A stretch of DNA of 64,000 nt from Planctomycetota bacterium (GTDB taxonomy: Bacteria; Planctomycetota; Phycisphaerae; UBA1845; UTPLA1): positions 1 to 64,000 of the forward strand of contig QEVG01000030.1 in assembly GCA_003576905.1 (NCBI GenBank), written 5' to 3'. Shown here piece after piece: positions 1 through 64,000 of this stretch. Positions within the stretch are counted from its first letter, which is position 1. The number at the start of each line of letters is the position of its first letter. The translations under genes and the position numbers were made by a program. A model generated the notes under the pieces. The model worked only from the letters and a program-made list of their open reading frames with translations. It had not been told where the DNA came from and ran no database searches.

Positions 1-1
1 C

Positions 2-61
2 GAGCGGGGTCTGTTCACGGAAGCAGCCATCCGCGTCCTGGCCTACACCCTCCGGCGATAG
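2..61 (+). CDS. 3' end of a gene cut by the window edge
   Basis: An open frame enters from the left edge and stops at TAG after 19 codons. The visible tail (ending in YTLRR) is too short to identify. It converges on the membrane protein gene that follows on the minus strand. The frame choice rests only on the codons looking natural, so this may be chance. Confidence 0.4.
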   Translation, partial: ERGLFTEAAIRVLAYTLRR

Positions 62-203
62 CCGGGAACAAAACCGCCGCAGATGTTGTCAACAGAGCAA
101 CCCGCTATTCAATTACCAGGATTCTTAGCCAGTTGTGCTAAGGCCGACGGGCTCATTTTAGCATATTAATTGCAGCGGTTAAACTCCCGCCAATTGGAGC
201 GCG

Positions 204-1226
204 TCAATTCCCGACCGTTGCGGCGTAGAGTATTTCCCGAGCCATCATTTGACACTTCCACAGAATGTTCTGCGCGGAATAATGTCCGGCCACCACAAGT
301 AAGACCATCGGCCCGCCTACGAGAAGGAATGAAAGCGTGCAACTCAAAAGCCGCGTCAAGCGTTGAAAGCGCGAGTACCTAACAAGTATTCGCAATGTCG
401 CCGCTTGCGCGATTAGGAAAAAACCAAACAGGATGAGCCCGAGAACGACCCAGTACGTGTGCGAACTTATTCTATCGGTAACCTTGGCCGCAAACACCGC
501 CGCGATCGCCAGCGCGGCTACAAAATACCATGAACTCCGGAACAACCCAAGACACGCTCTCTCAGCCTGCGAAAGAACGAGAGCCGCCGCCGGGCAGTTA
601 TCGACAGAGCACACACTCCCCTGCAGCAAGTAAAAAAGTCGGAATGCGATCAGCGCGCCAGAAAGCCCAAATCCAGTTATGAACAATAGATGAAACGTCC
701 AAGACATACTCGTACTAACGGTAGATGTGAGACAATAGGTCCATCCCATCGCGGGTTTTGGCCCGAACGGAATTTTCCCGGCACGAATAACAGATGCCTC
801 GGCGGCCATTGTTTCAGCGAAATACGACTGGCCACAAGATTCGTTAGGATCGATCCATTCTACGGCGATTTCGTGGCCCCAAATATCTTTTGACGCTCTT
901 TTGAGCCACGGTGCGTCCGGCGAGACATTCTTGTCCGGAATCCGCATCACGGAAGGCGCTTCAATGGCGGACCATACAGAGTCAATGTCGAATGCCGTTG
1001 ACTCATGAACTAAGTCATCATTGCTCTCCATTGAATAATGGACGACTTCGATGGGCCCAGCGAGTCCCAGAATCAGCATTGCGACAAGAAGCGAAACAGC
1101 GAGCTCGGCCGCAATTCCCGTCAGCAGCCGGAGGGTAAGGAGCGCCCACACTCTTTGGAGCACGATCAGAGCCCGCCTTATCCCCCATAACATCACAGAC
1201 CAACGAACCGCGTGTAGCCACTTCAC
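204..1226 (-). CDS. Multi-pass membrane protein of unknown function
   Basis: A 340-residue protein that I do not recognise. It has a hydrophobic segment near residues 30-57, an extracytoplasmic-looking loop of about 110 residues with few hydrophobic stretches, a second segment near 175-197, and three closely spaced segments between about 230 and 325. The start is GTG, with only a weak purine-rich stretch upstream. An ATG 20 bases further up lies in another frame. It follows two small minus-strand genes with exported or membrane features and could be their operon partner. Base composition is visibly more AT-rich than the gyrB region next door, which fits acquired DNA. No catalytic motif is seen. 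Confidence 0.6.
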   Translation of the reverse strand: MKWLHAVRWSVMLWGIRRALIVLQRVWALLTLRLLTGIAAELAVSLLVAMLILGLAGPIEVVHYSMESNDDLVHESTAFDIDSVWSAIEAPSVMRIPDKNVSPDAPWLKRASKDIWGHEIAVEWIDPNESCGQSYFAETMAAEASVIRAGKIPFGPKPAMGWTYCLTSTVSTSMSWTFHLLFITGFGLSGALIAFRLFYLLQGSVCSVDNCPAAALVLSQAERACLGLFRSSWYFVAALAIAAVFAAKVTDRISSHTYWVVLGLILFGFFLIAQAATLRILVRYSRFQRLTRLLSCTLSFLLVGGPMVLLVVAGHYSAQNILWKCQMMAREILYAATVGN

Positions 1227-1346
1227 CCAATATCCCGCCCATCTCCGGAGAGACTTTCCTCTGGCCCAGAACTAAGCGCAGGTGCGACCGATGGGACCAC
1301 TGCCGATTCAGGTCAGTTTCTGGCGCCAAGCCGTATCGCCCTACTC

Positions 1347-1772
1347 TTATCGCAACGAACCGAAAAATTCGGCCATCGCGGACCAGCAGCGTCGCCTTCG
1401 AATAGACATCGCTGCGAGCGCAGCCGATATACCATACAGTGCCACGAAAGGATTGCCAGCCGCGTACCAAACACAGTTTCGAGTAACGTTATTGCCATCC
1501 TCATCACGAACGACACAAGAGGAGCTTCCATTCGAACACGGCGTCTTGGCTAATCCAGCACATGGGTTTGAGATTGTGCCAGTGTCACTCGCGCGTGCCC
1601 CGCATCCGCAGCTTCCACCACAGTACTGGAAGCCCGGCTGTGCAGCAGTCGTTTGGCCTCCGGATGTGATAGAATAAAGTAAGAACGGAACCGCGAATTC
1701 AATCGCGCCGTCGGAGACGGTTGATTGAAATGATAGGCCTGCGGAAAGATCCTCAAGCACGGCGGAACTCAC
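1347..1772 (-). CDS. Cys-rich protein with C-terminal membrane segment (uncertain)
   Basis: A 141-residue reading from a GTG. The middle is Cys/Gly-rich (YCGGSCGCGA, with further Cys at CAGLAKTPC and CVVRDED). The C-terminus has a hydrophobic stretch (about 112-126) followed by SIRRRRC, which resembles a sorting tail or a stop-transfer anchor. It lies in the same frame as the upstream 148-codon gene, separated from it by one TAG and 20 sense codons. The GTG has no well-placed ribosome binding site. It could be a separate gene, or the second half of a gene broken by an amber codon. Function unknown. Confidence 0.4.
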   Translation of the reverse strand: MSSAVLEDLSAGLSFQSTVSDGAIEFAVPFLLYSITSGGQTTAAQPGFQYCGGSCGCGARASDTGTISNPCAGLAKTPCSNGSSSCVVRDEDGNNVTRNCVWYAAGNPFVALYGISAALAAMSIRRRRCWSAMAEFFGSLR

Positions 1773-1832
1773 GCGGCCAACAATTTCGACAGGCAGCGCA
1801 TTCTCCGCGCTTGAATGCTGGAGAATTCCCGA

Positions 1833-2279
1833 CTAAGTCGCTTCGTAATTCGTTGTTGACCGAACAAGAAATGCGCCTGTCCATGTCTCTTCGATGAGCG
1901 GCAATCCGGCGAGAGACTTCGAATATGATGCGGAAACATCCACCTCTAACCCGAGCCGCGCTCTGCGCCAATCGAGCGTAATGATCACAGTTCCATCGTC
2001 ATAAGGCAAGCTATAACTCGCCACGCCGCTGGGGGCGGATACGGGACTATTCGTTCCCGTGGCTCCGCCGCCGGATTCAGATATCTGAATATTCTCAAGC
2101 CGTAGAAGTGGCGGAAGACCAAGCATCAACAAGATATCATTCAGCGGTAGAATCCCTTCGGGAATCGTCGCTGTATTTGTTTCGGGCTCGCCCACCGGAA
2201 TTGGATCGACTCCTTCGAACGTCGGACAGGTCTGATTGGGCAACATGAACATCAGAACCAGAATCGTTTTCGCGATCAC
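1833..2279 (-). CDS. Small exported protein, possible lipoprotein
   Basis: A 148-residue protein. I chose the GTG start because a perfect GGAGG sits 7 bases upstream (2287-2291). Longer upstream readings run into sequence antisense to dciA. The N-terminus (IAKTILVLMFMLPNQTC) is a short signal peptide ending in a Cys. It is not a classical lipobox, so lipidation is uncertain. The rest is Pro/Thr/Ser-rich and then beta-rich (for example TVIITLDWRRARLGLEVDVS), like an extracytoplasmic adhesin or assembly fragment. It is divergent from dciA-gyrB. No family recognised. Confidence 0.6.
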   Translation of the reverse strand: MIAKTILVLMFMLPNQTCPTFEGVDPIPVGEPETNTATIPEGILPLNDILLMLGLPPLLRLENIQISESGGGATGTNSPVSAPSGVASYSLPYDDGTVIITLDWRRARLGLEVDVSASYSKSLAGLPLIEETWTGAFLVRSTTNYEAT

Positions 2280-2439
2280 GGCAAAGCCTCCTTTTGTAGC
2301 TCCCCCCTGCGAAGACGGATCGGGCCCGAAGGATCTGAACGCTCGATCCACGTTCGGCCCGATCGAGCGCGTCTCACATGATCCTGGTCCCCTCGCGCGC
2401 CCCCGGCCATTTTCAGACATCAGATGTCCGGCGCTCACG

Positions 2440-2469
2440 CTGGCACGACGCCGCAAGATCGAGTAATCT
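2440..2469 (+). promoter_or_regulatory. Possible sigma70-type promoter for dciA-gyrB
   Basis: CTGGCA (4 of 6 to the -35 consensus), an 18-base spacer and TAATCT as -10. The site ends 29 bases before the dciA start. It is only a moderate match in high-GC DNA. Confidence 0.35.
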
Positions 2470-2498
2470 TTACGCCGGTTTCTCGGAGGTTCTGTGAA

Positions 2499-5557
<3,059 letters not shown>

Positions 5558-5988
5558 TCGTTCCTATTCCGCTGATCGGGTAGAATTCTCCCGCCTGCGC
5601 CCCGCCCCCGTCAGTGACGTACTTGCGGCACCCGGCATCCGCCGGGCAGCCGCGCCGAGATCCCATCTCCGGTACGCGGCAGCCCGAGCACCCGACGCAC
5701 GCAAGCCCTGCACGATGGGGAAAAATTACCCTTGTGTGCGGATTTTCTCGCAGCCTTTACGGGAAATCACCCGCTCCTGCGCCCGTGCATTCAAACATCA
5801 GATGGTCCGTCGCCCTCCCGACCTGCGCGATTCCACGCCTTTTCGCAGCGCCGAACGCCGGATTTCTCTTGACGATACCGCGAAGAGATTTATTCTGTCC
5901 GTGGCACATCGCTTGCTCTGCAACGCGTCGGCCGGGCGGAGGAATCCGCACGCATTTTTTCTTGAGTTCGAATCACGGGGACGCCCGC
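5558..5988 (+). other. Intergenic region after gyrB
   Basis: About 430 bases with no convincing gene. It contains a TAGAAT hexamer at 5581 without a matching -35, and a better promoter at 5869-5896. A frame that is open from 5614 joins the downstream gene but has no ribosome binding site and an unnatural composition, so I read it as non-coding leader. No strong terminator hairpin is seen behind gyrB. Confidence 0.5.
5869..5896 (+). promoter_or_regulatory. Sigma70-type promoter for the respiratory block
   Basis: TTGACG, a 16-base spacer, then TATTCT. It lies about 90 bases before the start of the first gene of the cytochrome oxidase block and is the best promoter match in this gap. Confidence 0.5.
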
Positions 5989-6618
5989 ATGGACAGGGAC
6001 GCACTCGAAGCGCAACTCGCACAGCTCCGGCAGCAGGTCTCCCGCATCGAGGCCCAGCTTACCGCCCCGGAAGCGGCGCACGCCTGGCAGCCCCGCGGCT
6101 ATTACACCACCTATCACGTTCTGGCCGGCATGGTCCTCGGCCTCTTCGCCGCCGCCGCCAGCCTCCTTTTCAATATCGTCGGCGCGGCCATGTTCGGCGA
6201 ACACCCGCTCCAGCTCATCCGCGTCTACCTCACCTTCCCCATGGGCGAAAAGGCCCTCGAACTCGACACCGTCAGGGACGGCTTCGTCCTCGCCGCCGGA
6301 TGCTGCCTTTACCTTGGCACCGGAATGATCGGCGGCATCCCGTTCCACCTCGTTCTCTCCAGGTACTTTGGCGCGGCCTCCGGCGGCCGGCGCTTCGCCG
6401 TCGCCACGGCCCTCGGCCTCGGCGTCTGGCTCGTCAACTACTACTGCGTGCTCTACTGGCTTCAGCCGATGCTCATCGGCGGCCGCTGGATCGTTGACAT
6501 GGTTCCCGTGTACGTCGCCGTCGCCACCCACCTGGTCTTCGGCTGGACCATGCTCCTCGTCGACCAGTGGGGACGCTTCGTCCCGCGCCATGAACCCGCC
6601 GGGCTTCATGCCCGCTGA
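5989..6618 (+). CDS. Membrane protein at head of cytochrome oxidase block
   Basis: A 209-residue protein. A short N-terminal helix likely to form a coiled coil (DALEAQLAQLRQQVSRIEAQL) is followed by four hydrophobic segments near residues 45-67, 100-122, 140-160 and 170-193. Paired His, as for heme binding, are not obvious. The start is chosen at the ATG before this helix because upstream codons look non-coding. It is 48 bases before the diheme cytochrome gene and same-strand with ccoNO, so a role in oxidase assembly or an accessory subunit is plausible but unproven. I do not recognise the family. Confidence 0.7.
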   Translation: MDRDALEAQLAQLRQQVSRIEAQLTAPEAAHAWQPRGYYTTYHVLAGMVLGLFAAAASLLFNIVGAAMFGEHPLQLIRVYLTFPMGEKALELDTVRDGFVLAAGCCLYLGTGMIGGIPFHLVLSRYFGAASGGRRFAVATALGLGVWLVNYYCVLYWLQPMLIGGRWIVDMVPVYVAVATHLVFGWTMLLVDQWGRFVPRHEPAGLHAR

Positions 6619-6666
6619 AGAGAATCGCCCCGGTCTCCCGGTGCCCTCCACAATGCCCGAGGGCGG

Positions 6667-7710
6667 ATGGTAGAAATGAAGCGAACGATGTTTCGATGCC
6701 TCCCGGTTGTTCTCGTCGTACTCTGGATCGGCGCCTGCGCCGACAAGCCCGCCGACGAGCGCGACGAGGACATGTCCCGTCCCGCCACCTTCGGCTTCCA
6801 GACCAGCCTGCACCAGACCCTCATCGACGAAGGGAAGATTACATACGAACGCTACTGCCTCGGATGCCACGGTGCGGCCGGAGACGGCGCCGGTGAAGCC
6901 GCCGTCTTCCTGAACCCGCGCCCGCGCAACTTCGTCACCGCACGCTTCAAGTTCAGCTCCACCCGGTCCGGGCAGCTTCCGACCGACGACGACCTCCGCC
7001 GCACCATCAAGAACGGCCTGCGCGGCAGCGCCATGCCCCCCTTCAATCTCCTCTCCGACCGAAAGGTCGACGCCCTCGTCGCCTACATCAAGACCTTCTC
7101 GCCGGAGTGGACCGAGCGAGAGCCCGCCTCGCCCGTTCCCTTTGTCGACGATCCCTACGGCGAGGAGGGCCGCGCCGAGGCCGTCGCCCGCGGCGAAGCC
7201 GTCTACCACGGCTTCGCCAGCTGCTGGTCCTGCCATCCCGCCTACGTCAGCGAAGCCAGGATCAGCGACTACATCGTTCAGTTCGGCGGCCAGCCGCGCG
7301 AAGTCTTCCGCCCCGGCCTCTATGAGTCCGATGGCAAGGCCAACGACGAAGGTGAAATGGTCTACCCGCCCGACTTCCGCCGCGACTACGTGCGCGCCGG
7401 CATGACCGTCCGCGATATCTACCGCAGCGTCTCGGCCGGCATCACCGGCACTGCCATGCCCACATGGATCGACTCCATCGACGTGCCCGGAAAATCCCCC
7501 GGCGATCCGCCGGTCGTCTCACAGAAAGACCTCTGGGCCATGTCCTACTACGTTCAGGAACTTCTGCGGCAGCGCCCGCCGCTGTTCGACGAGGGTCAGG
7601 TGTCGGTGCGGAACCGTCCGCGCCCGATCTATCTGCACGGTGCTCCGACGCCCGCGGCGCCCTCGGAAGCCGCACCGACCTCCCAGCCCGATGTTGATTT
7701 TGAGTTTTAA
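6667..7710 (+). CDS. Diheme c-type cytochrome, probable lipoprotein
   Basis: A 347-residue exported protein. The N-terminus (MKRTMFRCLPVVLVVLWIGAC) is a signal peptide ending in a lipobox-like WIGAC, so it is probably lipid-anchored on the periplasmic side. There are two c-heme sites: YCLGCHGAAGDG near residue 60, with a distal Met probably in SAMPPFNLLS, and CWSCHP near residue 190, with the ligand probably in GTAMPTW. The tail is Pro/Ala-rich and low-complexity. It sits directly before ccoN, where it probably passes electrons to the oxidase and may take the place of the missing diheme subunit CcoP. The start could also be the Met three codons downstream. Confidence 0.88.
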   Translation: MVEMKRTMFRCLPVVLVVLWIGACADKPADERDEDMSRPATFGFQTSLHQTLIDEGKITYERYCLGCHGAAGDGAGEAAVFLNPRPRNFVTARFKFSSTRSGQLPTDDDLRRTIKNGLRGSAMPPFNLLSDRKVDALVAYIKTFSPEWTEREPASPVPFVDDPYGEEGRAEAVARGEAVYHGFASCWSCHPAYVSEARISDYIVQFGGQPREVFRPGLYESDGKANDEGEMVYPPDFRRDYVRAGMTVRDIYRSVSAGITGTAMPTWIDSIDVPGKSPGDPPVVSQKDLWAMSYYVQELLRQRPPLFDEGQVSVRNRPRPIYLHGAPTPAAPSEAAPTSQPDVDFEF

Positions 7711-7758
7711 CCCGCGACCGCCCGACGCGGTCGGGTCCGATTTGGGATTTTGTAAACC

Positions 7759-9210
7759 ATGGCAACCATCGCATCGGCGGGCTCTGTCCCGCGACACGCG
7801 GAAACGGCGATCGCCGGAGAGCTGGTCGACACCCGGCTCGTCCTCTATCACCTCGTCGCCGCTCTTGTCTTTCTCGGGGTCTCGATCCTCGCGGGCTTCC
7901 TCTTCTCGCTTCAGTTTCTCCAGTGGTATCCCTTTGAGGGCATCGAGCTGCTCTCTCCCGGCCGCTGGCGCATGATCCATACCAACGGCGTCGCCTACGG
8001 CTTCCTCGCCAACGCCTTTCTCGGAAGCCTCTGCTGGGCCGTCCCGCGCCTCACCCTGCGCCCGCTTCTCAGCAAGCCCCTCTCCTGGTTCATCTTCTAC
8101 GCCTGGCAGGCCGTTGTCATCGCCACGGCACTCGGCCTTACCTTCGGCCAGGCCCAGGCCCTCGAATGGGGCGAAACCCCCGTCTGGATAGACCCTGTCG
8201 CACTCGTCGGCCTCATCCTCGTTGCGTTCAACTTCATGGGCCCGATCGTCAAGACCGAAGGCCCCCAGTACGTCGCCATCTGGTACTTCATCTCCGCCTT
8301 CATCTGGACCATCCTCGTCTACGCGATGGGCAACTTCATCCCCCAGTACTTCGTCGGCGGAGCCGCCGCCGGGGCGATCGGCGGCCTCTTCATTCACGAC
8401 CTCGTCGGCCTCTTCGTCACGCCCCTCGGCTGGGGCCTCATGTACTACTTCGTCCCCATCATTCTCAAAAAGCCCGTCTGGAGTCACGGGCTCTCCCTCG
8501 TCGGCTTCTGGGGGCTCGCCTTCTTCTACCCCCTGACCGGGATACACCACTTTCTCTACAGCCCGATCCCCATGTTCCTCCAGCACGGCGCGGTGGTCAC
8601 GACCATCGCCATCGAACTGGTCGTCACCACCGTCATCATCAATTTCTTCATGACCATCGTCGGCCGGGGCGACGCCCTCCGCACCAACCTGCCGATCCGC
8701 TGGTTCTACACCGGCATGATTTTCTACTTCACCACCTGCCTCCAGTGCTCCTTCCAGACCACCCTCACCTTTCAGAAGATCATTCACTTCTCGGATTGGG
8801 TCGTCGGCCATGCCCATCTCGTCATGCTCGGCGTCTTCGGCTTCTGGCTCCTCGGCATCATGGTTCACCTCATGCCCCGCGTGATGGGCGCCGGCCGCTG
8901 GTACTCCGCCGCCGCCAACAGCTGGCACTACTGGCTCACCGCCTTCGGCACCCTCATCATGTTCCTCGATCTCCTCGTCGCCGGTCTCGTGCAGGGCTAC
9001 ATGTGGCGTGACCTCTCCCCCTGGGAAGACACCCTCGTCGCCTCCATGCCCTTCTGGCTCCTTCGAACCGTCAGCGGCGCGATGATCGTCGTCGGCCAGT
9101 TCATGTTCTTCTGGAATGTCTGGATGACCTGGACCCGCCGGGCATCCCTCCCGCCGCAGTCGGTCGAGCCGGCCCCCACGCCGTCCGCTCCCGCTCCGGC
9201 CGTGGCGTAA
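7759..9210 (+). CDS. ccoN: cbb3-type cytochrome c oxidase subunit I
   Basis: A 483-residue, roughly 12-helix heme-copper oxidase catalytic subunit that reduces O2 to water in the inner membrane. Metal ligands can be placed: His74 in MIHTNGVAYGF (low-spin heme b), His213 in FIHDLVGLF and His263/His264 in GIHHFLYSP (CuB), and His351/His353 in GHAHLVMLG (heme b and b3). Tyr257, six residues before the HH pair, matches the position of the cross-linked Tyr of cbb3 enzymes. This supports a C-family rather than an A-family oxidase. The C-terminus has a Pro/Ala-rich tail. ccoO follows 12 bases later, so the two are co-transcribed. Confidence 0.95.
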   Translation: MATIASAGSVPRHAETAIAGELVDTRLVLYHLVAALVFLGVSILAGFLFSLQFLQWYPFEGIELLSPGRWRMIHTNGVAYGFLANAFLGSLCWAVPRLTLRPLLSKPLSWFIFYAWQAVVIATALGLTFGQAQALEWGETPVWIDPVALVGLILVAFNFMGPIVKTEGPQYVAIWYFISAFIWTILVYAMGNFIPQYFVGGAAAGAIGGLFIHDLVGLFVTPLGWGLMYYFVPIILKKPVWSHGLSLVGFWGLAFFYPLTGIHHFLYSPIPMFLQHGAVVTTIAIELVVTTVIINFFMTIVGRGDALRTNLPIRWFYTGMIFYFTTCLQCSFQTTLTFQKIIHFSDWVVGHAHLVMLGVFGFWLLGIMVHLMPRVMGAGRWYSAAANSWHYWLTAFGTLIMFLDLLVAGLVQGYMWRDLSPWEDTLVASMPFWLLRTVSGAMIVVGQFMFFWNVWMTWTRRASLPPQSVEPAPTPSAPAPAVA

Positions 9211-9222
9211 GGAGACCGAGAG

Positions 9223-9960
9223 ATGTTTGAGTCGAAATCGGGCGTATTCCTCATCGCGGGACTCGGCTTCTTCGCCCTGTCCTTCCTGGTCATGGCCGTG
9301 CTGCCGTGGACCATCTACGCCGGCGAGGAGGAACTGACTGTCACCCAGATGGCATCAAAAGGCATCATCCCCGAATTCGTGGACCTCGCCGAACGCTACC
9401 CCGAACAGTTCAAAAAGCACTTCGGCGAGGTGAACTACCAGTCCTACGAAAAGGCCCTGCGCCTCGGCCACAAAGTCTACGTCGCCGAGGCCTGCTGGCA
9501 CTGCCATTCCCAGTTTGTCCGCCCCGTCTCGAACGAAGACCTCCGCTGGGGCCCCGTCTCCCATGCCCTCGAATATCAGAACGTTCTCCAGCGCCCCGTC
9601 CTCTTCGGAACCCGTCGCGTCGGCCCCGATCTCTCCCGCGAGGCCGCGCGCCGAAGCAACGACTGGCACGTCGCCCATTTCTGGAAGCCGACAGCCGTCG
9701 CCCCGACCTCGGTCATGCCCTCCTACCGCTGGTTCTTCGACACCGACGGCTACCCCAACGAGCGCGGCCTGGCCATCATCACCTACGTCCAGTGGCTCGG
9801 CAGTTGGATCGAAGAATACCCCTACTTCCACGGCGAAGGCCCCTACGGCCCTGACGGGCGTCCGAAGTCCGGCGACGCCGCCACACCCGATCAGACTGCC
9901 GCGGTCCCCTCCCCGGCGCGCGGCGTCGCGCTAAACTCCCACGGAGGCATGGCGCGATGA
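9223..9960 (+). CDS. ccoO: cbb3-type oxidase monoheme cytochrome c subunit
   Basis: A 245-residue protein with an uncleaved N-terminal membrane anchor (about residues 8-31, VFLIAGLGFFALSFLVMA) and one c-heme motif CWHCHSQFVRPV near residue 91. The axial Met is likely in TSVMPSYRWFF. The family CcoO feeds electrons to the CcoN heme centres. A good ribosome binding site (AGGAGA) lies upstream. The C-terminal 35 residues are Pro/Ala-rich and probably disordered. Its stop overlaps the next small gene by ATGA. Confidence 0.95.
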   Translation: MFESKSGVFLIAGLGFFALSFLVMAVLPWTIYAGEEELTVTQMASKGIIPEFVDLAERYPEQFKKHFGEVNYQSYEKALRLGHKVYVAEACWHCHSQFVRPVSNEDLRWGPVSHALEYQNVLQRPVLFGTRRVGPDLSREAARRSNDWHVAHFWKPTAVAPTSVMPSYRWFFDTDGYPNERGLAIITYVQWLGSWIEEYPYFHGEGPYGPDGRPKSGDAATPDQTAAVPSPARGVALNSHGGMAR

Positions 9961-10277
9961 TGAAGACCCTTCCCGAATCCCGCGGCAAGCGCATCTTCCT
10001 GATCGTCTTCGCCCTCGCGATCCTCGCTCCGGCCGGCTACGGCTTCGTCGAGAAGCTCATGCTCTTCGTCCTCGCCGTGAAGCGCGACCTCATTGCCGGC
10101 TTCACCATCGTCCCCGTCGTGAACTACCTCATCGTCACCGCCGGCATGGCGTGCCTCCTCGTCTGGGCCATCATCAACGGAATGTTCCGAAACATCGAAG
10201 CCCCCAAGTATCACATGCTCGAACAGGAAGAAGCCCTCGACGAACGCGAACGGCAGGCCCGAAAGGAAGCGCCATGA
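9957..10277 (+). CDS. Small two-helix membrane protein of the oxidase operon
   Basis: A 106-residue protein with hydrophobic segments at about 13-30 and 47-73, a Lys/Arg-flanked start and a charged, helical C-terminus (LEQEEALDERERQARKEA). It overlaps ccoO upstream and the next gene downstream by four bases each, so it is surely translated with them. No Cys or heme motif. It does not resemble CcoQ or CcoH in sequence that I can see. An accessory or assembly subunit is inferred from position only. Confidence 0.8.
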   Translation: MMKTLPESRGKRIFLIVFALAILAPAGYGFVEKLMLFVLAVKRDLIAGFTIVPVVNYLIVTAGMACLLVWAIINGMFRNIEAPKYHMLEQEEALDERERQARKEAP

Positions 10278-10438
10278 ACCACGCGCCCGAACCCTCGGCA
10301 CAGGAAGAGCGCCAGTATCACACCTACGTCACCCACCGCATTCCGTGGTATGTCCGCATCATGTGGGCCGCCTTCTGGATCGGCATGCTCTGGTACCTCA
10401 TCAAGTACGCCGTCCCCATGGCCCGCAACTACTTCTGA
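10274..10438 (+). CDS. 54-residue single-helix membrane protein (CcoQ-like position)
   Basis: A hydrophilic N-terminus (NHAPEPSAQEERQYHTYV) is followed by one hydrophobic helix at about 28-47 (VRIMWAAFWIGMLWYLIKYA) and a short tail. The start ATG overlaps the preceding stop (ATGA). The size and single helix recall CcoQ/FixQ or the N-terminal anchor of CcoP, but no heme site follows. This is either a mini-subunit or an anchor split from its cytochrome. Function inferred from context only. Confidence 0.75.
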   Translation: MNHAPEPSAQEERQYHTYVTHRIPWYVRIMWAAFWIGMLWYLIKYAVPMARNYF

Positions 10439-10504
10439 CCCCGCGCCGCCGTACAATAGCGCCTCGCGCCCGCCCACGAATCGCGGAGCGCCCCCCGTGC
10501 CCCC

Positions 10505-12595
10505 ATGCACTGCGCCTTCTGCCATCTTCCCATGCCCCTCCCGCGCGGAGGGGCCGCCGCCGCGTCTGGCGCTGAGCCCGCCGAGCCGCTCTATTGCTGC
10601 TACGGTTGCCGTTTTGCCGCCGAAGTCACCAGTGCCCGCGGCGAAAAAGGCCGGCTCACCTGGATGCTCGGCCGACTCAGCGTCGCCGGCTTCCTCACCA
10701 TGGCCGTCATGATGCTCGCCATGTACCAGTACCGGCAGCAGATCGCCGGCCCGGATGCCCAGTCCGAACTCTCCCGCCAGCTCGGCGGCGTCATGCAGTA
10801 TGCCGCGCTGGTTTTCTCCGCGCCCGTCTTCGTCCTTCTCGGCATTCCCATCTTCCGTGCCGCCGCCGACCAGGCCCGCGCCGGAATCCTCTCCACCGAC
10901 GCCCTCGTGGTTGTCGGCGTCGGCGCGGCCTTCGTCTATTCCTATCTCGCCACCCTGCGCGGCACCGGCGACACCTATTACGAAACCGCCTGCGTCATCC
11001 TCGTCTTCATCACCCTCGGCCGCTGGCTCGAAGCCCGGGGAAAGCTCCGCGCCTCCGAAGCCGTCCGCGCCCTGGAGCGCCTCCTGCCCGACGAAGTTGC
11101 CGTCGAGCGCGACGGCGCCCCGCTCCGCGTCAAACCCGCCGACGTTCGCCCCGGCGACCTGCTCAGCGTCTCCGCCGGGGACCGCATCGCCGCCGACGGC
11201 GTCATCCTCCGCGGCCGTGCCCACGTCGACGAACAGCTCGTCACCGGCGAAAGCACGCCCGTCGTCCGCGAGATCGGAGACTCCGTCCGCGCCGGCACCC
11301 TCAGCACCGACGGCGCGCTGGTCATCCGCGCCACCGACACCGGCGCTGCCAGCACCCTGGGCCGCCTCATCGAGCTGCTCGAACAGGCCCGCAACTCCCG
11401 AAGCAACTACCAGCGCCTCGCCGATCGCATCGCCACGTGGTTCATCCCCGTCACGATCATCCTCGCCCTGGTCGGCGCGGGCCTTGGCCTGCGCCGTGGG
11501 GGCGCTGCCGACGCCATCATGACCGCCCTCGCCGTCCTGCTCATCGCCTGCCCCTGCGCCCTCGGTATCGCCACCCCAACCGCCGTCTGGGTCGCCCTCG
11601 GCCGCGCCGCTGCCCGCCACATCCTCATCCGCGACGGCCACACGCTCGAACGCCTCGCCCGCGTTCGAACCGTCTTTTTCGACAAGACCGGCACCCTCAC
11701 CACCGGCGATCCCCGCGTCCAGGCTTTCGTCGCCGCCGGCGGCGCGCGAGAAGGCGAAGTCCTCGAAAGTGCCGCATGCGCGGCATCCGGATCGACCCAT
11801 GCCCTCTCCCGCGCCGTGGCCCTTTACGCCCGGCAGCGCAACATCTCCCCCTCGCCTGCTCTCGAATCCCGCGTCATTGCGGGCAGGGGAGTTGTCGCAC
11901 TCCAGTCCGGCGGCGAAGTCGCGCTTGGCAGCGCCGCCCTCATGCGCGAGCGCGGTTTCGACCTGTCCGGCCCCGTCGCCGAGGCCCTCGCCCGCGCCTG
12001 CAGCGAAGCCCGCCCCGTCGCCTGCGTCGGCTGGGGCGGCCGCGCCTGCGGGCTCTTTGCCTTTGACGAGTCCCTCCGCGAAGACGCGGTCGCCGCCCTC
12101 GGCGCGCTGGCCCGACGGGGCGTGCGCGTCGCCGTTCTCACCGGCGATCACGCCGCCCGCGGCCGGAGTCTCGCCGCGCAGCTCAATACCGAAGTTGCAG
12201 CCGAACTCCTTCCGCAGGACAAGCTCCGCCGCATTGAAGATGCCCGACGCGCCGGCGGGGCGGTCGCCATGGTGGGTGACGGGCTCAACGACGCCCCGGC
12301 CCTCGCCGCTGCCGACGTCGGCATCGCCATGGGCTGCGGCGCAGACCTCACCCGCGAGTCCGCCGCCGTCTGCCTCGCGGGAAACGAGCTTGCCGCCGTG
12401 CCCTGGCTGCTCGATCTGGCCCGCCGGACCGTCCGGACGATCAAGGTGAATCTCTTCTGGGCGTTTGCCTATAACATCATCGGGATCGGCCTGGCCCTGA
12501 CGGGGCGGCTCAGCCCCATCGTCGCCGCGGCGATCATGGTGGTCAGCAGCCTTCTGGTGGTCGGCAACTCGCTGCGATTAAACCGCCACGAATGA
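10505..12595 (+). CDS. ccoI: CcoI/FixI-type copper-transporting P-type ATPase
   Basis: A 696-residue P1B-type ATPase that exports copper for insertion into the cbb3 oxidase. The N-terminus has the Cys-rich domain typical of FixI-type pumps (CAFC at 3-6, CCYGC at 31-35) and lacks a GMxCxxC HMA domain. Visible motifs are TGES (247-250), the membrane CPC (349-351), DKTG (393-396, phosphorylated Asp) and GDGLNDAP (591-598). The usual SEHP motif reads STHAL here, with His432 kept but Pro replaced by Ala433, which is odd. About eight membrane segments. It follows the oxidase genes and precedes a SafE-like gene, the common order in cbb3 maturation clusters. Confidence 0.92.
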   Translation: MHCAFCHLPMPLPRGGAAAASGAEPAEPLYCCYGCRFAAEVTSARGEKGRLTWMLGRLSVAGFLTMAVMMLAMYQYRQQIAGPDAQSELSRQLGGVMQYAALVFSAPVFVLLGIPIFRAAADQARAGILSTDALVVVGVGAAFVYSYLATLRGTGDTYYETACVILVFITLGRWLEARGKLRASEAVRALERLLPDEVAVERDGAPLRVKPADVRPGDLLSVSAGDRIAADGVILRGRAHVDEQLVTGESTPVVREIGDSVRAGTLSTDGALVIRATDTGAASTLGRLIELLEQARNSRSNYQRLADRIATWFIPVTIILALVGAGLGLRRGGAADAIMTALAVLLIACPCALGIATPTAVWVALGRAAARHILIRDGHTLERLARVRTVFFDKTGTLTTGDPRVQAFVAAGGAREGEVLESAACAASGSTHALSRAVALYARQRNISPSPALESRVIAGRGVVALQSGGEVALGSAALMRERGFDLSGPVAEALARACSEARPVACVGWGGRACGLFAFDESLREDAVAALGALARRGVRVAVLTGDHAARGRSLAAQLNTEVAAELLPQDKLRRIEDARRAGGAVAMVGDGLNDAPALAAADVGIAMGCGADLTRESAAVCLAGNELAAVPWLLDLARRTVRTIKVNLFWAFAYNIIGIGLALTGRLSPIVAAAIMVVSSLLVVGNSLRLNRHE

Positions 12596-12688
12596 GGTGC
12601 CCGTGCGCTGTTGCAAAGGGATGTCAATCGGACATGACCGACCCGTCGGCGGGGGGGCAGCCCTGCGCGCATCCGCCGGGGGGCCTCC

Positions 12689-13393
12689 ATGATCGCCGAA
12701 GCCCTCACCGTCACGGCCGGAGGCTTCCTCTCCTCGGCCCACTGCATCGGCATGTGCGGCGGTTTTGCCGGGGCCATCGGCGCGGCACGCGCCTCCTTCT
12801 GGCCGCTCTTCGCCCGCCAGCTCGTCTACAACCTCGGCCGCGTCTTCACCTATGCATTCCTCGGAGCACTGGCCGGCTCTGCCGGGCTCTATCTCTCGCG
12901 CTTCACCGTCCTCGGCGTCAGTCCGCAGCAGCTCCTGGCCCTCGTCGCCGGAGTTCTCATGATCGCCATCGGCCTCGCCACGCTCGGTGTCATCCGCCTG
13001 CCACAACGCTGGGCCGGCGCGGCGGGGGCCTTCATGGCTCCGTTCTTCAGCTATTTCCTCAGCGCACGCGGATGGTGGGGGTACTTCGCCGCCGGGCTGG
13101 CCAACGGCTTTCTCCCGTGCGGGCTTGTCTATGCGTTTCTCGCCCTGGCCGCCGCAAGCGGAGACGCCGACCGCGGCGCGATCGTCATGACCGGCTTCGG
13201 CCTCGGCACTATTCCCGCCATGCTCCTCGTGGGCTGCGGCGCGAGATTCCTCTCGAACGTCACGAGGCAGAGGATTTTTCGATTCGCCGCGGCATTCGTC
13301 CTGCTGCTGGGTGGATTGACCATCTACCGCGGCTGGCCGACGCGTCCGGCCGCCTGCTGCGAGGGTCAGGGGGCCGTCCGTGTCGCGGGCTAG
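12689..13393 (+). CDS. SafE/DsbD-like membrane protein of cbb3 maturation cluster
   Basis: A 234-residue protein with about six membrane helices. The paired motifs SAHCIGMCGGF near residue 16 and NGFLPCGLVYAF near 141 put it in the COG2836/DsbD_2-type family. This family is often annotated sulfite exporter TauE/SafE and recurs beside ccoI genes. The Cys and His in these motifs suggest metal or thiol handling for oxidase assembly (family-level inference). The C-terminus carries a CC pair. The 3' end overlaps the next gene by 14 bases. The 93 bases before it hold no ccoS-like gene. Confidence 0.82.
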   Translation: MIAEALTVTAGGFLSSAHCIGMCGGFAGAIGAARASFWPLFARQLVYNLGRVFTYAFLGALAGSAGLYLSRFTVLGVSPQQLLALVAGVLMIAIGLATLGVIRLPQRWAGAAGAFMAPFFSYFLSARGWWGYFAAGLANGFLPCGLVYAFLALAAASGDADRGAIVMTGFGLGTIPAMLLVGCGARFLSNVTRQRIFRFAAAFVLLLGGLTIYRGWPTRPAACCEGQGAVRVAG

Positions 13394-13820
13394 CGTCAAC
13401 TTCCTTCTCGATTGTGCCCTGCTCGCCGCCTTTCTCGTCGTGCTTGCCACGACCATCCTTCTCCGCGCCCTCTTCCCGGCCCCGACGCAGGCCGCCGGCT
13501 GGTTCGTCTGGGGCCTTGGCTATGACACCTGGGCCGCCATCCACTTCTGGAGCACGATGGTCCTCGCCGCCGGAATCCTCTTTCACCTCGTCCTTCACTG
13601 GAACTGGATCTGCGGCTTCGTCGCCGGAAAGATGTCGAAACTCCTCGGCCGCCGCGTCCGCACGGTCGAAAGCCTCAACACCGTCTACGGCGTGACCGTG
13701 CTTATTCTCATCCTTACCGCCATCGGCGCGTTCATCATGGCCGCCCAGTTCGCCCAGGAAACCCCCGAAGGGGAAACCCTCACCCCCGGCGCGCGCTCCA
13801 CCCGGATCCGCCCCGACTAG
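13380..13820 (+). CDS. DUF4405-like membrane protein, possible b-type heme binder
   Basis: A 146-residue protein starting at GTG inside the end of the previous gene. Three hydrophobic segments lie near residues 6-30, 52-72 and 100-122. His in AAIHFWSTMVLAA and in LFHLVLHWNWI are spaced as in small membrane cytochrome b-like DUF4405 proteins, so heme binding or contact with a redox partner is possible. The C-terminus (ETPEGETLTPGARS) is hydrophilic. It closes the respiratory operon. Confidence 0.7.
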   Translation: MSRASVNFLLDCALLAAFLVVLATTILLRALFPAPTQAAGWFVWGLGYDTWAAIHFWSTMVLAAGILFHLVLHWNWICGFVAGKMSKLLGRRVRTVESLNTVYGVTVLILILTAIGAFIMAAQFAQETPEGETLTPGARSTRIRPD

Positions 13821-13967
13821 AAAGTTTTTTGGAATCCCCCAAGGGCATACCCCGCACCATGACACGCGCGCCCCGCCGCGAGAATGGTTGACCTCTTTCT
13901 TGTCTCCCCGCCCCCGCGCGCATGTTTTTCGGTTCCCTTTTCCCCGCCCCCCCGTTTCAATCTCCCC

Positions 13968-15518
13968 ATGCCCTCCGATTCTCCGCCCGAAGCGCCGCGC
14001 CCCCGCTCGCTCCGCCGCGCCCTCCCGCTCATCCTCGTGGCCGCATTCCTTATTCGTGCCCACGCCTGCCTCCACCTCGGCTGCATCGACCGCAACGGCG
14101 TCCAGTTCGTCAACTTCGCCAGGCAGCTCGCCCTCGACCCCGCCGACGCCATGCGCCGGACCACCCGCCAGCCCGCCTTCTCGATCCTTCTCCTCGGTGC
14201 GCAGCGCCTTCTGCGCCCCGTGCTGGGCGACACGCCGGAGGCCTGGCAGCTCGCCGGACAATTCCTCGCCCTCCTCGGCGGCCTCGCCGTCGTCGCCGCC
14301 GTCTATCTCCTCGCACGGCGTCTCTTCGATGACACCACCGCGACGATCGCCGCCGTCTTCGCCGCCCTCTGGCCCCAGGGCGTCGAACTCTCCTCCGGCG
14401 TCCTTTCCGACATGCCGCACCTCGCTCTCTATCTCCTCGCGCTCATCCTCGCCTTCGACGCCCTCACGCGCCCGCACCCCGCGCACCTTGCCGCCTGCGG
14501 CGCCCTCTGCGGCCTCGCCTACCTCTTCAAGCAGGAAGCCCTCGGCCTCCTCGCCGCCATCTCCATTTGCTGGCTCTGGCCCGATCCTGTGCGGTCCCGC
14601 CGCGCCCGCGCCCTCGGCTTCGCCGTCTTTCTCGCCGCCTTCGTCGTCGTCGCCTCGCCGCACTCCCTCATGACCGGGCATCTCATGCCCAACAAGAACC
14701 CCCTCGACGCCGCGCGCCGGCTCTTCTCCGCCGCGCCGCCGGGCGACACCGCCCACGTCCTTGCCTACTTCGTTTCCCCGTGGATGGCCCCCGGAAAGCT
14801 CGTCGAAGACTGGCTCCGCTCCGGCCGCTATGTCATCCCCACGCTCTTCCTTGTGGGCCTCTTCATGAAGTCCGCCCCCCGGGCCGCCCCGGCCGGGCGT
14901 CGCCTTGCCCTCGCCGCCGTCCTCCTCCACGCCGCCCTTGTTGAGGCGCGCGTGATCGTCTATGGCGAATCGAGCGTGCGCTATGCTGCCATTCCGGCGG
15001 CACTGTGCATCCCCTGGGCCGCGTCGGCACTCCTGCATGTCCTCGGTGCGCTCTCCGCCCGCCTGCCCGCCGAGCGCCGCGACCGCGCCGCCGCCCTCCA
15101 CGTCATCGGCCTCCTGGTCTGCCTCGCGCCCCTGTTCGCGTATTCCACGCGCCCGCAAGAGGAGGCCAAGGCCCATTACCCCGCTGCCGGGCGGTGGCTC
15201 CGTGAAAACCTCGCCCCCGATGCCACGGTCATGGCCCACGAGAATCTTGAGCAGCTTCTCTTCTATGCGAACCTGATCGACCCCGAGCCCCGCTGGATCA
15301 GGTGCCCGCGCAACGCCGATCTCGACGCCCTCCGACCGCTCCTGGTGCAACAGCGCCCCGACTGGTTCGCCGATGCCCGCGGCTCCCACCACGACGAACT
15401 CGACGAAGCCGCGCACTTCCGCCGCCTCGCCGAACGCCCGCCGCCCGAACTGACCCCCGCCCAGGCCTTCGGCCCCGCCAACCGCCGCGTCCTCTTCTTC
15501 CGCGTCCGGCAGGACTGA
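13968..15518 (+). CDS. ArnT/PMT-type (GT39-like) glycosyltransferase
   Basis: A 516-residue integral membrane protein with about ten hydrophobic segments and a C-terminal soluble tail. The early luminal segment (GCIDRNGVQFVNFARQLALD) and the RQPAFSILLLGAQR stretch after it follow the pattern of lipid-linked sugar transferases of the GT-C fold. The acidic catalytic residue is likely the Asp in IDRNG. The start is the ATG followed by a hydrophilic leader and the first helix; no clear ribosome binding site is present. The upstream 50 bases share an unusual C-rich stretch with the region before the TPR lipoprotein gene at 27.8 kb. Substrate unknown. Confidence 0.8.
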   Translation: MPSDSPPEAPRPRSLRRALPLILVAAFLIRAHACLHLGCIDRNGVQFVNFARQLALDPADAMRRTTRQPAFSILLLGAQRLLRPVLGDTPEAWQLAGQFLALLGGLAVVAAVYLLARRLFDDTTATIAAVFAALWPQGVELSSGVLSDMPHLALYLLALILAFDALTRPHPAHLAACGALCGLAYLFKQEALGLLAAISICWLWPDPVRSRRARALGFAVFLAAFVVVASPHSLMTGHLMPNKNPLDAARRLFSAAPPGDTAHVLAYFVSPWMAPGKLVEDWLRSGRYVIPTLFLVGLFMKSAPRAAPAGRRLALAAVLLHAALVEARVIVYGESSVRYAAIPAALCIPWAASALLHVLGALSARLPAERRDRAAALHVIGLLVCLAPLFAYSTRPQEEAKAHYPAAGRWLRENLAPDATVMAHENLEQLLFYANLIDPEPRWIRCPRNADLDALRPLLVQQRPDWFADARGSHHDELDEAAHFRRLAERPPPELTPAQAFGPANRRVLFFRVRQD

Positions 15519-15593
15519 TTCGCTCCCGCCCCCGGTTTATGTTATGAACTTCGCCGCCGGCCCCGGTGGGGCGGCAGGAGTCCATCGCGGATC

Positions 15594-16889
15594 ATGCCCG
15601 GCCCAGCCCCGTCTCCCGCCCCGCGCCTGATGCACAAACTTGCGGAAAACCCCCGCGCCCTCCGCGCAGCCCTCATCGTCCTCTTCGCCCTTTTCTGCAT
15701 CGGCGACACCGCGAAGTTCATCCGCTCGATGAACAGAAAGAAGCCCACGCTCAAGCGCTGGATGCCCTACGCTGCCGAACTCGGCGCCGACGACCGGCTC
15801 TACGAACGCCACCCCGACTACCTCTACCCGCCGTTCTTCCTCGTTCTTATTAGGCCCTTCACCCTTGTCCCTCCCCCCGTCGCCGCCGTCGTCTGGCAGC
15901 TTCTCAAGTATGCCTGCCTCGTGGCACTCTTCGCCGCCGCCTGGAGCCTCGTCGCCCGCGCCGGGCCCTTTCCCCCCTGGGCAAAGGCCGCCTCGGTCGC
16001 CGTCTGCGCGCGGTACGTCCTTTCAGACCTCTCCCACGGCAACGTCAATCTCTATCTTGCCGTCTGCATCGCCGGCGCGGCCTGGCTCCTCTGGAACAGC
16101 CGCCCCTTTTCCGCCGGCGTCCTCGTCGCCCTCGCCGCCTGCGTCAAGGTCACCCCCGGCCTCTGGGCGGCCTACCTGCTCTACAAGCGCCAGTGGCGCG
16201 CCCTGCTCGGCGTCCTCTGCGGCACAATCATCGCCCTCGAAGTCATTCCCCTCGCCGCGCTCTCCCCCGGCATGAACCACGCCCTGCTCGGCCACTGGTA
16301 CCAGCACGTCGTAAACTCTTTCCTCAGGGACGCCGACGTCGAATCGATGGGCATGAACCAGTCCGTCGTCGCCATCACCAACCGACTCCTTGGCCGCCCC
16401 GAGCTCACCGGCGGCGAGCCCACGATCACCCTCGCCGAACTCAGCCCCGCCGCGCTCCGCCGGCTTCAGCGGGCCGTCGCCGTCGCGATTCTCGCGGCGT
16501 ATTTCTGGGCCGTCCGCGGCTCCATGCCACGCGACCCCCTCATCTTCGCCGCCGAGTGGGGCCTCGCCGCCCCCGTGACGCTCGCCCTCTCCGGCTACAC
16601 CTGGACCGGGCATTTCTGCCTCATGGTCGTCGCCGTCTGCGCGCTGCTTGCGCATTTCGCCCGTTGGCCGGATATCTCTCGCGCGGCACTCCGTCTGGGT
16701 CTCGCCGGCTTCGCCCTCGTCTTCCTCACGACCGACCTCATCACCCCGACCGGCCGCGAATGGGCCTCCATCTTCGGACTGCCCCTCGTCTCCGCGCTCC
16801 TCATGGCCGCCGCCCTCGTCGCCCTCCTCCGCCGCCACCGCGAGAAGACCCGCCCTCCCGCGCAGCCCCCCAGGCCGCTCGCGGGATAG
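15594..16889 (+). CDS. GT87 (DUF2029)-type membrane mannosyltransferase-like protein
   Basis: A 431-residue multi-pass protein. After the first helix it has HPDYLYPPFFLVLIRPF, the typical first-loop motif of GT87 polyprenol-phosphate sugar transferases, then SHGNVNLYLA and KVTPGLWAAYLLYKRQW, also characteristic. About ten helices; the tail is Arg/Pro-rich. It probably transfers a sugar from a lipid carrier outside the membrane. The gene pairs with the preceding GT39-type transferase, 75 bases apart. The start may instead be the ATG 12 codons downstream. Confidence 0.82.
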   Translation: MPGPAPSPAPRLMHKLAENPRALRAALIVLFALFCIGDTAKFIRSMNRKKPTLKRWMPYAAELGADDRLYERHPDYLYPPFFLVLIRPFTLVPPPVAAVVWQLLKYACLVALFAAAWSLVARAGPFPPWAKAASVAVCARYVLSDLSHGNVNLYLAVCIAGAAWLLWNSRPFSAGVLVALAACVKVTPGLWAAYLLYKRQWRALLGVLCGTIIALEVIPLAALSPGMNHALLGHWYQHVVNSFLRDADVESMGMNQSVVAITNRLLGRPELTGGEPTITLAELSPAALRRLQRAVAVAILAAYFWAVRGSMPRDPLIFAAEWGLAAPVTLALSGYTWTGHFCLMVVAVCALLAHFARWPDISRAALRLGLAGFALVFLTTDLITPTGREWASIFGLPLVSALLMAAALVALLRRHREKTRPPAQPPRPLAG

Positions 16890-16999
16890 GGCCGCCAACA
16901 CATCAGCCCATCTACCGCGCACCGGGCGTTTTTACTTCCCGCCCCCCTCGATTATCTTGAGCCGCGTTGACCAATGCGGACACCCAACCCCCGCGTCCC

Positions 17000-17647
17000 A
17001 TGCCCATCGAGATATCAAACTTCGTAGACCCCAACTTTGGCGAGAACGCCTACGTCGTCTGGCAGAAGAAGGGCGGCCGCTGCTGGATCATTGACCCCGG
17101 CCTCCCGCCCTCCGCCGCGCAGATCATCGGCTTCGTCGAGCGCAACAGCCTCACGCCCGATGCCATCGTCCTGACCCACGGCCACGCCGATCACATCGCC
17201 GGCGTCCCCGAAGTCCTCGCCGCGTTCCCCGGACTGCCCGTTCACATTGCCCGCGAGGAGGCCGCCGCCCTCACCGACCCGCGCGAAAACCTCTCCACCG
17301 GCCTTGGCACGCCCTTCGCCCCCGACATTCGAGACACGATCGACCTTGCCCCCGGCTCGCAGCTCACGCTGGAGGATACGACCTGGCACGTCCTCGACGT
17401 GTCCGGGCATTCCCCCGGCGGCCGCGCCCTGTACTGCGCCACCGCCGGCGCGGTCATCGTCGGCGACGCCCTGTTCCTCGGCTCCATCGGCCGGACCGAC
17501 TTCCATCACTCCAGCCACGAACGGCTGATCCGCAACATCCGCGAAAAACTCTACGCCCTGCCCGACGAAACAAAGGTTTACAGCGGCCACGGCCCCGTCA
17601 CCACCATCGCCCGTGAACGCCGCACCAACCCCTTCGTTCAGGCCTGA
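17000..17647 (+). CDS. Metallo-beta-lactamase-fold hydrolase (glyoxalase II-like)
   Basis: A 215-residue cytosolic enzyme. The zinc motif THGHADH near residues 60-66, the metal ligands His in DVSGHSPGG and Asp in VIVGDALF, and the last His in YSGHGPVT are all present. This is the full dinuclear-zinc set of the hydroxyacylglutathione hydrolase branch. Typical reactions are thioester hydrolysis, but the substrate is not readable here. The chosen ATG gives PIEISNFVDPNFGENAY, the usual start of this branch; a TTG 33 bases upstream is a weaker alternative. Confidence 0.88.
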   Translation: MPIEISNFVDPNFGENAYVVWQKKGGRCWIIDPGLPPSAAQIIGFVERNSLTPDAIVLTHGHADHIAGVPEVLAAFPGLPVHIAREEAAALTDPRENLSTGLGTPFAPDIRDTIDLAPGSQLTLEDTTWHVLDVSGHSPGGRALYCATAGAVIVGDALFLGSIGRTDFHHSSHERLIRNIREKLYALPDETKVYSGHGPVTTIARERRTNPFVQA

Positions 17648-17676
17648 CGCCGCGCCCGAATTCACTGCCTTGCCCC

Positions 17677-18822
17677 CTAGCGCCCCCTCCGCACAGCCGC
17701 CACCGTCAGGTCATCCGACTGCGGAAACCCCGCCGCGTGCCCTCGTACGGCCTCCACCAGCACCGACACCGCCTCCCCCGCGCTCGCCCCCGCGCCGTGC
17801 AGGCATTTCAGCAGCCCCGCCTCCTCAAACATCGTCCCGCCCGCATTGAAGGCCTCCGTCACGCCGTCCGTGTACACCACCAGCACGTCGCCAGGCTCCA
17901 GCTGAAGTGTCTCGCAACCGATCTCGATCCCCGACATCACCCCCGCCACCATCGCCGTCGACTCGAGCACCAGCCGCGGCGCCGCGCCCGCGCGGAGCAG
18001 CACCGCCGGCGGATGGCCGGCGTTCGCGCAGCCCACCGTCCCCGTCGCCGGGTCCACGATCATGCACGCCATCGTCACGAACATCCCGCGCGGGTTCTGT
18101 GCCACCAGGGCGTCATTGACCTGAAGCAGGATCTCCTCCGGCCGCGCATACTGCCGCGCCATCGTCCGCACCAGCGTCGTCGTCACCGCCATGAACAGCG
18201 CCGCCGGAATCCCCTTGCCCGACACATCCCCGATCGCCACCAGCAGCCGCCCGTCCGGCAGCCGAAGCACCTCATACAGGTCCCCGCCGACCTCCCGCGC
18301 CGGCTCGAGCAGCGCGCACACCTCCAGCCCGCTTCCCGCCACGCTCGCCGTGATGTTCGCCTGCGACGGCAGAATGCCGAGCTGAATGTCCCGCGCCACC
18401 GCCAGCTCCGCCGCGATCTTCTCCTTCACGGCGTCCGAGTACGCCTTCGCCTTCAGCAGCGAGCGCACCCGCGCCTTCACCTCCAGCACCTCGAACGGCT
18501 TGGTCAGGTAATCGTTGCCCCCGACTTCGAATCCCTGCGTCTTGTTCTTCACCTCGTCCAGCGAGCTGAGGAACATCACCGGAATCTCCTGCGTCTTCGG
18601 CGAGGCCCGCAGTTGCCGGCACACCTCGTACCCGTCGATCCCCGGCATGACGATATCCAGCAGGATCAGGTCCGGCGGGCTCTTCTCCACGCTGCGCAGC
18701 GCCGTTTCGCCGTCCAGCGCCACGCTCAGCTTGTGATCGTCGCGCAGCGCCTGCACCAGCACATCCACGTTGGCTTTCACGTCATCGACGATCAACACCC
18801 GGCTCTCAGATAAGTCTTTCAC
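17677..18822 (-). CDS. Response regulator with PP2C/SpoIIE-type phosphatase output
   Basis: A 381-residue protein. The receiver domain covers about 1-125, with the acidic pair in VLIVDDV, phosphoacceptor Asp in LILLDIVMPG and Lys in DYLTKPF. A linker helix follows (VKEKIAAELAVARDIQLGILPSQ), typical before RsbU-type phosphatases. The PP2C-like domain (about 165-381) shows GGDLYEV, GDVSGKGIPAALFMA and a terminal SDDLTVAAV, the metal-binding acids. It probably dephosphorylates an anti-sigma antagonist when phosphorylated. The start GTG overlaps the kinase stop (GTGA), making it the likely output of that kinase. Confidence 0.93.
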   Translation of the reverse strand: MKDLSESRVLIVDDVKANVDVLVQALRDDHKLSVALDGETALRSVEKSPPDLILLDIVMPGIDGYEVCRQLRASPKTQEIPVMFLSSLDEVKNKTQGFEVGGNDYLTKPFEVLEVKARVRSLLKAKAYSDAVKEKIAAELAVARDIQLGILPSQANITASVAGSGLEVCALLEPAREVGGDLYEVLRLPDGRLLVAIGDVSGKGIPAALFMAVTTTLVRTMARQYARPEEILLQVNDALVAQNPRGMFVTMACMIVDPATGTVGCANAGHPPAVLLRAGAAPRLVLESTAMVAGVMSGIEIGCETLQLEPGDVLVVYTDGVTEAFNAGGTMFEEAGLLKCLHGAGASAGEAVSVLVEAVRGHAAGFPQSDDLTVAAVRRGR

Positions 18823-21800
18823 GTGCCGCTCTCCAGTGACTGAAGCAGCCGGGCGACCAGCCCCGCGGCCTCGTCGTACTCATACCCTTCCACAAGCTCC
18901 CGCACGCGCGAAAGGTCCCGCGCAACCGCCTCCGGCGCTCCCATCGTCGCCAGCTCGCCCAGCGACTCGCCCGCCGCGCTCAGATCAAAACTCCCCAGCG
19001 CCGCCGACAGCCGCTCCATCGCGGCCCGGAGCTTTGCCGGATCAACCGGCCCGCCCGCCGCCGCCGGCCGCGGCGCCGCGCCCCCGCGCAGCGAATCGAC
19101 CGATCGGAAAACCTTTGCCGCCTCCGCGTCCACTTCGCTCAGCAGTGCGCCCAGTTCCGTGCGGCCCTCGCGCCCCGCCTGCTCCAGCGCCTTGGCCGCC
19201 GCCCGGAGGGTGTCGGCCCCCAGGTTCCCGGCCGCCCCGGCGATTGCATGCGCATGCCGTGCCGCGCCGGAGGCATCACCCGCCGCAACGGCCGCCCGCA
19301 GTTCCTCCAGCGTCTTTCCCTGTCCGTCCGCGAAGCGAATCAGCATCTTGCGCAGGCTGTCAAAGCCCAGCCCCAGCCGCTCCAGCGCCCCGGTCACGTT
19401 GATCCCGTCGAGCTTCGGCGGCCCGTCGTTCGCTGCGGCCGACGCCTCGGCGATCCGCGCTGCCGGCGTTTCCGCTCCCGCCTCCCGCCGCGGCAGCCAC
19501 CGCCGAAGCGTCGCCAGCATCAGGTTGCGGTCGATCGGCTTTGTGATGTGATCGTTCATCCCCGCCGCAAGGCACGCATCGAGATCCTGCTTCATCGCGT
19601 TCGCCGTCATCGCGATGATCGGCAGATCCCGAAATTCCACGTCGCCTCGCAGGGTCCGCGTCGCCTCCAGCCCGTCCATCTCCGGCATCTGCATGTCCAT
19701 CAGGATCGCCGCGTACCGCCGCGGGTGCTGCCGCGCCATCTCCACCGCCACGCGCCCGTTGACCGCGATATCCAGCTCGATCCCCAGTCGACCGAGAAGC
19801 TCCTCGGCCACCATCTGGTTCGCCTCGTTGTCCTCGGCCAGCAGCGCCCGCACCCCCTTGAACTCCTCCTCCAGCGGTGCGTCCAGCGACCGCCGCCGCG
19901 CATGCACCCGCGCCCCCTGCGCCTCCACCAGCGCGTCCAGCAGCGACGACGCCGTCAGCGGCTTCGGCAGAAACACGTTCACGCCGATTTCTGCGCACCG
20001 TGCCTCCTCTTCCTTCCCCGCGTAGGCGCTCACCACGATGATCGGCAGATCCCGCGTCTCCGGGCATTTGCGGATGCGCTCCGCCGCGTCGAGACCGTTC
20101 ATGCCCGGCAGCATCCAGTCCAGTATCACCAGCCCGAACGGGTTCTCCGCGCCGATGCGATTGTGCGTCTCCAGAAGCGCAAGCCCCTCCTCGGCGCTCA
20201 CCACCGACGTCACCGGGATCGACCAGCCGGTCAGCAGCGTCTCAAGAAGCTCCCGGCTCGTCTCCGTATCCTCCACGACCAGCACCGGCCGCTCGCGCAC
20301 GGGCGTCGGCGCCGAGGGCAAGTGCGCCTCCTGCGTCGCCGGAAGGCCCAGCCGTGCCGCAAAGTGGAAGGTCGTCCCCTTGCCCGCCACGCTCGTGAAC
20401 GTCAGATCGCCGCCCATCATCCGCGCCAGCCGGCGGCTGATGGCCAGCCCCAGCCCCGTCCCGCCGAATTTCCGCGACGTGGAACTGTCGGCCTGCGAAA
20501 ACGCCTGGAACAGGCGCGACTGCTGCTCCTCGGGAATCCCGATCCCCGTGTCGCGCACGCTCACTTGCAAATCCATCCTGCCCGGCGGCGCCGGCTGCTC
20601 CGCCGCGCCCACGCGCACCACCACCTCGCCCGTGCTTGTGAACTTGAACGCGTTGCCCACAAGATTCGTGATCACCTGCCGGAAGCGCAGCGCGTCGCCG
20701 ATGTACCGGTCCGGCAACGCCGTCGGCACGTGAACGATCAGCTCGACGTGCTTCTCGATCACCTTCGATCGGAACATCTCCGTCACTTCCTCGAGCACCG
20801 ACCGCAGACTGAACTCCGCCTCCTCCAGCTCCAGCTTGTCCGCCTCGATCTTCGAAAAATCGAGGATGTCGTTGATGATGCCCAGGAGACTCTTGCCTGA
20901 GCTGTGCGCGATCGTCACGTACTGCTGCTGCTTCGGCGTCAGCTCCGTCTCCAGCGCCAGGCCCGTCATGTTGATGATCGCGTTCATCGGCGTGCGAATC
21001 TCGTGGCTCATCGTGGCCAGAAACCGGCTCTTTGCCTGCGTCGCGGCCTCCGCCGCCTCCTTCGCCTGGTGCAGCGCCTCCTCCTGACGCTTCCGCTCCG
21101 TGATGTCCCGCACCGACACCGCCACCTGCACCCGGCCGTCTCCCTCCACCGGGCTCAGTCCGATCTCCACCGGAAACTCCGTGCCGTCCCTCCGCCGCCC
21201 GACCAGCTCCCGCCCGACTCCCATCCCCCGCGTCTCCGGTTCGCGGATGTAACTGTCGCGCAGCGAAACATGCCTATCCCGAATCGACTCCGGCACCAGC
21301 AACTCGATCGCGTGACCGACCAGCTCATCCCGCCGGTAGCCGAACAGCCGCTCCATCTGTGCATTGGCCAGCCGCACGGCGCCGTCGTCGCCCACCACCA
21401 TCATCCCGTCGGGCGCCGATTCCAGAACGCTTCGATAAAACTGCTCTGTCTCCCGCAGCCGCTTCTCCGCCTCCTTGCGCTCCGTGATATCCGAGAAGCT
21501 GATCACCGCCCCCACGATCTCGTCGCCCTTAAGCATCGGCGTCGCACCGTACTCCACCGGCAGCCCGCGGCCGTCCCTGCGCCACAGAAACTCGTCATCG
21601 ATCCGCCGCGTCTCGCCCCGCGTGTACGCCGCGTACATCGGGCACGACTCCACCGGGTACTCCGTTCCGTCCGCGCGATGATGATGAATCAGTGCGTGCG
21701 ACGGTTGCCCGACAAGTTCTTCCGCGTCGAAGCCGAGCATCTTGCAGGCCGCGAGATTCACAAAAGTGATCTTTCCGCCGCGGTCCACGCCGAAGATGCC

Positions 21801-23246
21801 CTCGGCCGCCGAATCCAGAAGCAGCCGCGTGCGCTCCTCGCTTACCAGGAGCTGCTCCCGCTGCGCTGTCAGCTCGCGCTGCTGGGTGAGCAATTCTTCC
21901 TGCGACTGCGTCAGCTCCTCTGTCTGCTCCTCGAGTTGCCGCGCCTGCTCCTGTGTCTGCGAGAGAAGCTCCTGCGTCCGAAGATTGCGCTGCAGGATCT
22001 CCAGGCTCATGCCCACGACCGGCAAGAGCTCCGCCAGAAGCGTCTGCTCCGCCGACCGAAACGCCCGGAACGATGCAATCTCCAGAACGCCCAGCAGTTC
22101 GTCCTTTGACACCAACGGCAGCGCGACCGCCCGCGCCGGCCGCGCCGATCCAAGCCCCGAACCGATGCGCAGGTAGTCCGGGGGCAGATCGGTCAGTGCG
22201 ATTTCCTTTCGCTCCGCCGCGCACTGGCCCACCAGCCCCTCGCCCAGCCCCGCTGCCGTTGTTGCCGCAGCGTCCTCGGACAGCCCGTAGGATGCGATGC
22301 GCCGCAGCCGCCCCGCGCCTTCCTCGTAGGCGTAAACACCCGCGACGCCTCCGCCCAGGATCGGCATCAGCCCCGATACCAGCCGCTGCCCGAACTCCGG
22401 CAGTGTCGTCGCCGACTGAAGTTCCCGCGTCAGCTGCGCCGCGCTCGACTTCACCCACCGCTGTTCGTCCATCGCCGCCGCGCCCTTCTTGAGCACGTCG
22501 ATGGACCGCGCCAGCCCGCCCGTCTCGTCCGTCGCATCGCGAAACGGCACGTCCTTGCTGTAATCCCCGCTCGCAATGCTCTTCACCGACGCGTCCAGCG
22601 ACCGGATCGGTGTCACGATCCGCCGATAGGTCACAAACCCCAGCACACCCGTTAGCAGAAGCGCCGCTGCATTGGCAAGAAGCATGCGCGACTTGGTGCT
22701 CTCGATAAGTGTGACAGCCTCGGCTCCCGCGCTCGTCGCCGAATCCTTGACATGCTGTATCCACTCCTTCGATACGTTGCTCAGCTTGATGCCGATTTCC
22801 CGCATCGAACCGTTCGCCAGGGCGATCGCCTCGTCGCGCCGGCCCGCATCAACCAGCGCAAACTCTTCCCGCGCCCCGTTGATCCAGTCCAGCCCCAGGG
22901 ACTGGAACTGCATCAGGAGCCGACGTCCCTTGTCGCCGAACACTAGGTTGTCCGCGTAATACTTCAGGAGCCGGATCGCTTCGCGCTCATCCTCCGCGAA
23001 CATCTCCCGTGCGTGGGCGTGCTGTGTGTCGTCCTGTGCCAGCAGGTACCCCCGCGCGTTCACGCGCATCTCCGCGAAGCTCCGCGCCAGGTCCCCCAGC
23101 GTCGCCAGCGCGAGCACCCGCGATTCCGCCGCGAACCGCGTGCGATCCTCGATCTGCGCCAGATGAAGCCGCGAAAAAACACCCAGGCCGCAAAGCGTTG
23201 CCAGCGGCACGGCCAGCAGGATCACCAATCGTTTTGCAATGGTCAT
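18819..23246 (-). CDS. Hybrid sensor histidine kinase (HAMP-GAF-PAS-PAS-HK-REC-REC-HPt)
   Basis: A 1475-residue kinase. Order: TM helix at about 7-24; helical periplasmic sensor to about 185; second TM; HAMP; GAF-like domain (about 285-430); coiled coil rich in Gln/Glu; two PAS domains, each ending in DITERK; HisKA with FLATMSHEIRTPMNAI; and HATPase with DTGIGIPEEQ and GGTGLGLAIS. Then come two receivers (Asp in LVILDWMLPG and in AILMDMQMPEMDG) and a C-terminal HPt domain with His in HAHAIAGAAGNLG. All phosphorelay residues are present. ATG with an AGAAGG ribosome site five bases upstream. It lies between cheR and the phosphatase gene, in one operon. Sensed signal unknown. Confidence 0.95.
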   Translation of the reverse strand: MTIAKRLVILLAVPLATLCGLGVFSRLHLAQIEDRTRFAAESRVLALATLGDLARSFAEMRVNARGYLLAQDDTQHAHAREMFAEDEREAIRLLKYYADNLVFGDKGRRLLMQFQSLGLDWINGAREEFALVDAGRRDEAIALANGSMREIGIKLSNVSKEWIQHVKDSATSAGAEAVTLIESTKSRMLLANAAALLLTGVLGFVTYRRIVTPIRSLDASVKSIASGDYSKDVPFRDATDETGGLARSIDVLKKGAAAMDEQRWVKSSAAQLTRELQSATTLPEFGQRLVSGLMPILGGGVAGVYAYEEGAGRLRRIASYGLSEDAAATTAAGLGEGLVGQCAAERKEIALTDLPPDYLRIGSGLGSARPARAVALPLVSKDELLGVLEIASFRAFRSAEQTLLAELLPVVGMSLEILQRNLRTQELLSQTQEQARQLEEQTEELTQSQEELLTQQRELTAQREQLLVSEERTRLLLDSAAEGIFGVDRGGKITFVNLAACKMLGFDAEELVGQPSHALIHHHRADGTEYPVESCPMYAAYTRGETRRIDDEFLWRRDGRGLPVEYGATPMLKGDEIVGAVISFSDITERKEAEKRLRETEQFYRSVLESAPDGMMVVGDDGAVRLANAQMERLFGYRRDELVGHAIELLVPESIRDRHVSLRDSYIREPETRGMGVGRELVGRRRDGTEFPVEIGLSPVEGDGRVQVAVSVRDITERKRQEEALHQAKEAAEAATQAKSRFLATMSHEIRTPMNAIINMTGLALETELTPKQQQYVTIAHSSGKSLLGIINDILDFSKIEADKLELEEAEFSLRSVLEEVTEMFRSKVIEKHVELIVHVPTALPDRYIGDALRFRQVITNLVGNAFKFTSTGEVVVRVGAAEQPAPPGRMDLQVSVRDTGIGIPEEQQSRLFQAFSQADSSTSRKFGGTGLGLAISRRLARMMGGDLTFTSVAGKGTTFHFAARLGLPATQEAHLPSAPTPVRERPVLVVEDTETSRELLETLLTGWSIPVTSVVSAEEGLALLETHNRIGAENPFGLVILDWMLPGMNGLDAAERIRKCPETRDLPIIVVSAYAGKEEEARCAEIGVNVFLPKPLTASSLLDALVEAQGARVHARRRSLDAPLEEEFKGVRALLAEDNEANQMVAEELLGRLGIELDIAVNGRVAVEMARQHPRRYAAILMDMQMPEMDGLEATRTLRGDVEFRDLPIIAMTANAMKQDLDACLAAGMNDHITKPIDRNLMLATLRRWLPRREAGAETPAARIAEASAAANDGPPKLDGINVTGALERLGLGFDSLRKMLIRFADGQGKTLEELRAAVAAGDASGAARHAHAIAGAAGNLGADTLRAAAKALEQAGREGRTELGALLSEVDAEAAKVFRSVDSLRGGAAPRPAAAGGPVDPAKLRAAMERLSAALGSFDLSAAGESLGELATMGAPEAVARDLSRVRELVEGYEYDEAAGLVARLLQSLESGT

Positions 23247-23259
23247 GATTGCCTTCTCT

Positions 23260-24102
23260 TCAGAATCTCCCCTCGGCCGCTCCGGAACAGCCCAGCCGCA
23301 GCCGCGCGGCCGGGCGGCGCGAGAAAACGCCCGGCGCGCTCGCGGCGAACAAGGCCCCCGTCGCACCCGGGTCCTCCACCGGGTCCAGCATGAATAGCCC
23401 GTCCGGCGCAAGCAGCGACGCCATCCGCCGCACCGCTTCCGCCCGCCGGCCCGCCTCCAGGTACATCAGCACGTTGCGGCAGAAGATCACGTCAAAAGGC
23501 CCCTCCACCGGCCATTCCGCGTCAATCAGGTTCAGCGGTCGAATCGTCACCAGCCGCCGGATGGTGTCAGTAATGCGGCATCTTCCGGGTTCCCCGCACG
23601 CCTCGAAGTACCGCGCCCGCCGCTCAGGCCCCGGCGCGCGAACCGCCGCCTCGGCGTACTCCCCCCGCTCGGCGACCGCGAGCGCCTCCCGGTCGATGTC
23701 CGTCGCGACGACCTCCACCGGCGGTTCGCAATTCCCGAACGCCTCGACGATCGCGATCGCCAGCGAGTAGGGCTCCTCCCCTGTCGCCGCCGCCGCCGAC
23801 CACAATCGCGCCCGGCCCGCGCGCGCAACAACCCCGCGCGCATGTGCCGCCGCAATCGCGAAGTGCGCGGGGTGCCTGAAAAACTCCGTGAACTTGGTCG
23901 TCAGGAGGGAAAGAAAGGTCCGCCGCGCTTGCGCGTCGCCCGCCTCGGCTGCGCCAAGAAGTGTGTCGAGCCCCGCGGCGTCACGAATCCCCAGCCGGCG
24001 GCTCCGGCGGGACAGCAGCTCGCGATGCCGCTCCACCAACTCGATCCCCGCAAGGAGCGAAGCCAGTCGGCGTGTCCGGTCAAACTGCGGGTCGGTCAGC
24101 AT
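23260..24102 (-). CDS. cheR: CheR-type protein-glutamate methyltransferase
   Basis: A 280-residue SAM-dependent methyltransferase. The N-terminal helical part ends in TKFTEFFRHPAHF, the CheR hallmark. The Rossmann part has WSAAAATGEEPYSLA (SAM loop), VVATDIDREAL and FDVIFCRNVLMYL. It methylates glutamates of chemoreceptor-like proteins. No cheA, cheB or receptor gene is near, but the downstream kinase, 13 bases on, has a receptor-like helical periplasmic and HAMP region that could be a substrate (inference). The start is the ATG before LTDPQFDRT; a longer reading runs through non-coding-like sequence. Confidence 0.92.
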   Translation of the reverse strand: MLTDPQFDRTRRLASLLAGIELVERHRELLSRRSRRLGIRDAAGLDTLLGAAEAGDAQARRTFLSLLTTKFTEFFRHPAHFAIAAAHARGVVARAGRARLWSAAAATGEEPYSLAIAIVEAFGNCEPPVEVVATDIDREALAVAERGEYAEAAVRAPGPERRARYFEACGEPGRCRITDTIRRLVTIRPLNLIDAEWPVEGPFDVIFCRNVLMYLEAGRRAEAVRRMASLLAPDGLFMLDPVEDPGATGALFAASAPGVFSRRPAARLRLGCSGAAEGRF

Positions 24103-24262
24103 CGTGCGCCTGTTCGGCCGGGCCAGCCCATCCGGCCGGCCCCGCCGCAACCCCGCATCATACCCCAACAGGAATCCGATTCTCCACCACACCCGCCGTG
24201 CCGGCCCGAAAGGGTGAAATTATCCCCGGCCCCCGCGAATTCGCGCTGCGACAGGCCCCCGC

Positions 24263-24577
24263 CTACATGCGGCGCTCGCCCGGAGGCACCGGATCCACCC
24301 CGCCCCGCGCGAACGGATGACACCGCGCCAGCCGCCGTGCCGCCAGCCAACCCCCGCGCCACGCCCCATGCCGGGCAATCGCCTCCAGCGCATATTCGCT
24401 GCACGTCGGATAGAAACGGCACGCCCCGCCTGCCAGCAGCGGCCGAAGTGCCATCTGGTAGGCACGTATAGCCGCCGTCAGAAACAGCGCCGCCCCCCGC
24501 GCGGCCAGCCCCTGGACGCGCGCCCGCGCCGGCCCCGCGCCGCCCCCCGCCCGCCGTGCGTCGAATCCTACGTCCAC
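24263..24577 (-). CDS. yidD: YidD-type membrane protein insertion factor
   Basis: A 104-residue protein carrying the YidD signature: [48 protein letters not shown] and [14 protein letters not shown], with the three conserved Cys. YidD helps YidC and SecYEG insert inner membrane proteins. The N-terminal 25 residues are Gly/Ala-rich and extra. It overlaps trmB by ten bases, which is unusual since it is more often next to rnpA and yidC. Confidence 0.93.
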
Positions 24578-25179
24578 TTGACCACCGCCAGCCGGTAGAT
24601 CGCCCGGCCCTCCCGCAGATACTTCACTTCGTAGTTCGTCTGCAATCCCGCGCCCGCCGCGCCAATCGTCTCATCCTCGAACGGCGCCGCCATGAACTCC
24701 GCCCGCGAAAGGATCACCGCCTGCATCTGGCAGAAATACTCCGCATGATCCGACTGCACCGCCAGGCGCCCCCCCGGCGCAAGCACCCGCGCCGCCGCCT
24801 CCGCGAAATCCGCCTGCACAAGACGCCGCTTCCGGTGCCGTCGCTTCGGCCACGGATCCGGGTGGTACACGTGCAGCGCCGCCAGCGATCCCGCCGCCAC
24901 CCGCCGAAGCACGAACGGCTTCGCGTCGCATCGCATCACCCGAACATTCCCCAATCCCCACCGCGCCATCCGATCCGCCGCGAACTTGTAATACGCGTTG
25001 GCCCATTCGATCCCCAGATAATTCCGCTCCGGGTGCGCCCGCGCCTGCCGCAGAAGAAATCCCCCCTTTCCGCAGCCGATCTCCAGCTCCACCGGCCGGT
25101 CGTTCCCGAACAGCGCCGAAAAATCGGCCGCCTCCCCCAGTGACAGGGGGTCCACCGCGATGTCGTTCATCGTCAGCAT
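24568..25179 (-). CDS. trmB: tRNA (guanine-N7)-methyltransferase
   Basis: A 203-residue enzyme that makes m7G46 in tRNA using SAM. Motifs: [13 protein letters not shown] (SAM binding), [36 protein letters not shown] (family signature and tRNA contact) and LQTNYEVKY near the end. Length is normal. The upstream gap is divergent with the permease gene and probably holds both promoters. Confidence 0.95.
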
Positions 25180-25264
25180 GCCGCGAATTATACGGCCCCG
25201 CGCCGCGCCCGGTCGACCGCTCGCGCTGCCCCCGCGCTTCCGTGCCGCCCCCGGCGATTTGTGC

Positions 25265-25270
25265 TAAAAT
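25265..25270 (+). promoter_or_regulatory. -10 box placing the permease start at or near the transcript 5' end
   Basis: TAAAAT lies nine bases before the permease ATG. A transcript from this box would begin within a few bases of the start codon. No ribosome binding site is present, so a leaderless mRNA is likely. No good -35 is visible in the C-rich DNA upstream. Confidence 0.4.
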
Positions 25271-25279
25271 GTCCGCGTC

Positions 25280-26497
25280 ATGAACTCCGGCACCCTCATC
25301 GCCGAAGCCTGGATCAGCCTTGGCAAGAACAAGGTCCGTACGTCCCTGTCCATGCTCGGAATCATCATCGGCGTCGGCGCGGTCATCACCCTCGTCGCCA
25401 TGGCCCAGGCCACCAAGCAGCGCATCGAGGACGAAATCGCCCGAATGGGCGACGACTGGATGTTTATCCGCAACTTCAGCATGGAAGCCTCCGGCGTGCA
25501 GCGCGCCGACGTCGAAGGCAAGCCCATGCAGACCAAGCACGACGCCGACGCCATCAACGCCCAGTGCCGAACCGTCCGCGCCGCCAGTCCCTCCAACCGA
25601 ATGACCATGCAGGTCCGCTCCAGCTTCGCCAACTACGCCGCAAACGTGCAGGGCGTCTATCCCAACTACCACGACATCCGCCGCTGGGGCGTCATCACCG
25701 GCCGGAAGCTCGAAGACATGGACGAGATCGCCAAGCGCCCCGTCTGCGTCATCGGCCAGACCGCCGCACGCGAACTCTTCGGTTCCATGAACCCCGTCGG
25801 CGAGGAAATCTCCGTCCGAAACGGCCGCTTCAAGATCGTCGGCCTCCTCGAAGCCAAGGGCCGCAGCGAACAGCGCGACAACGACGACATCATCCTCTTT
25901 CCCTTCTCCACCTTCGAACGCCGCATCGCCGGCGCCGAACTCTCCCAGACCCTCATCGCCGCCGCCGCCCACGGCGTCGATCCCAAGGTCGCCGAGGACG
26001 ACATCCGACGCCTCCTCCGCGAACGCCACAACCTCCGACCCGGCGAGCCCGACGACTTCCGCATCTTCGCCCTCGCGGAGTCCGCCCAGGTCAAGGAGGA
26101 ATCCAGTGAATCCTTCGCCTGGCTCCTCGGCATGATCGCCGGCGTCTCCCTCGTCGTCGGCGGAATCGGAATCATGAACATCATGCTCGTCAGCGTCACC
26201 GAGCGCACCCGCGAAATCGGCCTCCGCATGGCCATCGGTGCCAGCAACATTGACATCATGATGCAGTTCCTCATCGAGGCCGTCGTCCTCTGCACCCTCG
26301 GCGGCATCCTCGGCATGTTCTGCGGATGGGGCTTCTCCCACCTCCTCACCTCCTGGAAAGGCTACGAAACCGCCGTCTCCTACTGGATCGCCGGCATCGC
26401 CCTCGGCTTCGCCTTCGCCACCGGCGTCTTCTTCGGCTTCTACCCCGCCTGGCGGGCCAGCCGAATGGACCCCATCGAAGCCCTCCGCTACGAGTGA
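25280..26497 (+). CDS. MacB-type ABC transporter permease
   Basis: A 405-residue permease. It has TM1 near 18-42 (NKVRTSLSMLGIIIGVGAVI is the family start), a periplasmic MacB-PCD-type domain of about 220 residues, and three C-terminal helices with GGIGIMNIMLVSVTERTREIG and GASNIDIMMQFLIEA. It ends with RASRMDPIEALRYE, the family tail. Such permeases work in lipoprotein or peptide export driven by periplasmic strain. No ATPase or HlyD partner is adjacent, so the partner must be encoded elsewhere. Confidence 0.92.
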   Translation: MNSGTLIAEAWISLGKNKVRTSLSMLGIIIGVGAVITLVAMAQATKQRIEDEIARMGDDWMFIRNFSMEASGVQRADVEGKPMQTKHDADAINAQCRTVRAASPSNRMTMQVRSSFANYAANVQGVYPNYHDIRRWGVITGRKLEDMDEIAKRPVCVIGQTAARELFGSMNPVGEEISVRNGRFKIVGLLEAKGRSEQRDNDDIILFPFSTFERRIAGAELSQTLIAAAAHGVDPKVAEDDIRRLLRERHNLRPGEPDDFRIFALAESAQVKEESSESFAWLLGMIAGVSLVVGGIGIMNIMLVSVTERTREIGLRMAIGASNIDIMMQFLIEAVVLCTLGGILGMFCGWGFSHLLTSWKGYETAVSYWIAGIALGFAFATGVFFGFYPAWRASRMDPIEALRYE

Positions 26498-26610
26498 CCA
26501 GCCCCGCCCGCCCCGAGGGATCGCACCCTTTTTCCGCCACCCCGCAACCGGGTGCGCCACGAACCCAACGCCGCGCCAGTTTCGGACACGCGCAATCACG
26601 CCCGATTTCC

Positions 26611-26639
26611 TTGAATCCGAACCGCCGCCCCGCGATAAT
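26611..26639 (+). promoter_or_regulatory. Sigma70-type promoter for DUF4331-like gene
   Basis: TTGAAT, a 17-base spacer and GATAAT, ideally spaced. The start codon lies 33 bases past the -10, with a GAGGGG ribosome site just before it. Confidence 0.6.
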
Positions 26640-26672
26640 CAATCCGTTCAATCTTCAGAAAGCGAGGGGATC

Positions 26673-27680
26673 ATGACCACCCGTACATCACTCCGCCAAC
26701 TCTCCCTGTGCGCCCTGTTCGGCCTGACCGCTTTTCTTGCCCGGCCCGGCATGCTCGCCGCCTCCGACCACGGTGACACGCCCCTTCTCATCAACGCCAA
26801 CCGCCGCGACGCCCTCATCACCGACCTTCACGTGTTCATCCGCGACGGCCGCCTTGTTCTGGCCGGCTGCTTCGACCCCGCCATCCCGCCCTCGGCGACC
26901 GGCTACACCTTCGCTTCCGACCTCATCGTGAAGTTCAACATCAACAAGTCCGTGCCGGTGTCCTTCGACGACGCCGAAGACCTCGCCACCTACGGCGGCA
27001 CGATCCTCGATCCGGCGCGCATCAAGGCGGACATCGTCTTCACCATCACTTTCGCCAATCCCGCCGCACCACTCCTCAAGACAAGCGGCGTGCCGCTCAA
27101 CCGCCTCGGCGAGATCCGCTTCTTCACCGGCCTGCGCGACGACCCCTTCATCCGCGGCCCGCGCCAGGGTCGCAACAGCGCCGCCATCGTCATCGACCTT
27201 CCCCTCGATATGGTCGTGCTGAATCCTTCGCAGGCGACCCTGCTCGTCTGGCTCACGTCCCGCGTGCCCGACCTGCCCGGCCCGTTTCAGGATGCCGCCG
27301 CGAGGTCACTCCGCTCGATGTTCCCCGAGAACGACGCCATGAACACCCTCGAGCCCTGGCAGCACTGGACCGTCCTCGGCGTCCAGCCCGATGTCGTCAT
27401 CCTCGACACCACTCGCCCCGTCGCCTATCCCAACGGCCGCGAATTGGCCGACGACGTCGTCGACCTCGTCGGGGACCCCCGCGTCCTCATGAACGACGCC
27501 CCGTTCCCGGCCGCCAACGACCTCCCGTTCCTTGAGGAGTTTCCGTATCTCGCTCCGCCCCATGCCCCGCCGCCCCCGGCAGATCCCGCCCCCGGCGGCA
27601 TCGGCGGCCCCGGCGCTCCGCGGCTCATCCCCATGGACGTCACCGGCGAGATCCAGCAGCACGACGTCCCCGACCGCTGA
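26673..27680 (+). CDS. Secreted DUF4331-like protein
   Basis: A 335-residue exported protein with a Sec signal peptide (about 1-30, ending GMLAAS). The mature start SDHGDTPLLINANRRDALITD resembles the DUF4331 opening (SHREAP-like). RFFTGLRDDPF and the late NGRELADDVVDLVGD are hallmarks of that family. DUF4331 proteins are extracytoplasmic and of unknown function. The C-terminus is Pro/Gly-rich and ends in IPMDVTGEIQQHDVPDR. It has its own promoter and ribosome binding site. The 3' end runs into the intergenic repeat before the TPR lipoprotein. Confidence 0.78.
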   Translation: MTTRTSLRQLSLCALFGLTAFLARPGMLAASDHGDTPLLINANRRDALITDLHVFIRDGRLVLAGCFDPAIPPSATGYTFASDLIVKFNINKSVPVSFDDAEDLATYGGTILDPARIKADIVFTITFANPAAPLLKTSGVPLNRLGEIRFFTGLRDDPFIRGPRQGRNSAAIVIDLPLDMVVLNPSQATLLVWLTSRVPDLPGPFQDAAARSLRSMFPENDAMNTLEPWQHWTVLGVQPDVVILDTTRPVAYPNGRELADDVVDLVGDPRVLMNDAPFPAANDLPFLEEFPYLAPPHAPPPPADPAPGGIGGPGAPRLIPMDVTGEIQQHDVPDR

Positions 27681-27764
27681 CCCGCGCAGCCTCATCCCCC
27701 GCGCAAGGCCGAGCAGGCCCCCGATTTTCCTCTTGCCTCCCCAACCCGCGCGCACATGTCTTTC

Positions 27765-27799
27765 TGTTCCCTGTTCCCTGTTCCCTGTTCCCTGTTCCC
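27765..27799 (+). repeat. Five tandem TGTTCCC heptamers
   Basis: Five perfect head-to-tail copies of TGTTCCC in the leader region before the TPR lipoprotein gene. They end 23 bases before its start codon. Confidence 0.95.
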
Positions 27800-27822
27800 C
27801 ACCGCCCCGATATCATCGCCGC

Positions 27823-28926
27823 ATGCCCGCCGATAGTGCCACGACACTGACCCTCCGCCTCGCCGTCCTCGGTGCCGTCCTCCTGTCCGGCTGCGCCGCC
27901 CCCGAAAAGAAAGCCACTCCAACCGAGCACTCCCCCGACGAGCGCATCGCCTACTACCGCGCCCGCGTCGCCGAATCGCCCGAGCTCTATCCCGCCCATG
28001 CACTCCTCGGTGCGGCCCTCTTCGACAAGGCCCGCGCCGACCACGACCCCGCCCTCTTCGCCGCCGCCCGTGAGGCCCTCGCCCGCTCCCTCGCCATCCA
28101 GCCCAACTACCCCGCCATGAAGTCCCTCGCCGCCGTCGCCAACTACACCCACCGCTTCGAAGATGCCGTCGGCCTGGCACGAGAAGCCCTCGCCGCCGAG
28201 CCGGAGGACCAGAGCCTCCGCGCCATGATCGTCGAAGCCCGCCTCGCCCTCGGCCAGGACACCGAGGCCCAGGCCGTCATCGCCGAAATGCCCGACCGGC
28301 CCGACAGCGTCTACCGCCGGATCGCCCAGGGACAGCTCCACCGCGCCCGCGATGAGTACGACGCCGCAGAAAAATGCTTCGCCGCCGCCGCGGATTCCGC
28401 CGCACGTCTCGCCGGCCACAAGAAGCTCCGCCTCTGGGCCACCATCATGGCCGCGGGCATGATGCTCGACAGCGGCCGGATCGACCGGGCACGTCCCCAT
28501 CTCGCCGCCGCCCGCCGGCTTGATCCCGGGGACGTCGAGCTGCGCATTCACGAGGCCGAGCTGGCCGCCGCGACCGGTGACCGCGAAGGCGCGTACCGGA
28601 TCTATGCCGACCTGGCCCGCGTGTCGGGCGATCCCGCGCTGCATGCGAGTGCCTATGAGCAGGCACACGCGCTCGGCCGCGACGCCGAGGCCCGCGCCCA
28701 CTTCGCCGCCGCCGAAAGGGGCTTCCAGCGCGCCCTCGATGCCGGGGAGATCTACACCCTGGAGGCCCTCGCCCGACTCTACCTCGCCGCCGGGGTCCAC
28801 CGAACCCGCGCCGCCGACCTCGCCCGCCGCAATCTCGAGTTCAAGAAAGACCGCCCCGCCCGCGCCCTCGCCCACGAACTCTCCGCCCCCGCCCAACCCC
28901 CTTCCCCTTCCCTACCCGTCTTGTAA
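27823..28926 (+). CDS. TPR-containing lipoprotein
   Basis: A 367-residue protein. The signal peptide ends in VLLSGCAA, a good lipobox. The rest is alpha-helical tetratricopeptide-like repeats (for example AREALARSLAIQPNYPAMKSL, then about seven more with Ala/Leu periodicity), which is a protein-interaction scaffold. The start ATG follows a TATCAT hexamer by only six bases and lacks a ribosome site, so it may be leaderless. The C-terminus is Pro-rich. Probably periplasmic or outer-membrane anchored; partner unknown. Confidence 0.82.
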   Translation: MPADSATTLTLRLAVLGAVLLSGCAAPEKKATPTEHSPDERIAYYRARVAESPELYPAHALLGAALFDKARADHDPALFAAAREALARSLAIQPNYPAMKSLAAVANYTHRFEDAVGLAREALAAEPEDQSLRAMIVEARLALGQDTEAQAVIAEMPDRPDSVYRRIAQGQLHRARDEYDAAEKCFAAAADSAARLAGHKKLRLWATIMAAGMMLDSGRIDRARPHLAAARRLDPGDVELRIHEAELAAATGDREGAYRIYADLARVSGDPALHASAYEQAHALGRDAEARAHFAAAERGFQRALDAGEIYTLEALARLYLAAGVHRTRAADLARRNLEFKKDRPARALAHELSAPAQPPSPSLPVL

Positions 28927-29043
28927 TCAGCGTAATCTGCGGAACCTCCGGACTACTCTCCCCCCGCGCGAGCGCCGAGCAAGCCCCTACTACAAAACGA
29001 CGAATCACCGACCTCGGCGTTGCCGGGCGTCCGGAGCGCCGCC

Positions 29044-29709
29044 ATGACCGCCGCAGCCGCGGCCTTTGCCGACAATCTCGCCTCGCTCGCCCGCGTCCGC
29101 GACGCCCTCGAAAAACGCGTCCTCCGCGCCGCCGCGAACGACGAAGAGCCGCACGCCGACGTCGCCCGCGTCTCGGCCGCCTACTACGACGTGGCCCGCG
29201 CGGTCAGCGACGCCGCCGAGGGCCTCCGGAGGTGCGAACAGTCCGTCACCGACGAACGCCTCGAACGCAATCGACTCGCCGCCGATGCGCGAAAAACCCG
29301 CGCCTCGCGCGAAATGGCTGAAATCCGCGCACAGGCCGTCGTCCGGGCGGCCGAGACAAGGGCCGCTGCATACGTGACCGTCGCCGGCCGGCGCGCCGAT
29401 GCCGCCCGCGATGTCGCTCGGATTCGTGCCGAGGGCGGCCTTCGCGCCGTCCGTACGCGCGCCGCCGCGGTCCTCCGCGTCGCCCGACTCCGCGCCGTCC
29501 GCGGAAAGCCCGCCCTGGCCGCCGTGCCCGCCCACGCCCGGTACGAAAAGCCCGCCCGGTACGGGCGGAAGCCCGACGGAACCCCCTACACCCATGCGGA
29601 GTTTCTGGAGACCCTGCACGAGGCCGTCGCCGACATCTACGGCGTCGACCTGAGAGAGGGAGACGAGACGATCCGCCCTCCGCCCGCCAAACCCCCGCCC
29701 GACGGCTGA
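29044..29709 (+). CDS. Ala/Arg-rich helical protein of unknown function
   Basis: A 221-residue protein, mostly helical and very rich in Ala and Arg (about 1-155), probably a coiled coil. It ends in a more typical globular segment with KPDGTPYTHAEFLETLHEA. No signal peptide or membrane helix. A TTG eight codons upstream is an alternative start. The composition is biased enough that the reading is not secure, and the opposite strand is also open, but the C-terminal part looks like real protein. Not recognised. Confidence 0.5.
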   Translation: MTAAAAAFADNLASLARVRDALEKRVLRAAANDEEPHADVARVSAAYYDVARAVSDAAEGLRRCEQSVTDERLERNRLAADARKTRASREMAEIRAQAVVRAAETRAAAYVTVAGRRADAARDVARIRAEGGLRAVRTRAAAVLRVARLRAVRGKPALAAVPAHARYEKPARYGRKPDGTPYTHAEFLETLHEAVADIYGVDLREGDETIRPPPAKPPPDG

Positions 29710-30039
29710 TGCGGCCTTCGCGCGGCTGCGGCGTTTTCCGTGGAGTTCGGGCGTCTCGCCCGCGCAAGCCACCTTCCCGCGGAATCGAGACGACCGATTG
29801 AATTTGGGTTAGGTGGCCATGTCCGACGCACAATCGCCGCGAACACCAGGGCAGGATGGGCCGCCCGCCCGAGCGAAACATCGATGCGGACGCGTGCCCG
29901 AACGATAGGCCCGTTTCAAGAGTGTTCTACCAGCGGCCGAAACAGGTTTGACACACCCGAAGGGTGAAGGAGGACATGCGCATTCGCCGACACTCCGCCA
30001 TCTATCCGCCGCCCACCGGCATTGCCGTATTGACGTTTC
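29710..30039 (+). other. Intergenic region between convergent genes
   Basis: I see no gene here. A 7-bp inverted pair (GCCACCT and AGGTGGC) with a long loop lies near 29770-29816. No poly-T follows, so it is not a convincing terminator. Confidence 0.4.
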
Positions 30040-31185
30040 CTACCCCCGCTTGTCGATCGGCGTCACCGCCCGAACGCCGTGCCCGATGTACTCCGACAGC
30101 GGCCGGATGATCCGGTTGTTCTCGTGCTGCTCCATGATGTGAGCACACCAGCCCGTCACCCGGCTGCACACGAAGATCGGCGTGTACAGGTCGATGGGAA
30201 TCCCCATCTGGTAGTACGCGTGCGCCGCCGGGTAGTCCGTGTTCGGGTGGATGTTCTTTTCCTTCAGCATCAGCGCCTGAAGCCGGTCCGCCATGTCGAT
30301 CCAGTGCGCCTGGCCCGTCTCCTTCGTGAGCTGGATGCTCCACTCGCGCAGGATGCTCGCCCGGTGGTCGCCGTTCTTATAGACGCGATGGCCGAAGCCC
30401 ATGATGAGCTTCTTGTTGTCCGGGTGCTTCTTGTTGTGCTCCTGCACGTCGCGGAACCACTTCTCGACGTTCTCCGGCTTGCCGATCTCCAGGAACTGCC
30501 GCATCGCCGCCTCGTTGGCTCCGCCGTGCAGAGGGCCTTTCAGCGCGCCGATCGCCCCCGAAACGCACGAGTGCATGTCCGACAGGGTCGACGCGATCGT
30601 CCGCGCCGTGAACGTCGACGCGTTGAATTCATGCTCGGCGTACAGAATGAGCGTGCCGTCCATCACGCGCCCGGCCAGCTCGCTGCCGTGTTTGCCGATC
30701 ATCATCGCCAGCAGGTTCGCCCCGTGCGACTTGTTCGGGTCCGGCCTCACCGCCGCGACCTTCGAGACCCGCTGGCACCAGAGCCCCACGGCCGCCGCCG
30801 TCTGTCCCAGCAGCCGCTCGCTCTTGCGCAGGTTCGCCGCGTGCGAGTTGTCCTGGGCCTCCGGGTCGTAGTGTCCGAGCAGCGACACCACGCTCCGCAG
30901 CACGTCCATCGGCGGGGTCTTCTCGGGCATCTTCTGCACCGCGTCGACCACCGGCGCCGGCAGGCTCATCGCCGACTGCACCCGCGCGCGAAACGCGCCG
31001 AGCTGCGTCCGCGTCGGCAGGTCGCCATGCAGCAGGATGTGGGCCACCTCCTCGAAACAGCAGTGCTCGGCCAGGTCGCCGATCTCGTAGCCCCGGTACC
31101 GCAGACTCGTCTGCGTCACCTCGCCGACCGATGTCTGCCCGGCAATCATGCCTTCCAGGCCGGCCTTGAACGTGCTTTCCGCCAT
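30040..31185 (-). CDS. prpC: Citrate synthase family, probable 2-methylcitrate synthase
   Basis: A 381-residue enzyme condensing an acyl-CoA with oxaloacetate. Active-site residues are visible: His in GALKGPLHGGANE, His in MGFGHRVYKNGD and Asp in PIDLYTPIFVC, which is PNVDFYSG-like but shortened. The length matches the short type II-like branch that includes methylcitrate synthases. The gene next upstream on the same strand is methylisocitrate lyase, so propionyl-CoA disposal is the likeliest role; true citrate synthase remains possible. The ATG is chosen before AESTFKAGLEG, the usual N-terminus. Confidence 0.85.
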   Translation of the reverse strand: MAESTFKAGLEGMIAGQTSVGEVTQTSLRYRGYEIGDLAEHCCFEEVAHILLHGDLPTRTQLGAFRARVQSAMSLPAPVVDAVQKMPEKTPPMDVLRSVVSLLGHYDPEAQDNSHAANLRKSERLLGQTAAAVGLWCQRVSKVAAVRPDPNKSHGANLLAMMIGKHGSELAGRVMDGTLILYAEHEFNASTFTARTIASTLSDMHSCVSGAIGALKGPLHGGANEAAMRQFLEIGKPENVEKWFRDVQEHNKKHPDNKKLIMGFGHRVYKNGDHRASILREWSIQLTKETGQAHWIDMADRLQALMLKEKNIHPNTDYPAAHAYYQMGIPIDLYTPIFVCSRVTGWCAHIMEQHENNRIIRPLSEYIGHGVRAVTPIDKRG

Positions 31186-31222
31186 GATGGTTCTCTCAGC
31201 CTCTTGGTTGTTCCCTGGGTGA

Positions 31223-31244
31223 ATTGTAAAGCCCTTCAAGGGCT
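31223..31244 (-). promoter_or_regulatory. -10 box with adjoining palindrome (possible operator)
   Basis: On the minus strand, TACAAT (31223-31228) is immediately preceded by a 7-bp inverted repeat with one central base (AGCCCTT/AAGGGCT, 31230-31244). A palindrome in a promoter spacer is a typical repressor site. The start codon of the synthase gene is about 38 bases downstream. The -35 is unclear. Confidence 0.35.
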
Positions 31245-31371
31245 GGGTGTAGAACCCGTCTCTCGCCAACCGGGTCGCGAATGCCGGTTTCACAATAGAG
31301 GCGAATTACGACGTAATCTCACCACGGGCTGGGCGATTTCCGCAAGGCCGGCAACGACTAGACCGGGTCGC

Positions 31372-32247
31372 TTACCCCCGCTTCCCGCTCCCCGCCCGGT
31401 CGATTGCTTCCAGTCCGTCATAATCCAGCAGGTCGTAGAGCTCTTTCCGCGTCTGCATCCGCTCCAGCCAGCCCGTCTGGTCGCCGGTGCGCTTCAGGTC
31501 GGCCAGCATCTCGCCGATCGCCTTGAAGGCCGCGCGCAGGGCCGTCTGCGGGTAGATCGCCATGCGGTAGCCCATCTTTCGAAGTTCCGCCAGCGGGACC
31601 AGCGGCGTCTTGCCGAACTCCGTCATGTTCGCCAGCAGCGGCGCCTGAACCGCCTGCGCGAAGCGTGCCAGCTCCTCGGCGTTCTCCATCGCCTCCGGAA
31701 AGATCGCGTCCGCCCCCGCGTCGAGATACCGCTTCGCCCGGTCCACCGCATCGTCGAAGGATGTCACGCCTCTGGCATCCGTCCGGGCGATGATCATGAA
31801 GTTCCGGTCGCTTCGCGCCGCCACGGCCGCGCGGATCTTCTCCGCCATCGCCGCGGCGCTGACCAGATCCTTGCCGTCGAGGTGGCCGCACTTCTTCGGC
31901 AGCACCTGGTCCTCCAGGTGCACGGCCGAGACACCCGCCGCCTCGAACTCCGCCACCGTCCGCGCCGCGTTCATCGCCTCGCCGAAGCCCGTGTCGCCGT
32001 CCACGACGACCGGTACTCTCACGGCATTCACAATCCGCCGGGCATGCTCCACCGCCTCCGTCATGCTCACCAGGCCGACGTCCGGCAATCCGAACACCGC
32101 GTTCGACAACCCCGCCCCCGACACATACACCGCCTCAAACCCCGCGCGCTCGATCGCCCGCGCCGCCAGCGCGTTAAATGCGCCGGGCATCTGCACGATG
32201 TCCTTTACAATAAGCTCCCGCAGCCGCTGATGCCGCTTCGCGAACAT
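31372..32247 (-). CDS. prpB: Methylisocitrate lyase
   Basis: A 291-residue member of the isocitrate lyase/PEP mutase superfamily that splits 2-methylisocitrate into pyruvate and succinate. Motifs: VYVSGAGLSNAVFGLPDVG, DGDTGFGEAMN (Mg site), LEDQVLPKKCGHLDGK (catalytic Cys in KKCGH) and IIARTDARG. The KKCGHLDGK loop is typical of PrpB. It lies 186 bases upstream of the synthase gene. prpD or acnD is not seen, so the cycle is completed elsewhere or not at all. Confidence 0.93.
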   Translation of the reverse strand: MFAKRHQRLRELIVKDIVQMPGAFNALAARAIERAGFEAVYVSGAGLSNAVFGLPDVGLVSMTEAVEHARRIVNAVRVPVVVDGDTGFGEAMNAARTVAEFEAAGVSAVHLEDQVLPKKCGHLDGKDLVSAAAMAEKIRAAVAARSDRNFMIIARTDARGVTSFDDAVDRAKRYLDAGADAIFPEAMENAEELARFAQAVQAPLLANMTEFGKTPLVPLAELRKMGYRMAIYPQTALRAAFKAIGEMLADLKRTGDQTGWLERMQTRKELYDLLDYDGLEAIDRAGSGKRG

Positions 32248-32358
32248 AAGGGGCTATTCTCGGCCAGGCGCGATCAATCGGCAACCCGCTCTGTTTCGGG
32301 CCGCGGGCGCTCCGGTCCCTGCCGGCCGCGAAAGCAGGCGTCTCTGCCGTACAGGAAT

Positions 32359-33735
32359 TCAGGGAGTTGTGACGAGCGCGTCGTTGACCAGGAGTTGAAT
32401 GTCAAGCGCGTCTACGACGCAATCATCGTTCAGATCGCTGCGCGGCCGACCGTCGGGACGAACCGGCACGCCCGGTGGACCGTTCGGGCATGCGTCGATC
32501 GAATTCGGTATCCCGTCCAGATCTTGATCCGTGTCGCCCTGTGTATAGGCAATCGCGACATCCGGGCTGTGCACCCCGGCCGCGGTGCGACCCCGAATCA
32601 TCAGGACCGCGCTGTCGCCGGGCTGCCACCGGTAGGTGCCGGGAGAACCCGAAACCTGGGGGAGGTCGAGCGGCTGCCAGCCTTCGTCGTCGCCTTCGAT
32701 GCCAGCCACCCTCATCTCGTATCCTGTGAACTCGAACATGTTGTTGCGAAGCGTAATGAGCGCGGCGCCGTCGCTGGCGACCGCTGCGCTCGCCTCGACG
32801 TTGTTGAGCGGATAGTTGATGTCGGTGCTCTGAAAGGAAACCACCGGCCACGATGTGCCCGCCACTGCGTTGTAGTTCGTCGTCGATGCAACGCTGAGGA
32901 TTCGCGGCATGTCGCAGCATGCACCGCTTCCGTTGGGTTGAAACTTGTAATCAACGCACATATCGACCCACGCAAGCGCCCACCACTTGATCGAAAAATA
33001 GGGGGCAATCGGAGCCCGGTTTACGCTCGACGGCATGAACACCAGTGGCGGATTCGGCACCGCTGTCCAGATGTCATTATTGCGGACCGCCATGATCGGG
33101 CTCACCGCCGAATGCGCCATGATCTCGCGCACGCCCAGCGGGCCGTCCCCCTCGCGTTCGATCCATGCGTACGTCTTGGGGCAGAACCACACCCAGCGAT
33201 TGAACCGCGTCGAGTAGAACTCCATGCAATAGTCCGCGCCGTACGGCGAATAGCTTGTGCGCGAATTTACGAACCGCCCGGGAATCCCGTGCGCCTGACC
33301 AAGCCCGATGGCCACCGCCGAAACCTGTCCACAGCCCCATGTGTATTCAGGGTGCGCATCAACCTCGACCAGCGTGTTCTTTGCCCGATAGCCCGTCGGT
33401 ACCGTGCTTGCGCCCGTCCATGTCATGTTCTCAGAAGTCCACCGCACGATGGCCTTCATCATGTCGAACTCGCGATCCTTCCAGTCCGCATCCATATCGA
33501 CGTCATCAAACATGTCGTGCGATGCGGCGAAATTCCGAAGCCAAGGCATGTCGTTGTCGCCCGGCACGCGGTCATACTGGTACTTGTGACCCAGGTAAGA
33601 GTAGGCCGGGTTTCCGGTGACCGTACCATTGGAAATGATCTGAACCGACGGCGGCGTAGCCGATGTCGTGGCGGAGACAAGGAACAGACACACAAATCCG
33701 GCGCTTCCCCATGACCAGGGACTCAGGATAATCAC
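32359..33735 (-). CDS. Secreted transglutaminase-fold protein with dockerin-like C-terminus
   Basis: A 458-residue protein with a signal peptide ending near SATTSATPP. The middle has WGCGQVSAVAIGLGQAHGIP, the Cys motif of the transglutaminase-like fold, followed by a strand pair DYCMEFYSTRFNRWVWFCP where the catalytic His-Asp is expected. The usual HAW His is not there, so activity is doubtful. The C-terminus has DTDQDLDGIPNSIDACPNG (thrombospondin type 3-like) and DLNDDCVVDALDIQLLVN (dockerin-like calcium loop), as in many planctomycete exoproteins. The start is GTG, with AGGAGG five bases upstream. Confidence 0.82.
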   Translation of the reverse strand: MIILSPWSWGSAGFVCLFLVSATTSATPPSVQIISNGTVTGNPAYSYLGHKYQYDRVPGDNDMPWLRNFAASHDMFDDVDMDADWKDREFDMMKAIVRWTSENMTWTGASTVPTGYRAKNTLVEVDAHPEYTWGCGQVSAVAIGLGQAHGIPGRFVNSRTSYSPYGADYCMEFYSTRFNRWVWFCPKTYAWIEREGDGPLGVREIMAHSAVSPIMAVRNNDIWTAVPNPPLVFMPSSVNRAPIAPYFSIKWWALAWVDMCVDYKFQPNGSGACCDMPRILSVASTTNYNAVAGTSWPVVSFQSTDINYPLNNVEASAAVASDGAALITLRNNMFEFTGYEMRVAGIEGDDEGWQPLDLPQVSGSPGTYRWQPGDSAVLMIRGRTAAGVHSPDVAIAYTQGDTDQDLDGIPNSIDACPNGPPGVPVRPDGRPRSDLNDDCVVDALDIQLLVNDALVTTP

Positions 33736-34077
33736 AGGCCCCTCCTGGTACCCATGCCGGCCGGCCCACCTTCACAAAGGGGCAATTGCGAGTACGGCAT
33801 AGAAAAGGCGCTGGTCGGTCGAGAACGTAAACCAATTATTTACAGAACGTTACAACTGGAAAACCGAAGAACATGATTCCAGAGGATCGACCCGGCCAGA
33901 ACTCCGAACAGACACAAATATTACCCAATTTGTCGGGTGTTTTCAAGCACACATTCTTGGTTGTAGTGACACTGGCAGGGCGCTGCCTTGTTCCTGATTA
34001 CGCCAGCCTTAATGTTCGACCGATAATAAACTAGGAGGTCCGCAGCCGGCCCGGCTGATTGTCTGGGAGTTCTGAAC
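33736..34077. other. AT-richer divergent intergenic region
   Basis: About 340 bases without a gene, clearly richer in A+T than the surroundings. It separates the exported transglutaminase-fold gene (minus) from the 51-residue protein gene (plus). A near-consensus minus-strand promoter lies at 33918-33946. A GATAATAAA stretch at 34022 could be a plus-strand -10, but no -35 fits. Confidence 0.5.
33918..33946 (-). promoter_or_regulatory. Near-consensus sigma70 promoter
   Basis: On the minus strand TTGAAA, a 17-base spacer and TAATAT, one of the best matches in the window. It leaves a leader of about 175 bases before the transglutaminase-fold gene. Confidence 0.65.
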
Positions 34078-34233
34078 ATGGCTGGACATGCCCCCGAAAT
34101 GCGTCCGCCGGGGGAGCGGATGCTGGATTGGATCGAAGAGGTCTCTGACCTGCGTCTGTCCGTCTACATGCTTGCAGTGGCCCTGGTGGTCGCCGCCGTG
34201 CTTTATGTCGCCGAGAAGGGACTTCCGGTCTGA
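34078..34233 (+). CDS. 51-residue single-helix membrane protein
   Basis: ATG with GGGAG eight bases upstream. The N-terminal half is soluble and amphipathic (RMLDWIEEVSDLRLS), then one hydrophobic helix at about 29-46 (VYMLAVALVVAAVLYVAE), ending in KGLPV. The codons look natural. It stands alone on the plus strand between two minus-strand genes. Function unknown; a small stress or envelope protein is possible. Confidence 0.65.
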   Translation: MAGHAPEMRPPGERMLDWIEEVSDLRLSVYMLAVALVVAAVLYVAEKGLPV

Positions 34234-34277
34234 CGTCCGCTTCGATTCAGGATCGAGATCAGCTCGCCCTGCGCAGC

Positions 34278-34297
34278 GCGCCGCCACGGGACGGCGC
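34278..34297. terminator. GC-rich hairpin between convergent genes
   Basis: GCGCCG and CGGCGC with an eight-base loop, lying between the 51-residue gene and the end of the glycosyltransferase gene. There is no T-run, so it would be a weak or Rho-assisted bidirectional terminator. Confidence 0.3.
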
Positions 34298-34316
34298 TAC
34301 CCCCTGCGGCTCGGCT

Positions 34317-35582
34317 CTACGCAGGGTCCAATCGTCCCGCCACCAGCAGCCCGCGCAGTTTTTCCGCCAGTTCGCCCGCCAGGCGCTCCCGGCTGAACCG
34401 CGCCAGGCCCGGCGGCGCCGGCAGCCCGCCGCCCGCGTGCCGGGCGATCTCCCGCGCCCGCGATAGTGCCTCAATGATGGCACTATCATCCGCCATTGCG
34501 GCAAACGCGCATCGCTCCGGGGCGAGCGATTCGAGGAGCGCCCGATCGTTCGAGCCGGGCGTCTCCTCGGCGCACACGATCGGCCGCCCGGCATGCAGGT
34601 ACTCGAAGAGCTTCGCGCTGTAACCCCATTGGCCGACGTACGCGCCGGTGAGAAGCAAAAGCGCGTCGGCCGCGCGCATCCGCCGCGCCGCCTCCGCGCG
34701 CGACACCAGCCCGGTCGTCTCGACGACGTCCGAAAGCCCCAGCGATGCGACATACGCGCGCGACAGGTTGCCGACGAAGTTGAACCGCACCGACGTCAGC
34801 GCGCCCTGCTCATGAAGCCGGCGCAGCGATTCAAGGAAGACGTCTGGCCGGTTTCGCGCGATGACCGTGCCCACGTGCGCGATCGTGAACCGGTTCGGAT
34901 CTCCGCCCGGCGCGCACTGCGCCGACGGTTCGGCGCGGGCGTCGGACTCGTCCGGCTCGTATCCGTTGGGCACGACCCAGACGCGGTCGCGGGGTTTGGC
35001 ATGTTCGAGCACAACTGCGTCGGCGAGGGCCTCGGAGACGGTGACAACGGCAGAGGCACGGCCCGTCGCCGCGCGCTCCAGCGCCGCGTGGCGCTGCCGC
35101 GCCGCGGGCGAGGCAGGCTGGTACCCTCCGGGGCCGATCCATCGGTCGCGGATGTCGAGCACCAGCGGGAGTCCGGCCCGCTCTGATACATCGAGTGCCG
35201 CCAGAACAGCGCTGGCGGGGGGAAAGGACACGAGCACGGCGTCGAAGCGGTGCTCCCGGGCGGCGGCCCGCCCGGCGCGGATCGCCGCCTTGTGCCAGTG
35301 GACGAACCGGTCCGGAAACACTAGATCGCGCAGTGTTGCCGCAGTCCGGCCGGGGCGCACGCGGGGGTCGTAGTCGGCGAATGGCGTTTCGTTATCGGCA
35401 AGCGGATCGTCGGCGGCATGGAGTGTCACGCCGGAGTCATCTGGTGCACCGGGCCGGTCCGCGGTGAGCACATGCACGTCCCAGCCCGCCCGGGCCAGGT
35501 ACTTCGCGAGGGCGTGCATCCGCTGGGCCGCGGCGCCGACGGCGGGAGGATACCAGTAGCTCACGATTAGCAGCGCGGGCAT
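34317..35582 (-). CDS. GT4-type glycosyltransferase
   Basis: A 421-residue soluble GT-B enzyme. The N-terminal half begins VSYWYPPAVGAAAQRMHALAKYL, a common acceptor-side start, and the hinge includes VVPNGYEPDE. The C-terminal half has FTIAHVGTV, VETTGLVSRAEAARRMRAADALLLL and YSAKLFEYLHAGRPIV, the donor-nucleotide region with the Glu of the EX7E-like motif. It probably adds a sugar to a cell-envelope or small-molecule acceptor. It lies 124 bases beyond moaC at the tail of the cell-wall operon, so co-transcription is possible. Confidence 0.85.
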   Translation of the reverse strand: MPALLIVSYWYPPAVGAAAQRMHALAKYLARAGWDVHVLTADRPGAPDDSGVTLHAADDPLADNETPFADYDPRVRPGRTAATLRDLVFPDRFVHWHKAAIRAGRAAAREHRFDAVLVSFPPASAVLAALDVSERAGLPLVLDIRDRWIGPGGYQPASPAARQRHAALERAATGRASAVVTVSEALADAVVLEHAKPRDRVWVVPNGYEPDESDARAEPSAQCAPGGDPNRFTIAHVGTVIARNRPDVFLESLRRLHEQGALTSVRFNFVGNLSRAYVASLGLSDVVETTGLVSRAEAARRMRAADALLLLTGAYVGQWGYSAKLFEYLHAGRPIVCAEETPGSNDRALLESLAPERCAFAAMADDSAIIEALSRAREIARHAGGGLPAPPGLARFSRERLAGELAEKLRGLLVAGRLDPA

Positions 35583-35706
35583 GAGGGAATTATGGAATGA
35601 TCATCGGCGAATAGCGAATCGTGAAGCCAATGTGTGCGGCGCCGGTGATCGGTTGGGGTCGGGCGTCTTGCCGCGCAGCGCGGCGCGTGCCCGATTCGGG
35701 GCCGGG

Positions 35707-36201
35707 TTACGTCTTTCTTTTCCAATTGCCCCGGCTTCCGCCGGTTTTCTCCTCGAGCCGGATCGGCCCGAGCGTCATGCCGCGGTCGACGGCCTTGCAC
35801 ATGTCGTAGATCGTCAGGGCGGCGGCCGTCGCGGCGGTGAGCGCTTCCATTTCGACGCCGGTTCGCCCGGTAGTGACCGCCTCGGCGCGGATCACGACGC
35901 GTCGCGGAGGCCGCGCGATGATCTCGATATCCACATGATCCAGCGGCAGGGGGTGGCACAGGGGAACGAGCTGCCCGGTCATCTTGGCGGCCTGAATGCC
36001 GGCGAGCCGGGCCACGGCGAAGACGTCGCCCTTCGCGACGCGCCCGGCAGAGATCAGAGCCAGGGTTGCGGCATTCATGACCACTTCGGCCGACGCGACC
36101 GCGCGTCGCAGGGTCACCGCCTTTCCCGAGACGTCCACCATCCGCGCCCGCCCGCGGGCGTCCACGTGCGAGAGTCTGGCTCGTGATTGTTTCCTGGCCA
36201 T
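35707..36201 (-). CDS. moaC: Cyclic pyranopterin monophosphate synthase
   Basis: A 164-residue enzyme of molybdenum cofactor synthesis that acts after MoaA. Signature parts: ARMVDVSGKAVTLRRAVA, KGDVFAVARLAGIQAAKMT, LVPLCHPLPLDHVDI and GVEMEALTAATAAALTIYDM, including the active-site Lys and His region. Length normal. The ATG follows the rodA stop by seven bases and uses its GAGGAG end as ribosome site, so it is translated from the same message. No other moa or mob gene is near. Confidence 0.95.
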   Translation of the reverse strand: MARKQSRARLSHVDARGRARMVDVSGKAVTLRRAVASAEVVMNAATLALISAGRVAKGDVFAVARLAGIQAAKMTGQLVPLCHPLPLDHVDIEIIARPPRRVVIRAEAVTTGRTGVEMEALTAATAAALTIYDMCKAVDRGMTLGPIRLEEKTGGSRGNWKRKT

Positions 36202-36208
36202 ACCGTAC

Positions 36209-37384
36209 CTACTCCTCATCATCAAAGAACTCGAAGGGCTTGCGGGCGATGTCGATCGGGCGGCGGCGACCGACGTCGATGAGAAGGCCGATGGCGATGT
36301 AGTTTGCCACGAGGCCGCTGCCGCCCATGCTCACGAACGGGAGGGTCATGCCGGTGATCGGCATCAGCCCGACGGTCATGCCGATGTTGATGATCGCCTG
36401 AGCGGCGATCAGCACGCAGACGCCCACGGCCAGCAGGCGGCCGAGCGGGTCGGTGGTCATGCTCGCGATCGTCAGGCCGCACGCGATGATCAGCAGGTAG
36501 CAGGCAAGCACAAACAGGCACCCCGCGAATCCCCACTGGTGGCCGATTACCGCGAAGATGAAGTCATTGTGCTCCTCGGGCAGGAGGTTGTACTTGAAGA
36601 AGGCGGCGTGCTCGAAGCCCTCGCCGAGCGCGCCCCCGCTGCCCAGGGCGATCTTGGACTGGTTGAGCTGATACCCCGCGTTGAGCCGCCACTTCTCGTC
36701 GGCTTCGTCCTGTTGCCACAGTGCGCGGATGCGGTCGCGCTGGTACTCGTTCATCAGCGGCGAATGGTAGAAAATCGGGGCGGCCACGAGCCCCAGGGCG
36801 ATGATCGACAACAGGTGCCGGTTTTTCGCGCCCGCGACGTAGAGCATGACGAAGAGCGACGGCAGGAGCAGGAGGCTTGTGCCCAGGTCGGGCTCCTTAA
36901 GAATAAGTCCGAGCGGCACGAGCGTGAGTACGAACGGCGCGAGCAGGCCGCGCAGCGTGCGGTAGTTTGTCCGGAATCGCAGGTAATAAGCCAGTGCGAG
37001 GATGAACACGACCTTCGCATATTCGGAGACCTGAAAGCTCAGCGGGCCGATATCGATCCAGCGATAGGTATTGCGCCGGGCGCGGATGAGGGGCGCCATC
37101 GGGACGTACCGGGCCACCAGGAGGAGCACGAGCAGCACCAGCGTGACGCCGAACAGGAAGTACGACCAGCGACCAAACCACCGGTAGCCGAGGGCCTGAA
37201 TCACCACCAGGCTCACGAGGCCCACGCCGAGATACGCCGCCTGGCGAAGTGTCTGGGTCGCTGGCGCGTCCGAGGTCATCTCCGCCGAGTAAACACAGGC
37301 AAGCCCAAGCCCGGTCAGGGCGAGGGCGGCGAGCAGAATGGGCCACCCGAGGGGCGGCAGGAATCGGCCGACAGGCCCGCTCAT
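36209..37384 (-). CDS. rodA: Rod shape-determining protein RodA (SEDS glycosyltransferase)
   Basis: A 391-residue membrane protein with ten helices that polymerises peptidoglycan glycan strands during elongation. Visible: GLGLACVYSAE, IDIGPLSFQVSEYAKV, LKEPDLGTSLLLLPSLFVML, EEHNDFIFAVIGHQWGF and LPFVSMGGSGLVANYIAIG, with the essential Asp in KEPDLG. The stop of the PBP2 gene overlaps this start by ATGA, so the polymerase and its transpeptidase partner are made together. Assigned RodA rather than FtsW because of the PBP2 and mreD neighbours. Confidence 0.94.
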   Translation of the reverse strand: MSGPVGRFLPPLGWPILLAALALTGLGLACVYSAEMTSDAPATQTLRQAAYLGVGLVSLVVIQALGYRWFGRWSYFLFGVTLVLLVLLLVARYVPMAPLIRARRNTYRWIDIGPLSFQVSEYAKVVFILALAYYLRFRTNYRTLRGLLAPFVLTLVPLGLILKEPDLGTSLLLLPSLFVMLYVAGAKNRHLLSIIALGLVAAPIFYHSPLMNEYQRDRIRALWQQDEADEKWRLNAGYQLNQSKIALGSGGALGEGFEHAAFFKYNLLPEEHNDFIFAVIGHQWGFAGCLFVLACYLLIIACGLTIASMTTDPLGRLLAVGVCVLIAAQAIINIGMTVGLMPITGMTLPFVSMGGSGLVANYIAIGLLIDVGRRRPIDIARKPFEFFDDEE

Positions 37385-39549
37385 GGTTCGGTACTCGACA
37401 GGGTCATGGCGTCCGCGCCGGGCAGATATCCGCGCGGGCTGTGCATGAGTGTCTCGAAGATGGCCCTCGCCGCGGGTCCCGCGGTGGCCCCGCCGCCGCC
37501 GCCGTATTCAATGATGACGGCGAGGGCGATTTTCGGGCGGTCGTGCGGCGCGTAGCCGGCAAACCAGGCGTGGGTCGGCGGTTCATTCTTTTCGGGATCG
37601 TGGGGGGGCCAGATTTCGACGATGTCTTTGCGGATCGGCCGCAGGTCGTGCGGCAGGCCCAGCTCCTCGCGCGCCGCTTCAACGGTCGGCGCGACGGCGC
37701 TTGCGAACTCGCCGTCGGGTGTGCGGAACTTGTACCGCCGCTTGATGACGCGCGACACACACTGGGCGCTTCCCGTCTTTCCGCAGATCGTCAGTTCGGG
37801 CATGAAGACGTACTTGTAGGCGGTGCCGCCTTCCTCGTTGACGCAGCGATAGAGGCCGCGGCGCACAAGGGTCCAGTCGGCCGGTTCGACACCGGGAATG
37901 CACAGTTCCGGCCGGTCGCGGTGGTCGTTGGCAATGAGCGTCGGTTCGCGGTACTGCCCCGCGGCGATCGTCGCGAAGAGGCTCGCGGCCTGAAGCGGGG
38001 TGATCTGCACCTCGCCCTGGCCGATGGCGTAATTGCGTCCGTCGGCGGGGCCGAACTCGCGCCTTGCGCGGCGGGCAATCCACTCCGTGTCGGGAATGAT
38101 GCCGTCGCGCTCTTCGATCAGCCCGGTGCCGCGCGGCGGCGCTGTTCGATAGTCGGGCCCGAGCAGAAACTGGCGGTAGAACTCGGTCAGCCGGCTCGCC
38201 CCCACCTTCTGCCCGAGACTGTAGAAGTAAATGTTGCAGCTGTGCTGAAGGGCCTCTTCGGCGGTCAGTTCGCCGTGGCCGGCCATGCCGCGCCAGTGGG
38301 TCCAGCAGTGCCATCGCTTCGAGCCGGGCATGAACGATCCGTCGCAGAAGACGCGCGTGGCGTGGTTGATGGTGTTATTGGCGAGTCCTGCGAGGATGGC
38401 AACGGGCTTGAGGATCGATCCGGGCTGGTACTCTTCGTACACAGCGCGGAAGCGGAGCGGCACAAACTTCGAATCGTCGCGCAGGGCGGCGTAGTTGGCG
38501 CGGAAATCGGCCGGGTCAAAGGTCGGGACGCTCACCAGGGCGAGGATTTCGCGGGATTGAATGTCGATCGCAACACAACTGGCCCCGGTGCAGGCGGGTG
38601 TCGTGAGAACGGCATCCATGAGGAGGTGGCTGATTTCGCGCTGGAGGTCGAGGTCGATCGTAAGCTGGACGTCGAGCCCGTCGATGGGGGGCTGGCCGCC
38701 CCTCCGTCGGCCGTCGAGGTATTTCTCCTCGTAGCCGCGCTTGCCGCGCAGCATCTCTTCGCCGAGCCGTTCGACGCCCGACGTGCCGACGAGATCGCCC
38801 GGCCGGTAGGATGCCAGCCAGTCGTCCCCGCGGGGGTCGCGCTCGATCGCTTCGGGCGAGACCTGACCGAGCCGGCCCAGGACGTGACACAGGGCGTCGG
38901 CGTCGGGGCTCCAGACGCGGCGGACCGACGGCTCGATCCGCACGAGCGGCAGCCGCCCGAGCGAGAGCTCGACGCAGGTGCGCACCTGCGGATCGGCGTC
39001 GTGGATGATGGGGTGGTATTCGTCTTCCTCGCGGAGGCGGAGCCTGGCGAGCGGCTCATCGAAGCCCTGGGCCTGTCGGCGCTGCCAGATGTGGCGGCGA
39101 AGTCCCTCGACGCTCCGGCAGATCGCGTCGCGGCGGCGGCGCAGTTCGGGCAGGGGAATGCCGGTGATTTCCTCGAGCGCCAGCCACATGTCGGCGATTC
39201 GTCGCCGCACTTCGCGCTGAAGCTCCTCACCCTGAAGGAAGGCGATGGAGGGATCCTGTCTCCGGAGCAGGTCGGCGATGCGCATCAGGAACGCGTCGTC
39301 CATGCTGAGCGCGCCGTAGTGAATCGTGATGTCGTGGGCGGGTTCGTCGGAGACCAGTGTTCGGCCGAACCGATCGCGAATCTGCCCGCGCAGGGGGGGC
39401 AGGAACCGCTTCGGGGCAAGCAGCGCGGCGTCGAGTTTTTCGGTGTAGTCGCGGGCGCGGACGATCTGCAGGTCGTGCAGGCGCCAGACAATGGCCAGGC
39501 CGCACAGGATGGGAAGCAGAAGGATGAACTTCAGGCGGCGTTCGAACAC
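37381..39549 (-). CDS. mrdA: Penicillin-binding protein 2 (elongation transpeptidase)
   Basis: A 722-residue class B PBP. N-terminal anchor at about 7-23; pedestal with RGQIRDRFGRTLVSDEP (about 54-70); transpeptidase domain with active-site Ser378 and Lys381 in PGSILKP, SCN at 437-439 and KTG at 591-593. It cross-links new peptidoglycan with RodA. It is longer than E. coli PBP2 (633), mostly because of a pedestal extension (about 100-230) and an insert after KTG (about 600-660). Confidence 0.95.
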   Translation of the reverse strand: MFERRLKFILLLPILCGLAIVWRLHDLQIVRARDYTEKLDAALLAPKRFLPPLRGQIRDRFGRTLVSDEPAHDITIHYGALSMDDAFLMRIADLLRRQDPSIAFLQGEELQREVRRRIADMWLALEEITGIPLPELRRRRDAICRSVEGLRRHIWQRRQAQGFDEPLARLRLREEDEYHPIIHDADPQVRTCVELSLGRLPLVRIEPSVRRVWSPDADALCHVLGRLGQVSPEAIERDPRGDDWLASYRPGDLVGTSGVERLGEEMLRGKRGYEEKYLDGRRRGGQPPIDGLDVQLTIDLDLQREISHLLMDAVLTTPACTGASCVAIDIQSREILALVSVPTFDPADFRANYAALRDDSKFVPLRFRAVYEEYQPGSILKPVAILAGLANNTINHATRVFCDGSFMPGSKRWHCWTHWRGMAGHGELTAEEALQHSCNIYFYSLGQKVGASRLTEFYRQFLLGPDYRTAPPRGTGLIEERDGIIPDTEWIARRARREFGPADGRNYAIGQGEVQITPLQAASLFATIAAGQYREPTLIANDHRDRPELCIPGVEPADWTLVRRGLYRCVNEEGGTAYKYVFMPELTICGKTGSAQCVSRVIKRRYKFRTPDGEFASAVAPTVEAAREELGLPHDLRPIRKDIVEIWPPHDPEKNEPPTHAWFAGYAPHDRPKIALAVIIEYGGGGGATAGPAARAIFETLMHSPRGYLPGADAMTLSSTEP

Positions 39550-39684
39550 GGGGGCATCACAGCTTTCGCCCTCACCTACGAACGGGTCGGGGGCAAGGTT
39601 CTTGGTGGCGGAAGTCGACCGGGCTCGATCATACGCGAAGGGCGGGGCGGCGCGAACAAGCGGTCCGGGCGGCGGGCGCGGCCG

Positions 39685-40212
39685 TCAGCGCGTACTCCAG
39701 CGTTCATGGGCGACGATGCCGAGCGGGCCGCGGAACTGGCGAAGCAGCCAGTGGCCATAGGGCGCGAGCGCGGCGGTATAGACCGCCTCGTAGAGTCCGC
39801 GCGCCATGACTTCGCCGAATCGCCCCAATTCGCCGACCACGTAGAGCATGTGCAACCCGACGAGGGCGCAGAGGCCCAGCTTGGTGAAGAAGGTGTAGAA
39901 GAGCTGACTGGCGACGCTCTCGCGAAACGTGAAGTCGCGGACCTTTACGATGGCGATCGAGAGCAGGCCGAGCGCCAGGGCGTGCGCGCCGACGTTTGAA
40001 TGTCCCTGGTAGCTGAGGCCGGCGAGGTCCATCGCCAGTCCGATGAACCAGCAGGCGAGCATCGCGTCCGGCGCGCGGGCCATGAGGGCGAACCAGACGG
40101 CGGTGACGACCATGAAATCGGGCCAGACGGTATGCATTGCCAGCAGGGGGGCGACCGCCGTCTGGAGGACGAGGACGAGATAGATCAGGATGGCGAAGGC
40201 GATCCACCGCAT
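39685..40212 (-). CDS. mreD: MreD-like rod shape protein
   Basis: A 175-residue membrane protein with about five helices. It begins RWIAFAILIYLVLVLQTAVAP, then WPDFMVVTAVWFALM and WFIGLAMDLAGLSYQGHSNVGAHAL, the MreD layout (gene order plus the DL-x-G helix). MreD couples MreB filaments to RodA/PBP2. mreB and mreC are not in the window. A GTG two codons upstream is an equal start. It precedes the PBP2 gene by 135 bases. Confidence 0.8.
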   Translation of the reverse strand: MRWIAFAILIYLVLVLQTAVAPLLAMHTVWPDFMVVTAVWFALMARAPDAMLACWFIGLAMDLAGLSYQGHSNVGAHALALGLLSIAIVKVRDFTFRESVASQLFYTFFTKLGLCALVGLHMLYVVGELGRFGEVMARGLYEAVYTAALAPYGHWLLRQFRGPLGIVAHERWSTR

Positions 40213-40278
40213 GGGCACTGCCAGAGATTCGGAGTACGAGGCTGTCGGATATTCATGGCCATCCGGGGCGCGGAGACG

Positions 40279-41373
40279 TCACCGGTCGTCCAGCGCCGCC
40301 TGGTAGGTCGGCCGCCCGAAGAGCGAGCCGCGGCCGCCGCCGTCAATGATGCGAATCGCGGCGCGGGCGATGGCGATCTTGACGAGTTCAGGCTGATCTT
40401 CGCGGTCGAATGCCGTCTTGAGAGGGCCGAGGGCGCGGGGGTCTCCGATGGCCTCGAGGGCCAGCGCGGCCAGCGCGCGGATGCGGATGATCTGCTGTTC
40501 GGGCGGATCGTTCGGGCGGTTGCGGTCGGGAGCATTGAAGGTCAGGTACGACAGCGACAGCTCCAGGCCGGAGTCATAGCCCAGGCGTCCGAGGCCGCGC
40601 GCGGCCTGAAGCTTGATTTCGGGATGGTCGGCGATATCGAGTCGATAGCGGAAAAGCTCTTCAACCTCGGGCCCGGCGGGCCTGGCGTTTGCGAGGAACA
40701 TGAGGGCGAGTGCCGCCTGGTCCGGCACCGCGCTGTAGCCGTAGAGCCGGAGCCGCTCGATGCCGTGGTTGTCGCCGAGCATGGCCAGCGCTTCGAGGAT
40801 CTGCATGACCACGGCGTCCTTCTTTTCGCGGCGGAGCGCCATCTGAAGCAGCTTGATCGACTGCGGCTCGGCAAGGCGTCCGATGGCCAGGGCGGCGTTG
40901 GCGCGGACGCGTGCGTCGGGATGCTTGAGGAGCAGTTCGCCGAGCTCGCCGGTGCGCGTTTTGTCGCCCAGCCTGTGCAGGGCAAATACCGCGGCAATGC
41001 GCACATTGGGGTCGGCGTCCTCGGCGCGGGTTCGGATGCGCTGGGTGAGTGCGGCCTCGCGGACGGTGCCGGCGGCCATGAGTGCCGCGAAGCAGACGCC
41101 GGCGTATCCGTTGTCGAGGTTTTCGCTGAAGTAGGCGGCGCCGTCCTTCGGGTCGACATCCTGAAAGGCTTCGAGGGCCTGCATGCGCTGGACCGGCTGG
41201 TCGGAGAGGGCGGCGCGGCCGAGGTACGTCACCGCCTGCTGTCGGAAGGGCTGAATCTCCTCGGCGGGAAGGGTCGCGTGCAGGTTGCGCATGCAGCCGG
41301 ACGCAGCGAAAAGCGGTGTCAGGCCGGCAAGGGCGAGAACGGCGCCGGCGTATGGAAGGCGGTCAGTGAGCAT
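40279..41373 (-). CDS. HEAT-repeat lipoprotein
   Basis: A 364-residue protein. The ATG has AGGAGG nine bases upstream (41383-41388), and that ribosome site lies within the end of lnt. The signal peptide ends in LFAASGCMR, a lipobox. The body has six or more HEAT repeats (for example DADPNVRIAAVFALHRLG, HPDARVRANAALAIGRLA, HPEIKLQAARGLGRLG). It is probably a periplasmic scaffold. It sits between lnt, which would acylate it, and mreD, suggesting a role in the elongation machinery or its anchoring (inference). Confidence 0.85.
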   Translation of the reverse strand: MLTDRLPYAGAVLALAGLTPLFAASGCMRNLHATLPAEEIQPFRQQAVTYLGRAALSDQPVQRMQALEAFQDVDPKDGAAYFSENLDNGYAGVCFAALMAAGTVREAALTQRIRTRAEDADPNVRIAAVFALHRLGDKTRTGELGELLLKHPDARVRANAALAIGRLAEPQSIKLLQMALRREKKDAVVMQILEALAMLGDNHGIERLRLYGYSAVPDQAALALMFLANARPAGPEVEELFRYRLDIADHPEIKLQAARGLGRLGYDSGLELSLSYLTFNAPDRNRPNDPPEQQIIRIRALAALALEAIGDPRALGPLKTAFDREDQPELVKIAIARAAIRIIDGGGRGSLFGRPTYQAALDDR

Positions 41374-43579
41374 GGGGAGCAACCTCCTTGTTTCTCGTGT
41401 GCATCCGTGCGCGCCAGAGGCGGCGAAGCAGCCAGTCGAGCAGCATCATGGCGACGAGGGCCAGCGTCGCCTGGGCGAACCAGTCACCCCAGCGCGTGTA
41501 GAGAGTCACACGGTTGTCACAGCGCAGCCGTGCGATCGTGTAGCCCGGGGCGGTTTCGGGCCGGCGGCGCCAGCGCTCGATCGTCCGGCGGTCATTGTCG
41601 ATCTGATCGAGGAAATCCGCCACGCCCTTTTTTCGGGTCTCCGCGGTGGCGCCCGCGAGCGCCGCGGCCATCCGCTCGAGCCGGTCGCTGAGGAAAAGGA
41701 ACTCCGGACCCAGTGCCCGAACGGCGGGGCGGAACTTCGTTCCGAGGGCCGCCGCGAGTTTCCGCAGGGAAACGTCGTATTCCACGGGCTGATCGACATG
41801 CCCGCCCAGCTCCTCGGCGGCCGCGCCAAGCGCGGACAGCTCCTGCTCCATGGCCGCGAGGGCGGGCAGGCGCGACTCATCGAGGCGGACGCGGGCATGG
41901 ATCATCCCGTTCGGGTGGATGGTGGCGCTGGCGCCGGTGTTCACGCTCCGGGCGATGGCGATGCGGTTTTCGACGGCGCGGAAGACGGCGCCGGCGACGT
42001 GCTGCTCGAGCTCGGCCGAGTGAAGAAACCAGCCGTCGTTGCTGATGGCGAGGAGGATGTCGATGTTTTTTTCATCGAAGTCGCCGCCGGAACCGCGGGT
42101 GAAGGTTCGCGCGACGTAGGGGATGATCTCTTCATAGCAGATGGGTGTGCCTGCCCGGAAGCGGCGGCCTCCGGCGGAGGGGGCGTTAAATTCGAACACT
42201 TCGTAGCGTGATCCGGGCGAGAGCGAGTATTCGATGCCGAGCTTTCCCCAGGGGGTGATGCCGTTGAGATAGTCGTAGAGCCAGCGGTGGCTGAATCGGA
42301 AGGGGACGTATTCTCCGAAGAGGACGAGGTGAATCTTGTCGTACCGGGCGACGGGTTCTTTTTTGCCGGGCTCGATCAGGAAGGCGGAGTTGTAGGCGTC
42401 GACGCGGGGGGGGATGGCGGTGGGCTTCCACTCCATGCTGGAGGAGCCGAGGACGATGGGAACGTTGAACTGGTCGGCGATGTTCTGGAAGCCGTCGCGG
42501 ATGCGGCGGCTCCAGTTCTGCATGCCGTTCATGAAGGCGCGGCCGTAGGAGCGCGGATAGCGTCGGCGCTGGATTTCCGAGAGGTCGTCCGGCGCGGCGT
42601 TGATGAACTCGGTGTTGATGAATCCCTGCATCGCGGCCTCGGGCAGTACGATGAGGTCGGGCTTTTCGGCCGCGGCCAGGCGCGTGAGGATGAGGTAGCC
42701 GTCGAGCATGGATTCGAGCGGTGTGCGCGCGGCCTGTTCGGCGTCTACAAAGAGCGGGTAGTCCTGCTGGATGACGGCCACGCGGGGTCCGTCGGTGAAG
42801 TAGCGGCGGGAGGACTGCGCGCTGCCGTAGATGAGCGCGCCGATGAAAAGGATGACGGTGGTTAGCGTGCCGATCGGCAGGCGGGTGGCCTGGTCGGTGC
42901 GCCAGATGAGGATCGGCTGGATGAGCAGGTCGGTGATCCAACCGTTGACCATGGCGACGAGAAAGCTCACGCCGTATGCGCCGACGAGATCGCTGATCTG
43001 GATGAGGGTCGCGAACTTGTACTGGCTATGGGCAAGGAGGAGCCAGGGAAACGAGAGCGGTCCGATCGAGCGCAGATACTCCATGGCGACCCAGACGATC
43101 GGGGCGGAGAGGGCGACGGAGACGCCGTGGCGCTGGTACATGTGGCGGATCGGCCAGGCCGCGAGGGGAAAGAACACGGAGAAATACAGGCACAGGGCGA
43201 CGTAGCCGGGCAGGGTGACCGGGATCATCCATCGGATGTTGATGAAGAAGTAGCCGAGACCGAGCAGCCAGCTTGTGAGGTAGACCAGTTTCGAGCGCCG
43301 CGCGGTGCAGAGGGCCACGAGCCAGGGGACCAGGGTCACATAGGCGAGCGGCGACCAGTTGATGTCCGGGAAGATCAGGCACGAGCCGAGGAGCGTCATC
43401 GCGGAGAGGATGAAGAGGGCCCGCGTGCTTTCGATTTTTGCCAGGGCTCCGACAAGCCGGGCCGGCGCGCGGTAGCGCTCGCCGGGCATCAGTGTCGGAG
43501 GCGGCCCGCCCGGCGACGAGGAAGCCGAACGTCCCGGCTGCGCATCCGCCTGCGGCTTTGTGGATGATGGTGTCTCCAT
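41363..43579 (-). CDS. lnt: Apolipoprotein N-acyltransferase
   Basis: A 738-residue enzyme that adds the third acyl chain to lipoproteins. An N-terminal hydrophilic leader of about 50 residues precedes about six helices, followed by a periplasmic nitrilase-like domain with the catalytic triad Glu314 (VLPEAAMQG), Lys415 (RYDKIHLVLFGEYVPF) and Cys481 (PICYEEI). ISNDGWF and VNTGASATIHPNG are also family hallmarks. An extra helical, charged region at about 571-685 lies between the nitrilase domain and the last helix; it is absent from E. coli Lnt (512 residues). The next gene starts inside its 3' end, so the operon is coupled. Confidence 0.93.
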   Translation of the reverse strand: METPSSTKPQADAQPGRSASSSPGGPPPTLMPGERYRAPARLVGALAKIESTRALFILSAMTLLGSCLIFPDINWSPLAYVTLVPWLVALCTARRSKLVYLTSWLLGLGYFFINIRWMIPVTLPGYVALCLYFSVFFPLAAWPIRHMYQRHGVSVALSAPIVWVAMEYLRSIGPLSFPWLLLAHSQYKFATLIQISDLVGAYGVSFLVAMVNGWITDLLIQPILIWRTDQATRLPIGTLTTVILFIGALIYGSAQSSRRYFTDGPRVAVIQQDYPLFVDAEQAARTPLESMLDGYLILTRLAAAEKPDLIVLPEAAMQGFINTEFINAAPDDLSEIQRRRYPRSYGRAFMNGMQNWSRRIRDGFQNIADQFNVPIVLGSSSMEWKPTAIPPRVDAYNSAFLIEPGKKEPVARYDKIHLVLFGEYVPFRFSHRWLYDYLNGITPWGKLGIEYSLSPGSRYEVFEFNAPSAGGRRFRAGTPICYEEIIPYVARTFTRGSGGDFDEKNIDILLAISNDGWFLHSAELEQHVAGAVFRAVENRIAIARSVNTGASATIHPNGMIHARVRLDESRLPALAAMEQELSALGAAAEELGGHVDQPVEYDVSLRKLAAALGTKFRPAVRALGPEFLFLSDRLERMAAALAGATAETRKKGVADFLDQIDNDRRTIERWRRRPETAPGYTIARLRCDNRVTLYTRWGDWFAQATLALVAMMLLDWLLRRLWRARMHTRNKEVAPHAH

Positions 43580-43682
43580 AGGCGGGCGTGAGTGTAACCG
43601 GGGGGATGGAGGGATGGCGAATGATGAGCGATGGACGGCTGGTAGCCTGACGGTATGGCATGAAAGGCCTACAATTCAGCAC

Positions 43683-43997
43683 ATGGACCATGCACTTGTC
43701 GCCATCAAGAGAATGTGCCAGGCAGGGCGACTTGCATTCACGGAGAAGGCACAGATAGAGATGCTCAGGGACGGGCTGTCCCGGCAGGACGTGCTTGAGG
43801 CCATCCTGAATGCAGACAGGATCACGAAGCGTCTGAGATCCTCCAATCCGCAGACTGGAAGGCAGGAAACACTCTACGTCATCAGCTCAACCACATGGAG
43901 CGGAACGCCCGTCTATACAAAGGGAAAAATCTCGTCTGAGCCGGAAGGTGACCGATTCTATGTTATGATATCTTCCAAGAGGTCCGTTGCATCATGA
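43683..43997 (+). CDS. DUF4258-like protein, probable toxin
   Basis: A 104-residue protein with a helix-turn-strand layout: FTEKAQIEMLRDGLSRQDVLEAIL, then RQETLYVISSTTW, PVYTKGKISS and RFYVMISSKRS. This is the pattern of DUF4258/MqsR-like RelE-superfamily proteins. Such proteins are often mRNA interferases or ribosome-dependent RNases. It overlaps a zinc-finger gene by ATGA, the toxin-first order seen in MqsRA and HigBA. No catalytic residue can be named with certainty. Its base composition is more AT-rich than its neighbours. Confidence 0.7.
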   Translation: MDHALVAIKRMCQAGRLAFTEKAQIEMLRDGLSRQDVLEAILNADRITKRLRSSNPQTGRQETLYVISSTTWSGTPVYTKGKISSEPEGDRFYVMISSKRSVAS

Positions 43998-44296
43998 AGC
44001 GAAAACCTGAGCCCGCTTTCAAGATTGCCCGTTGTCCAACGTGCGGGTCGAGCGAGATCCACTGGGTCTGCGAGCCGTGGTCGCACGAATCCGACCGCCC
44101 TCGGAAGAGGCGGAAACCCGTACCTCATTGGCACTGCACTCACTGCAACGAACGACTATTTGACAGCGTATCCAGTGCGAGCATCGAAGGAAGGGCTGAC
44201 CAGTCAGGCCCCACGCGCGGCAAGAAGCCGCTTGGACCTGCCCGCCGGAAATCCGCCCCGACACGCAAGAGGCTCGCACATCGCTCTCGCGGATAG
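43994..44296 (+). CDS. YgiT/MqsA-like zinc-finger protein, probable antitoxin
   Basis: A 100-residue protein with a four-Cys zinc site (CPTC at 14-17, CTHC at 48-51), like the N-terminal domain of MqsA-type antitoxins. The C-terminal half is a basic, Ser/Arg/Lys-rich tail with no clear helix-turn-helix, so self-regulation as in MqsA is uncertain. Coupled to the upstream probable toxin. It could also be just a small zinc-ribbon partner. Confidence 0.6.
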   Translation: MKRKPEPAFKIARCPTCGSSEIHWVCEPWSHESDRPRKRRKPVPHWHCTHCNERLFDSVSSASIEGRADQSGPTRGKKPLGPARRKSAPTRKRLAHRSRG

Positions 44297-44328
44297 TCTG
44301 TTCATGCAAGCCGCTCATCGAGCTTCGC

Positions 44329-44805
44329 TCAGTCCCGGCAACCCCCGGCGGAGAGGCGACGGATGAGCTTGAAGTGCTTCTCCTCCACCGGCATGACGGA
44401 GAGGCGCTGGCCGCGCTGGAGGACGAGCATACCGGACAGACTCTTTTCCTTTCGCAGCCTTTCCAGTGTCACCGGCGATACGAACTTCTCCACGAATTCG
44501 ATATCCACCATCATCCAGATCGGGTTTCCGCTTGTGGCCTTCGGGTCGAAGTACGCACTTTTCGGGTCCAGGGCGGTGTGGTCCGGGTACGCCGCGCCGG
44601 CGACGCGCGCGAGGCCCGCGATGCCGGTGGGTTCGGCGTTGGAGTGATAGATGAGCACGAGATCGCCGACGTTCATGGCATCGCGCATGTAGTTGCGCGC
44701 CTGGTAATTGCGCACGCCGTCCCAGCAGGTCCGCCCGTCGCGGGCCAGGTCGTCGATGGAGTAGGTCTCCGGCTCGGTTTTCATCAGCCAGTATCGGCGC
44801 GGCAT
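44329..44805 (-). CDS. EVE-domain protein
   Basis: A 158-residue protein with the EVE (PUA-like) fold: WLMKTEPETYSIDDLARDG, WDGVRNYQARNYMRDAMNVGD, VLIYHSNAEPTGIAGLA, WMMVDIEFVEKF and LSVMPVEEKHFKLI. The fold binds modified bases in DNA or RNA. It lies four bases after the end of glmM and is probably co-transcribed with it. Length normal. Confidence 0.93.
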   Translation of the reverse strand: MPRRYWLMKTEPETYSIDDLARDGRTCWDGVRNYQARNYMRDAMNVGDLVLIYHSNAEPTGIAGLARVAGAAYPDHTALDPKSAYFDPKATSGNPIWMMVDIEFVEKFVSPVTLERLRKEKSLSGMLVLQRGQRLSVMPVEEKHFKLIRRLSAGGCRD

Positions 44806-44808
44806 GGG

Positions 44809-46146
44809 TTACCTGAGATCGGCGACGCGCTTCGCCAGTGCCAGTGCGGTGGCTTCGTCGGCCGCCTCGGAGATGACCCGGGCGATGGGCTCGGTGTTGG
44901 ACGGACGGACGTGCACCCAGCCTTCGGGCCAGTCGATGCGGAGGCCGTCGACGTCACTGAGCCGGCCGCCGTGGGTGTCGAGGCGGACGCGCTGCATCCA
45001 CACGTTTATCTGTTCGCGGGTCAGTTCGTACTTCTGTTTCACCATGACGTAGCGCGGCATCTCGTCGACGATGGCCGACAGGGGGCGCCAGTCCTCGGCG
45101 AGCAGGCCCAGGACCAGGCCCATCGAGGCGAGGCTGTCGCGGACGAGCACGACGCGCGGGTCGATGACGCCGCCGTTGCCCTCGCCGCCGATGACGCACT
45201 TGCGCGCCGAGATCGCGTCGACCACGTTCGCCTCACCCACGGCCGTCCGGTACACGGCGCAGGGTCCGCCCAATGCCGACGCGATGTCATCAATCATGCG
45301 CGACGTCGACAGGTTGGCGGCGGCCGCCCCCGGCGACTTCGACAGCACGAACTTCGCCGCCAGGGCGAGCGTGTATTCCTCTCCGATGTAGCGTCCCGAG
45401 TTGTCGACGATGGCCAGCCGGTCGGCGTCCGGGTCCTGGGCGAAGCCGATGTCCGCGCCGTTTTTCTTCACCGCCTCGCACAGGCTGACGAGGTTCTCGG
45501 CGGTCGGCTCCGGCGGGTGGGCAAAGTGCCCGGTCGGGTCGGCGTTGATGTGGACGACCTTGCAGCCGAGCATTTCGAGGAGTGTCCGGCCGCTCGCGCC
45601 GCCGGCGCCGTTGACGCTGTCGAGGACGACCTTGAGCTGTCGGCGGCGGATCGCGGCGGCGTCGACCACGCGGATGACGCGGGCGACGTGGCGGTCGCAG
45701 GTGGACAGGTCGCGTTCGGACCGGCCGACGCGGTCGACGTCTTCGTGGCGGGCGCGCTGATCGCGGTGAATGGCGAAGATCTGCTCGGCGATCTGCGCCG
45801 AGGGCGCGCGGCCGGAGGCGGTCAGGAACTTGATTCCGTTCCAGATAACCGGGTTGTGGCTCGCGGTGATGACGACCCCGCCCTTGGCTCCCAGCTCGGT
45901 AACCATGACGGCCGTGCCGGGCGTCGTCGCCAGGCCGAGTTCGACGACGTGGCACCCGGCGGAGAGCAGTCCGGCCTTGACGGCGGAGGCGACCATTTCG
46001 CCCGAGGGGCGCGAGTCCATGCCGAGCACGACCGGGCCGCCGCGGAGGTAGGTGCCGAAGGCCGCGCCCATGGCGGCGGCGAGGTTGGGCGTCATCGAGT
46101 CGCCGATCACGCCGCGGACGCCGGAAACGCTCATCATTAACGACAT
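44809..46146 (-). CDS. glmM: Phosphohexomutase, probable phosphoglucosamine mutase
   Basis: A 445-residue alpha-D-phosphohexomutase. Catalytic Ser in ITASHNPVIWNGIKF, metal loop DPDADRLAIVD, sugar-binding GGEGNGGVI and phosphate loop RPSNTEPIAR. GGEGNGG (rather than bacterial GGEQSG or PMM-type GGEMSG) matches archaeal-type phosphoglucosamine mutases. It probably makes glucosamine-1-phosphate for UDP-GlcNAc. The ATG with GGGAG eight bases upstream is chosen; a longer reading runs through antisense-like Pro/Arg-rich sequence. Confidence 0.88.
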   Translation of the reverse strand: MSLMMSVSGVRGVIGDSMTPNLAAAMGAAFGTYLRGGPVVLGMDSRPSGEMVASAVKAGLLSAGCHVVELGLATTPGTAVMVTELGAKGGVVITASHNPVIWNGIKFLTASGRAPSAQIAEQIFAIHRDQRARHEDVDRVGRSERDLSTCDRHVARVIRVVDAAAIRRRQLKVVLDSVNGAGGASGRTLLEMLGCKVVHINADPTGHFAHPPEPTAENLVSLCEAVKKNGADIGFAQDPDADRLAIVDNSGRYIGEEYTLALAAKFVLSKSPGAAAANLSTSRMIDDIASALGGPCAVYRTAVGEANVVDAISARKCVIGGEGNGGVIDPRVVLVRDSLASMGLVLGLLAEDWRPLSAIVDEMPRYVMVKQKYELTREQINVWMQRVRLDTHGGRLSDVDGLRIDWPEGWVHVRPSNTEPIARVISEAADEATALALAKRVADLR

Positions 46147-46234
46147 GCGCCGTGCTCCCGGTCGCCCCGCTGGGGAGCGACGCTCCGATGGCTCATTGTA
46201 TCGGGGGTTTGCGGCCGCGGCGAATGCGCGCGGC

Positions 46235-46498
46235 TCAGCGTGCCCGGCGGAGGGTCTCGATTTCTTCGCGGATGTCCGGGCGGATGTAGTGCGTGTCGAT
46301 TTCGGGGAGGGGGGCCAGCGCGGCAAGGGTTTTCTCGTAGCGGGTCTCGAGGTCGGCGAGGGTGTCGACAAAGAGCACGCGCTTGCCGCGGAGGACGCAG
46401 TAGCCTCCGCCCGCGCCGCCGAGCGGTTCGCGGCGAATCTCCAGGCCGATCTCGGCGGCGAGGGCCAGCAGTTCCTCGAGGCGCGATTGCAGGTCCAT
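46235..46498 (-). CDS. 87-residue protein, unknown, probable lineage-specific
   Basis: A small acidic helical protein starting MDLQSRLEELLALAAEIGLEI, with GGAGGGYCVLRGKRVLFVD in the middle, an ATG start, and a natural end (REEIETLRRAR). The Gly-rich turn followed by Cys and RGK then a hydrophobic strand suggests a small alpha/beta domain. It lies 88 bases before glmM, same strand. Function unknown. Confidence 0.7.
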   Translation of the reverse strand: MDLQSRLEELLALAAEIGLEIRREPLGGAGGGYCVLRGKRVLFVDTLADLETRYEKTLAALAPLPEIDTHYIRPDIREEIETLRRAR

Positions 46499-46787
46499 GG
46501 CCGGCCAGTGTACTCCCGCCCCTGCGCTGGTCCCACCCCCGGCGCATGCCACGGCGCCGCCGGAGGAGACTCCCCGCGCGGGGCTTGTGTCTCCGGCGCG
46601 CGGGCCGGGCGCGCAGCGGGAAGCGGACCGCGGGGCGGGCGGATCATGGCGGGCTGCGCGATCTGCCGATGGAAAAGGTGGGGGAGGCCGCGCGCCGGTC
46701 TCGGCGCGGGAGGCGTCGCGCGACGCCCGGCCGGGCGAGGAAACCGGGAGTGCGGGTCGCGCCGCGCGAAGAGAGCGAGCAGGCCGA

Positions 46788-47621
46788 ATGTCACACGACC
46801 CGTCGACGCAGATCGACTTTTCGAACCTGGAGGGCGATGTTTCGGCGCACCTGGACCACTTGGAGTGGCAGCTCGCGGCGCTGACCTCGCAGGTGCAGCG
46901 GCTCCAGCGGCTGGCCTCGATGGGGACGATGTCCGCCGTCCTGGCCCACGAGTTCAACAACCTGCTCACGCCGATGGTCAGCGCGTCGCAGCACGCCCTC
47001 TCGCGCGGCGAGCCGGAGATAATGAAGTCGGCCCTGGAGAAATCGCTCCGCGCCGGGCAGAAGCTGGCGAGCCTTTGCGAGAAGATCCTCGGCATGGCGA
47101 CCGACGATTCGCGCGGCGCGAGCGTCGGGCCGATCGCCCCGGTCGTGCGCGAAGCGGTGGAGTGCCTCGCCCGCGACCCCGAGAAGGATGACATCACCCT
47201 GACCCTCGATGTGCCGGAGACGCTGACGGCGAAGTTCTGCCCGGCATCGCTGCAGCAGGTGATCTTCAACCTGGCACTGAACGCCCGACAGGCGATGGCC
47301 GGCAAGCCCGGCCGACTGACGATCTGTGCCCGTGCCATCTCGCCGGACGCCGCTGCGCCAGGCGCCGCAGCGCCACCGCTCGCGGGTGGCGTGCTGATCA
47401 CCGTCACCGACACCGGGTGCGGGATCCGCCCGGAGAACCTGGACCGCATCTTCGAACCGTTCTTCACGACGAAGCAGCACCAGAGCCGCCTCGACCGCGG
47501 CGGCGTGGGCCTGGGCCTGCACGTGTGCCGCCAGCTTGTCACGGAGATGGGCGGGACCATCGGCGTGGAAAGCCGGCCGGGGGAGGGGGCGACTTTCCGG
47601 CTTGTGCTTCCGGCTGCTTAG
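46788..47621 (+). CDS. NtrB-like soluble histidine kinase
   Basis: A 277-residue kinase without membrane segments. A coiled-coil start is followed by the dimerisation helix with phospho-His in VLAHEFNNLLTPM, then an N-box FNLALNARQAM, DTGCGIRPENLDRIFEPFFTTK and GGVGLGLHVCRQLV. No sensor domain precedes it, so it must receive its signal through a partner. The HEFNN form is typical of NtrB/ZraS-type kinases. The chosen ATG gives the shortest intact kinase; the open frame upstream is Arg/Pro-rich and likely non-coding. No response regulator is adjacent. Confidence 0.88.
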   Translation: MSHDPSTQIDFSNLEGDVSAHLDHLEWQLAALTSQVQRLQRLASMGTMSAVLAHEFNNLLTPMVSASQHALSRGEPEIMKSALEKSLRAGQKLASLCEKILGMATDDSRGASVGPIAPVVREAVECLARDPEKDDITLTLDVPETLTAKFCPASLQQVIFNLALNARQAMAGKPGRLTICARAISPDAAAPGAAAPPLAGGVLITVTDTGCGIRPENLDRIFEPFFTTKQHQSRLDRGGVGLGLHVCRQLVTEMGGTIGVESRPGEGATFRLVLPAA

Positions 47622-48003
47622 GGAAGTTGTCGAAGCTGAATTTCAGGGTCTACTTTTTTTTCTGCTGAATTAACCGGAATCGCCCGGAATTGCCCGGAAA
47701 CGGGGCGAGCCGAGCGAGCCAGCGTTCAATACCGAGGGGTGCAGGGGCCGGTTGGGGGATGCATCCGTTCGGTATGGAAGAGGCTTGCTCGCTGTGCGCG
47801 CTGAGAGGGAGACCGAGAACACAGACATGGCGAATCGCAAGGAAGGCACCGGTTGGCGGGGCGAAGTGTGGTCGAACTGGGAAGTGCCCACCCTGCGAGG
47901 GTGCTGGGCATCGGCGCGGAGCAACTTTGTCGGTTGTTGCAGGCCCGGATGCACCGGCTAATAGCCGGTGCCACACTGTGGCCGGCCGATCCTGTATACC
48001 AGC
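47622..48003 (+). other. Intergenic region holding the left 110-bp repeat
   Basis: No convincing gene. A nine-T run at 47649-47659 after the kinase stop has only a weak hairpin before it. The right third is the direct repeat described separately. Confidence 0.5.
47883..47992. repeat. Left copy of 110-bp direct repeat with hairpins
   Basis: A 110-base unit that recurs at 48495-48604 in the same orientation with eight mismatches and no gaps (about 93% identical). It contains a perfect 9-bp hairpin GCACCGGCT-AAT-AGCCGGTGC (47951-47971) and a second imperfect hairpin near its start (TGCCCACCCT/AGGGTGCTGGGCA). It ends just before the start of the lipoprotein gene. Confidence 0.95.
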
Positions 48004-48441
48004 ATGCCGATTCCGAGCGCTATGAACGGTGCCATGCGTCCTGTATCGCCCACTCTCATCGTGCTTGCGATTTCGAGCGCGCTTCTGTGCGGCTGCGATC
48101 GGCGGCAGGGCGTGAAGGCGCCGGAAACGCAAATGGCCGAGCACGCCGTCATCGTACATTTTGAATATGGGCAGCAGGACCTCGCCCCACTCCACGCACT
48201 GGAAGGCGATCTCATCAAGGCGATTGAAGCCGCAGACGCCGGAGAACTTGATGGGAGCGATGTTGCGACGGATGGAAGCGAAGGCTCCCTGTACATGTAC
48301 GGTCCGGATGCGGCTCGACTTTTTGAGGCGGTGAGACCGGTGCTGGAGTCAGCGACCTGCATCCGTCAGGCTGTCGCAACGCTTCGATACGGTCCGCCGG
48401 AGGATGGCGTTCGGGAGCGGCGGGTCAAGATCGGGCGTTAA
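48004..48441 (+). CDS. Small lipoprotein bracketed by direct repeats
   Basis: A 145-residue protein. Signal peptide with hydrophobic LIVLAISSALLCGC; the Cys after LLCG is the probable lipidation site. The mature part (AVIVHFEYGQQDLAPLHALE, SLYMYGPDAARLFEAVRPVL, LRYGPPEDGVRERRVKIG) reads as a compact alpha/beta domain of about 100 residues that I have seen as stand-alone immunity-like or unknown proteins; I cannot name the family. An ATG six codons downstream is an alternative start. Both flanks carry the same 110-bp repeat. Confidence 0.72.
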   Translation: MPIPSAMNGAMRPVSPTLIVLAISSALLCGCDRRQGVKAPETQMAEHAVIVHFEYGQQDLAPLHALEGDLIKAIEAADAGELDGSDVATDGSEGSLYMYGPDAARLFEAVRPVLESATCIRQAVATLRYGPPEDGVRERRVKIGR

Positions 48442-48453
48442 TTAGTTGGCAGT

Positions 48454-48476
48454 GCGCCACCCGCGAGGAGTGGCGC
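48454..48476. terminator. Perfect 7-bp hairpin after lipoprotein gene
   Basis: GCGCCAC and GTGGCGC with a nine-base loop, 12 bases after the stop codon. No T-run follows. The surrounding bases resemble the start of the 110-bp repeat, so this may be a third partial copy rather than a true terminator. Confidence 0.35.
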
Positions 48477-48494
48477 TATGGGGGATTTGTGGGC

Positions 48495-48604
48495 AGTGCC
48501 CACTCTACGAGGGTGCGGGGCATCGGCGCGAAGCGACTTTGACGGTTGTTGCAGGCCCGGATGCACCGGCTGATAGCCGGTGCCACACTGTGGCCGGGCG
48601 ATCC
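48495..48604. repeat. Right copy of 110-bp direct repeat
   Basis: Same orientation as the copy at 47883. The 9-bp hairpin is intact (48563-48583), and its only change is in the loop (AAT to GAT), so the stem is preserved while other positions drift. It ends 20 bases before the end of the exporter permease gene. Confidence 0.95.
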
Positions 48605-48623
48605 AGGCAATGCCCACCGTGCG

Positions 48624-49769
48624 CTAATCGAGCTGCTTTCGGAACCGTGTCAGGCTCAGGGCCATCACGATCAGGCACACGGCCGAGAGGCCGAGGATGT
48701 GGGGGATGAGGTCGGCGAGGTCGGCGGCGCGGAGGATGACGCCGCGGAGGATCTCGATGAAGTAGGTCACCGGGAGAATGAAGCCGATCAGGTAGAGCGG
48801 CAGGGGCATCTCGGACCGGGGGAACATGAAGCCGGAGAGCAGCACGCTGGGGAGCATCACCAGGAACGAGAGCTGCATCGCCTGAAGCTGGGTCCGCGCG
48901 ACGGTGCTGATGAGCAGGCCCAGTGCCAGGGCGGTGACAATGAAGATGGACGACAGGGCCAGGAGCAGCCACAGGCTGCCGTGAATCGGCACGCCGAACA
49001 GGGCCGTCATCAGCGTCAGCACCATCAACAGCACCCCCACCGACATCAGCACATAGGGAATCAGCTTGCCGAAGAGGAGCCCGGCACGGCCGACCGGGGT
49101 GACGAAGAGCTGCTCCAGGGTGCCGAATTCGCGTTCGCGGACGATGGAGAAGCTGGTCAGGAAGACAAGGACGATCTGAAGAATGATGGCGATCAGGCCC
49201 GGCACGAAGAAGTTCGCGCTTTCGAGGTTGGGGTTGAAGAGCAGCCGCGTCCGGGCGTCGATGGGAATCGCCGTGTCGCCGCGCTCGTCACGGGCCGGGG
49301 CGGCGGCGAGGGTCTCGCCGAAGGCGCGGGCGCGGCCGATGCTGACCTGGAGCACGGCGAGGTTGATGGTGTTAAGGGCGGTCGTGGCGACCTGCGAATC
49401 GCTTCCGTCGATGAGGACCTGGACATGGGCCTGTTCGCGGGCGAGAAGGCGATCGCTGTAATCGGCGGGGATGAGCAGCCCGGCGCGGCAGCGCCCGCTG
49501 GTCAGGGCGCGGCGGAACTGCTCGTGGCTGGTCACTTTTTCGGCGACGCGGAAGGTGCGGGTGTTGACGAGGGCATCGACGATTTTTCGGCTTTCCTCGT
49601 GGCCGTCGAGGTCGTAGACGGCGAGGGGGATGTTTTCGATGGTGACTTCGATGGCGTAGCCGAAGATGGTGAGCTGGATGACGGGGATGAAGAGGATGAA
49701 GAGGATGGTGCCGCGGTCGCGGCGAATCTGTGCGAATTCCTTAAGGAGGATGGCGAGGAAGCCGTTCAT
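48624..49769 (-). CDS. ABC-2 type permease of drug/lipid exporter
   Basis: A 381-residue permease of the YbhS/YhhJ type. TM1 near 22-40 (LFILFIPVIQLTIFGYAIEV), a periplasmic domain of about 130 residues, then five helices with VREREFGTLEQLFVTPV (the coupling motif), LPSVLLSGFMFPRSEMP and the family-typical PVTYFIEILRGVILR. It works with the HlyD-type and ATPase genes on the same strand. Its start overlaps the stop of an orphan ATPase tail by ATGA, evidence that a second ATPase gene once lay directly upstream. Confidence 0.93.
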   Translation of the reverse strand: MNGFLAILLKEFAQIRRDRGTILFILFIPVIQLTIFGYAIEVTIENIPLAVYDLDGHEESRKIVDALVNTRTFRVAEKVTSHEQFRRALTSGRCRAGLLIPADYSDRLLAREQAHVQVLIDGSDSQVATTALNTINLAVLQVSIGRARAFGETLAAAPARDERGDTAIPIDARTRLLFNPNLESANFFVPGLIAIILQIVLVFLTSFSIVREREFGTLEQLFVTPVGRAGLLFGKLIPYVLMSVGVLLMVLTLMTALFGVPIHGSLWLLLALSSIFIVTALALGLLISTVARTQLQAMQLSFLVMLPSVLLSGFMFPRSEMPLPLYLIGFILPVTYFIEILRGVILRAADLADLIPHILGLSAVCLIVMALSLTRFRKQLD

Positions 49770-49852
49770 GCCCTGTTCCTTGTCGAGTACGATCGTGAGA
49801 GCAAGACGAACACATCCTCAAGCGACGGCGCGACCGGGCGGTGGGCGGCAAG
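49766..49852 (-). pseudogene. Orphan 3' end of an ABC ATPase gene
   Basis: Reads 28 codons ending ...VAPSLEDVFVLLSRSYSTRNRA and a stop that overlaps the permease start. The intact ATPase ends ...VAPSLEDVFVLMSRSQLTGGNRLG. The two tails share 38 identical bases, then differ at synonymous and non-synonymous positions. The frame is closed by a TGA just upstream, nine bases after the toxin stop. This is a remnant of either a displaced ATPase tail or a lost second ATPase. Confidence 0.85.
49809..49846. repeat. 38-bp direct repeat, permease-side copy
   Basis: Identical to 50627-50664 in the intact ATPase gene, same orientation, 818 bases apart. It encodes the shared AHRPVAPSLEDVF segment. Together the two copies bracket the toxin-antitoxin module. 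Confidence 0.95.
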
Positions 49853-49861
49853 GTTTCAACG

Positions 49862-50260
49862 TCAGGCGCTTCTCGGGGCAAGTTTCAGATCGGACACTCC
49901 GGAAAAATGTGAATCCGAGGTCGCAAGCGGAATGTCATGCTCGATGCAGACGGCCGCGATCCACACGTCGTTTTCGGGAATCGGCCCGCCGGACTGTTTG
50001 AGTCGCAGCCGAACGCGTGCGTACACGGCGGCGGTATCTTTGGTAACGGGCAGGACGGTGCAGTTCGCGAGCAGCGCGTGAACCTTCTCGCGGTTTTCGC
50101 GCGCCCGGCTGGACTTTTCGGCGCCGAAGAGGAGTTTTCCAAGCACCGGGACGGGCAGAAAGACAGGATGATGCCGCGCAATCCGATCGCCCGCGCCTCC
50201 CGTGTTGTTGAGGACCGCAATCGCCTCGCTGGTGTCGAGGGCAATGGGACTACCACTCAC
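49862..50260 (-). CDS. vapC: VapC-type PIN-domain toxin with altered active site
   Basis: A 132-residue PIN protein. GTG start inside the antitoxin end (11-base overlap). Acidic residues: Asp9 in ALDTSEAI, Asp98 in PENDVWIAA, Asp116 in ATSDSHF. The second acid, Glu in the family motif GELLFGA, is Lys42 here (GKLLFGAEKS, codon AAA at 50135-50137). PIN nucleases need this Glu for metal binding, so activity is probably lost or strongly reduced. Otherwise full length. It lies between the two parts of an exporter operon. Confidence 0.88.
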   Translation of the reverse strand: MSGSPIALDTSEAIAVLNNTGGAGDRIARHHPVFLPVPVLGKLLFGAEKSSRARENREKVHALLANCTVLPVTKDTAAVYARVRLRLKQSGGPIPENDVWIAAVCIEHDIPLATSDSHFSGVSDLKLAPRSA

Positions 50261-50474
50261 CGTCGTCCACCTTTTCGAACTCGGTTGCGATGATCCTGGA
50301 CATTTCGTCGGCGTCCTGGTCAGAGAGGATTCCGACGCACCCAGCGAAACCGATCGCCGGCGTCTCGACGGATTCGACGGTGACCCGCACATGGCTGTGA
50401 TCGGCAAGGTCCCCCAGTGAATCGAGCGGCTTGAGGACGCCGTTCTCGTACAAGGCTCGCACGGTCCGTGTCAT
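50250..50474 (-). CDS. DUF104/AF2212-like antitoxin
   Basis: A 74-residue protein beginning TRTVRALYENGVLKPLDSLGDL, the standard opening of AF2212-like (DUF104) antitoxins, with a strand HVRVTVESVE and an acidic helical tail (DADEMSRIIATEFEKVDDGEW) that would wrap the PIN partner. AGGTGA six bases before the ATG. It overlaps the toxin gene. Confidence 0.88.
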   Translation of the reverse strand: MTRTVRALYENGVLKPLDSLGDLADHSHVRVTVESVETPAIGFAGCVGILSDQDADEMSRIIATEFEKVDDGEW

Positions 50475-50528
50475 GATTCTTCACCTCGTGAGCCGCCGGA
50501 TTCGTTTTCGCGTATGCCGGCTCTTCCT

Positions 50529-50537
50529 ATTCTACCA
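50529..50537 (-). promoter_or_regulatory. Extended -10 promoter for the toxin-antitoxin module
   Basis: On the minus strand TGGTAGAAT (TG-n-TAGAAT). It ends 54 bases before the antitoxin start. The -35 region is poor, as allowed for extended -10 promoters. It lies in the 103 bases between the ATPase stop and the antitoxin, so the module could be expressed apart from the exporter. Confidence 0.4.
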
Positions 50538-50577
50538 TTTGCGGCGCCGAACGTCCCGGATGGTATTGCGCATCCGG

Positions 50578-51534
50578 TTAGCCGAGTCGATTGCCTCCGG
50601 TTAATTGCGAGCGGCTCATCAGCACAAACACATCCTCAAGCGACGGCGCGACCGGGCGGTGGGCTGCGGCCGGGTCGTCGGGGGTGATCTCGCGCAGGAG
50701 GGCCTCGGGCGCGTGCTCCTCGGCGAGCAGGACGTGCAGGGTGTCCCCGAACATCGTGGCGTCGCGGACGGCAGGGATCGCGCGGGCCCTGGCGAGGGCG
50801 GCGGCGGGGTGGGTGCAACTGATTTCGTATCGCCGCGTGCCCGGCGGGTTGACTTCGGGGGCGGCCTTGAGGGTTTCGGGCCGTCCGAGGGCGATCAGGC
50901 GGGCCTGGTGGATGTAGCCGACGTGGGTGCAGCGCTCGGCTTCGTCCATGTAGTGCGTGGTGACAAACATCGTGACACCCCGTCCGGACAGCTCGAAGAG
51001 CAGGTCCCACAGGTCGCGGCGCGCGACGGGATCGATGCCTGCCGTCGGCTCGTCGAGAAAGAGCACTTCCGGCTGGTGGATCATGGCGCAGGCCAGGGCG
51101 AGCCGCTGCTTCCATCCGCCGGAGAGGTTCGCCGCGAGGCGGTCGGTGAAGGGGGCGATGCCGGTCAGGGTGATGACCGCTTCCTCGCGTTCGCGGCGCA
51201 ATCGGGGCGACAGGCCGTAGATGCGGGCGTAGAAGGCGAGATTCTCCATGACGGAAAGGTCGCCGTAGAGGCTGAACTTCTGCGACATGTAGCCGATCCG
51301 GCGTTTGACGGCTTCGGCGTCGCGGCGGATGTCGTGTCCGAGGACGCTGCCGGTTCCGTCGCTGGGTCGCAGGACGCCGCAGAGCATTCGGATCAGGGTG
51401 GACTTGCCCGATCCGTTGGGGCCGAGCAGTCCGAAGATGTCCGCCCGGCCGACGGAGAGGGAGACTTCGCGGACGGCGACGAAGTCGCCGAATTTCCGGG
51501 TGAGGCGGTCGGCGCGGATGACGGTGTCGCTCAC
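50578..51534 (-). CDS. ABC exporter ATPase
   Basis: A 318-residue ATPase of the YbhF type. Walker A GLLGPNGSGKST, Q-loop YMSQKFSLYGDLSV, signature LSGGWKQRLALA, Walker B VLFLDEPTAGID and switch His in TTHYMDEAE. The C-terminal extension ends in the common PSLEDVFVLMSR tail. Start GTG overlaps the HlyD-type gene stop (GTGA). The last 10 codons differ from the tail still fused to the permease start. In the related YbhF the two ATPase domains are fused; here only one whole domain remains. Confidence 0.94.
   Translation of the reverse strand: MSDTVIRADRLTRKFGDFVAVREVSLSVGRADIFGLLGPNGSGKSTLIRMLCGVLRPSDGTGSVLGHDIRRDAEAVKRRIGYMSQKFSLYGDLSVMENLAFYARIYGLSPRLRREREEAVITLTGIAPFTDRLAANLSGGWKQRLALACAMIHQPEVLFLDEPTAGIDPVARRDLWDLLFELSGRGVTMFVTTHYMDEAERCTHVGYIHQARLIALGRPETLKAAPEVNPPGTRRYEISCTHPAAALARARAIPAVRDATMFGDTLHVLLAEEHAPEALLREITPDDPAAAHRPVAPSLEDVFVLMSRSQLTGGNRLG
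50627..50664. repeat. 38-bp direct repeat, ATPase-side copy
   Basis: Lies near the 3' end of the intact ATPase gene and is identical to 49809-49846. Confidence 0.95.
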
Positions 51535-52667
51535 GGTGACACCTTTTCATCGAAGCGCAGGTCGGCGGCCATTCCGACGCGGAGCCGGTCGAGGGGGGGC
51601 TGGAGGGTCGCCTTTACGCGGAAGACCTGCTTGCTGCGCTCTTCGGGCGTCTGGATGTTCTTCGGGGTGAATTCCGCCTCGCGTGCGATGAAGGTGATTT
51701 TCGCGCTGAATCGCTCGCCGGGGAAGCTGTCGACCGACACGGGCACGTCCTGACCCAGGGTGACCTGGCCGAGGCGGTTTTCGGGCACGTAGGAGCGGAC
51801 CCACAGGCGGCCCTGGTCGAGGAGTGAAATCGTCGGGGCGTTGGGGGAGACGATGTCGCCCGGCTGAAGATCGACGGCCTCGACGACGCAGTGACATGGC
51901 GACGACACGACGAGCTCGCGCATCTGCACTTCGATGGCGGCGACGCGGGAGCGCGCCGCGAGCACTTCGGCCTCGGCCCGGGCGACGTCCTCGGCGCGGT
52001 AGCCCTCGGTGACGAGCTTCAGGGCTGATTCGGCGCGGGCGAGCGCGGCGCGGCCGGCGGCGATGTCTTCCTTGCGCGATCCTTCGACGAGCAGGGCGAG
52101 CGTCTGTTCGGCGGCGGCGGTGCGGCCTTCGGCGGCGCGGAGGGCGCGGAGGGCTTCGTCGAGTTCGCGCTGCGCCGCCTGGGCCTGGGTTTCGAGGCGC
52201 TTGAGCCGCTCGTATTCCGACTTCGCAAAATCGAGGCCGGCCTGTTCGACCTTGAGCTGTTCGCGGGCGAAGTCGATCTCCTGCCTGCGCGGTCCGGCGG
52301 TGAGGCGTTCCAGCGCGGCGGCGGCTTCGTCGCGCTGGGCGCGGGCCTGTTCGATTTCCTCGGCGCGGTAGCCGGCCTTCAGGCGTGCGAATTCGGCTTC
52401 GAGGGCGGCAAGGGTGGCCCGGCTCTGGGCGAGTTGTTCATTCAGGTCGAACGGGTCGATGCGGAGCAGGGGCGTGCCCGGCTCGACAATCGAGCCTTCA
52501 TCGACGAGGACTTCGGCGATTCGTCCGCCGATGCGGGAGCCGACGCGGACGGTATCGGCCTCGATGAAGCCGGAGACGACAAAGGGCGGGGTGCGCGTCT
52601 GGTTCCAGGTAAGCCATCCGATAAGGGCGGCGACGATGAGGATGACAGCGGCGGCGGGTTTTGGCAT
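51531..52667 (-). CDS. HlyD-family membrane fusion protein
   Basis: A 378-residue periplasmic adaptor of the YbhG/EmrA type. One N-terminal anchor (about 5-20), a first lipoyl half (VSGFIEADTVRVGSRIGGRI), a long coiled coil from about 85 to 255 rich in Ala/Glu/Arg, the second lipoyl half (SSPCHCVVEAVDLQPGDIVS) and the beta-barrel (LWVRSYVPENRLGQVTLGQ). First gene of the exporter operon. The coiled coil repeats GYRAEEIEQA and GYRAEDVARA suggest internal duplication. It carries an unusual CHC in the lipoyl domain. Confidence 0.92.
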   Translation of the reverse strand: MPKPAAAVILIVAALIGWLTWNQTRTPPFVVSGFIEADTVRVGSRIGGRIAEVLVDEGSIVEPGTPLLRIDPFDLNEQLAQSRATLAALEAEFARLKAGYRAEEIEQARAQRDEAAAALERLTAGPRRQEIDFAREQLKVEQAGLDFAKSEYERLKRLETQAQAAQRELDEALRALRAAEGRTAAAEQTLALLVEGSRKEDIAAGRAALARAESALKLVTEGYRAEDVARAEAEVLAARSRVAAIEVQMRELVVSSPCHCVVEAVDLQPGDIVSPNAPTISLLDQGRLWVRSYVPENRLGQVTLGQDVPVSVDSFPGERFSAKITFIAREAEFTPKNIQTPEERSKQVFRVKATLQPPLDRLRVGMAADLRFDEKVSP

Positions 52668-53011
52668 GGGCGTGCGGCTCCTGCGCGAAGCGCGTCTTCT
52701 ATTTACCCCGCTGCCCGATGCGCGGCAACTCAAGTCGCGGCCAGCCATTATGGGTGCTAGCGGGGATGTCCTGCCGGTTGACCCGCCGGGATGAAAACCT
52801 GTATACTATTGGACGGCGAGCGAGTGCCCATTCTGCATGGATTGACGTCCGCGCGACCCGCCATCCCAGGGCATCCGACCTACATGCTCCGAGGGGCGTC
52901 CGCCGAAGGCGAAGAGTGGAATCCTCGCGCGTTCGACCACGGCGTTTCCGGGGGAACGAGTCTTCTGCGTCCACATGCCGAGCCTGTCCAACCAGCGGTG
53001 AGGAGAGATAG
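52668..53011 (+). other. Intergenic region upstream of metalloprotease
   Basis: No gene seen. It contains a good plus-strand promoter (52778-52807) and a leader of about 195 bases with several short GC-rich inverted pairs but no riboswitch class that I can match. GGAGAG precedes the protease start by four bases. Confidence 0.5.
52778..52807 (+). promoter_or_regulatory. Sigma70-type promoter for metalloprotease
   Basis: TTGACC, an 18-base spacer, then TATACT. Five of six matches at each box. Divergent from the exporter operon. Confidence 0.6.
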
Positions 53012-55564
53012 ATGTCGTTTGCACGCATTGTTGTGGTGATGTTCGGAATGGGTCTGGCCTGGGCCTTCTGGCCCCAGGGGGCCGAGACGCCGGGTTCGGG
53101 GGCGGCGCCGGCGGTGGAAGTTTCCGATGCGAACCTGGCCGCTACTGCCGGGCAGCCGGCGGAGATTGATCCGGAGATACTTGCCCGGGCGGCGCGGATT
53201 GGCGGGGCGTTTGACCCGGCCGTACTGGCCCGCGCGTCGCGTCTGAAGCGGATCGTGGACGCCAATCCGTACAAGATGGATCCGCCGGCGTTCTGCTATG
53301 ACGTGGATACGGACACGGAGTCGATGGAGAAGGTGTGGGAGCTGGTGCCACAGCTCAGTCCCTATCAGCCGCGGTACCAGTTCAGCGACAACAACCGGTG
53401 GGGCGGCGCGGCCCTTCAGGGCGAGCCGACGGTTCTGACGTGGAGCCTGGTGCCGGACGGGTTGATGGTTGACGGGTCTCCGAGCGAGCTTTTTTCGGCG
53501 ATGGACGCCAAGTTCGGGAACCGGGGGCTGTGGATCGCGAAGATCCAGCAGTGTTTCGATCGGTGGGCGGCGCTGACCGGTACGAGCTATGTGCGCGTGA
53601 CCGCGCCGGGGGTGGACTGGGATGACGGCGGGACGTGGCTTTCGGCGGGCGCCGGACCGACGCGCGGCGAGATCCGCATCGCGAGCATCAACATCGACGG
53701 CGGCTCGAACATCCTGGCCTACAATTATTTCCCGCAGATCGGCGACATGGTTCTGGACTCCTCGGAGAACTGGGCCTCGCTGTCGGGCAATGATTACCGC
53801 TTTTTCCGCAACACGGTTCTGCACGAGCACGGGCACGGCCTTGGCTTCGGGCACATCTGCCCGATCTACAACCTCTGGCTGATGGAGCCGTTCTTGAACA
53901 CGGGATTCGACGGCCCGCAGCACGATGACATCCGCGCCGGGCAGCGAGGCTATGGCGACGCGAACGAGCCGAACGACAATTTCATGCAGGCGACGGCGAT
54001 CGGGCCGGTGATCTTCGGTTCGCCGGTGACGTATGGAAACGTGGCGTCGCCGGCGGTGACGAACGGCACACTGTTGTCGATCGACGGTGACCTCGACGAG
54101 GACTGGTACCACTTCACGGTGATCGACGACAGCACGGCGACGGTGACGGTGACGCCGGTGGGCCTGTCGTATGACAACAGTCCGCAGCAGTGCCAGGGGG
54201 AACTGGCAAGCTGCTGTTTTTTCAACTTCGTGGACAGCCTGACGGTGTCCAACCTGAACATCGAGCTGTATGACAGCGACGGCATCACGCAGATCGCGGC
54301 CGCTGCGAACAACTCCAACGGCGAGTCGGAGACGGTCAGTGACGTCGTTCTGCCGAGCGGCCCCGGCAACTATTACATCCGCATCACCAAGCAGGACGCG
54401 GGGTTCACTCCGCAGCTTTACCGGCTCAACATCACGGTCGTGACGGTCGGCGCGGACGTGAGCACGCCGCAGCCGGACCCGGTCGGTTTCGAGGTGTCTC
54501 CGACGCCGATCAGCACGACGGCGATCAGCATGACTGCGACCGACGCGACCGACGCGACGGCGCCGATTGAGTTTCAGTTTGACTTCGTCAGCGGCGGCAG
54601 CGGCGGCGGGCCGGACAGCCTGTGGCAGACCGCGCGGGACTTCACCGACACAGGACTTCTGCCCAACCGCAACTACACCTACCGCGTGCGGGCCCGCGAC
54701 AGCGCGCCCCCGCCTGGGCCGAACGTGGGCGCCTATTCGGCCAGTGTCGTTTCGACGACATTCATCGAGACGCCGGCCGGGCTGTCCTTCGGGAGCGTCA
54801 CGGAGAGCTCCGTCGTCATGTCACTGATCGCGCCCCTGCCGAGCTTCTACACGGTAGACCTGTCGGGCATTCTGTTTGACAGTGTGACGCCCGGCGGGGA
54901 TGACGGGCTCAACGAATGGGTGCAGGTGACGACCGACACGGCGATCAATCTCACGCCGAACACGCTGTACGAGTTCCGGGCGAAGGCGCGCAACCGCCTC
55001 GCGGTGGACCGCGATGAATGGAGCCCGTCCGGCTTCAGGGCGACGCTGGCCGCGGTACCGGGCGCGCCGCTTCTTTCGAACGCGGCGAGTACGTCAATGG
55101 AAGTGGACCCCGACGCGGGGGCGAACCCGGCCCACACGGAGATGTGGATTCGCTGCGTGGCGACCTCGCCGTTTGACGCCAACTGGGACGGCCAGTATGT
55201 GGACGCGGGCGGCCTGCCGTCGGTGACGCCGGTGTGGCAGTCGGACGCGGCGTGGGGCGGGCAGACGGTTTCGGGGATGCAGCCGGAGACGGAATACACG
55301 TTTGTCGCGCGGGCGCGCAATCTCGACGGGATTGAAACCGCCGATGGAGCGACGGCTTCGCTCTCGACGCTGGCCGTGGGCTTGTGCGATCTTCTGGGCG
55401 ACGTGGACGACAGCGGCGTGGTCGATGCCCTCGATATCGCCGGTTTTGTCCGGGTCAAGCTCGGGATGCCCGATGGCGGCGACCAGGTCGGCTGTGCCGA
55501 TTATGGCAATGGGGACGTGATGCTCGACACGGACGAGTTCGTCACGGACCTGTTGGGCGAATGA
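53012..55564 (+). CDS. Secreted matrixin-like metalloprotease with FN3 and dockerin-like regions
   Basis: An 850-residue exported protein; signal peptide about 1-20. The protease region (about 120-320) has the metzincin zinc motif HEHGHGLGFGH at 271-281 with general base Glu272, and a probable Met-turn in LWLMEPF. A pre-peptidase C-terminal-like domain follows (about 330-475; NGTLLSIDGDLDEDWYHFTV, GNYYIRITKQD). Then come two or three fibronectin-III-like segments (NRNYTYRVRARDS, NTLYEFRAKARNRL, ETEYTFVARARNLDG). The end is a dockerin-like pair: LGDVDDSGVVDALDIAGFV and ADYGNGDVMLDTDEFV. It is probably an extracellular protein- or polymer-degrading enzyme. Confidence 0.88.
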   Translation: MSFARIVVVMFGMGLAWAFWPQGAETPGSGAAPAVEVSDANLAATAGQPAEIDPEILARAARIGGAFDPAVLARASRLKRIVDANPYKMDPPAFCYDVDTDTESMEKVWELVPQLSPYQPRYQFSDNNRWGGAALQGEPTVLTWSLVPDGLMVDGSPSELFSAMDAKFGNRGLWIAKIQQCFDRWAALTGTSYVRVTAPGVDWDDGGTWLSAGAGPTRGEIRIASINIDGGSNILAYNYFPQIGDMVLDSSENWASLSGNDYRFFRNTVLHEHGHGLGFGHICPIYNLWLMEPFLNTGFDGPQHDDIRAGQRGYGDANEPNDNFMQATAIGPVIFGSPVTYGNVASPAVTNGTLLSIDGDLDEDWYHFTVIDDSTATVTVTPVGLSYDNSPQQCQGELASCCFFNFVDSLTVSNLNIELYDSDGITQIAAAANNSNGESETVSDVVLPSGPGNYYIRITKQDAGFTPQLYRLNITVVTVGADVSTPQPDPVGFEVSPTPISTTAISMTATDATDATAPIEFQFDFVSGGSGGGPDSLWQTARDFTDTGLLPNRNYTYRVRARDSAPPPGPNVGAYSASVVSTTFIETPAGLSFGSVTESSVVMSLIAPLPSFYTVDLSGILFDSVTPGGDDGLNEWVQVTTDTAINLTPNTLYEFRAKARNRLAVDRDEWSPSGFRATLAAVPGAPLLSNAASTSMEVDPDAGANPAHTEMWIRCVATSPFDANWDGQYVDAGGLPSVTPVWQSDAAWGGQTVSGMQPETEYTFVARARNLDGIETADGATASLSTLAVGLCDLLGDVDDSGVVDALDIAGFVRVKLGMPDGGDQVGCADYGNGDVMLDTDEFVTDLLGE

Positions 55565-55623
55565 AGCTGGAACGAATCGCGGCGGCCTGATTGCACTATC
55601 GCGCCTTCGATGCACCGTACAGA

Positions 55624-55660
55624 AAAACGCCCGCGCAGGAGTTTGCGCGGGCGTTTTTTT
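55624..55660. terminator. Strong intrinsic terminator
   Basis: Stem AACGCCCGCGCA/TGCGCGGGCGTT (12 bp, perfect) with a six-base loop, followed by seven T on the plus strand and preceded by five A, so it can work in both directions between the protease gene and the small lipoprotein gene. Confidence 0.95.
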
Positions 55661-55758
55661 GTCTAAGGGTTAGCCACCCACCACCCGTGGTTGCCTTATT
55701 GTCAGGCGCGGGCGGCGCGGTGTGGGTCTGCCGCGGGCGCGCGGCAATGTCGCCGTCA

Positions 55759-56064
55759 TCAGTTCAGGGCGGCGTTGACACTGCCGACGGTCGCGGGGAT
55801 CGCGCTGCCGGAGTCGTCGCCCGAACTGTCCGAGCCCGAGTCGCCCGACGGCGTGTTCGCGCCGATCAGTGCGTTGACCAGGGCCTGCGTGAGGCCGAAC
55901 GGGTTGTAGAAGCCGGGGCTTCCGCCGAATCCGGTCGGGATGATGAAGCTGAGGTTCAGGTTGGATCCGAAGAAGCCGGCCGCATCGCAGCCGGTCGAGC
56001 CCAGGACGCAGACGGCCACCGCCGCCGCCGTGAACTTCGTCAAACGTGATCGCTTGGTCGTCAT
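55759..56064 (-). CDS. Small Gly/Ser-rich lipoprotein
   Basis: A 101-residue protein. Signal peptide (TTKRSRLTKFTAAAVAVCVL) with lipobox LGSTGC; the mature part is Asn/Phe/Gly-rich (NLSFIIPTGFGGSPGFYNPF), then a Ser/Asp-rich tail (SGDSGSDSSGDDSG). AGGGGAG six bases before the ATG. Low complexity; no domain seen. It lies 74 bases beyond the end of the dehydrogenase gene on the same strand. Confidence 0.75.
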   Translation of the reverse strand: MTTKRSRLTKFTAAAVAVCVLGSTGCDAAGFFGSNLNLSFIIPTGFGGSPGFYNPFGLTQALVNALIGANTPSGDSGSDSSGDDSGSAIPATVGSVNAALN

Positions 56065-56138
56065 GGATTGCTCCCCTTGGAACGTGTTCGTCCAGACGCT
56101 TTTTCGGCGCGCAGGGGGCGGCGCATGAGCTAATTGTG

Positions 56139-57380
56139 TTATGGGCGGTGATCGAACGCGGCCTTGACGATCGGGTGCCGCCCGCGGCGCAAAAGATGCC
56201 CGAACGCCCGCCGATAGTCGGCCAGGCGATAGGTGGCGACCGGGAGGGCGGAGAGGTCGAGCGTGCCGGCGGCCATCCAGTCCAGTACGAGGCGGTAGCT
56301 GTGGACGGGTTTTTCGGCGACGGTTTCGATCTGGCGGCCGTTGGCTCCAATGATCTCCAGCTCGTCGAACCAGATGGGTGTAGTGTCCACGAGCGTGATG
56401 CCGCTGGTCCCGACCAGGACGAGGCTTCCGCGGCTGCGCGTCCACTTGATTGCATCGGTCATGCCCGCTCCGTTGCCGGTGCAGTCGTAGACGAGGTCGA
56501 ACCCTCCGATCAGGGCCTGGTTGCCGAATCGCGCGGGGATTCGTCGGCCGCCGACGTGGCGCGCGACCAGGTCGTACCGCTCGGCGGGCCGGGCCTTGCG
56601 CGGCGCGGGGAGTATGTGAGTCGCGCCGAGCCGCGAGGCGATCCGCGCCTGAAAGTCGTGCCGGGCGAGCACGGTAACAGGGTTGTCGTGTCCGAGCGCG
56701 CGGAGGGCGGCGGTTATTCCGAGGGCGATGATACCGGCGCCGTTGATGAGGACAGTCTCGCCGGGGCGCGGCGGCCGGCGCAGAACAGCGTGCGCGGATG
56801 ACGCGATCGGGTCGGTGAGGACGGCGTGTTCATCGGGTACCGCGTCGGGCACGGCGTGAAGCTGCGAGACGTGGGCTACGAAGTACTCGGCCCAGCTTCC
56901 GCCGGTCAGGGGGTTTAACCCGACAAGCGCGCGGGGGGGCAGGCGCGGGTCGCCTGTGCGCTGGCAAAGCGACGTCCGCCCGGCAGCGCATTGCGGACAG
57001 GGCGGCGCCGCGCCGGCGGCGGGGCAGCCGAGCGCAGGCTCGACGCAGACGCGCTGCCCTCTTGTCCAGCCGGCGACATTGGCACCAACATCATCGATGT
57101 CGGCGACGTTTTCATGACCGAGTGCGGCGGGGAAACGGGCGAACCGCTGGAGAATCGTCGCCGGATGCTGGCTAAGGGTGATGAGTGCGAGGTCGGTGCC
57201 GCAGATGCCGCCGAGGCGCGTCCGCAGGCGGACCCAGTCCGGGCCGGGAAGATCGGGGATGGGCTGATCGACGAGCCGTAAGCCGGAAAGCGGTCCGCAA
57301 CAGGCCGACTTCGCAAGGAGCATTGCGGCGCGACAGAGGATCCATCCGGCGGGCGAGATGTGGTAGACCAGCGCCTTCAT
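56139..57380 (-). CDS. Zinc-dependent alcohol dehydrogenase-like oxidoreductase
   Basis: A 413-residue medium-chain dehydrogenase. The catalytic zinc Cys is in GGICGTDLAL and the GHE pair in AALGHENVADI. The structural zinc site is Cys-rich (PPCPQCAAGRTSLC, with one Cys further up). Rossmann motif VLINGAGIIALGITAALRALG. The N-terminus has a 30-residue insertion (ILCRAAMLLAKSACCGPLSG) before the normal barrel. Substrate unknown. Confidence 0.85.
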   Translation of the reverse strand: MKALVYHISPAGWILCRAAMLLAKSACCGPLSGLRLVDQPIPDLPGPDWVRLRTRLGGICGTDLALITLSQHPATILQRFARFPAALGHENVADIDDVGANVAGWTRGQRVCVEPALGCPAAGAAPPCPQCAAGRTSLCQRTGDPRLPPRALVGLNPLTGGSWAEYFVAHVSQLHAVPDAVPDEHAVLTDPIASSAHAVLRRPPRPGETVLINGAGIIALGITAALRALGHDNPVTVLARHDFQARIASRLGATHILPAPRKARPAERYDLVARHVGGRRIPARFGNQALIGGFDLVYDCTGNGAGMTDAIKWTRSRGSLVLVGTSGITLVDTTPIWFDELEIIGANGRQIETVAEKPVHSYRLVLDWMAAGTLDLSALPVATYRLADYRRAFGHLLRRGRHPIVKAAFDHRP

Positions 57381-57504
57381 GCGTGGGGGTAGTATAGACG
57401 CGGCGAGAGGGTAGGGGGCGGCGCGGCGCGCATAACGAGCGGAGATGCGCAGGCAGTATCAAGCTCAAGCGGGAAAAGGGTTTACGCTGTGTGAGACGCG
57501 ATTT

Positions 57505-57990
57505 TTACAGGCCGCGGGCGAGACTGGTGCCGGCTGCGCCGCTGGCGAGCAGGGAGTCGCCCATGCGAACGCTGACCTCCTGGGCGTCGATGGAGTAGCG
57601 CTGGCCGAGCTCGGCCAGGACGCGCGAGAGCGTCTGCTGCTGGGCGGGCGTGGGGCGGCCGTTGGAGTGTGTTGAGGAGAGCAGGACGGCGATGACGCCG
57701 GGTTGCTCGGGGTGGGCCTGTTGATATTTCCAGGCGTCGCTTCGGAAGAGGCGGCCGTTGGCGTCGATGCGAAGGTGGTAGAAGCCGGCGGCGGCTGCCG
57801 TCGATTCGGCACGGACTTCGATCTCTCGCCAGTCGGTGGCGCCGGCGGATCGGCCGCGCAGGGGCGTGACCGGGGAGAACTGTGCGAGCCAGAGGAGCAG
57901 GAAGGTCCCGCCCGTCATGGAGAGCACGAGGAGAATGAGCGTCTTGTAATGGCGATGCTGATGGCGGTTCGTGGAAGAAGAAGCGGCCAT
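57505..57990 (-). CDS. Membrane-anchored protein, degenerate amidase-2-like domain
   Basis: A 161-residue protein with one N-terminal helix (about 16-38, YKTLILLVLSMTGGTFLLLW) and an extracytoplasmic domain. The domain order WREIEVRAEST, GFYHLRIDANGRLF, WKYQQAH, GVIAVLL and PTPAQQQTLSRVLAELGQRYSI follows N-acetylmuramoyl-L-alanine amidase/PGRP domains, which read WxxIVIHHSAT and YHFVIxxxG. The zinc His are replaced (VRAEST), so it should not be an active amidase. It may bind peptidoglycan. The start is the ATG before AASSSTNRHQH. The domain match is by eye. Confidence 0.6.
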   Translation of the reverse strand: MAASSSTNRHQHRHYKTLILLVLSMTGGTFLLLWLAQFSPVTPLRGRSAGATDWREIEVRAESTAAAAGFYHLRIDANGRLFRSDAWKYQQAHPEQPGVIAVLLSSTHSNGRPTPAQQQTLSRVLAELGQRYSIDAQEVSVRMGDSLLASGAAGTSLARGL

Positions 57991-58170
57991 GGAACCCTCA
58001 ACCCGGCAGCAGTATTTGCCACCCACCCTGCTTAACCGTGCGGCTAATCTAATCTTATCTATCGGTCGCTGGCAAAGAGAAAAATTGACAAAGTGGCAAA
58101 AAATTTCGCGCGAAAGGGGGTTTGCTGTCGTGATTGCGGCGCGTTTATCAGACCTGCCGGCGTAGCAGTA

Positions 58171-59049
58171 TCATGCCGGGCCTTTTTCCATGAAGACGGA
58201 GCCGAAGGTATAGGACGTTGCGCCGGAGAGCATTTTCGGGCGTTCCACGCTCCCGGTGAGAAGGGCGTGGAGGGCGGCCATGGCGCGCATGAAGCGGCCG
58301 AAGCCGAAGCACTGGGGGGACGCCAGATACCGGTGGCCAGTGTCAATGAATGTGTCACCGCCGCGCGGCCGCAGGCCGGACGGTTCGACGAACTGGCGCC
58401 AGACGTCGTCGGGCGAATCGAGCCGGCCGAATGCCTGCGGGTTGGCATAGTCGAAGGTGTAGCCGACGGTTCCGCCGGGGCGCAGGACGCGGGCGACCTC
58501 GGCGTTGCACTGGACGCGTCCGCTGACCGGCAGATGCTCGAAGACGCAGACGGAGAAGACGTGGTCGAAGAAGGCGTCGGGGTATTCGAGGCGGCGCATG
58601 TCCATCTGCCGGCCGATCACGCGCCAGCCCATCTTCTTCGCTGTGTTCTCGGCTTCGACGCAGAGGCCCTCCTCCAGGTCGATGGTATGCAATTCACAGC
58701 CACGGCTTGCCAGGTAGCAGGAGAAGAGCGAGCCCGCGCCGCCCATGTCGAGGATACGGGCACCGGGGCGGATGGGGGTGTTGGCGACGAGCCAGGCAAT
58801 TTCCCAGAGCAGGAACCAGGGGATGCGGAGTTCGTCGGGGTTTTCGGGGTGGGGCCGGTAGTCCGGTCCGCGGTTGATGTGTTCCCAGGCGCTGGGCCAG
58901 GCGTCGACCGCGCCGTACCAGGAGGAGTATTTCGCGCCGCGGGCCTGCATGCGGCGCATGAGGCCGAAAAGCTCGACGAGCACGAGCCGGCACTCGGGGC
59001 GGTCGAGGTCGGCGCGGTCCATCGTTTTGCTGATGCTGGTGAGCGACAT
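58171..59049 (-). CDS. SAM-dependent methyltransferase
   Basis: A 292-residue class I methyltransferase. Motif I ILDMGGAGSLFSCYLA, motif II acid in LHTIDLEEGL, then FDHVFSVCVFEHLP and ARVLRPGGTVGYTFDYA. The last 60 residues are a variable cap. Substrate not readable. It begins 109 bases from the divergent glycosyltransferase-like gene; an envelope-sugar role is possible from context but weak. Confidence 0.85.
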   Translation of the reverse strand: MSLTSISKTMDRADLDRPECRLVLVELFGLMRRMQARGAKYSSWYGAVDAWPSAWEHINRGPDYRPHPENPDELRIPWFLLWEIAWLVANTPIRPGARILDMGGAGSLFSCYLASRGCELHTIDLEEGLCVEAENTAKKMGWRVIGRQMDMRRLEYPDAFFDHVFSVCVFEHLPVSGRVQCNAEVARVLRPGGTVGYTFDYANPQAFGRLDSPDDVWRQFVEPSGLRPRGGDTFIDTGHRYLASPQCFGFGRFMRAMAALHALLTGSVERPKMLSGATSYTFGSVFMEKGPA

Positions 59050-59158
59050 GGCGGGGAGTATATCAGGAGTCGCGTGGGGCACGGCGCGGGGAGAAATCGG
59101 CGCGGCGCGGGGGCGCGGGCCGCCACTTCATGCCTGGCGCTGATAGACTTCGCAGCCT

Positions 59159-60853
59159 ATGAACGAAGGCGTGAGCCCAGGCCGCGTGGCGCGGTGGTTC
59201 GAGACGACGGCGCGGCCGGGGGCGCTGCTGCTTGTCGTCGTCGCGGCGCTTTATGCACCGTCGCTGGGCGACGGCTTCATGATCGACGATCACCGGGCCC
59301 TGCGCGTTCTGGAAGAGTATCGCGCCGGGCAGCGTTCCGCGCCGGACGTGTATCGCTTCCTCATGGGGGACGTCGAGCGTAACCGGGCTGAGCGCGAGGC
59401 GGGCTGGTATCCGTGGTGGATGGCGGACGAGCTGAAGTATCAGCACATGCGTCCGCTGGCGGAGTGGATGCTGTATGCGGAGTACCGCGTCTTCGGGGCG
59501 CGGCCGATCGGATATCGGCTGGTAAGCCTGGGGCTGTACGGTCTCGGCGTCGTGCTGGTGCTGCGGCTGATGCGGGTTGTCTGCGCGGAGGAGCGGACGG
59601 CGCGGCTGGCGGGGCTGGTCTTCGCCGTGGCGGCGTCGCATGCGATCCCGGTGATGTTCGTGTCGTCGCAGGGGGACGTGGCGGCGCTGGTTTGTGCCGT
59701 TGGAGGGGCACTCGCGGCGGAGGGCTTCCTCCGCCGCGGCGGGGCGGCACGGCTGGCGGGGTTTCTGCTGTTCTTTTCGGCGGGGCTGGGGCTGAAGGAG
59801 GCGATGCTCCCGGTGGCGGCGGCCCCGCTGTTGATGTGGCTCCTGCGGCGCGGCGACGGGGCGGCAGGGCGGCGGGCGCTCGCCGCGACGGCATTGTCGG
59901 CGGCGGTAAGCGGGGCGTGGCTGGCGCTGTACGTCGCGGGGGGCTACGGCAGCAACACGTCGATCATGCTTGATCCGCTGCGGGATCCGGCAGGGTACCT
60001 GTCGGCCGGGCCGGGGCGGGCCCTGGCGCTCCTTGCCGCGTGGGTGGCGCCGCTCAATCCGTTCCTTTTCGAGTGCAAAACCGGCTTTCAGGCGTACGAG
60101 CGAATGTATCTGGCGGCCGGGGCGGTCGTGCTGACGCCGATCGCCGTGATGCTTTGGCGGCGGCACCGCCGGGCAAGGGGGGCCGCGGCGATGGCACTCT
60201 GGACGGCGATGTTCCTTCCGATCCTGGTGTGCACGCCGGCGGACGACCGGGTGATGATGCTGCCGAGCGTGGGCCTGGCGTACTTCGCGGCGGTGTGGAT
60301 CGCGCACCCGGCGGGGGCGCGGCGTTATCGGCGGATCCCGCTGCTGCTTTTTGTCGGGGTGCAGGCGACGACGGTTCTGGCGGCGGGGCGGCTGCTGGCC
60401 TTTCTGGAGCGCGAGTCGCAGCGGCACCTGGCGATGATGACCGCCGACGGCGGGGAGCACCTCTACGTGGTCAACAACCCGTTCGCGTTCGAGGGGCTGT
60501 TCATGATGGACCGGCTGCGGTCGATGCCGGAGTGGCGGCACGCGCGGGTGAGCCTGCTTTCGGACGCGCTTGCGCCGACGGTGAGCTGGCGCGGCGAGCG
60601 GGTGCTGCGGCTGGAGGCGGGCGACCCGCCGATTCTGTCGGGGTTTCTGGGGCGGATGGGCGCGGTGCGCGGGCGGCCGCGGGCCGCCGGCGACACGCAG
60701 CGGGGCGACGGCTTCACGGCGCGGATCGTCGAGGCGGACGCGCGCGGCGTGCGCGCGGTGGAGTTCGTCTTCGACCGGCCGGTGCGGGCGGGGGAGATGC
60801 GGTTTTACACGGTGGACGCGCATGCCAGCCCGCATCGGATCGAGCCGGAGTAG
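59159..60853 (+). CDS. GT39/PMT-superfamily membrane glycosyltransferase-like protein
   Basis: A 564-residue multi-pass protein with about ten helices (first near 21-36) and a C-terminal soluble domain of about 150 residues. The first loop GDGFMIDDHRALRV has an acidic pair as in GT-C lipid-linked sugar transferases, and the loop-2 region HMRPLAEWMLYAEYRVFG follows. The C-terminal part has beta-rich segments. The acceptor is unknown. Single gene, plus strand. Confidence 0.75.
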   Translation: MNEGVSPGRVARWFETTARPGALLLVVVAALYAPSLGDGFMIDDHRALRVLEEYRAGQRSAPDVYRFLMGDVERNRAEREAGWYPWWMADELKYQHMRPLAEWMLYAEYRVFGARPIGYRLVSLGLYGLGVVLVLRLMRVVCAEERTARLAGLVFAVAASHAIPVMFVSSQGDVAALVCAVGGALAAEGFLRRGGAARLAGFLLFFSAGLGLKEAMLPVAAAPLLMWLLRRGDGAAGRRALAATALSAAVSGAWLALYVAGGYGSNTSIMLDPLRDPAGYLSAGPGRALALLAAWVAPLNPFLFECKTGFQAYERMYLAAGAVVLTPIAVMLWRRHRRARGAAAMALWTAMFLPILVCTPADDRVMMLPSVGLAYFAAVWIAHPAGARRYRRIPLLLFVGVQATTVLAAGRLLAFLERESQRHLAMMTADGGEHLYVVNNPFAFEGLFMMDRLRSMPEWRHARVSLLSDALAPTVSWRGERVLRLEAGDPPILSGFLGRMGAVRGRPRAAGDTQRGDGFTARIVEADARGVRAVEFVFDRPVRAGEMRFYTVDAHASPHRIEPE

Positions 60854-60934
60854 AGCGCGTACGGAGGGGCGGCGGGGCATGGCGTCCGTGGCGCGGCGCG
60901 GGCCTCCGGCGCGGGCGAGCGTTTCGGTGCCATG

Positions 60935-62326
60935 TCACTGGCCGTTGGCCGGCTCGGTCTTTCGCGGCTCGGGGATGTCGATGTTGAGCTGGGCGTCGGG
61001 GCTGTCGAAGAGGCGCGTGGCGGCGCGGGTGTACTTGCGGACGAATTCTTCCTCGGTCATTTTCGCGGCGGTGGCGAGCTTGGCGAGCATGACGGGGTTT
61101 TTGAGGTCGGACAGTTCGAGGCGGATCATGTATGCCCGGGCGACCTTGTAGTTGTCGGTGTGGACATCGACCTGGCGGATGCGCGTCCGGTTCGTCGCGG
61201 GGTCGACCATTTCGTGGAAGCTGACGGGGCAGAGGTTGCTGTGCTGGATGGTGACCATGACGCCCCCGGTGAGGTCGCGGGTTTCATCGAGCAGGAGGCG
61301 GACGGCGCCGTTGCCCAGATCGCGGCAGTAGGCCATGTCGAGCGGGGTGGGCGGGGCGCAGCGGAGCATGTAGCCGATTGTCTGGGGGACAATCGTGATT
61401 TTGTCGCCGCGGGCTTCGAAGCGCTGGGTGATTTCGTCGGTGAGCATTCGGGCGAGGGGCACTTCGGCGAGGCGGATGTGCCCGGCGGCGTCGAGGGGGA
61501 CTTTTTTATGGAGGAGGCGTTCGAGTTCTTCCTTGTCGCCGAGGCGGTAGGCGAGGCCTTCGGCGACGATGGCGACGCCGTCGTTTCGGCCCATTGCCTT
61601 TCGCTTGAGGATGGCGCCTTCGAGGACGTCGACGATGTTCTGGACGGTGGTGGTGGCGGCGAACTCCTCGGGGATGAGGGTGACGGTGGCGCCGGTTGCC
61701 TTTCCGATGCCGAGGGCGAGGAAGCCGGCGTGGCGTCCCATGGCGACGACGCAGTACCAGCGGCCGGTGGTCTTGGCGTCTTCCATGAGATTGGCGACGA
61801 GTTCGCTGCCGAGGTGGCGCGCGGTATTGAAACCGAAGGTGGGGATGTCTCCGGGCAGGGGCAGGTCGTTGTCGATGGTCTTGGGGACATGGACGACGCG
61901 GATGCGCCCGCCTGTGCGTTCGGCGACGAAGCGGGCGGAGAGGGCGGTGTCGTCGCCGCCGATGGTGACAAGATGAGTGACACCCAGATCGGTGAAGTTG
62001 TGAATGACCCGGGCGACTTTTTTGTCGTCGGGCCTCACGTGGCCTTCGACCTCGATGCTGTTTTCGTCGAGCAGGGTGGTCCGGCTGGTGCGCAGGACGG
62101 AGCCGCCGTCGAAGTGAATCCGGGCGACGTCCTTGATCTTCAGCTCGAGGCAGTGGCGTTCTGGCACGAACTTGTCGGAGGCGAGGTGCTTGAAGCCGTC
62201 GTAGATTCCGACGACGGACATCCCGCGGTTGATGGCTTCAATCGCGGCGGCGCCGATGACGGCATTGATGCCCGGCGCGGGGCCTCCGCCGACGAGGATG
62301 GCAAGCTTTGCATGGTTGAGGGGCAT
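60935..62326 (-). CDS. pfp: 6-phosphofructokinase, pyrophosphate-type
   Basis: A 463-residue enzyme of glycolysis/gluconeogenesis. Phosphoryl donor site GGDDTALSA (123-131) and PKTIDNDLP (148-156). In ATP-PFKs these read GGDGS and PGTIDND; the Asp and Lys seen here are the known marks of PPi dependence, making the reaction reversible. MGRHAGFLAL and the effector-side part are as in long PFPs. The C-terminus is a short hydrophilic tail. The gene ends 81 bases after the converging membrane protein. Confidence 0.92.
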   Translation of the reverse strand: MPLNHAKLAILVGGGPAPGINAVIGAAAIEAINRGMSVVGIYDGFKHLASDKFVPERHCLELKIKDVARIHFDGGSVLRTSRTTLLDENSIEVEGHVRPDDKKVARVIHNFTDLGVTHLVTIGGDDTALSARFVAERTGGRIRVVHVPKTIDNDLPLPGDIPTFGFNTARHLGSELVANLMEDAKTTGRWYCVVAMGRHAGFLALGIGKATGATVTLIPEEFAATTTVQNIVDVLEGAILKRKAMGRNDGVAIVAEGLAYRLGDKEELERLLHKKVPLDAAGHIRLAEVPLARMLTDEITQRFEARGDKITIVPQTIGYMLRCAPPTPLDMAYCRDLGNGAVRLLLDETRDLTGGVMVTIQHSNLCPVSFHEMVDPATNRTRIRQVDVHTDNYKVARAYMIRLELSDLKNPVMLAKLATAAKMTEEEFVRKYTRAATRLFDSPDAQLNIDIPEPRKTEPANGQ

Positions 62327-62510
62327 GTGGATTCCCAGGAGGTAAATCGTTTCACTGAGCTCTGAATTCTAGCATGGATCCATGACGGAGAAACGGGCAA
62401 TCTGCTTTAGATTTGTCCGTGCCCGGCCCGGAATTCCGTCGCCGTGATTGCGCGGCCCTGCCTTTCGCGGCCGACCGGGTGGATTATATGGGAACGGAGG
62501 GCGGGGAGAC

Positions 62511-62811
62511 ATGTCCCGCCGGGTGCGGTCTGTGTACGGGAGGCGACTCTTGGGATCGAGGATGCTGACGGTTGTGCTGAAGGAGGGGATGCCGACGGCG
62601 GAGGAAGCGCGAAGGCGCCTGTCGGAGGCGCTGGACGAAGCGCGGGGGCGGGGGATGGCGGCGCTGAAGCTGGTGCACGGGTATGGTTCATCCGGGGCGG
62701 GGGGGCGGGTTTGATTCGGCGATTCGGCTGGCGGTGGAGGCGTGCCCGGCGCTGGAGCATGACCGGGACCTGCTGGGGCGAAACCCGGGTGTGACGATTG
62801 TGGTGCTGTGA
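62511..62811 (+). pseudogene. Broken Smr-like gene (internal deletion plus frameshift)
   Basis: The first frame (62511-62714) gives MLTVVLKEGMPTAEEARRRL ... LKLVHGYGSSGAGGRV then stops. A second frame (62710-62811) continues with FDSAIRLAVEACPALEHD and ends NPGVTIVVL. Whole proteins of this Smr-like kind have about 30-35 residues between the GSSGxGGR loop and the FD-start of the second part, so a central piece is missing and the frame changed. GGAGG lies ten bases before the first ATG. Comparison is from memory of the family. Confidence 0.6.
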
Positions 62812-62833
62812 CGCGTCCGGGGCGGGGGCTATC

Positions 62834-63616
62834 ATGGGGCGGTACCCGGGTGTGGAGGTTGCGCGCGTGTCAACGGGCGAGGAGATCGTGGCGGCGGTGC
62901 GGCGGTCGGAGGTGTCGCTGGCCGAGCAGGTGTCGCAGTGGGAGTCGCTGCCGTACGGGGTGGCGTACTGGAGCGGTGCGTTTCCGGTTTCATCGGAGGC
63001 GAACCAGCTTCGGGACGTGTGGCTGGCGGACGTGGATGGTGCATCGGCCTACGAGCGGGCGGAGGCGTGGTTTTCCGAGCGGGGCGTGGTGTGCGGGCGG
63101 TGGACGGCGGCGAGCGGCCAGCCGGAAGAGCCGGTGGCGCGGCTGCTGGCCGACCGCGGCTGGCGGCGCGTGGAGATGGCAGCGTGGAGCCTGGAGCGGT
63201 GGGACTGGGCGCAGGACGCGGCACAGGCGGATATCCGGGTGCTGCCGGCGCGTGCCATGCCGAAGGCATTTCGGGGGACGTTTGAGTCGGGCGGGGCGGA
63301 GCTGGCGGCGGAGCGGCTGAATGATTCGCGGATCGACGTGTTCGTGGCGCTGCGCGGGGGCGAGCCGGCCGGGCGGATCGGCTATCTCCAGGTGGGGGAC
63401 GTCGCGCGGCTGACGGAGGTTTTCGTTTTGCCGCGGTCGCGCGGGGCGGGGGTGGGGCGGGCGATGGCGGGGCACGTCTTGCGGCTGGCGCGGCGGCTGC
63501 TTCCGAAGGCGCTGGTGGCGTCGGCGCCGTCGGATGATGCCGAGGCCGCGGCGTTTCTCGGGCGATGCGGGTTCATGCGGCGCGCGGTGACGGCGCACTT
63601 CGAGCGCGGGGCGTAG
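62834..63616 (+). CDS. GNAT-family N-acetyltransferase
   Basis: A 260-residue protein whose C-terminal half is a GNAT domain: GRIGYLQVGDVARLTEVFVLP, then SRGAGVGRAMAGHVLRLARR (acetyl-CoA loop R/Q-x-x-G-x-G) and AAAFLGRCGFMRR. The N-terminal half is another, degenerate GNAT-like repeat (YERAEAWFSERG and VARLLADRGWRRVEM). Acceptor unknown. A GGGG run serves as ribosome site. Confidence 0.82.
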   Translation: MGRYPGVEVARVSTGEEIVAAVRRSEVSLAEQVSQWESLPYGVAYWSGAFPVSSEANQLRDVWLADVDGASAYERAEAWFSERGVVCGRWTAASGQPEEPVARLLADRGWRRVEMAAWSLERWDWAQDAAQADIRVLPARAMPKAFRGTFESGGAELAAERLNDSRIDVFVALRGGEPAGRIGYLQVGDVARLTEVFVLPRSRGAGVGRAMAGHVLRLARRLLPKALVASAPSDDAEAAAFLGRCGFMRRAVTAHFERGA

Positions 63617-63641
63617 CGGCGCTCATTCATCGGAAGCGGTA

Positions 63642-63959
63642 TCAGGCGGACTTGACGGCGACGAAGCGCGTGACGCTTCCGAGGTCCTTGATGACGTCGG
63701 TCGTCGCATGGATCGTGCAGGCGTCGCCCTTCTTCGGCTGCACCAGGCGCGGGGCCTTGTTGCGGACCTCCCACGGGCGGCCGCCGCGGCGGCGGACTTC
63801 CATCGAGTCGGCGAGTAGCCTCTTGCGGCGCACGCGTTCGCGCTTGTTGGCGGCATCTTTGCCGAAAAGGCGCGAAAGCGTCTTGGCCGCGGCCTCGCTG
63901 GTGGGCGTCTTGGTGACCGTCAGGCTGATCGTCGTACCGGGCTTGATCTCGCTAGCCAT
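63642..63959 (-). CDS. Small basic protein, probable nucleic-acid or ribosome associate
   Basis: A 105-residue basic protein: EIKPGTTISLTVTKTPTSEA, then RKRLLADSMEVRRRGGRPW (Arg-rich core) and GDACTIHATTDVIKDLGSVTR. GGAG ten to eleven bases before the ATG. I recall similar lone proteins in planctomycetes but no function. It resembles neither a ribosomal protein nor a known DNA binder closely. Confidence 0.75.
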   Translation of the reverse strand: MASEIKPGTTISLTVTKTPTSEAAAKTLSRLFGKDAANKRERVRRKRLLADSMEVRRRGGRPWEVRNKAPRLVQPKKGDACTIHATTDVIKDLGSVTRFVAVKSA

Positions 63960-64000
63960 CGAACCAACTCTCCTCGTGCAATCTCATATTTGGCGAAAAC

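Follow-up and report, generated by a model that had tools for sequence, protein, structure and literature searches.

Background

Bacterial gene gain is in large part credited to phages, plasmids, transposons and integrons. A further type, insertion with long target duplication, is reportedly the subject of Nobusato et al. 2000 (Gene 259:99) and Furuta et al. 2010. In the parts of the literature available to us it is described for restriction-modification genes, those of H. pylori among others (PMC1643837, PMC3154945, PMC3874152, PMC3031569). For the T6SS loci of V. cholerae, homology-facilitated illegitimate recombination has been proposed, and in the portion of that account at hand the import has displaced the 3' ends of resident genes to its downstream side (PMC5361080). 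The REP elements and BIMEs include the GTAG superfamily (Di Nocera et al. 2013), and GTGG is printed for most O. terrae GTAG-20 elements in the excerpt of that paper seen by us (PMC3733652). Integron gene cassettes are associated with attC sites, whose consensus cores are given as RYYYAAC and GTTRRRY in the relevant section of one account (PMC3053210). No match for a case similar to the one below was found in the portions of the Planctomycetes literature that were searched.

Here we analyze a single lipoprotein gene lying between direct repeats in a 64-kb stretch of DNA from a Planctomycetota bacterium (contig QEVG01000030.1, positions 1 to 64,000, henceforth the window). The locus resembles insertion with long target duplication in that a foreign-looking gene lies between direct copies of a target of about 100 bp. 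It differs in that the cargo is a lipoprotein gene, with a toxin-antitoxin pair adjacent, whereas the described cargo consists of restriction-modification genes, and in that the target is a palindrome-rich spacer. With moderate confidence we regard it as a further case of this known insertion type, whose cargo described so far, in the sources as available to us, has been restriction-modification genes.

Table 1. Coordinates of the repeats, palindromes and genes discussed in the text
Feature	Position	Strand	Basis or remark
Histidine kinase (HK)	46788..47621	+	left neighbour
Type c palindrome inside the histidine-kinase gene	47370..47392	-	
Direct repeat copy 1, 115 bp	47878..47992	+	self-comparison
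Type b palindrome GGGCANTGCCCACC, 5' end of copy 1	47879..47892	+	1 mismatch
Type a hairpin of copy 1, loop AAT, CCACA conserved 3'	47951..47971	+	dispersed-family member
Bracketed gene, predicted lipoprotein, 145 aa, ferredoxin-like domain	48004..48441	+	without Pfam match
Type c palindrome GCGCCACCCGCGAGGAGTGGCGC	48454..48476	+	
Direct repeat copy 2, 115 bp, 9 mismatches versus copy 1	48490..48604	+	self-comparison
Type b palindrome, 5' end of copy 2	48491..48504	+	1 mismatch
Type a hairpin of copy 2, loop GAT	48563..48583	+	
Further type b match directly after copy 2	48605..48618	+	1 mismatch
ABC-2 permease, convergent	48624..49769	-	right neighbour
44-bp direct repeat, left copy: ATPase 3'-end remnant running into the overlapping permease start	49806..49849	-	
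AF2212-like and PIN genes (toxin-antitoxin pair), between the 44-bp repeats	49862..50474	-	Pfam
ABC ATPase with duplicated 3' end	50578..51534	-	
44-bp direct repeat, right copy, within the ATPase gene	50624..50667	-	

Results and discussion

A 115-bp direct repeat unique to this locus

The two copies of the repeat are gapless, lie in the same orientation at a spacing of 612 and are 92% identical; in a self-BLAST of the 64-kb window they align at E = 3e-42, and the only other pair at E <= 1e-3 is 49809-49846 / 50627-50664. Two gapless direct 110-base copies with eight mismatches had been described in the original prediction and are real; the span given there starts at 47883 and holds eight of the nine mismatches of the full 115-bp repeat. 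Seven of the nine fall in the first half, a weak gradient. Because the copies differ at nine positions, an assembly artefact is unlikely.

In the 4.71-Mb genome the whole unit has two copies, both at this locus, and a third match is the hairpin alone (35 of 35 candidates scored). A search of 61 genomes with the unit, the organism's own included and 47 of them at least 90% complete, gave nine genomes with a match among the matches listed; beyond this locus the listed matches, drawn from no more than 14 scored candidates per genome, comprise only the hairpin part, query bases 63-113. The non-palindromic middle of the unit is duplicated as well, and is found nowhere else among the matches listed. 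An exact 23-base stretch covering this middle and the start of the hairpin had no match in IMG/VR, and a search of Rfam gave nothing useful. With only two copies in the genome, both here, and the hairpin part alone elsewhere among the matches listed, the unit was rejected both as a dispersed element and as a REP element, which should be present in many copies, and the earlier idea that it is itself mobile finds no support in the same evidence. It had also been proposed that a unit unique to this place, with no sign of the gene being absent in relatives, would speak against a mobile or amplifiable segment; the unit is indeed unique to this place, yet the gene is unmatched in relatives. Folded as single strands, the whole units do only moderately better than shuffles (z -2.5 and -1.6), and the two copies adopt different folds; the hairpin of copy 1 taken alone folds strongly (z -5.6).

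The bracketed gene is very probably an import

The gene starts 11 bp past copy 1, stops 48 bp ahead of copy 2 and is the single assigned gene of the insert (47993-48489), which holds no recombinase. The encoded protein has a signal peptide and a motif that we read as a lipobox. It has no match in Pfam, a single match below the cut-off in NCBIfam and a best E of 0.016 in a PDB sequence search, and searches of phages and of IMG/VR with the protein gave nothing useful. Structure prediction for the domain yields a ferredoxin-like fold (pLDDT 86); the top Z values of a fold search belong to engineered ferredoxin-fold proteins, which gives no function.

No homologue was found at E 0.001 in any of 60 relatives, not all of them complete. 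Homologues with 46-70% identity in the best segment occur in at least eight contigs, titled Myxococcota, Verrucomicrobiales, Thermoanaerobaculia, Chloroflexi (two), Nitrospirae, Archangium and Actinoplanes, which we take to represent six phyla; eight is a lower bound, as the scan requires short exact peptides. Six plasmid records encode relatives at 34-43% identity. Because the gene is unmatched in the 60 relatives but has homologues across what are presumably six phyla, the lipoprotein family appears to be horizontally spread. The GC3 of the gene is 0.65, against 0.84-0.91 for the HK, permease, ATPase, HlyD and PGM genes, and the GC content of the insert lies below about 92% of equal windows, its 3-mer composition being unremarkable. 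To judge from these comparisons of sequence, the gene is very probably an import. The earlier statement that it has no relation to its neighbours is supported, both by the lack of a match in the relatives and by the GC3 difference from the five neighbouring genes.

The repeat-bearing spacer as a breakpoint

The left block (PGM, HK) is separate from the right block (HlyD, ATPase, permease) in relatives; PGM and HlyD are gene names that we assume. None of the 11 HK neighbourhoods and none of the seven permease neighbourhoods of relatives has the HK-permease junction at E <= 1e-8, some of these neighbourhoods ending at contig ends. Because none joins the two genes, the spacer that bears the repeats is a rearrangement breakpoint of the lineage. 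The two genomes of the same genus are distant, their HKs being 63 and 66% identical, and in the one of them that preserves the left block around HK the junction is not preserved.

A second repeat-bracketed import 1.2 kb away

The toxin-antitoxin pair separates the ATPase gene from the permease gene and is flanked by a 44-bp duplication of the ATPase 3' end that is identical at 42 of 44 positions. HlyD, ATPase and permease are contiguous in five of seven relatives. The repeat copy adjoining the permease gene reads APSLEDVFVLLSRSYSTRNRA-stop, and this stop overlaps the permease start, an overlap also seen in four of the five contiguous relatives (L111, L112, L113, L115), the fifth (L116) having a gap; the ATPase itself now ends in another, similar tail. 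The GC3 values of the PIN and AF2212 genes are 0.70 and 0.78. Because relatives keep ATPase and permease contiguous and the remnant keeps the stop/start overlap, an import with duplication of resident sequence can apparently be read 1.2 kb from the lipoprotein gene, with the ancestral order still legible.

Insertion with long target duplication as the best explanation

We give an even chance to the proposal that a foreign single-gene segment of about 500 bp entered a palindrome-rich spacer and duplicated about 115 bp of it, that is, to an insertion with long target duplication. Direct copies of about 100 bp flank an inserted gene that is without a match in 60 of 60 relatives. We found no IS, no transposase and no terminal inverted repeats of the insert, and none of 18 inverted pairs joins its two ends. 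The proposal is preferred to a cassette that brings its own ends because the clearer, neighbouring toxin-antitoxin case points to it. In contrast to the described cases, the lipoprotein gene is without a known empty site, none having been found in the HK and permease neighbourhoods of relatives; confidence in the explanation is moderate because this decisive empty site is missing.

The locus resembles the situation proposed for V. cholerae in that one-sided homology would anchor foreign DNA, and differs from it in that the resident sequence is duplicated rather than displaced. Either homology-facilitated illegitimate recombination or a single crossover of a circle could fit the anatomy. We infer that the spacer already held one unit of dispersed palindromes, of which types a and b do occur elsewhere. 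Incoming DNA bearing the gene would then have joined through recombination anchored in the spacer, homologous on one side and illegitimate on the other, leaving the anchor twice; a single crossover of a circle would likewise have left it twice. The copies would later have diverged by about 8%, or they may have differed from the start, one being that of the donor. The hairpins may make the spacer prone to breakage, and the lipoprotein gene would be a passenger, not the engine. It is also possible that the unit was doubled first, without the gene.

Palindromes in and around the unit

The 9-bp hairpin had been described as perfect in both copies, with the nearby change confined to the loop, and this holds: the type a hairpin, GCACCGGCTNNTAGCCGGTGCCAC, has the form GCACCGGCT-NNT-AGCCGGTGC, which is intact in both, the loop reading AAT in copy 1 and GAT in copy 2. 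With up to three mismatches the organism's own genome (G000) has 13 matches at 10 distinct places (reversed control 0), and in the 864-kb sample, at three mismatches, there are seven against one in the control. With up to two mismatches the hairpin is present in 12 of 17 genomes of the family, reaching 52, 50 and 67 matches in G010, G015 and G016 (control 0); these counts cover both strands and count palindromes partly twice. The suggestion of a dispersed hairpin element thus stands for the 9-bp hairpin and fails for the whole 110-bp unit. The type b palindrome has 39 matches in the genome with up to one mismatch, against six in the control, and stands out less in the 864-kb sample at three mismatches (102 against 66). 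The supposed third resemblance at 48451-48476 is real, though it is not a third copy but a different palindrome, type c. In the window this has no further match beyond the inverted one at 47370-47392, two being found where 0.04 would be expected by chance; the 864-kb sample has three matches, against one in the control, the third lying at about 159514 of contig C62 beside a type a variant.

These palindromes suggest a different account, a BIME-like amplification in which a palindrome cluster was duplicated locally together with flanking DNA, as is known for REP clusters, the gene being already present or a separate arrival and its bracketing incidental. In its favor, the unit holds palindromes of dispersed families, and another type b match comes right after copy 2. 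The gene between the copies is, however, a single and foreign-looking one, an unrelated duplication of a gene end brackets a second import 1.2 kb off, and the duplication extends to the non-palindromic middle, found nowhere else among the matches listed, so that we consider this account unlikely, while taking it seriously.

Type a is like the GTAG-superfamily REP elements, as far as the excerpt of their description goes, in being a short dispersed hairpin with an opposite-strand tag GTGG. On that strand it is preceded by TGTGG, a GTAG-kind tetranucleotide tag only in the degenerate form GTGG, and in 89% of 74 distinct contexts CCAC is followed by A. The hairpin was not found at the 31 RAYT loci examined and, in contrast to those elements, the 115-bp unit is not repeated. 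Genes for Y1_Tnp transposases are present in 14 of 14 genomes searched (92 matches); beside the 31 loci examined of these 92, two of which overlap, there is no type a hairpin but only look-alikes with up to three substitutions. The Y1_Tnp genes of the family are flanked by hairpins of various kinds, for instance CCACCACCTTTAGGTGGTGG and CCACCAGCTAAAGCTGGTGG, one per side, at L027 1397-1974. In G029 a variant palindrome (CACAGGCT..AGCCTGTGCCAC) is also arrayed in tandem, the unit measuring about 36-43 bp (L038; L050/L056, overlapping).

The palindromic elements of Rickettsia are palindromes within open frames of protein genes. Our palindromes are like them in occurring in the open frames of purH (G000) and of the histidine kinase in the window; they differ in sequence and lineage, and in that most counted type a copies lie outside predicted genes. 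Of 80 counted matches, which include partial double counts and were placed with a crude gene model, 65 lie outside predicted genes, 13 in an open frame only and two in predicted coding sequence; the model failed to mark the purH hairpin site as coding. The histidine kinase has an in-frame insert of 13-14 residues at about 47346-47387, which overlaps the GC-rich type c palindrome and is absent in 16 of 16 aligned orthologues. The purH gene of G000 (L020 628-2397; C62; PurH and TetR are names from Pfam and PDB) has two in-frame type a hairpins at about 143974-144042, and its protein has 41 residues where a solved PurH (4ehi) has three, a probable case of palindromes inserted into a core enzyme. 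In G010 the open frame of an impB/mucB/samB-family protein also has a type a hairpin, close to the C terminus, and two genera, represented by G002 and G010, share one at an identical point of a single long reading frame (the hairpin-in-frame loci being L041, L037 and L053).

The integron question

A further alternative is that repeat and gene form a mobile 612-bp cassette, excised as a circle and integrated at copies of the repeat, either integron-like or site-specific with unusual sites. Little room is left between the gene and the two copies, with margins of 11 and 48 bp, and some homologues have suggestive surroundings. At L103 a short gene precedes the homologue, as does an imperfect hairpin whose cores are CATAAC and GTTAGG, with the ATG seven bases further on; at L102 the gap to the next gene is bounded by CCTAAC and GTTAGA. 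Like integron gene cassettes, these two homologues adjoin attC-like sites and, to judge from the sequence motifs, are, with caution, likely to be such cassettes. The sites are weak: a strict attC scan found none at either locus, and a relaxed scan found one in L103 and none in L102, whose reversed control gave one. The L103 site folds no better than shuffles (z -1.2, with 20 of 200 as good), and the arms and ends of the L102 site do not pair. Neither scan listed a site for the other six of the eight homologue loci.

Direct repeats span the homologue in three of the eight loci, the other five having no such pair: 36 identical bp at L102 (3726-3761 / 5378-5413), 21 bp at 95% identity at L103 (3952-3972 / 4312-4332) and a 72-bp pair 5.3 kb apart at L106. 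L102 was rejected as proof of mechanism: its homologue does lie between direct repeats, but the region is too rich in repeats.

Against a cassette of this kind, and unlike integron gene cassettes, two scans with the RYYYAAC and GTTRRRY cores found no attC in 46000-52000 or in the whole window, and attC sites were accordingly rejected for it. The insert is one gene with no recombinase, the two copies fold unlike each other, and no further unit copy is among the matches listed for the 61 genomes. The mobile cassette that had been proposed for unit and insert, which have no transposase, no pairing ends and no attC in the two scans, is in our view doubtful.

A functional role for the repeats on both sides of the gene, as terminators or processing hairpins whose likeness is maintained by selection or gene conversion, appears very improbable. 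Copy 2 does lie between converging gene ends, with a perfect hairpin and the nearby change only in its loop, but a simple promoter and terminator scan gave no terminator-like site in 47600-48700, copy 1 lies upstream of the gene start, where a terminator would be of no help, and the non-palindromic middle is duplicated too.

Repeat-bracketed genes elsewhere

We scanned 864 kb of the organism's genome (18%, the window included) for similar arrangements. Seven pairs passed: the two of the window, three within single reading frames (C2 twice, C57), one between paralogues (C54:3168, genes that we assume to be GspE-like) and one at a TetR gene. In 400 kb of two relatives four pairs passed, two of them within one open frame. 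Outside the window there are thus two pairs not within one frame in 800 kb, one of them between paralogues, against two in the 400 kb of the relatives. Their frequency outside the window is no higher than in relatives; the striking feature is that the window has two, 1.2 kb apart.

The TetR pair, chosen by eye, provides a third candidate (L218 8286-10100; G000:C54), in which a TetR gene is followed by a gene for a 240-aa lipoprotein-like protein on the other strand and then by the TetR 3' end again, as a 193-bp repeat of 90% identity. No lipoprotein-like gene lies beside TetR within the fetched flank in the four loci (36-54% identity) compared of eight matches in relatives. Both gene-end repeats, that of the ATPase and that of TetR, start sharply inside the gene and fade at the protein level towards its end, a one-sided fading that suggests a homologous donor end in these two cases. 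The TetR differences number six, two and 11 at codon positions 1, 2 and 3, with six synonymous and 10 non-synonymous codons, a pattern that fits a donor tail and decay alike and does not decide between them. What the cases share is a cargo that looks foreign, the lack of a transposase and a stretch of target, 40-200 bp long, on either side.

Conclusions

Insertion with long target duplication, if it is the correct explanation of the lipoprotein locus, invites a wider and decidedly speculative hypothesis. The lineage may acquire foreign DNA, as single genes or as modules of two genes (lipoproteins, toxin-antitoxin pairs), by a route that needs no transposase, leaves target duplications of 40-200 bp and prefers gene 3' ends and palindrome-rich spacers; the landing sites would be nested hot spots, with dispersed palindromes supplying breaks or anchors.

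Neighbouring imports such as these two, each with a long direct duplication and neither with a mobility gene, would represent a legible footprint of another route of gene gain, one that could be counted across genomes by a simple repeat scan. The amplifiable segment suggested at the outset is possible in principle, since deletion or tandem amplification can proceed between direct repeats at a spacing of 612 bp; the repeats left behind by such imports would predict their precise loss and their tandem amplification.
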